A DNA stretch of 24,077 nt from Akkermansia sp. (lineage in GTDB: Bacteria; Verrucomicrobiota; Verrucomicrobiia; Verrucomicrobiales; Akkermansiaceae), in the NCBI GenBank assembly GCA_020047775.1, contig JAIFNK010000315.1, positions 1-24,077 of the forward strand, in the 5' to 3' direction. A program made the translations under genes and the position numbers. Shown piece after piece: positions 1 through 24,077 of the stretch (its first letter is position 1; every line of letters starts with the position of its first letter). The notes under the pieces are model-generated. The model saw nothing but the letters and a program-made list of their open reading frames with translations. It had not been told where the DNA came from and ran no database searches.

Positions 1-356
1 AGCCCTCCGGAAACACGCTCGTCACCGACGCCCCGCTTGACAACAACGGCCGCGGCCAGGCGTTCTCTCCCACGGATCTGGTCGCCACCGCGCTGGGATC
101 CTGCATGGCCACGGTCATCGGCATTATCGCCCGGCGCAAGGAACTGCGGGTGGAAGGCATGACCGTCAGCGTCCGCAAATTCATGACGGAAAGTCAGCCG
201 CGTCGGATCAATCGCCTGGAGTTGGATCTCCAGATCCCGCTCCCTTCGTCCCATCCCGACCGCAGGCTGCTGGAAAGCGCGGCGAGCGGCTGCCCGGTCC
301 ATCACAGCATCCACCCCGACATCGAAATCGTCATGAATTGGGCTTGGCAGGACTGA
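1..356 (+). CDS. OsmC family protein, 3' part
   Basis: The gene enters from the left edge, and the in-frame reading is open from base 3. OsmC/Ohr-type proteins are small thiol-dependent peroxide-handling enzymes or related proteins of the cytosol. The visible C-terminal part carries the family pattern FSPTDLVATALGSCMA with the first conserved cysteine, and a second conserved cysteine in SGCPVHHSI. Both redox-active positions of the family are therefore present. The protein ends in MNWAWQD. An internal ATG at base 105 lies after the first conserved cysteine and cannot be the true start. A 111-base gap separates it from cysJ, so co-transcription is possible but not shown. The subgroup (OsmC, Ohr or YhfA-like) cannot be fixed from this fragment. 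Confidence 0.85.
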   Translation, partial: PSGNTLVTDAPLDNNGRGQAFSPTDLVATALGSCMATVIGIIARRKELRVEGMTVSVRKFMTESQPRRINRLELDLQIPLPSSHPDRRLLESAASGCPVHHSIHPDIEIVMNWAWQD

Positions 357-409
357 GATCACGCCGTTCCGAAATCGTCTGGCTTCGCAAAAAACGGTTG
401 CGTATTTGC

Positions 410-419
410 CGGATATCCG
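410..419. promoter_or_regulatory. Palindrome in the cysJ leader
   Basis: The perfect 10-base palindrome CGGATATCCG lies 48 bases before the cysJ start. It is enclosed by a wider inverted repeat, GCAAAAA at 387-393 and TTTTTGC at 424-430. It could be a binding site for a dimeric regulator of the sulfur operon, or part of a weak terminator behind the OsmC gene. No known operator consensus was recognised, so the role is a guess. Confidence 0.3.
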
Positions 420-467
420 CCACTTTTTGCTTGAAACCTCATAAAACAAGGTAATTAACTAAGGATT

Positions 468-2231
468 ATGCTTCCAGAGCACGCACCATTCAATTCCGAC
501 CAGCGCAAGACGTTGGATTCGCTTATTCCCGGCCTCGATCCCGTCCAACGCGGCTGGTTGAGTGGCTTCCTCGCCGCCTCGGGAGCTTCGCCAGTGGTCG
601 CGCCCGCGCCGGTGGCGGCTGGTAAATTGACGGTGCTGTATGGAACGGAGTCGGGAAATTGCGAGGTCCTTGCGGACCGGACCGTGAAGGCTGCGAAAAA
701 ACGCGGTTTCCAAGCCGTGATGAAAAACATGTCCGAGATTTCCCCCGCGGACTTGGCAAAGTCTCCGAATCTGCTGGTGATCGTCTCGACATGGGGCGAC
801 GGCGAGCCGCCCGAAACGGCGGTGGCGTTTTACAAGCAGTTCATGGCGGCCGGTCTCTCGCTCGGTGGGGTGAAATTCTCGGTGTGCGCCTTGGGTGACA
901 CGTCCTACGAGAAATTCTGCCAGATCGGCAAGGATATCGACGCGCGGTTGGAGGCGTTTGGCGCTTCCCGCATCACCGCCCGCCAGGATTGCGATGTGGA
1001 CTACGAGGAGTCCTACGCCTCGTGGCTCGAAGGTTCCCTGTCGGCGCTGGCTCCGCAAGCGGCGTCTGCCGTCGCGTTCGTCACTCCAACAGCGGTTCCC
1101 GCCGTCGAGTATGGGAAGAAGAAGCCATTTCCGGCTGAAACGGTCGATACCGTCCTTCTGAATGGCGAAGGGTCGGCAAAGGAAACGCTGCATCTGGAAT
1201 TCTCGCTCGCCGGCTCCGGGCTTTCCTACGAACCCGGCGACGCGCTGGCCGTCCTTCCCGTCAACGCGCCGGACGTCGTGAAGGCGATCCTCCAAGCGGC
1301 CAAACTCACCGGCAACGAGGAAGTCGAAGTAAAAAACGTCGGCCGCAAGCTACTCGCCGACGCCCTGCGCGAAGACTACGACATCACCGCGATTTCCCGC
1401 GCGGTTCTCACCAAACTCGCCGACGCGCTCAACTCCGCGGTCCTGCGCGGGCTGCTGGCCGAGGATGCGAAGGAACAACTCAAGGAATACACCACCGGCC
1501 GTGAGATCATCGACGCGATCATCGATTTTGCTCCTAACGGACTCTCCGCCGAAGCGCTCACCGGCATTTTCCGCAAGTTGCCGCCGCGGCTTTATTCGAT
1601 TGCCTCCAGTCCGCTGGCGCACACCGACGAAGTCCATCTCACGGTGGCTGCTGTCCGCTATGAAACCCACGGGCGTTCGCGCAAAGGCGTCTGCTCCACC
1701 TATCTGGCAGACCTCGTGAAATCGGGCGATCCCGTGCAGGTCTTCGTCCAGCCGAACAAGAATTTCCGCCTTCCCGCCGATGGGTCCACGCCGGTCATCA
1801 TGGTGGGTCCGGGCACCGGCGTCGCGCCGTTCCGTGCCTTCGTCGAGCACCGCGCGGCGGTCGGTGCCAGCGGGAAAAACTGGCTGTTCTTCGGCGACCA
1901 GCATTACACCTACGACTTCCTCTACCAGCTTGAATGGCAGGACTTCCTCAAGGATGGCGCGCTCACCCGCCTGGATGTGGCGTTTTCCCGCGACCAACCG
2001 GAAAAAGTCTATGTCCAGGACCGGATGATCGCCCAGGCCAGGGAGCTCTATCAATGGCTGGAGGAGGGTGCCCATTTCTACGTCTGTGGCGATGCCAACC
2101 GCATGGCCCACGACGTCCACGAAGCTCTGATCTCCATCGTGGAAAACCAGGCGGCCATCTCCCGCGAAGCGGCCGAGGCCTATGTCGAGGACCTCAAAAA
2201 AACCAAACGCTATCAACGCGACGTCTATTGA
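468..2231 (+). CDS. cysJ: Sulfite reductase flavoprotein (NADPH diflavin reductase, alpha subunit)
   Basis: The product passes electrons from NADPH through FAD and FMN to the sulfite reductase hemoprotein in assimilatory sulfate reduction. Its 587 residues are close to E. coli CysJ. An FMN flavodoxin domain spans about 53-195, with the phosphate loop YGTESGN at 58-64 and STWGDGEPP at 107-115. A FAD domain runs from about 215 to 435 with RLYSIASS at 374-381 and KGVCSTYL at 406-413. The NADPH domain shows VGPGTGVAPFRAF at 446-458 and YVCGDANRMAHDV at 538-550. The protein ends RYQRDVY, the usual C-terminus of this family. AAGG three bases before the ATG is a tight but usable ribosome site. cysI follows after 39 bases, so the two are probably co-transcribed. 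The N-terminal 50 residues are family-typical linker. Confidence 0.93.
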   Translation: MLPEHAPFNSDQRKTLDSLIPGLDPVQRGWLSGFLAASGASPVVAPAPVAAGKLTVLYGTESGNCEVLADRTVKAAKKRGFQAVMKNMSEISPADLAKSPNLLVIVSTWGDGEPPETAVAFYKQFMAAGLSLGGVKFSVCALGDTSYEKFCQIGKDIDARLEAFGASRITARQDCDVDYEESYASWLEGSLSALAPQAASAVAFVTPTAVPAVEYGKKKPFPAETVDTVLLNGEGSAKETLHLEFSLAGSGLSYEPGDALAVLPVNAPDVVKAILQAAKLTGNEEVEVKNVGRKLLADALREDYDITAISRAVLTKLADALNSAVLRGLLAEDAKEQLKEYTTGREIIDAIIDFAPNGLSAEALTGIFRKLPPRLYSIASSPLAHTDEVHLTVAAVRYETHGRSRKGVCSTYLADLVKSGDPVQVFVQPNKNFRLPADGSTPVIMVGPGTGVAPFRAFVEHRAAVGASGKNWLFFGDQHYTYDFLYQLEWQDFLKDGALTRLDVAFSRDQPEKVYVQDRMIAQARELYQWLEEGAHFYVCGDANRMAHDVHEALISIVENQAAISREAAEAYVEDLKKTKRYQRDVY

Positions 2232-2262
2232 TCTCAAATCCGAGATTTCAAATTTCAAATTC
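2231..2262. repeat. AT-rich spacer with TCAAAT repeats between cysJ and cysI
   Basis: The short spacer holds three copies of TCAAAT (2234-2239, 2248-2253, 2255-2260) and an inverted repeat, ATCTC at 2231-2235 against GAGAT at 2242-2246. Its composition differs sharply from the GC-rich genes on both sides. It may be a dispersed intergenic element. No Shine-Dalgarno sequence is seen before the cysI ATG. Confidence 0.35.
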
Positions 2263-2270
2263 CATCTCCC

Positions 2271-3995
2271 ATGTCTGAAGAAAAGAAACTCTCCGCCAAC
2301 GAATACATCAAGACGCGCAGCAACTACCTGCGCGGCACCATCGAGGAGGGTCTGGCGGACCTTTCCACCGGCTCGATGTGCGAGGATGACCAGCAGTTGC
2401 TCAAGTTCCACGGCACCTATCAGCAGGACGACCGCGACATCCGCGCCGGCCGCCGCAAGCACAAGCTGGAGAAGGCGTATTCCTTCATGATCCGCATCCG
2501 CGTGCCCGGCGGTGTCTCCACCCCGCAGCAGTGGCTGGAAACAGACCGCCTCGCCACCCAGTTCGCGAACGGCACCATCAAGCTCACCACCCGCCAGGCG
2601 TTCCAGTTCCACGGGATCATCAAGTCCAACCTCAAGCGCACGATCAAGGAGATCAACCAGTGCGCCATGGACACCATCGCCGCCTGCGGTGATGTGAACC
2701 GGAACGTGATGTGCAATCCGAATCCACATCTGTCGAAGATCCACGCGCTCGCACTAAAAGCAGCGGAAGACATTTCCACGCACCTGACCCCGCAGACCCG
2801 CGCCTATCATGAGATTTGGCTGGACGGCGAGAAGATCGAATCGAGCGAAGAGGAAGTCGAGCCGATCTACGGCAAGACCTATCTGCCGCGGAAGTTCAAG
2901 ATCACCATCGCGGTGCCGCCGTCCAATGACGTCGATATCTATGCGAACTGCCTGTCCTTCATCGCCATCGTCGAGGGTGGCGAACTCGTCGGCTACAACG
3001 TCGCCGTCGGCGGCGGCATGGGCTCGACCCACGGCAACGAGACGACCTATCCGCGCATCGCCGACGTGATCGGCTTCTGCACGCCGGAGCAGGTCGTGGA
3101 TGTCGCGGAAAAGGTCGTGCTTGTGCAGCGCGACTTCGGCGACCGCACCGACCGCAAGCACTCGCGTTTCAAATACACCGTGGACGACCACGGGCCGGAC
3201 TGGATTCTCGCCAAGCTCAACGAGTATCTCGGCTACGAGCTCGGCCCCGTGCGCGATTTCAAGTTCGAGGACAACGGCGACCGCTACGGCTGGACCGAGG
3301 ACGCCAACGGCAACTCCCATCTCACGCTGTTCATCGCCGGCGGTCGCGTGCTCGACACGCCGTCCTATCCGATGCGCACCGGCCTTCGCGAGATCGCGAA
3401 GATTCACGACGGCGACTTCCGCCTCACCGCGAACCAGAACCTGATCATTGCCAATGTCTCCCAGGCCAAGCGGCTGGAAATTGAGATCTTGTTGGAAAAA
3501 TACGGCATCAAGGACAGCCACCTGAAAAGCGCGCTGCGTCTCAACTCGCTGGCCTGCGTCTCGCTCCCAACATGCAGTCTCGCCCTGGCCGAGGCCGAGC
3601 GGTTCCTGCCAGACCTGCTCACCGGCCTTGAGGAATCGTTGGAGGAAAACGGCCTGCGCCACGACGCCATCACCATCCGCATGACCGGCTGCCCGAACGG
3701 CTGCGCGCGTCCGTTCATCTCCGAAATCGGCTTCGTCGGTCGCGGCCCGGACCGTTACAACGTCTATCTCGGCGGTGGTTTCGCCGGCCAGCGCCTGTCG
3801 AAACTCTATCGGGAAGATGTGGTTGCTGCGGACATCAAGCCGTTGCTCGCCCCGATCTTCCATCACTATGCCAAGGCACGGAAGGACGGCGAGCGCTTCG
3901 GCGATTTCTGTATCCGCGAGGGATATGTCGCCGCCACCATCCAAGGCCCGGATTTCCACAAGAATCTGAAGCCGGAAGCTCTTGCTCCTGTTTGA
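2271..3995 (+). CDS. cysI: Sulfite reductase hemoprotein (beta subunit)
   Basis: This is the sirohaem and 4Fe-4S subunit that reduces sulfite to sulfide with six electrons supplied by the upstream flavoprotein. Its 574 residues match the usual length (about 570). The cluster-binding cysteines are all visible: C429 and C435 (C-x5-C in ACVSLPTC) and C474 and C478 (C-x3-C in TGCPNGC). The N-terminal half shows [13 protein letters not shown] at 44-56, RVPGG at 77-81 and [10 protein letters not shown] at 106-115, which are substrate and sirohaem-binding regions of the family. Pairing with a CysJ-type diflavin reductase argues for the NADPH-dependent enzyme rather than a ferredoxin type. The ATG at 2271 has no clear ribosome site but gives the family N-terminus. 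cysH follows with almost no gap. Confidence 0.95.
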
Positions 3996-4018
3996 AAACT
4001 TTCACCCCACGCTCCGCC

Positions 4019-4765
4019 ATGGCAGCACTTGAATTTGAAATCCCCGCAGTGGTTTCTCCGGATATCCATCCGGAAGAGCTGTCCGCCGCCCTCGCGCCAC
4101 TGCGCACCGGCGAACGGCTGCGTCTGCTTTACGAACAACTCGGTGACCGCCTCGTCGCGTCCACCAGCTTCGGTCTCCAGGCGGCGGTCATGCTGCATCT
4201 GATCCACGAGCACGCACCGAAAATTCCGGTCGTCTTCATCGACACCGGGTTCCTGTTTCCCGAGACCTATCAATACGCCGAGGAACTCACCTCGAAGCTG
4301 GACCTCGACCTCCGGATCTATCAACCCACCGTCTCCGCCGCGCGGATGCAGGCGCTGTGGGGGAATCTCTGGGAAGACGGCCAGGACGGCGCGGACCGCT
4401 ACGGCCTGCTCACCAAGATCGAGCCGATGAACCGCGCGCTCCGCGAAACCGGGGCCGATGTCTGGCTCAGCGGTCTCCGGCGCTCGCAGTCGAAGACCCG
4501 CGTGGACCGGCCATTCGTCGAGCAGCAGAAGAAAACCGTCAAAGCCTATCCGATCCTCGACTGGGCGGACGCGCAAGTGGATCTCTATTTCCATCAGAAC
4601 GGACTGCCGCGCCACCCGCTGGCCGAGAAGGGCTACGTCACGATGGGCGACTGGCACAGCACGCGCCCCGCCGAAGAAGGCGATCCGGAGTCTACCCGCT
4701 TCAACGGTCAGAAATACGAATGCGGACTTCACCTTGACTCAGGCACACCTGATTTCCAGATTTGA
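4019..4765 (+). CDS. cysH: Phosphoadenylyl-sulfate (PAPS) reductase, thioredoxin-dependent
   Basis: The enzyme reduces PAPS to sulfite, the substrate of the CysJI complex encoded just upstream. From the ATG at 4019 it has 248 residues. It shows the PP-loop region STSFGLQAAV (49-58), FIDTGFLFPETY (73-84), SGLRRSQSKTR (151-161) and the C-terminal ECGLH motif with the catalytic cysteine C235. The CC...CxxC cysteine set that marks 4Fe-4S APS reductases is absent, which points to PAPS as substrate. A TTG at 3992, overlapping the cysI stop, would add nine residues. I prefer the ATG because the added residues look unlike the family, but TTG coupling cannot be excluded. The sulfate-activating genes (cysD, cysN, cysC) are not in this window. 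Confidence 0.9.
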   Translation: MAALEFEIPAVVSPDIHPEELSAALAPLRTGERLRLLYEQLGDRLVASTSFGLQAAVMLHLIHEHAPKIPVVFIDTGFLFPETYQYAEELTSKLDLDLRIYQPTVSAARMQALWGNLWEDGQDGADRYGLLTKIEPMNRALRETGADVWLSGLRRSQSKTRVDRPFVEQQKKTVKAYPILDWADAQVDLYFHQNGLPRHPLAEKGYVTMGDWHSTRPAEEGDPESTRFNGQKYECGLHLDSGTPDFQI

Positions 4766-4883
4766 CTGGGAAAGGGATGTCCATTCCCCTGTGGACTCTT
4801 CCCCAGAGGAATGCGCGTCAGTCATCTTGAAACCCTAGGCCGAGAGCGCGTATGGGTTGCCACGATGAGTGCCTGATAGGAGC

Positions 4884-4907
4884 GCAACAAGCACGGTTGC
4901 CTTTTTT
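4884..4907 (+). terminator. Weak terminator-like hairpin after cysH
   Basis: GCAAC (4884-4888) pairs with GTTGC (4896-4900) around a seven-base loop and is followed by C and six T residues (4902-4907). An upstream GGGTTGC (4854-4860) could compete for the same GCAAC strand, an arrangement that could also allow attenuation. The stem is only five pairs, so confidence is low. Confidence 0.35.
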
Positions 4908-4931
4908 AGCCGCAGGCATTTACTCATGATG

Positions 4932-4958
4932 AGGCGGATCCGTTAGCTACTTCCGCCT
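4932..4958 (+). terminator. Seven-pair hairpin in the cysH to Rhs-cluster gap
   Basis: AGGCGGA (4932-4938) and TCCGCCT (4952-4958) form a perfect seven-pair stem with a 13-base loop, followed by the pyrimidine-rich TCTTCT. It may end cysH transcription or form part of the leader of the next operon. Smaller stems lie at 4965-4990 (GGAAG/CTTCC) and 5001-5022 (TGTGTG/CACACA). No gene is visible in the 299 bases 4766-5064. Confidence 0.4.
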
Positions 4959-5064
4959 TCTTCTGGAAGTCGCTGCTGCGGGCATCTTCCCCCGCCGCTT
5001 TGTGTGACAAAAAAGCCACACAGGTTCTTTCGTCATCGCAACTGCCGATTATCCACCGTCCCGA

Positions 5065-5631
5065 ATGAGATTGAATTTAAACAGGTTAACCGCTATCGCG
5101 ACCTTGTGTGCGATAGTGTCGCTGGGGATATGGTTTTTCAGCAAACCGGCGCCGATTCGTTTCACCGCCAGCGGCCAGTTGCAGGACGGTCGGCACTATG
5201 CCGCCTCCTGTGAACTAGGCGCGATGTCGTCTTTCTCTCGATTGGGCGTCAAGACTTACTTGATCCGCTCGCTGGATCTCAAAATCGACGGGAATGCGCG
5301 GGCGGTCCCTGCGAATGCTCTGGATGGCATCACCGTTCATGATCCGAAGCAGCGCCTGCAAGTTTCCGAAGAAGGCCCGGTGGTGGTTCTTTCGATACGC
5401 GCAGGTGAAAATGAGCATCCGGTGCAATGGCGCTATCTCAATGGTTTTTTCGCCCAGCGACGCATCCTGGATGGCGAGAAAATCGCGATTCATAACGCGG
5501 ATGCCAAACTGCAAGCTCCTACCATGGTGAGCAATGTCTCTCCCGACGCGCCTCGACGCCTGGGTTCCCCATCTCTTCTTTCCAGCCCGGAAGAAACGCC
5601 GAGAACTCCTTTGAAAAACGGCCATGAATAG
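5065..5631 (+). CDS. Hypothetical membrane-anchored protein heading the Rhs cluster
   Basis: I do not recognise the family of this 188-residue protein. One hydrophobic segment at about 8-25 follows a short basic start and looks like an uncleaved signal anchor, which would leave most of the protein outside the membrane. The body has alternating hydrophobic stretches, such as VVVLSIRA, that suggest beta strands. The tail from about residue 155 is proline- and serine-rich and probably disordered. Its stop overlaps the start of the following Rhs gene by eight bases, so the two are likely translated together. It is the first gene of the long cluster. The start is an ATG without a clear Shine-Dalgarno sequence. 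Confidence 0.65.
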   Translation: MRLNLNRLTAIATLCAIVSLGIWFFSKPAPIRFTASGQLQDGRHYAASCELGAMSSFSRLGVKTYLIRSLDLKIDGNARAVPANALDGITVHDPKQRLQVSEEGPVVVLSIRAGENEHPVQWRYLNGFFAQRRILDGEKIAIHNADAKLQAPTMVSNVSPDAPRRLGSPSLLSSPEETPRTPLKNGHE

Positions 5632-8600
5632 ATCACTCGTTCCAATATTCGCCGCAGTTTTTACGTTGCTCATCGGCACGGCAGCCCGCACCTCAGCAGC
5701 GATTGATCTGCGGGGCTACGACGGACGCCCTACCGCCAATCCGACCTATTTCTTCGACGTGCAGCAGACCTCGGCCCGGTGGGGTGAGGTCATCGGGATC
5801 AAGTTCGCGGTCATCAACACCGGCACGACGCCATCCGGCACCTTTTCCGTCCGTCTCTATTTCTCCAAAAACAGCACTTTCGGGGATGCTGATGATATCA
5901 CTTGGGTGCCCGTTCCGAATTGGCCGAGCATGGGACAGAATGGCAAAAATGGATATGACACCTACCAGAATGTCAGCCTCCCCGCCAGCAATCCCTACGG
6001 CGACTCCAGCACTGTCTTCTACATCGGCATGATGGTAGATCCCACCAATGCCATCGCGGAATCCAACGAGGCGAACAACCGCAACGTGGCCAATGGAACT
6101 GACAAGGACGGCACCCCGATCACCATCACCGGACCTGCTCCCAAGATCCAGCTGGCGACCAGCAGCGCCACCCTGCCGCCCGCCGCGAGTCTTGCGATCG
6201 ATTTCGGAAACCTGGCAGCAGACGGTGCTGGAGGTGCGACCCTCACCCAAAGCGTTTCCCTGTCAAACACGGGAGATCTCTCCCTTTCCGCCACCGGCAT
6301 CTCCGTCAGCGGTGCGGGCTTTTCGATCAAGGACATCACCAGCAACATCCAGTCGCTCACCCAGCCAGTGACCTACCCGCGTGCGATCACGGCTCTGGGT
6401 CAGGAAACCTGGCTCATCAATGTCACCTTCGATCCCACCACCACCGGCTCACGCACCGGTGCGCTCGTCGTCACCAGCAACGACGCCACCCGGCCCTCGG
6501 TCTCCATTGCTCTCTCAGGAAATGGCCTGGCAGTCCCGCAGATGGCGGTAGGTTACGGCGCGCCTGCCGGGACGGATTCTCGTTCCGTGGATTTCGGAAA
6601 TGTCATCAACGACGGCACCGGAGCCGCCAAGGCTGATAAAACCGTCACTCTCGCGAATTCCGGCAGCGGCCCGCTCACCATCAGTCAGAACGGGCTGTCC
6701 TTGATCAATGGCACCGGCTGGCAGATCGTTTCCATCACCAGCAACACGCAAGGAGTGATCAATCTTGCCACCGCCGCCAGAACCATCGCCGCCGCCAGTG
6801 CGGAAACCTGGTCCATCATCGTCAGCTTCGATCCTGCCTCCGTGGCCAGTTTCTCCGGCGGCCTGCAAATTCTCTCCAACGATTCTACCAGCCCCACCTA
6901 CTCTCTGGCGCTCACGGGCAGCGGAGTGGTCCCCATGATGCTGGAAGTCAAGGACTCCATCGGCGTGGAAGCGGATCGGGCGATGAACTTCGGCTCCATT
7001 CACGCGGATGGCACCGGCCTTCAGCAAGTAGCCGCCACGGTCACTTTGAAAAACACCGGCGGCGCACCGCTCGTCATTTCCCAGAATGGCATCGCGCTCA
7101 CAGCCGCCACTCATTTCAAAATCACCTCCATTGTCAGCAGCTCTCAAGGCCCCATCAATCTATCCACCGGCACCGCCACGCTTGCCCTTGCCGGCGCGGA
7201 AACCTGGACGGTGAATCTCGCCTTCGATCCAACTACCGCAGGATCACTCTCCACCCAATTGCAAATCCTCAGCAACGATCCCGCTCAAGCCACGGTCTCC
7301 ATCGCCCTATCAGGCACCGGTCTCAGCCAACCCGGCATCGAAGCCACTGATTCATCCGGCCCCTCAAGCGACCGCGCCATCGACTTCGGTCCCACGCTCA
7401 ATGATGGGGCTGGCAATCGCACACGCAGCCACACTGTCACTTTGAAAAACATCGGCACCCAGCCGCTCGTCATTTCCCAGAACGGCGTGTCCGTCCTCAA
7501 TGGCGCGAGATTCAGCGTGCAAAGCATCATTTCCTCCACTCGCGGCGCGATCACCATTTCCTCAGCCTCCAGTACCGACCGCACCATCACCCCGCTAGGC
7601 GCGGAAATCTGGACCATCACCGCCGCCTTCGATCCGGATGCAAACTCGGCCTTCACCGGCACACTCCGCATCACCGGCAATGATTCGCTCCTCCCCACGC
7701 TCGACCACAGCCTCGCTGGCTCCGGCGTGCAGCCGGTCATCGCGCTCAACCCCACCGCCGCAGGCAGCACGCTTTTCATCCCCGCCTCCCAGCCACACTC
7801 CATCACCTGGACCGCCACCTACACTGGGGGTGATGCCGGAATCTCGCTCTACCGGGACACAGACACCAATCCCGCCAATGGCAACACCCTAATCGTCTCC
7901 AATCTTCCGCAATCCGCCGGTTCCCGCTACGATTGGACCCCGGACCCCGCGCTCGCCGGGCAGGAGTTTTACCTTTACGCCACGATTGCGGATGGCACGG
8001 TGATGTCCGGCAGCTACGCCGCACGCAAGGTCCGCATCGATGCCGTCGGCGCGTTCCAGCTCATCTCCGCCGTGCAGTCCGCCAGCACCGACTACGCCTG
8101 GCAGTATGAATACCTCGGGAAAATCTACACCGGCACCACCTCACTCGTTCCCGGGCAGAACCTCATCACCGTCACCACCCCGCTCACCGGCGGAGGGAAT
8201 GCCACCCACCAATTCACCGTGACCAAAGTGGAAACCCTGCTCCAAAGCGAAGCCTACACCTACGATGAAATGCAGCGCGTCAAAACCTTCCGTAACGGCA
8301 ATGGAATCACCACCACCTACACCTACGATCTCGCCGGGCGTCTCGAAAGCACCACTGCCACCAACGGAGCCACCGTCACCTTCACTTACGACACTCTCAG
8401 CCGCCGCACCTCCATGACCGACTCCACCGGCACCACTTTTTACGAATACGACGATCTCGACCGCCTCAGCAAGATCATCGTTTCCGACAACGCCACCAAG
8501 GGCGATGCCGACGACCTCCCGCTCCAATACGGCTACGATCTCGCCGGACACATCACCAGCATGACCTATCCCGGCGGCGAGCAAATCACCTACACCTACG

Positions 8601-9508
8601 ACGATGCCGGGCGCATGAAAACCGCCGTCAATGTCCAGCTCGCCCTCACCACCACCTACACCTACCATCCCACCAGCGGGCTTTTGCAAAACGCCGTCCG
8701 CTCGAATGGCCTCCGCACCGAGTATTCCTTCAACAACATGGGTCGCCTCAACCGCGTCAAACACATCAAAACCGCAGGCACAGTCACCCTCGGCGATTAC
8801 AACTACACCCTGAATCCCGCCGGAAACGCCACCGATCTCGTCATCACCCTTCCCAGCGGCGTGAAACGCGAGAGCTACCAATACGACGGTCTCGATCGCC
8901 TCGAAAAAGTCACCTACTCCACCGGCTCCGGCACCGATCCGAACGCCAAAGTCGTTACCTACACCTACAGCGGCGCGGGCAACCGCCTCACCGAAAAGAT
9001 CGAACTCGGCGGCAGCCTCCAGAAACTCTGGACCTACACCTACGGCAGCGAGAACCGCCTGCTATTTATCAAAGACCACACCGGCACCGAAGTCCGCCGC
9101 TACGTCTATGACACCGCCGGGAACCGCCTCCAGAAAATCACCCCGGAAGGCACCACCTTCTACGCCTATGATGAGCGGAACCTCCTCACCAGCGTCCGCA
9201 CCGAGACGGACACCATTTCCTACGCCTACAACGGCATCGGTCACCGCGTCCGCAAAACCCACAACGGCACCACCACCCGTTATATCATCGATCCCAATCG
9301 CCCCATCTACGAAACCGTCCAGGAACGCGGCACCTCCGGCATTAACGAAAGCTACACCTACGGCCTCGACCGCCTCATCCGCAAGCCCACCAGCGGTTCT
9401 ACCCAGTTCTACCTCCACGACCGCATCAGCTCCGTCCGCCTCATCACCGATTCCTCAGCGAACGTGACGGAAACAATCGGTTACGACGCCTTCGGAGCAC
9501 CACAGTAG
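5624..9508 (+). CDS. Secreted CARDB / choice-of-anchor D / Rhs-repeat protein, truncated in the Rhs core
   Basis: This is a large exported surface protein of 1294 residues. A signal peptide occupies about 1-26 (ends TSAA). A CARDB-like domain at about 35-165 has the marker AESNEANN. Four choice-of-anchor D (ASPM/SPD-2/Hydin-like) repeats of about 130 residues follow at 174-302, 303-435, 436-567 and 568-702. An Ig-like linker runs to about 865, then YD/Rhs repeats (EAYTYDEMQRVKTF onward) to the end. The protein stops at SSVRLITDSSANVTETIGYDAFGAPQ. In typical Rhs proteins that point is followed by the last part of the core (FxGxxxD-x-ETGLYYLRARYYDP...DPLG) and a variable toxin tip; both are missing. 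No reading frame after the stop restores them. No C-terminal sorting signal is present. The start overlaps the upstream gene by eight bases. Likely role: structural shell of an Rhs system, by inference. Confidence 0.85.
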   Translation: MNRSLVPIFAAVFTLLIGTAARTSAAIDLRGYDGRPTANPTYFFDVQQTSARWGEVIGIKFAVINTGTTPSGTFSVRLYFSKNSTFGDADDITWVPVPNWPSMGQNGKNGYDTYQNVSLPASNPYGDSSTVFYIGMMVDPTNAIAESNEANNRNVANGTDKDGTPITITGPAPKIQLATSSATLPPAASLAIDFGNLAADGAGGATLTQSVSLSNTGDLSLSATGISVSGAGFSIKDITSNIQSLTQPVTYPRAITALGQETWLINVTFDPTTTGSRTGALVVTSNDATRPSVSIALSGNGLAVPQMAVGYGAPAGTDSRSVDFGNVINDGTGAAKADKTVTLANSGSGPLTISQNGLSLINGTGWQIVSITSNTQGVINLATAARTIAAASAETWSIIVSFDPASVASFSGGLQILSNDSTSPTYSLALTGSGVVPMMLEVKDSIGVEADRAMNFGSIHADGTGLQQVAATVTLKNTGGAPLVISQNGIALTAATHFKITSIVSSSQGPINLSTGTATLALAGAETWTVNLAFDPTTAGSLSTQLQILSNDPAQATVSIALSGTGLSQPGIEATDSSGPSSDRAIDFGPTLNDGAGNRTRSHTVTLKNIGTQPLVISQNGVSVLNGARFSVQSIISSTRGAITISSASSTDRTITPLGAEIWTITAAFDPDANSAFTGTLRITGNDSLLPTLDHSLAGSGVQPVIALNPTAAGSTLFIPASQPHSITWTATYTGGDAGISLYRDTDTNPANGNTLIVSNLPQSAGSRYDWTPDPALAGQEFYLYATIADGTVMSGSYAARKVRIDAVGAFQLISAVQSASTDYAWQYEYLGKIYTGTTSLVPGQNLITVTTPLTGGGNATHQFTVTKVETLLQSEAYTYDEMQRVKTFRNGNGITTTYTYDLAGRLESTTATNGATVTFTYDTLSRRTSMTDSTGTTFYEYDDLDRLSKIIVSDNATKGDADDLPLQYGYDLAGHITSMTYPGGEQITYTYDDAGRMKTAVNVQLALTTTYTYHPTSGLLQNAVRSNGLRTEYSFNNMGRLNRVKHIKTAGTVTLGDYNYTLNPAGNATDLVITLPSGVKRESYQYDGLDRLEKVTYSTGSGTDPNAKVVTYTYSGAGNRLTEKIELGGSLQKLWTYTYGSENRLLFIKDHTGTEVRRYVYDTAGNRLQKITPEGTTFYAYDERNLLTSVRTETDTISYAYNGIGHRVRKTHNGTTTRYIIDPNRPIYETVQERGTSGINESYTYGLDRLIRKPTSGSTQFYLHDRISSVRLITDSSANVTETIGYDAFGAPQ
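6143..7729 (+). repeat. Four tandem choice-of-anchor D repeats inside the Rhs gene
   Basis: Four protein-level repeats occupy bases 6143-6529, 6530-6928, 6929-7324 and 7325-7729. Each has DFG or NFG near its start, then LxNxGxxPLxIS, a short central turn, ETWxxxxxFDP, and SNDxxxxxxSLxLxGxG at its end. Repeats 2 to 4 share ISQNG exactly. Such immunoglobulin-like domains usually form rigid stalks on secreted proteins. Confidence 0.8.
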
Positions 9509-9574
9509 CACGATTAAACACAATCGTACAAAGTCCACTTAGTCCTACACGAAAAACGCAAACAACTTCACAAA

Positions 9575-9949
9575 ATGGCTGGAGCTATGCAAAGCGAATA
9601 TATCGTATCCAAGTTGATTGTAGATACTTGGTGGAGTTATGCGGAAGGCCGTAGCCTCGCTGTTTATCGAAAGTCAGACGGCAAATTCATTCCTTTGGGT
9701 TCCGTGCCCGATGCGGAAACGTCCGAGTACTTTTGGGAAGTTCGCCATCTGGGACATCAAGAGCCATATGTGATAGTGACGGCTGCTAGATTCTCCCAAG
9801 ATCCCGAAGAAAGTTGGATGATTTCCATTCATTGGATTTTCAAGGAAAAGGACAATGGTTCCGGGATCACGACCAAAAAAATAGCAACCGAAATACAAGA
9901 CATACTGCTTGCCTCGGGGGCTTTATGTAAATTTTGTCCAATAAGTTGA
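9575..9949 (+). CDS. Small cytosolic hypothetical protein, candidate immunity protein
   Basis: I do not recognise a family for this 124-residue protein. It lacks a signal peptide and membrane segment and is rich in aromatic residues (DTWWSYAEG, YFWEVRHLG, MISIHWIFK), so a small alpha/beta cytosolic fold is plausible. The gene is AT-richer than its upstream neighbour. It lies between the truncated Rhs gene (67-base gap) and the first tip-module gene (11-base gap). Immunity genes of Rhs toxins usually occupy this place directly after a toxin tip. It could therefore be the surviving immunity gene of the tip lost from the upstream Rhs protein. This is inference from position only. A second in-frame ATG at 9587 is an alternative start. 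Confidence 0.6.
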   Translation: MAGAMQSEYIVSKLIVDTWWSYAEGRSLAVYRKSDGKFIPLGSVPDAETSEYFWEVRHLGHQEPYVIVTAARFSQDPEESWMISIHWIFKEKDNGSGITTKKIATEIQDILLASGALCKFCPIS

Positions 9950-9960
9950 ACGTAAATATT

Positions 9961-11976
9961 ATGAACTATTTAACATTCATTTTCATCCAACTGTTTGTAT
10001 TTTCCGCCAACATTTTGGCGACTGAGTCGAACCGATTTTCGGGGGAGTCTTACAATGAAAATTGTGGCCTACTATTTCTGAGAAACCGAAGCCTGGATCC
10101 CGAAACAGGAACATTTACAGCTAGAGATCCAATTGGGATCAACGGTGGACTTAATACATATCAGTATTGCAGGAGCAATCCGGTAAACCATCAGGATCCA
10201 CTCGGGTTAGTAACTCCGCTAGACACCGCGCTGGCGGCGGTCGTTGGCGGTGGCGTTGGCCTAATTGCCCAAGGAGTCGGCGATCTCGTCTTTGACCGCC
10301 CTTTTCAATGGCAGAACTACGCCGCGTCTGCTGCTGGTGGTGCTACCACTGGAGCTCTGTTGGTCAACACATTTAATCCGCTTCTTGCAGGTGCCGCCGG
10401 AGGGGCTGTTGCAAACTCGATAAGACAGGGTACAAATCTGGCAACAGGACAGCAGCAAAGCTATAGCCCGACGAATCTTGCAACTGAAATGGCCGTGAGT
10501 GGAGTATTCACAATGGGAGGTTCGGCAATTGGCGCTGGCATAAGAAGCGGAGGAGGGACAACGACGATGACTATTGCTGCGACTTCAAGAAACGCGGCTC
10601 CTTTGTCGGGAAGTGGGGCTCCTTTTCACGTTGTCTATGCTGCCGGAGATGAGGCTGCGCACGCCGTAGGGCCCCAATTCTTCAGGATGGAAACTCGGCA
10701 GATGACAACCGAAGCATTCAGCAGTTACGCTAGCGCGTCATATGGCACACTCAGTTTACCGATTGCCACTGCGAATGCGGGTTTGGTGACTCAAGCAGGA
10801 CTTTCTGCCGCTAGTTGCGTAACCGGAGCAGCGAGTGCTTTTATACGAGGATGGTATAGTGCGACGGGATCAGCAGTTGGATACGGCATTGCAGCAGGCT
10901 TTCAATCCGGCGTTCTCATCGACAAAGCCGCCACGCTCATCGAGTCCAACCTCGCGGACATCAAGGGCGCGACTTACGATCCGGTTTCCAAGCAGATCAT
11001 CTTCCTCGGTAGCAACACCACGCCGGGTGTGGAGGGGATCGATATGGATTACTTCTACACGGCGGTGAACTCGGTGTATGGCAGTGCCGCGCCGCCATCC
11101 GTCTCGCTGGATGCGCCTGCTTCTGCCACTTCACTCTGGCAGGATTTCGGAGATGGGGATGGGGTGTTCGAGGCCACGGAATGGGGTGGTTGTTCGTTGC
11201 GTTACAATCCGCTTTGGAGCGAGGAGGATACTAACATTAAGGTGCGAATCAAATGCACGGTGGGCAGCACGAACTATGACTTTGCGGCAAACTTCGCCCC
11301 GCAGACGGTCGATTGGCTGCAATTTCCGAACGGTGAGTATCCCATGCACCTCGTCTTCATCGGCACTTCCGGCACCGCGCCGCCGGGCGTCGGCATCTGG
11401 GGGACGCCCTTCGCCTCGCTCGCGAATGGCGCGACGAATGTGCCTAACGTGAATACTAACCAAACCGTGAATGGCGGGCAGGACTGGACCTATCCGTTTC
11501 AAATCTACAACGGCGGCACTGCGACGATGACGAATTTCTCCTTCGCCGTGATCCCGGATCGCCAACATCGCCGCTTCGGCGGGCGGCTGGAGGACACCAA
11601 GCTCGGCTGGGTCTTGCAGGAAGCGGACCGCATCATGAAGTGCCTCGCCATCGGCAAGGACAACATCACCGGAGCGATTTACAGCAGTGCCACCATCCCG
11701 ATCAGCGGCTACAAGAATCTCGCGGAAATCAACGCGGCGGGGACCAGCGTGAGTGGCAACACCCGCGTCTGGTTCCTCGCGGAGGAAATGGCACTCAAGC
11801 GGCATGCGGATGCCGCCACCGGCCGGGCGACGATGGTTTTCGACCGCTCCATCGTCGGCGTGAAAACCGAATCCGCGCTCAATTTCCAAGCGCAAAGCCA
11901 CGGCGTGGGGGCCTTTGCCAGCCACTTGCAAACGAACTTCGATGCGTTTGAAAACCACACAATCAGAAATCTATGA
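9961..11976 (+). CDS. Secreted Rhs-core-end / variable-tip protein (split Rhs module 1)
   Basis: From the ATG at 9961 the protein has 671 residues. A TTG at 9934 inside the upstream gene is rejected because the ATG gives a clean signal peptide (1-20, ends NILA). Directly after it comes the end of an Rhs core: FSGESYNENCGLLFLRN, then DPETGTFTARDPIGINGG and the self-cleavage-type motif DPLG at 79-82. A glycine/alanine-rich hydrophobic stretch (88-195) resembles pre-toxin regions. A candidate tip domain at about 210-300 has HVVYAAGDEAAHAVG (H223, H234) and SCVTGAAS (C286), reminiscent of permuted papain-fold thiol enzymes. Residues 317-667 are the duplicated segment shared with the 13106 gene. 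The protein ends abruptly after this segment. The start follows the preceding stop by 11 bases, and the stop overlaps the next start (ATGA). The tip activity is unproven. Confidence 0.75.
   Translation: MNYLTFIFIQLFVFSANILATESNRFSGESYNENCGLLFLRNRSLDPETGTFTARDPIGINGGLNTYQYCRSNPVNHQDPLGLVTPLDTALAAVVGGGVGLIAQGVGDLVFDRPFQWQNYAASAAGGATTGALLVNTFNPLLAGAAGGAVANSIRQGTNLATGQQQSYSPTNLATEMAVSGVFTMGGSAIGAGIRSGGGTTTMTIAATSRNAAPLSGSGAPFHVVYAAGDEAAHAVGPQFFRMETRQMTTEAFSSYASASYGTLSLPIATANAGLVTQAGLSAASCVTGAASAFIRGWYSATGSAVGYGIAAGFQSGVLIDKAATLIESNLADIKGATYDPVSKQIIFLGSNTTPGVEGIDMDYFYTAVNSVYGSAAPPSVSLDAPASATSLWQDFGDGDGVFEATEWGGCSLRYNPLWSEEDTNIKVRIKCTVGSTNYDFAANFAPQTVDWLQFPNGEYPMHLVFIGTSGTAPPGVGIWGTPFASLANGATNVPNVNTNQTVNGGQDWTYPFQIYNGGTATMTNFSFAVIPDRQHRRFGGRLEDTKLGWVLQEADRIMKCLAIGKDNITGAIYSSATIPISGYKNLAEINAAGTSVSGNTRVWFLAEEMALKRHADAATGRATMVFDRSIVGVKTESALNFQAQSHGVGAFASHLQTNFDAFENHTIRNL
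10909..11960 (+). repeat. 1.05-kb direct repeat, copy A
   Basis: The segment aligns without any gap to 14039-15090 at a constant offset of 3130 bases. The encoded proteins differ at only about 24 of some 350 residues by eye. Copy A is GC-rich, while the sequence just upstream is AT-richer. It ends 16 bases before the stop of the 671-residue gene, at which point homology to copy B is lost. Confidence 0.9.
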
Positions 11977-13109
11977 AAAAATTAGTAATACTCACGCTGC
12001 TTCTGGCTCCTTGGAGCGACTTATATTCTCAGGAGCCTTCAACTTCTCCCAATGAGAAACAACCCGGAAACTACGATCCATCAAAGGTCGTCATCCTGCC
12101 CCATCCCGATCTCCCCCTCGATCCTACAAAAACCGTCATCTGGTGCGGCACTGTCCAGCTCGCGTGGAACGAGATGATCACCCAAATGGGCGGCAAGCCA
12201 AAGTTGGTGAAGCCCGTCAAGGAAGTGGACCTCTTGAATCAACAGGATTTCACCAAGGCGGATCTGGACGAAGCGAGCTACTTCGTCACCAGCGGCATGG
12301 GAGGCGACGATTTAACAAAAAGAATCAACGAGGGAATATCAAAGAAATTTCCAGACATTAAGGACTTCAGGTCGAGGCTGACGGTTGACTCCGGCACACC
12401 TGAGAATTCCATCTCTTCATATGCGTTCTTGCGGAAGAATCTCTCCTTTGAAAAACCATTCTATTCCAACCCGTCTAACGCTAAGAAATTTAACTTTAGG
12501 CAAGAACGCGGCGGCTCATGGGGAGATATCGCATATCGTCATTTTGGACTTAGCCCATTCGCGCTTTCGATTGATGATCAAAACTTAGTCGATTCGAATA
12601 CTTACTCTCAGGCCCAAATTCTTCATTACGTCTCTCAAGATGAGTGCGTGGTGGAACTAAAAACAAAGGATCCTAATGAAGAATTGATTCTGGCGAGCAT
12701 TGAGCCAAGAAAGACGCTCAAAGAAACAAGCGAGTTTGTTCTTAATCTCATAAGTGGTGCAAAGCCTACCAAACTTTCAGAAATTGATACACTCGATATT
12801 CCAGTAATTGATGTTGACGTGATTCACGCCTTCTCAAGTCTAGCAAACCACCGATTGCTCAAGAATCCAACAGGCTCTCTCGGCGCAACCGAACAGGTGG
12901 TCAGATTTTCCCTTACAGAGATCGGAGTAGAATTAACCTCGGAAGCTCAAATGGTTAGTTATGCATCAAATGCACCGCATGAAGGACCCAGAATAGTAAA
13001 TGCGGTATTTGATCAACCGTTTCTCCTCATCATAAAGCGTCGAGAATCGAAAGTTCCGTATCTTGCATGCTGGATTGGAAACACAGAAACATTCAAAGCG
13101 ATCAAATGA
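11973..13109 (+). CDS. Secreted hypothetical protein with serpin-like C-terminus
   Basis: This 378-residue protein has a signal peptide at about 1-20 (LTLLLAPWSDLYSQ). Residues 54-130 contain VIWCGTVQLAWNEM, a pattern I recall from secreted planctomycete/verrucomicrobial proteins of unknown function. The C-terminal third resembles serpins: LDIPVIDVDVIHAFSSL (about 274-290), then FSLTEIGVELTSEAQM (312-327, similar to the reactive-loop hinge) and VFDQPFLLIIKRRES (345-359, similar to the serpin FxxxRPFLFxI strand). A protease-inhibitor role is possible but unproven; some hinge residues are not the small ones active serpins need. Base composition shifts near 12300 from GC-rich to AT-rich, so the gene may be mosaic. 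Both ends overlap their neighbours as ATGA, so it is probably translated with the Rhs modules on each side. Confidence 0.7.
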   Translation: MKKLVILTLLLAPWSDLYSQEPSTSPNEKQPGNYDPSKVVILPHPDLPLDPTKTVIWCGTVQLAWNEMITQMGGKPKLVKPVKEVDLLNQQDFTKADLDEASYFVTSGMGGDDLTKRINEGISKKFPDIKDFRSRLTVDSGTPENSISSYAFLRKNLSFEKPFYSNPSNAKKFNFRQERGGSWGDIAYRHFGLSPFALSIDDQNLVDSNTYSQAQILHYVSQDECVVELKTKDPNEELILASIEPRKTLKETSEFVLNLISGAKPTKLSEIDTLDIPVIDVDVIHAFSSLANHRLLKNPTGSLGATEQVVRFSLTEIGVELTSEAQMVSYASNAPHEGPRIVNAVFDQPFLLIIKRRESKVPYLACWIGNTETFKAIK

Positions 13110-16100
13110 GGAAGAAATTCACTGCGGTAGTCAGCCTGGTATCGGTGGTTATATTTTTGGATCCACAGCAAGTAATTGCCTCCATTGGCTTCAATGGTGA
13201 GGAAACAGATGATCGGACAGATCTCATAAATCTGCGGGCTAGATATTACGATTTTGAAACAGGAACTTTCATTACACGCGATCCGAGCGGTATTGCTGGT
13301 GGTTTGAATACATATCAATTTGCGCTTTCAAATGCGATTAATAATATAGATCCTCTTGGCGATAAGCCGATTCCAGTAATTATTTTGAACGGTGAAGCTA
13401 AAGCCGCCGTCAATAGCTCAGCTACAGGAGAGCACTTTAAGAAGGCGGGATCATATCTTGAGAATAACAGTGGATTTCAAGCTATTGTGCTCACCAAAGG
13501 TCAAGGAATCGATGCCGCGGCAGCTGCTCTTGCAAAATACAAAAATGAATCAGGAAATACTGTTTCATTCTTGGGAGTCTTGGATCATGGTAATCCTGGT
13601 AGACAGTCGCTTGGGGCGAGTGAAATCACCTCCGCAAATGTCGCTAAACTTACCAGCCTGACACAAAACAATGCTGTTTTCTGTGCTTTAGGTTGTAACG
13701 TAGGTGCCTCAACGCCCAGTAAAACCCAATTGGGTGCAACAAACCCGACAGGGGCTACATATCTTCAGAGTCTTGCGACTGCAGCAAATCGAACGGTTCT
13801 GGCAAACACCGGAACTACAGGTGTAAATGTCGCTACGGGAGAGCTATACTTTAATATAAAACCTGGAGGTAATTCACTGCTTAGAGCGCCCGACGGAGCT
13901 TCCGTAGCTTACGGCCCGAAAGGAAGTCCACCGTCATTGACCGGCGTCCCAAAAGGGATCGCAGTTCCTACAGGTAAGGAAACTGGTTACTACAACCCAT
14001 TCAGCAATTTCGACCTGTATGCTTCAAATGACTTCGGAGGCGTCCTCATCGACAAAGCTGCCACGCTCATCGAGTCGAACCTCGCGGACATCAAGGGCGC
14101 GACCTACGATCCGGTTTCCAAGCAGATCATCTTCCTCGGCAGCAATGCCACGCCGGGGGTGGAGGGGATCGATATGGATTACTTCTACACGGCGGTGAAC
14201 TCGGTCTATGGCAGCGCCGCGCCGCCTGCGATTTCGCTGGATGCTCCGGCTGCCGCCGCCTCGCTGTGGCAGGACTTCGGCGATGGGGACGGGGTGTTCG
14301 AGGCCAATGAGTGGGGTGGCTTCTCCCTGCGCTACAATCCGCTGTGGAGCTTGGAGGACACCAACATCAAGGTGCGAATCAAATGCACGGTGGGCAGCAC
14401 GAACTATGACTTTTCGGCAAACTTCCAGCCGCAGACGGTCGATTGGCTGCAATTTCCCAACGGCCAGTTTCCGATGCATCTGGTCTTCATCGGCACCTCC
14501 GGCACCGCGCCGCCGGGCATCGGCGTCTGGGGGACGCCCTTCGCATCGCTCGCCTATGGCGCGACGACGGTGCCTAACGTGAATACTAATCAAACCATCA
14601 ATGGCGGGCAGGACTGGACCTATCCGTTTCAAATCTACAACGGCGGCACGGCGACGATGACGAATTTCTCCTTCGCCGTGATCCCGAACCGCCAGCACCG
14701 GCGCTTCGGCGGGCGGCTGGAGGACACCAAGCTCGGCTGGGTCTTGCAAGAGGCGGACCGCATCATGAAGTGCCTGGCCATCGGCAAGGATAACATCACC
14801 GGCGCGACTTACAGCAGCGCGACCATCCCGATCAGCGGTTACAAAAACCTCGCAGAAATCAACGCGGCGGGTACCAGCGTGAGCGGCAACACCCGCGTCT
14901 GGTTCCTCGCGGAGGAAATGGCACTCAAGCGCCATGCGGACGCCGCCAGCGGTCGGGCGACGATGGTGTTCGACCGCTCCATTGTCGGGGTCAAAACGGA
15001 ATCCGCCCTCAATTTCCAAGCGCAAAGCCCCGGCGTGGCGGCGTTTGCGAGCCACTTGCAAACGAACTTCGATGCGTTTGCGAACCGCACGTTCTCCGTC
15101 GTTTCCCCCGACGATCCCAGCGGGCAGACGATCATCAACGTGAAGATTTTCAAGATGCTCAAGGACGCGATGCAGGCGGTCTCACTGGCGCGTTTCCTGC
15201 GGGACAACAACATCCCGCTGGACACTTGGTGGATGAATTCCTGGCAAGCACCGGTGGCCTACTCGGCAGTGAGCGTGCCGACGATCACCAATGAAACACT
15301 CGGCATCGTACTCTACGGCGGCGTGGACAATCGCAAGGTGAATGCCTACACCCCATCGACCAGCGCCCAGAGCGTAGGAACCACCATCGCCACCACCCGG
15401 CCGAATGCGGCGGTGAATCCCACGGAGGACATCAAGCAGCAGGCATGGATGGCCAGCACCACGGAAGGGACCTTGAAAGCGGTGGCCGCCTCGCTCAAAT
15501 CATCGGGAGCAGGGCAAGGGACGATCAATCTGGCAGAGACGGATCTTTCCTTCGCCAGTCCGGGGGCGCTGCCGCTGGAATTCACCCGCTACTATCAGAG
15601 CGGCTACGTCGGAGCGTCTGATCTGGGACCGGGCTGGCGGGTGGGGAGATATGTCTTGGAATTCGAGCGGCCGTCATGGTCAGACGAAAACAACATGATG
15701 CGGTATGGCACCCAACTCGTCGCCCGCGATGATCGAAGCGATACCCGGCTGCGCTCCGGGGCCGTGAGGCTGGTGGACCTAGCATCCGGCGCGACGCTGG
15801 ATTTCAACTCCACCCTGAGCGTGAGCTACTATCAGACGGCAACCGGCACTCCGGCGGTGGCGCTGGCGGGACTGAGCGTGGAGCAACTGCCGGTTTTCAA
15901 TCCCGGCCAGCGCAAGGACGGCACGGTGTTGGTACAGAATGATGATGGCGTGCTCGGCTACAGCGCCTATCTGCCGGATGGCTCGGTGCTGGTATTCGAT
16001 CCCGAGGGACGCTTGGAAATCACCCAGGATCGCCACGGCTACGGGCAGTGGTATTTCCGGGATGGCCAAGCACGCGTGACCACGATCCAAGACTCTGCCA

Positions 16101-18058
16101 ACCGCACGCTCACTCTCGCCTACCATCCCACCAGCGGCAAACTCACCTCCGTCACCGGTCCACAAAACGAGCGTGCGAACTACAGCTACAATGCCGCAGG
16201 GCAACTCGAAGCCGTCACCCACCAGCGCAGCGGAGCCGCCCTCGCACGCTATACCTACAATACGGATGATCAATTGCTGGACGTGAAACGCATGGACGGC
16301 ACCACGGTGGTGACGAGCACGCCCGACATCAAGGGCCGCTCCGACGAACGCATGGACGTGCGCGACAACAACTTCGACTACACCTACACTCAGAACGAGA
16401 CCACCGGCACCCACACCACGCAGGTCCAGGATGATGCCTCATCACTCGGCCCCTCCGAACAAATCACCGATGACAAGGGCCGCACCACGAGTGTTTCCGA
16501 TCCGCTCGACAACCAGGTCGTCCTCGGCTACACGGGTGACTCGCGCTCGCCAAACTCCGTGCAACTTCCCACGCCGAATCGTCCGGCCATCAGTATCCAG
16601 AGAAACACCAAGGAGCAGCCCACAATCATCACCGATCCTGCCGTTCCCGGAGCCGCGCCGATTCAGATCGCCTACAATACGGCAAACCGAGTGACCCAAG
16701 TGACCGACGAGGCCGGACGCGCCATCGAGGCGGACTATGATACGGAGCAGAATCTTGAAACCGTCCGCCGCTTTCTGGGAGCCACGCCCGTGGAGGTGGG
16801 CTACGGCTATCTGAACGGCTATCTCAGAACTCTCACAGATCCACTCGATAAAACATGGACCACCAACCGGGACACTTACGGCAGGGTGACAAGCATCGTC
16901 GATCCGACGAATATCACGTTGGGTCTGGAATATGATCCGCTCGGCAGACTCTGGCGCATCACCGATCCAAGGCTATCCAGCCCGATCACCTATACCTTCG
17001 ATGATCTTGATCGAATCCTCACCATCACGACTCCAGCAGGCGTTACGACATATGCCTACGATCCCGTCACCAAATGGCTCTCATCCATCACCGATGTGCA
17101 GAACCGCACCGTCAATTTCACCCATGACCCCGCCAGCGGCGACATCACGAAGTCCAGCTACACCATGGCGCTTTCCGGCGGTGGAACGAAGACACTGGAG
17201 ACGAACTATAGCTTCGCACGCTTCGGCGATCTGGAAACAGTGGCCGCACCCGAATCCACACCTGTCAGTTTCGATGTCGATGATCTTGGCAGGGGGATCG
17301 GCTCGAATGAAACAGATGCAGGGCTTTATGATTCTCCGCGAGGATTTGTCAGCAACAACGCACAAGACGGAATCTGGACCAATGTCAGAAACCATACCTT
17401 CACCTGGGGCGCACCGGAAAGCGCGTCACCCGTGGATGGCTACAGCTTCGCCAAAGACGCCACAGCTACGGAAACCGTCACCACAACCGCGCCCACCGCC
17501 ACTTGGAACAACGTCGGTGACGGGCAGCACACCGCGCGTGTCCGGGCGAAAAACACCACTGGTTTCTGGGGGCCGGAGGCGGCGTTCAGCCTCAAAGTGG
17601 ACGGAACATTTCCAACGATCAGCAATATTACCGCCACGCCCAATCCCATCCCACAAAGTCCGGGTGTGGTGACCATTTCCGCAACGGCCTACGATCAGGA
17701 AAGCGGCCTCGTCTCCGGCTACCCACAGATCCGCTGGTGTGTGAGTGCGGACGCATCGCGAAACTGGAACTCCTATACGAGTATGGCTTCTACTGGCGGA
17801 ACTGGCTGGACAAAGGCGATTTCCCAAAACGGGGCGCAAGCAGCAGGGCAGGTTTTTTACTATGAAATTCTGGCAAACGACCTTGCCGGAAACTCCTTTG
17901 TCAGCAGTGGATCCGTGGCGATGACCTATACCGACGGAGGAGGAGCGGGAGTGCCCGTGATGTCGCCCGGTTGGATGGCCGCGCTCGTGGGCATGCTCTT
18001 GTGGGTGGCTGGGCGATTTCTCCCTCAGAAACAACGTCGTGACCAGCCCGTGACATGA
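13106..18058 (+). CDS. Giant secreted Rhs protein with caspase-like domain and C-terminal sorting signal (split Rhs module 2)
   Basis: The start at 13106 (ATGA overlap with the upstream stop) gives 1650 residues; the upstream in-frame start at 13067 would hide the signal peptide. Order: signal peptide 1-25; Rhs-core end (LRARYYDFETGTFITRDPSG, DPLG at 82-85); a tip-like domain about 90-245 with FLGVLDHGNPG (H161) and VFCALGCNVG (C197), the His/Cys layout of clan CD (caspase/gingipain/DUF4347-like) peptidases; linker; duplicated segment 312-661; helical region; Rhs wall-protein domain from about 820 (RYYQSGYVGASDLGPGW); YD repeats about 970-1400; two Ig/Fn3-like domains to about 1610; and a C-terminal tail of motif VPVMSPGW (1616-1623), a hydrophobic helix and a basic end. 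That tail fits an IPTL/PEP-CTERM-like exosortase signal, and the exosortase gene overlaps this stop. Probable role: cell-surface or secreted Rhs effector or adhesin. The proteolytic activity is inferred only. Confidence 0.85.
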   Translation: MRKKFTAVVSLVSVVIFLDPQQVIASIGFNGEETDDRTDLINLRARYYDFETGTFITRDPSGIAGGLNTYQFALSNAINNIDPLGDKPIPVIILNGEAKAAVNSSATGEHFKKAGSYLENNSGFQAIVLTKGQGIDAAAAALAKYKNESGNTVSFLGVLDHGNPGRQSLGASEITSANVAKLTSLTQNNAVFCALGCNVGASTPSKTQLGATNPTGATYLQSLATAANRTVLANTGTTGVNVATGELYFNIKPGGNSLLRAPDGASVAYGPKGSPPSLTGVPKGIAVPTGKETGYYNPFSNFDLYASNDFGGVLIDKAATLIESNLADIKGATYDPVSKQIIFLGSNATPGVEGIDMDYFYTAVNSVYGSAAPPAISLDAPAAAASLWQDFGDGDGVFEANEWGGFSLRYNPLWSLEDTNIKVRIKCTVGSTNYDFSANFQPQTVDWLQFPNGQFPMHLVFIGTSGTAPPGIGVWGTPFASLAYGATTVPNVNTNQTINGGQDWTYPFQIYNGGTATMTNFSFAVIPNRQHRRFGGRLEDTKLGWVLQEADRIMKCLAIGKDNITGATYSSATIPISGYKNLAEINAAGTSVSGNTRVWFLAEEMALKRHADAASGRATMVFDRSIVGVKTESALNFQAQSPGVAAFASHLQTNFDAFANRTFSVVSPDDPSGQTIINVKIFKMLKDAMQAVSLARFLRDNNIPLDTWWMNSWQAPVAYSAVSVPTITNETLGIVLYGGVDNRKVNAYTPSTSAQSVGTTIATTRPNAAVNPTEDIKQQAWMASTTEGTLKAVAASLKSSGAGQGTINLAETDLSFASPGALPLEFTRYYQSGYVGASDLGPGWRVGRYVLEFERPSWSDENNMMRYGTQLVARDDRSDTRLRSGAVRLVDLASGATLDFNSTLSVSYYQTATGTPAVALAGLSVEQLPVFNPGQRKDGTVLVQNDDGVLGYSAYLPDGSVLVFDPEGRLEITQDRHGYGQWYFRDGQARVTTIQDSANRTLTLAYHPTSGKLTSVTGPQNERANYSYNAAGQLEAVTHQRSGAALARYTYNTDDQLLDVKRMDGTTVVTSTPDIKGRSDERMDVRDNNFDYTYTQNETTGTHTTQVQDDASSLGPSEQITDDKGRTTSVSDPLDNQVVLGYTGDSRSPNSVQLPTPNRPAISIQRNTKEQPTIITDPAVPGAAPIQIAYNTANRVTQVTDEAGRAIEADYDTEQNLETVRRFLGATPVEVGYGYLNGYLRTLTDPLDKTWTTNRDTYGRVTSIVDPTNITLGLEYDPLGRLWRITDPRLSSPITYTFDDLDRILTITTPAGVTTYAYDPVTKWLSSITDVQNRTVNFTHDPASGDITKSSYTMALSGGGTKTLETNYSFARFGDLETVAAPESTPVSFDVDDLGRGIGSNETDAGLYDSPRGFVSNNAQDGIWTNVRNHTFTWGAPESASPVDGYSFAKDATATETVTTTAPTATWNNVGDGQHTARVRAKNTTGFWGPEAAFSLKVDGTFPTISNITATPNPIPQSPGVVTISATAYDQESGLVSGYPQIRWCVSADASRNWNSYTSMASTGGTGWTKAISQNGAQAAGQVFYYEILANDLAGNSFVSSGSVAMTYTDGGGAGVPVMSPGWMAALVGMLLWVAGRFLPQKQRRDQPVT
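14039..15090 (+). repeat. 1.05-kb direct repeat, copy B
   Basis: This is the counterpart of 10909-11960, gap-free at an offset of 3130 bases. It begins at GGCGTCCTCATCGACAAAGC, exactly where the AT-richer tip region ends. In this copy the reading frame continues into a large Rhs body, so copy B looks like the intact context and copy A like a truncated duplicate. Confidence 0.9.
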
Positions 18059-18621
18059 GCACTGCAATCCCGAGTCACACCGTTTCGGGCATCCGCCGCT
18101 GGTGGTGCGAATGGTATGAAGTAAAGAAGCCATTTCTGGTTTATGTGAGCAGATTTCTCGGAGTGATTTCACTTTTGTATGCCTTCTCGCTATTTTCAAT
18201 CTACCAGAATTTTCTCGCGGGTGCCGCAGTCGTCTATGCGGGGATCGCCCATGGATTGATTCACGCGCTCGGCGAAGATGGCATCCGTGACGGAGCCACG
18301 TTGCTGTCAGGACCGGATGCGATACTCACGGTAAAACCCTTTTGCACGGCCTTCGACTATTCATGGTTTCTCATCGCTGCGATTTTGGCGTTTCCGGCAC
18401 GATTCCGTCAAAAACTGCTGGGACTCGTCATCGGCGTGCCGTTACTGCTGGCTCTCAATGTCCTGAGAATTTCCAGCTTGTATTGGACGGGCATCAAATT
18501 TCCCTGGAATTTCGGGTTCATGCACGAGCAGTTTTGGGCTGTTCTTTTGAATTTCACAACGATCTGCTGCGCGGTCTTTTGGATGATGTGGATCAAACGG
18601 ACGAATCGAGATGAAAATTAG
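18055..18621 (+). CDS. xrtH: Exosortase H-like membrane transpeptidase
   Basis: Exosortases cleave C-terminal sorting signals of exported proteins at the membrane and release or transfer the substrate. This 188-residue protein is of the short exosortase type with about four to five hydrophobic segments. The catalytic triad is visible: C97 in VKPFCTAFDYSW, R138 in LNVLRISSLYW and H157 in FGFMHEQFWAVLL. The spacing LNVLRI-x-SL...FxHEQxW is what I associate with exosortase H, whose targets carry IPTLxxWG-like tails. The upstream Rhs protein ends with a related VPVMSPGW tail. The start overlaps that gene's stop (ATGA), and the stop overlaps the next gene by 11 bases, so the three are likely one translational unit. 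The subclass assignment is from memory of motifs and is less sure than the exosortase call. Confidence 0.85.
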   Translation: MSTAIPSHTVSGIRRWWCEWYEVKKPFLVYVSRFLGVISLLYAFSLFSIYQNFLAGAAVVYAGIAHGLIHALGEDGIRDGATLLSGPDAILTVKPFCTAFDYSWFLIAAILAFPARFRQKLLGLVIGVPLLLALNVLRISSLYWTGIKFPWNFGFMHEQFWAVLLNFTTICCAVFWMMWIKRTNRDEN

Positions 18622-19219
18622 ACTGCCGACTCATCCAGGATTGCGCTTTCTGGTGTGCTTCGCGTTTTGGCAGGTCGCTGGATTGATCGTCCTTTCATCT
18701 GCCGACGGGATTTATAACGAAATCTTCAGATCCGTCGGGGCATGGGTCTATGGCAGAAATGACCGGGTGAAAGAGATCGGTTTTGAGAATCTGAAGCGGG
18801 GTGATCATTTGAATTACACCCGTGTCGTCATCGTGAATCCCGCCCTGATGAATCCGGATGGCTCCGGACCCGTGCGGAACCTGGACATTGGCACCAGAGG
18901 TTTCGGCAGCATATCGCTTGCATTGCTGGCTGGACTGATTTTTGCATCGCCGGTATCATGGTCGCGTCGTGGCAAGGCCCTGCTATGGGGGGTCTTCTGG
19001 CATCAGATTTTGGTTTTTGGGACATTGGGTTATTGCATTTGGCTCGATTCCGCAGAGGTCGGGCTTGTGAACCTGACGGCAGGCGGCAAGGAGTTGGCGA
19101 CTGGCATCAAAAATGTCCAAGCCGGGGCATTGGCCGTTGCGGTTCCTGTCGTGTTGTGGGTTTTGGTGATATTGCGTGCCGGAGACTTGGGTTCAAACAG
19201 AAGCAACGGACTTGGCTGA
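18611..19219 (+). CDS. Exosortase-associated membrane protein
   Basis: The 202-residue protein has hydrophobic segments at about 12-30, 97-113, 122-145 and 168-188, and a polar, probably periplasmic loop at 31-95. It has no recognisable catalytic motif. It starts 11 bases inside the exosortase gene, and exosortase H genes commonly have a partner membrane protein in this position; LDIGTRGFGSISLALLAG looks like the conserved part of that partner. A helper role in substrate presentation or exosortase stability is inferred from this context. It is the last gene of the Rhs cluster. A weak stem (19285-19297) with six T residues (19301-19306) lies downstream. Confidence 0.7.
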   Translation: MKIRLPTHPGLRFLVCFAFWQVAGLIVLSSADGIYNEIFRSVGAWVYGRNDRVKEIGFENLKRGDHLNYTRVVIVNPALMNPDGSGPVRNLDIGTRGFGSISLALLAGLIFASPVSWSRRGKALLWGVFWHQILVFGTLGYCIWLDSAEVGLVNLTAGGKELATGIKNVQAGALAVAVPVVLWVLVILRAGDLGSNRSNGLG

Positions 19220-19367
19220 AATATGAAGTGGCGCTCAAACAATGATTCAGTTGAGTATCCAGGAAAATTCGGATTCATCTCGAACTTTCAGCGAAGGATG
19301 TTTTTTCGTCAGTGTCTTGACTCGCAGTGGACTGTTGGCAAGCTTCACGCAACTTACCCAAAACATC

Positions 19368-20327
19368 ATGAACATCGCCGAAAACATGGCTGCCACTGTT
19401 GGCAACACCCCGCTCATCCGCCTCAACCACGTCACCGCCGGCCTTGATGCCGAGATCTGCGTGAAGGCTGAATTCTTCAATCCGCTTTTCAGCGTCAAGG
19501 ACCGCATCGGCAAGGCGATGATCGAGACCGCTGAAAAGGACGGTTCCCTCAAGCCCGGCGGCCTGATCATCGAGCCGACTTCGGGAAACACCGGCATCGC
19601 GCTGGCGTTCATCGCCCGCTCGAAAGGCTACCGTTGCATCCTCACGATGCCCGAAAGCATGTCGATCGAGCGGCGCGTGCTGCTTCGCCTGCTGGGAGCT
19701 GAAATCGTCCTCACCCCGCGGGCCCGTGGTATGAACGGAGCCATCGCGATGGCGAAAAAACTCATCGGGGAAAACCCCGGTGCGTTCGGCCCCGGCCAGT
19801 TCGACAATCCTGCCAACCCGCAGGTCCACCGTGAGACGACCGCCGAGGAAATCTGGCGGGATACGGACGGCGAGGTGGACGTGTTCGTCGCCGGTGTCGG
19901 CACCGGTGGCACGCTGACCGGCGTGGGCGAGGTGTTGAAATCGCGCCGCGACGTGAAGGTTTTTGCGGTCGAGCCGGCGGCCAGTCCGGTGATTTCCGGT
20001 GGCGCGCCCGGGCCGCACATGATCCAGGGAATCGGTGCCGGCTTCATTCCGAAAAATCTCAATGTTTCCGTGATTGATGAAGTGATCCAGGTTTCTAACG
20101 AAGATGCCATCGCCACCGCCCAGGCCCTGGCCCAACAGGAAGGATTGCCCGCCGGCATCTCCACCGGCGCGAATGTCTGGGCAGCGATGCAGATCGCCAA
20201 GCGCCCGGAGTTCAAAGGCAAGCGCATCGTCACCATCGGCTGCTCTTCCACCGAGCGATACCTCTCCACCGCGCTGGCGGAAAAGATCCGCGAAGAGGTC
20301 TCGAATCTGGCGGTGCAGGAGATTTAA
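19368..20327 (+). CDS. cysK: Cysteine synthase A (O-acetylserine sulfhydrylase)
   Basis: This PLP enzyme joins sulfide with O-acetylserine to make cysteine in the cytosol, consuming the product of the CysJIH pathway at the left of the window. From the ATG at 19368 it has 319 residues, the usual length. Visible motifs are NTPLIRLN (13-20), the PLP lysine K44 in FSVKDR, the substrate loop TSGNTG (71-76), the PLP-phosphate loop GVGTGGTLTG (176-185) and GCSSTERYLS (291-300). The reading frame is open upstream to 19242, but the extra 42 residues are unlike the family. No good Shine-Dalgarno sequence is seen. It is separated from cysH by the whole Rhs/exosortase cluster. The end of the protein, from the SSTERY motif onward, looks complete. 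Confidence 0.93.
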   Translation: MNIAENMAATVGNTPLIRLNHVTAGLDAEICVKAEFFNPLFSVKDRIGKAMIETAEKDGSLKPGGLIIEPTSGNTGIALAFIARSKGYRCILTMPESMSIERRVLLRLLGAEIVLTPRARGMNGAIAMAKKLIGENPGAFGPGQFDNPANPQVHRETTAEEIWRDTDGEVDVFVAGVGTGGTLTGVGEVLKSRRDVKVFAVEPAASPVISGGAPGPHMIQGIGAGFIPKNLNVSVIDEVIQVSNEDAIATAQALAQQEGLPAGISTGANVWAAMQIAKRPEFKGKRIVTIGCSSTERYLSTALAEKIREEVSNLAVQEI

Positions 20328-20349
20328 TCCATTGGAGCGCGAATCCGGA

Positions 20350-20365
20350 GTCTGCGATAGCAGAC
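20350..20365. other. Perfect hairpin after cysK
   Basis: GTCTGC-GATA-GCAGAC forms a six-pair stem with a GATA tetraloop, 22 bases after the cysK stop. No T-run follows on the plus strand, so it is not a classic intrinsic terminator. It could protect the 3' end of the cysK transcript or be a REP-like dispersed element. Confidence 0.4.
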
Positions 20366-20488
20366 ATTAAAAACGACGCGCGGCGCACCCCGGTTGGGCG
20401 TCACGCAGATGATCGATCCCGGCGTTGTTAGCGACGGGCTTGGCACTTGCGGGCTGACGGGTCCGACCACCGCGCTTCTATCCGAGTG

Positions 20489-20573
20489 CCCGGGTGCTCG
20501 CTTGGGAAGCACGGTCTTCCGGGGGGCGACTTTTTGGCCGGTCGGGACGGGCAAAGCTTGCAGTCCCGGGGCC
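20489..20573 (+). other. Structured GC-rich non-coding segment
   Basis: Two strong potential stem-loops lie in the 274-base gap between cysK and the next gene. The first pairs 20489-20493 with 20519-20523 (CCCGG/CCGGG) and 20494-20498 with 20508-20512 (GTGCT/AGCAC). The second pairs 20543-20548 with 20563-20568 (CGGGAC/GTCCCG), an inner GCAA/TTGC, and an outer GGCC/GGCC. TTTTT (20531-20535) lies between them, so the first could act as a terminator and the second as a leader structure. No known riboswitch or RNA family was recognised, and chance pairing is likely in such GC-rich sequence. Confidence 0.3.
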
Positions 20574-20601
20574 GGAGAGGACAGGGTGGGGCGTGTCAGA
20601 G

Positions 20602-21711
20602 ATGATGGAAAGCGCCCGCCGCTGGAGCGGCTACGTGTGTCCGGATTGCCGATTTGTTTTCCGCGTGCCGCGGGACCATGACGGGAAGGGGATTGTGTGC
20701 CCGAGCTGCCGGAGAATGTTGAGAATTCCGACTTCGACGGACAATCCCCAGCCGCTGGTCGTTCCGGTCAATCGCGAGGTTCCGAAGGAGCCCGTGACGG
20801 CGGAAAATCCGGTGAAGTCGGGCAAGCGCCGCCGCAAAAAGCCGGATGGGACAGGGGATCAATCATGGGAACACACACCGACCTCATCGCGCGGGCGGCG
20901 GGGGGAGCAGCGGAGAATGAGGATGATGTTGATCTGCGGGAGCCTGTTGTTTCTGGTCATCGTGGCGGGCGTGATGGTTTCATTGTTAGGTCAAAAAGCC
21001 CGGGTCGTCGCGCCCCCGCTTGACAAGCCGCCTGCCGCGCCTGCCGGGGAGACGGTGAAAGCCCTGCCGACCGACGCCGAACTGGTGAGTGAGGCGGAGC
21101 CCTTGGCCAGGAAATTCCTGCATGCAACGACCGTGGAGGGAATCCTGCCCCTCGTCCGCAACCCGGAAGTCGCAGAATCCCGGATCCGGCGGTTTTACCC
21201 TGGTGGGAAGATCGACGCTCCCGGCCTGTCGGGGTTCAACTCTGGTGCCGGTCTCGTCACGCGGGGGAGCCTTCATTCATTTCCCGTTCAGACCCGCGAT
21301 CACAGGGAAATGGTCCTCGCATTTGTCGAGACCCCGCAGGGATTGAGAATTGATTGGGAGAGCTGGGTCGGATGGTCGGATATGCCTTGGGAGGAATTTA
21401 TATCAACCAAACCCGTCACAAGCCACGTTTTCCGGGTGGTTCTCACTCCGGTGGAATATTATAATTTCGGCTTTTCGGATGATTTGAAATGGCAGTCCTA
21501 TCGCTTGGAATCTCCGGACAACGAGCATGCGGTTTACGGTTATGTCGAAAGGAACTCGCCGCTGTATGTGCAAATCCGCCCGGATGCCGACGGGTTGAAA
21601 GTGTCCTTGACGCTCGCACTGAAGTTCCCCCCCGATGCGAAGTCAGGCAACCAGGTGGAGATCGAGCGGTTTGTTTGCAATGGATGGGTGGAGGAAGGAG
21701 CCACACCATGA
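20602..21711 (+). CDS. Zinc-ribbon single-pass membrane protein of unknown function
   Basis: Starting at the ATG at 20602 gives 369 residues and places the zinc ribbon at the very N-terminus; the frame is open back to 20494, but that extension has no family character. Four cysteines, C13, C16, C33 and C36, in VCPDC and VCPSC form a typical zinc ribbon. A basic, proline-rich, disordered stretch (70-105) leads into one membrane helix at about 108-129, so the C-terminal 240 residues should be extracytoplasmic. That part contains alternating strands and many aromatic residues (SWVGWSDMPWEEF) but no motif I recognise. The topology, a cytosolic zinc ribbon with an outer domain, is common among verrucomicrobial hypothetical proteins. 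The stop overlaps the next start (ATGA). Confidence 0.8.
   Translation: MMESARRWSGYVCPDCRFVFRVPRDHDGKGIVCPSCRRMLRIPTSTDNPQPLVVPVNREVPKEPVTAENPVKSGKRRRKKPDGTGDQSWEHTPTSSRGRRGEQRRMRMMLICGSLLFLVIVAGVMVSLLGQKARVVAPPLDKPPAAPAGETVKALPTDAELVSEAEPLARKFLHATTVEGILPLVRNPEVAESRIRRFYPGGKIDAPGLSGFNSGAGLVTRGSLHSFPVQTRDHREMVLAFVETPQGLRIDWESWVGWSDMPWEEFISTKPVTSHVFRVVLTPVEYYNFGFSDDLKWQSYRLESPDNEHAVYGYVERNSPLYVQIRPDADGLKVSLTLALKFPPDAKSGNQVEIERFVCNGWVEEGATP
21691..21700 (+). promoter_or_regulatory. Strong ribosome binding site for the 21708 gene
   Basis: GAGGAAGGAG lies seven bases before the ATG at 21708, inside the end of the upstream gene. Most starts in this window lack such a site, so it fixes this start and shows that the canonical Shine-Dalgarno mechanism operates here. 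Confidence 0.65.
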
Positions 21712-23099
21712 CTCCGACCACCTACGACAAGGCACTTGAGTTGAATCTTGATCCGTTGGTTTACGGAACCTTCGCCGAGATCGGTGCGGGGCAGGAGACG
21801 GGCAATTGGTTCTTCCGCGCGTCCGGCACCGCCGGGCTGGTGGCGAAGACGATTTCCGCCTACGACATGACCATGAGCGACGCCATCTACGGGCACGCGG
21901 ATCGCTACGTCTCGGCAGCGCGTCTCGGCTCCATGCTCGATCACGAATACTCGATCCTGTTGGAACGGCTGGCACCCAAACGTGGCCCGGAAACCACTTT
22001 TTTCTCGTTCTGCAACACCGTGCGAGCCCGCGGTTGGAAGGACGAGGGCGAATGCCACGGCTGGCTGGGAGTGCGCTTCCAGATGAAGCCCGGCGACCCG
22101 CCTTCCGACATCGTGCTCCACGTGAGGTTGCTCGACAGCCGGACGATCGACCAGATGGAGGCGCTGGGCACCATCGGGGTGAACCTGATCCACTCCGCTT
22201 TCCGTCACCGCGGGCACTTGCAGAAGTTCGTGGAGTCCCTGCTGGACAATCTGGTTCCCGGGCGCGTGGAGGTGGACCTCCTGAAATTCACCGGCCATGG
22301 CTATGGCTTTTTCGACAACCGCCTCTGTGCGCTGCAACTGGTGGAGAGCGGTCTAACTGAAGCGACGATTTTCCTGCCCAGCGGCGAGGTCGTGCAGCCG
22401 GCGGAGGCGCTCTACCGTCATCCGGTTCTTTTGCTCAGGGGGAGCTTCGATCCTGTGATGAACGTGCATTTGCAAATGCTCGAAGACGCCCGGGCCGGGT
22501 TCATGGAGTCCCTGAGAGAGGAGGACCGGGCCTCGGCGATCGAGCTTTGTGAAATCTCCATCCACAACCTGCTTCGCGGCCGCAGGGTGGATCCCGTCGA
22601 TTTCCTGGACCGGGCGGATGCACTGCAGGCACTGGGGAAAACGGTGCTGCTCTCGCGCTGTGCCGAGTTCCACCGCATCGCGGCGTTTCTCTACCGCTAC
22701 ACCAGCAAGCCGATCGGAATCATTCTCAGCATCGGCCTGCTCAACGAACTCTTCAAACCGAAGTGGTCGGACAAGCTGCCTGGCGGCTTGTTGGAATCGT
22801 TCGGGCGGTTGTTCAAGGAGGGCGTGACGCTTCATGTATTTCCTTGGAAAAACCGTCGCAATGGTGAGCTTGTCACCGCAGAGACGTTTCTGGCACCGGC
22901 GGATTGCGTCCACCTCTATCGACATTTCATCGCGAACAACCGGATTCAAGGGATTCCCTGCGAGGACAATCAAAGCCTGGTTTACACCGGTCGCGACGTG
23001 TGCCGGATGATCAACGCCAACGACGCCCGCTGGCGCGGATTGGTTCCAGAGGTTGCCTGGACCATGGCCGAGCGCCACGCCCATCTCGGGCTGCCCTGA
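21708..23099 (+). CDS. Conserved soluble protein of unknown function
   Basis: The start is fixed by a strong ribosome site and by an ATGA overlap with the upstream gene, giving 463 residues. I recognise the overall sequence as a widely conserved family in Planctomycetes, Verrucomicrobia and Bacteroidetes. Its hallmarks are ALELNLDPLVYGTFAEIGAGQE near the start, SAYDMTMSDAIYG, LDHEYSILLERL, ECHGWLGVRFQ and FLDRADALQALGKTVLLS. Database names for this family vary and are not reliable, so I give no function. No signal peptide or membrane helix is visible, so it is probably cytosolic. The C-terminal third includes LLESFGRLFKEGVTLHVFPW. Translational coupling to the zinc-ribbon membrane protein suggests the two may work together. 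It is convergent with the next gene, with 10 bases between the stops. Confidence 0.85.
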   Translation: MTPTTYDKALELNLDPLVYGTFAEIGAGQETGNWFFRASGTAGLVAKTISAYDMTMSDAIYGHADRYVSAARLGSMLDHEYSILLERLAPKRGPETTFFSFCNTVRARGWKDEGECHGWLGVRFQMKPGDPPSDIVLHVRLLDSRTIDQMEALGTIGVNLIHSAFRHRGHLQKFVESLLDNLVPGRVEVDLLKFTGHGYGFFDNRLCALQLVESGLTEATIFLPSGEVVQPAEALYRHPVLLLRGSFDPVMNVHLQMLEDARAGFMESLREEDRASAIELCEISIHNLLRGRRVDPVDFLDRADALQALGKTVLLSRCAEFHRIAAFLYRYTSKPIGIILSIGLLNELFKPKWSDKLPGGLLESFGRLFKEGVTLHVFPWKNRRNGELVTAETFLAPADCVHLYRHFIANNRIQGIPCEDNQSLVYTGRDVCRMINANDARWRGLVPEVAWTMAERHAHLGLP

Positions 23100-23109
23100 T
23101 CCCGAGGGC

Positions 23110-23589
23110 TCAACTCCCTCCTTCGCCATCCTTGGCTCCCCGCAGGTGCGAGGGGGTCTTGAGAAGGTCGAAGTCCGAGCCGCAATACATGCAGCGGAAT
23201 TTTTGGGTGGCGATGATGGACAGGATCGTCGTCATCCCATGGTTGAGCGGGTAGAGGCGGCGCGCCCTGGAGTGGGGACAGGCTCCGGTATTGATCAGCG
23301 GGGTGCCCTTGCATAGCGGGCAATGGGCCGCACGCCGTTTGAAAAAGGCGACGAGCCACATACCGCTGCAGAACCCGATTCCCATCAAGATGATATCTTT
23401 AATCAGCGGGGTAGGGTGTCTGAAAAACATCACCACCGCGGTGACGGATGTGATCAGCCCGATGAAATACAATGCCGAAAAAAACACCGCCACATTGAAT
23501 GGCCGGCTGGATGGCAGGGAGCGCGTCCGCGTCGCCGCGGCCCCGCCGGCCGCCAAGTCTTTCATGCTGTTTCTCGCGCCCCAACTCAT
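23110..23589 (-). CDS. Membrane protein with C-terminal zinc-binding cysteine motifs
   Basis: This 159-residue protein (ATG at 23589 on the minus strand) has two membrane helices at about 31-56 and 62-83, followed by a cytosolic or peripheral domain with cysteine pairs CPLC (C90, C93), ACPHS (C104) and CMYC (C133, C136). These probably bind one or two zinc ions. I do not recognise a function. The frame is open up to 23628 (172 residues), and a further start at 23565 (MKDLAAGG) is preceded by GAGA, so the exact start is uncertain. It is convergent with the 463-residue gene and divergent from purC, with about 130 bases of shared upstream region in which I see no convincing promoter. Confidence 0.75.
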   Translation of the reverse strand: MSWGARNSMKDLAAGGAAATRTRSLPSSRPFNVAVFFSALYFIGLITSVTAVVMFFRHPTPLIKDIILMGIGFCSGMWLVAFFKRRAAHCPLCKGTPLINTGACPHSRARRLYPLNHGMTTILSIIATQKFRCMYCGSDFDLLKTPSHLRGAKDGEGGS

Positions 23590-23721
23590 TTCGGTTTGAA
23601 GGCTTGGATACGAGCCGTTTTGTTGCAAGTCCTGATATCCATTCAGCCGAAATTACCCGCTTTTCCCCGCAATCATTTCAGCGCTCTTGACCGCGGCGGG
23701 GCGCGGTTTTAAGACTTCCCA

Positions 23722-24077
23722 ATGACACCGCTTTACGAAGGAAAGGCCAAGCGCCTGTGGGCCACGGAAAACCCGGACACCCTGCGCATGGAGTTCAAGA
23801 ACGACGCCACCGCCTTCAACGGCGAGAAGAAGGCCAGCTTCGAGAACAAGGGCCACTTGAACAACGAGATCAGCACGCTCATTTACGGATTCCTCGAAAA
23901 AGCCGGCGTCCCCACCCACTTCGTCCGCAAGCTTGACGCCACCAACGTCGAGGTGAAGAAAGTCACCATCCTGATGGTCGAGGTGATCGTCCGCAACCTA
24001 TCCGCCGGCAGTTACTGCAAGCGCACCGGCGAGCCGGAAGGCCGGGTGTTCTCCCAGCCGATCATCGAGTTCTCGTA
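23722..24077 (+). CDS. purC: SAICAR synthase (phosphoribosylaminoimidazole-succinocarboxamide synthase), 5' part
   Basis: The enzyme joins aspartate to CAIR with ATP hydrolysis in purine synthesis in the cytosol. The first 118 residues are visible and the gene runs off the right edge. The N-terminus LYEGKAKRLW (4-13) is the family signature for nucleotide binding, followed by FKNDATAFNGEKKASFENKG and by EVIVRNLSAGSYCKRTG, which matches the family pattern ExxVRNxxAGSxxKRxG, with Y-C in place of the more usual aliphatic pair. The ATG at 23722 gives the expected family start. No Shine-Dalgarno sequence is seen. A TTGACC hexamer upstream (23687-23692) lies too close to the start to be a convincing promoter. 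Confidence 0.93.
   Translation, partial: MTPLYEGKAKRLWATENPDTLRMEFKNDATAFNGEKKASFENKGHLNNEISTLIYGFLEKAGVPTHFVRKLDATNVEVKKVTILMVEVIVRNLSAGSYCKRTGEPEGRVFSQPIIEFS

What the first reader, a model, noticed from the sequence alone, without database searches (positions are those of the whole stretch)
13106..19219. Rhs protein with its own exosortase: a dedicated surface-sorting system
The 1650-residue Rhs protein ends in VPVMSPGW, a hydrophobic helix and a basic tail. Its stop codon overlaps the start of a short exosortase with an intact Cys97/Arg138/His157 triad, and that gene overlaps a partner membrane protein. This is a one-target, one-enzyme layout. Exosortases are mainly known for sorting many PEP-CTERM or IPTL-CTERM proteins; coupling one to a giant Rhs protein with a toxin-like domain would be a new way to display or release Rhs effectors.
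Basis: partly seen in the sequence, partly recalled or inferred. Interest (0 to 1): 0.82.

Follow-up and report, generated by a model that had tools for sequence, protein, structure and literature searches.

The report
Dedicated exosortase for split Rhs protein
A bacterial operon carries a two-part, toxin-like surface protein together with what looks like its own private enzyme for cutting and sorting that protein at the membrane, a combination that could tell us how such proteins are displayed by bacteria with two membranes.

Summary
A 1650-aa Rhs protein (13106-18058) ends in VPVMSPGW + hydrophobic helix + basic tail, and overlaps a 188-aa exosortase (triad C97/R138/H157) that overlaps a membrane partner. 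The enzyme belongs to the exosortase superfamily, nearest XrtH but below its cut-off. The tail passes no PEP-, IPTL- or VPAMP-CTERM cut-off.

"One target, one enzyme" is supported, not proven. A four-sequence tail profile finds one tail in the (57% complete) own genome, two in G303 (two enzyme-partner pairs) and one strong hit in G246 (one pair). The layout is not specific to Rhs: elsewhere the same pair sits behind glucoamylase-like, RCC1, DUF11-repeat or trypsin-like proteins. It is a modular cargo-exosortase-partner cassette.

The Rhs cargo is itself unusual. It is the second half of a two-gene Rhs: gene A (5624-9508) stops just before the terminal Rhs core domain, which instead starts gene B behind its own leader. 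Fused homologues exist. A variable, polymorphic-toxin-like domain lies inside B, and a truncated spare module lies upstream. Cleavage, display and toxicity are inferred. I call it a new variant of a known kind.

The parts
5065..5631 (+). 188-aa protein with an N-terminal hydrophobic segment, first gene of the run, overlaps gene A by 8 nt; function unknown
   Evidence: ORF; no Pfam hit; no PADLOC hit
5624..9508 (+). Rhs gene A: hydrophobic leader, CARDB and Ig/ASH-like domains, RHS repeats; stops at ...YDAFGAPQ just before the Rhs-associated core domain
   Evidence: Pfam; 44% identical to the first half of fused P0059, A 8-1292 to 15-1283; same end point in the G810 copy (...DAFGVKQ); no core remnant found between 9505 and 9934
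9575..9949 (+). 124-aa protein without an obvious leader in front of the spare module; candidate immunity gene (inference)
   Evidence: ORF; no Pfam hit; no PADLOC hit
9934..11976 (+). Spare (truncated) module: leader + Rhs core + different variable domain + first 350 aa of B's conserved region; true start may lie downstream of the listed TTG
   Evidence: TIGR03696 64.2 bits; 93% aa identity to B 325-675
10909..11960 (+). 1052-nt direct repeat, copy 1
   Evidence: 90.5% identical to 14039-15090, no gaps; dN/dS 0.096 over 350 codons
11973..13109 (+). 378-aa protein with a hydrophobic leader, overlaps both neighbours by 4 nt; candidate immunity or accessory gene (inference)
   Evidence: ORF; no Pfam or NCBIfam family above cut-off
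13106..18058 (+). Rhs gene B (1650 aa): leader, Rhs core, variable domain, conserved region, DUF6531 + RHS repeats, Ig-like region, sorting tail
13172..13360 (+). Rhs-associated core domain at the N-terminus of B
   Evidence: TIGR03696 66.4 bits, residues 36-98 of the 13067 reading
13358..14038 (+). Variable domain of B; weak DUF4347 match with HG and C motifs
   Evidence: PF14252 23.7 bits, cut-off 24.6; differs between homologues
14039..15090 (+). 1052-nt direct repeat, copy 2, start of B's conserved region
17951..18055 (+). C-terminal sorting tail VPVMSPGW + hydrophobic helix + basic end
18055..18621 (+). Short exosortase, XrtH-like, C97/R138/H157
18611..19219 (+). Partner: membrane protein with a conserved TRVVIVN...DGSGPVRNLD beta segment between long helices
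   Evidence: 28 proteins incl. own; alignment A3; model pLDDT 82.2, pTM 0.73; no PDB match at E<=0.001

Best explanation
This is a Rhs-loaded version of a modular cargo-exosortase-partner cassette. Genes A and B are the two halves of a giant two-Rhs, polymorphic-toxin-type surface protein. Both are exported by Sec (inferred from hydrophobic leaders). The Rhs core at the start of B probably closes the Rhs shell of A in trans. B is held in the inner membrane by its C-terminal helix until its own exosortase cuts near VPVMSPGW and passes it, with the partner's help, to an envelope carrier or releases it. The variable domain in the middle of B is the working domain and can be exchanged for the one in the truncated upstream module by recombination in the 1-kb repeat. 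Shown here by sequence: gene layout, superfamily membership, the triad, one strong tail hit per short exosortase in the three genomes that supplied the tails, the split and the fused homologues, the variable domain, the repeat. Inferred: cleavage, anchoring or release, A-B assembly, toxicity, switching, the role of the partner.
For: Enzyme: exosortase superfamily with invariant triad. Tail: one in own genome, two in G303 and one strong hit in G246, each in the gene directly in front of a short exosortase (with 28, 29). Pairing: in 7 of 8 partner loci read the exosortase is next to the partner. Exosortase and partner identity matrices correlate (10 pairs, Mantel r 0.95, p 0.0001). Rhs-partner linkage: 4 of 15 Rhs relatives share source and exact contig length with a partner relative, one of the four also with an exosortase relative. 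Split: A and B align to consecutive parts of fused P0059 and P0060, and the same split lies in G810. Variable domain: 7 of 9 homologues reaching the core lack a BLAST match across it, with Ntox10 in P0054 above cut-off. Repeat and constraint.
Against: The own genome is only 57% complete, so more tails may be missing. The tail profile rests on four sequences taken from these same genomes and did not cover G810. In G744, which has the exosortase-partner pair (L008), it finds nothing better than E 0.27; the protein in front there has a VPEPG tail. In G745 it rings at three places at E<=0.02. One partner locus (L007) has no exosortase beside it, and L077 has an exosortase beside its probable target without a partner. 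Tails of the more distant Rhs relatives (P0052-P0056) drift to other motifs, and P0057 has none. 11 of 15 Rhs relatives could not be tied to a partner, and only one of 15 to an exosortase. The canonical PxxxxDPxGL autocleavage motif is altered in B (4 of 13 sequences keep it). No signal-peptide program was run and no chemistry was tested.
Confidence: 0.6

Rival explanations
1. The short exosortase is a general XrtH/IPTL-type enzyme with several targets, and its place behind B is only where the gene happened to settle.
For: Best NCBIfam match is XrtH (65.8 bits), and the G246 tail scores 19.5 against IPTL-CTERM (cut-off 20.5). In G745 the tail profile rings at three places at E<=0.02.
Against: No further tail in the own genome at E<=10 with the tail profile and no IPTL match over cut-off. 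In G303 and G246 each strong tail hit lies directly in front of a short exosortase.
Confidence: 0.15
2. B is an adhesin or structural surface protein, not a toxin; the variable domain serves recognition, and the exosortase anchors a teneurin-like shell. (Overlaps with the best explanation on sorting; differs on function.)
For: Several cargo proteins of sister cassettes carry repeat, Ig-like or enzyme domains rather than toxins. The window's variable domain is DUF4347-like rather than a named toxin. The autocleavage motif is altered.
Against: Variable domain between conserved flanks, Ntox10 in P0054, a spare truncated module and small genes in front of each module fit polymorphic toxins better.
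Confidence: 0.25
3. The A/B split and the truncated module are decay products: the locus is a pseudogene array and the exosortase is a passenger.
For: The G810 copy of B is interrupted, and the spare module is truncated.
Against: A stops at the same spot in G810 as in the window, and the B relatives P0047-P0054 (8 of 8) start with a hydrophobic leader by eye. dN/dS is 0.096 over the repeat. B is open over 1650 codons and every junction but A to the 124-aa gene overlaps.
Confidence: 0.08

Closest known systems
XrtH / IPTL-CTERM exosortase system (NCBIfam TIGR04177, TIGR04174; also midcut-by-XrtH NF033207)
   Same: Short exosortase; XrtH is the best NCBIfam hit of the window's enzyme and of the 7 related ones scanned. 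One of the two G303 tails and the G246 tail match IPTL at 13.9 and 19.5 bits (cut-off 20.5); all three G303/G246 tails match midcut-by-XrtH weakly
   Different: These 8 enzymes all fall below the XrtH cut-off of 86; the window tail has no reported IPTL match; one strong tail per short enzyme where scanned; partner matches no Pfam or NCBIfam model
VPAMP-CTERM (TIGR04513)
   Same: Only reported family match of the window tail, VPxM(S)P pattern
   Different: 13.8 bits against a cut-off of 32, so not a member by that model
Dedicated sorting systems as described for rhombosortase/GlyGly-CTERM (PMC3237569, passages read)
   Same: One enzyme, one target, neighbouring genes
   Different: Different enzyme superfamily; Rhs cargo; extra partner gene
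S. suis WapA with cognate SrtB and SecF-like protein (PMC12704120, passages read)
   Same: Sec-exported polymorphic Rhs protein with two Rhs regions beside its own cysteine sorting enzyme
   Different: Gram-positive, sortase B of an unrelated superfamily, interacting region at the N-terminal part, single chain, toxin at the C-terminus; the authors say anchoring by SrtB is not yet confirmed
TcB/TcC and T6SS Rhs effectors (PMC8765631, passages read)
   Same: Rhs shell ended by an aspartyl-autoprotease core; in TcB/TcC the shell is made by two chains
   Different: No PAAR or TcB/SpvB-type domain among the Pfam hits of A and B; variable domain is internal and followed by about 1300 aa and a sorting tail

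Membership tests
Exosortase/archaeosortase superfamily | TIGR04178 above cut-off | tested here: met
   44.1 bits, cut-off 23
Exosortase/archaeosortase superfamily | Pfam PF09721 (Exosortase_EpsH) above cut-off | tested here: not met
   Not among the hits of the window enzyme at E<=1, although the database lists PF09721 for most relatives, e.g. P0001, 99% identical
Exosortase/archaeosortase superfamily | Cys, Arg, His triad | tested here: met
   C97, R138, H157 invariant in 13 of 13 and 11 of 11
Exosortase/archaeosortase superfamily | Cuts a C-terminal sorting signal | not testable with these tools
   needs experiment
XrtH | TIGR04177 above cut-off | tested here: not met
   65.8 bits, cut-off 86
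XrtH / IPTL-CTERM | Targets carry IPTL-CTERM | tested here: not met
   No reported match of the window tail at E<=10; none over cut-off in own genome
PEP-CTERM | TIGR02595 match of the tail | tested here: not met
   No reported match of the tail; the 8 PEP-CTERM tails over cut-off lie on other contigs
VPAMP-CTERM | TIGR04513 above cut-off | tested here: not met
   13.8 bits, cut-off 32
Dedicated sorting system | Single target in the genome, adjacent to the enzyme | tested here: inconclusive
   One tail in the 3.06 Mb assembled, but the genome is 57% complete
Rhs protein | Rhs-associated core and RHS repeats | tested here: met
   TIGR03696 66.4 bits, cut-off 32.5; PF05593 56.2 bits, cut-off 22
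Rhs protein | PxxxxDPxGL autocleavage motif | tested here: not met
   B reads AINNIDPLGD; motif kept in 4 of 13 sequences looked at
Polymorphic toxin | Variable domain beside conserved carrier | tested here: met
   7 of 9 homologues reaching the core lack a BLAST match across B's variable region
Polymorphic toxin | Variable domain at the C-terminus | tested here: not met
   About 1300 conserved residues follow
Polymorphic toxin | Known toxin family in the window's copy | tested here: not met
   Only DUF4347 23.7 bits, cut-off 24.6; Ntox10 above cut-off only in P0054
Polymorphic toxin | Adjacent immunity gene | tested here: inconclusive
   124-, 378- and 255-aa genes sit in front of the modules but match no Pfam family above cut-off and are not similar to each other
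T6SS Rhs effector / Tc toxin | PAAR or TcB-type N-terminal domains | tested here: not met
   None among Pfam hits of A and B

The most novel reading that the evidence does not exclude
In a diderm bacterium a two-chain Rhs polymorphic toxin is displayed on, or released from, the surface by a private exosortase and membrane partner: A's Rhs shell is closed in trans by the core of B, B is sorted by its C-terminal tail, and the internal toxin cassette is swapped by recombination with spare modules. The same exosortase-partner cassette is re-used with other giant or enzymatic cargo.
Probability: 0.35. Interest if true: 0.82.

Novelty: new variant of a known kind. Interest (0 to 1): 0.62.

Why it matters
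How Gram-negative bacteria without obvious injection machines present giant Rhs proteins is open (my view, not from a call). A private exosortase would be a Gram-negative parallel to the WapA-SrtB pairing and would make that question testable in one operon. The cassette also offers small one-enzyme, one-substrate units, two of them in one genome in two cases (G303, G810), in which exosortase specificity could be worked out without dozens of competing substrates. The split at the Rhs core offers a natural two-chain version of a shell, as in TcB/TcC but cut at another place (the exact place in Tc is recalled).

Tried and rejected
Rejected: (1) chance adjacency, because the pair recurs in other families; (2) a standard PEP-CTERM or IPTL-CTERM system, because the tail and enzyme miss those cut-offs; (3) an Rhs-specific layout, because sister cassettes carry other cargo; (4) a plasmid- or virus-borne module: no plasmid match for the exosortase and no viral contigs match with the exosortase or with B's C-terminal part; (5) a known defence system: no PADLOC match in 7 proteins, gene A not among them.

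Led nowhere: PDB sequence search with exosortase and partner and with the variable domain (only E 0.04 or worse). The partner model is good but has no PDB fold match at E<=0.001. The model of the variable domain is poor (pLDDT 44), so I did not search with it. Genome samples found few relatives: partner 3 of 386 (order), 1 of 387 (phylum), 2 of 68 (G303's family), exosortase 2 of 195 (family, the second at E 5e-4), B's C-terminal part 2 of 384 (class) (own genome counted except). Searches scored at most 7 first-look candidates in the genomes listed and at most 5, so misses are possible, scoring up to 45, found the same two genomes of that family. The scan of genome contigs with the partner gave 2 loci.

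Papers: I saw listings and passages of PMC3237569, PMC12704120, PMC8765631, PMC3482391, PMC1569441, PMC4960237 and PMC8416519, none in full. Haft et al. 2012 (PMC3256604) was not held. That no paper joins an exosortase to an Rhs protein rests only, in an open-licence library, from listings. PMC4960237 holds both words, but the passages shown do not join them; PMC8416519 also holds both, and the passages shown concern archaea. PMC3482391 has 0 mentions of sortase or PEP-CTERM in the held part of its text.
Full report
WHAT IS THERE. Between genes that look by eye like PAPS reductase and cysteine synthase lies a run of eight plus-strand genes: 188 aa (5065-5631), Rhs A (5624-9508), 124 aa (9575-9949), a truncated Rhs-core protein (9934-11976), 378 aa (11973-13109), Rhs B (13106-18058), exosortase (18055-18621) and partner (18611-19219). 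With these starts all junctions overlap except A to the 124-aa gene (66 nt). The window is one whole contig of a genome bin of 3.06 Mb, 57% complete.

THE ENZYME. The 188-aa protein passes the superfamily model TIGR04178 (44.1 bits, cut-off 23). Its best subfamily is XrtH at 65.8 bits, below the cut-off of 86. Pfam's PF09721 did not appear for it, although the database lists that domain for most of its relatives. Seven related enzymes tested (five next to partners in other loci, plus P0004 and P0006) also have XrtH first (50.5 to 81.7 bits) and miss the cut-off. C97, R138 and H157 are invariant. The protein database gave 16 proteins, the window's own and 8 close relatives (49-85% identical) among them.

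THE PARTNER. It gave 28 proteins including its own, matches no Pfam or NCBIfam model at E<=1, and carries an invariant RVVIVN segment and G-GPVRN. The predicted model (pLDDT 82.2, pTM 0.73) has long helices and three strands. The best Foldseek E-value is 0.59. Its role is unknown; a substrate-presenting or carrier-side subunit is a guess.

ONE TARGET PER ENZYME. The own genome also has two exosortases of the large kind, cut by contig ends, and eight PEP-CTERM tails over the cut-off, VPEPS and similar. A profile of four tails (A4) finds one place in the own genome at E<=10, namely B. In G303 it finds two places, the proteins in front of its two short exosortases. In G246 the only strong hit (E 5e-17) is the protein in front of its one short exosortase, with three weak hits at E 0.34-0.63. 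In G744 there are only weak hits (E 0.27 or worse), and in G745 three at E<=0.02 and one at 1.0. G303 and G246 hold six and four exosortases in all. The profile was built from the tails of G000, G303 and G246, so finding those is by construction; the information is in what else is not found.

NOT RHS-SPECIFIC. The partner occurs at eight loci that I could read, and the exosortase is next to it at seven (window, L008, L013, L014, L015, L050, L078). At L007 it stands alone. L050 and L078 were found through the Rhs search and the exosortase count of G810, not through the partner search. Cargo in front: Rhs B (window, L050), DUF11/YDG repeats (L013, L015), glucoamylase-like PF10091 (L014), a trypsin-like protein just under the Pfam cut-offs (25.8 bits, cut-off 27.6) with a VPEPG tail (L008, 14.3 bits against PEP-CTERM, cut-off 16), and RCC1 repeats (L078). 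In L077 (genome G745) an Ig-domain protein with an APGMPLW tail converges with an exosortase that has no partner beside it.

TREES. Exosortase and partner identities across ten pairs correlate (r 0.95, Mantel p 0.0001); three of the ten pairs were joined only by equal contig length. G810's two short enzymes do not group together: its Rhs-linked one joins the window's clade (support 0.965; partners 0.917). The two DUF11-linked enzymes of G303 and G246 are closer (67%) than the two enzymes within G303 (48%). So enzyme lineage seems to follow cargo rather than host genome, on a small sample.

THE RHS CARGO IS SPLIT. A ends at YDAFGAPQ. tblastn finds the Rhs core at 10036-10209 and 13166-13375 (E 7e-14 or better) and otherwise only chance hits (E 1.1 or worse), none between A's stop and 9934. 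B and the 680-aa protein each start with a hydrophobic leader and then the core. P0059 and P0060 are single chains of 2805 and 2863 aa in which A aligns to the first part (15-1283 in P0059) and B to the second (1292-2741). G810 has the same split, with A ending at DAFGVKQ, a 255-aa gene, then B; that B copy is interrupted. Fused P0059 and P0060 end without a tail of this kind.

THE VARIABLE DOMAIN. A stretch from residue 98 to about 318 of B (13067 reading) lies between conserved blocks. Of nine homologues that reach the core (P0047-P0054 and the G810 copy), P0048 has the same domain (81%), seven have no match across it, and P0053 is bridged by one alignment although its letters look different. 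P0054 carries Ntox10 (27.2 bits, cut-off 26.8; P0052 reaches 24.1), a family listed for Verrucomicrobia with RHS in PMC3482391 (passages). The window's domain matches DUF4347 just below cut-off. Its HG and C motifs recall caspase-like folds, but that is my reading, and the model was too poor to test it.

THE SPARE MODULE. 10909-11960 and 14039-15090 are 90.5% identical without gaps. Over 350 codons dS is 0.37 and dN 0.036, so the copies diverged under constraint, either here or in another strain before transfer. Recombination in this repeat would move the upstream variable domain onto the full B. That is an inference; I saw no rearranged genome.

LINKAGE IN RELATIVES. One search gave 18 proteins: the window's own (P0045), 15 Rhs relatives (P0046-P0060) and two non-Rhs ones left out (P0061, P0062). 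Of the 15, four share source and exact contig length with a partner relative, one of them also with an exosortase relative. This is indirect. The other 11 could not be tied. The tails of P0052-P0056 depart from the VPxM pattern and P0057 has no such tail.

MECHANISM. The exosortase model proposed in PMC1569441 (passages) is a tail held in the inner membrane, attack by the cysteine, and transfer. Applied here, B would be cut near VPVMSPGW by its own enzyme. A, whose shell lacks its closing core, could ride with B. B's core lacks the strict autocleavage motif (4 of 13 sequences have it), so a stable, teneurin-like connection is possible in this copy.

VERDICT. The dedicated-enzyme idea is supported within the limits of an incomplete genome. 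Rhs is one cargo of a modular cassette, and this cargo is a split, polymorphic Rhs. New variant of a known kind.

Noticed in passing
window 5624-9508 and 13106-18058; L050: Rhs protein split into two genes exactly before the Rhs core, with fused relatives P0059 and P0060.
   Followed up: partly
window 10909-11960 and 14039-15090: 1052-nt direct repeat, 90.5% identical, that could swap the variable domains.
   Followed up: partly
L007 9884-10507: Partner protein alone beside genes that look by eye like a polysaccharide-export cluster, without an exosortase next to it.
   Followed up: partly
L077 2290-5917: Ig-domain protein with an APGMPLW tail and an exosortase in convergent orientation, no partner nearby.
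   Followed up: partly
L008: Record is titled Akkermansia muciniphila, but the genome behind it (G744) is reported as 7.9 Mb, large for that species (recalled), so the title looks wrong.
   Followed up: no
L050 4314-9451: The G810 copy of Rhs B is interrupted; a real break or an assembly error cannot be told.
   Followed up: no
window 18055-18621: Pfam PF09721 is listed for the 99% identical P0001 but was not reported for the window enzyme by the Pfam scan.
   Followed up: no
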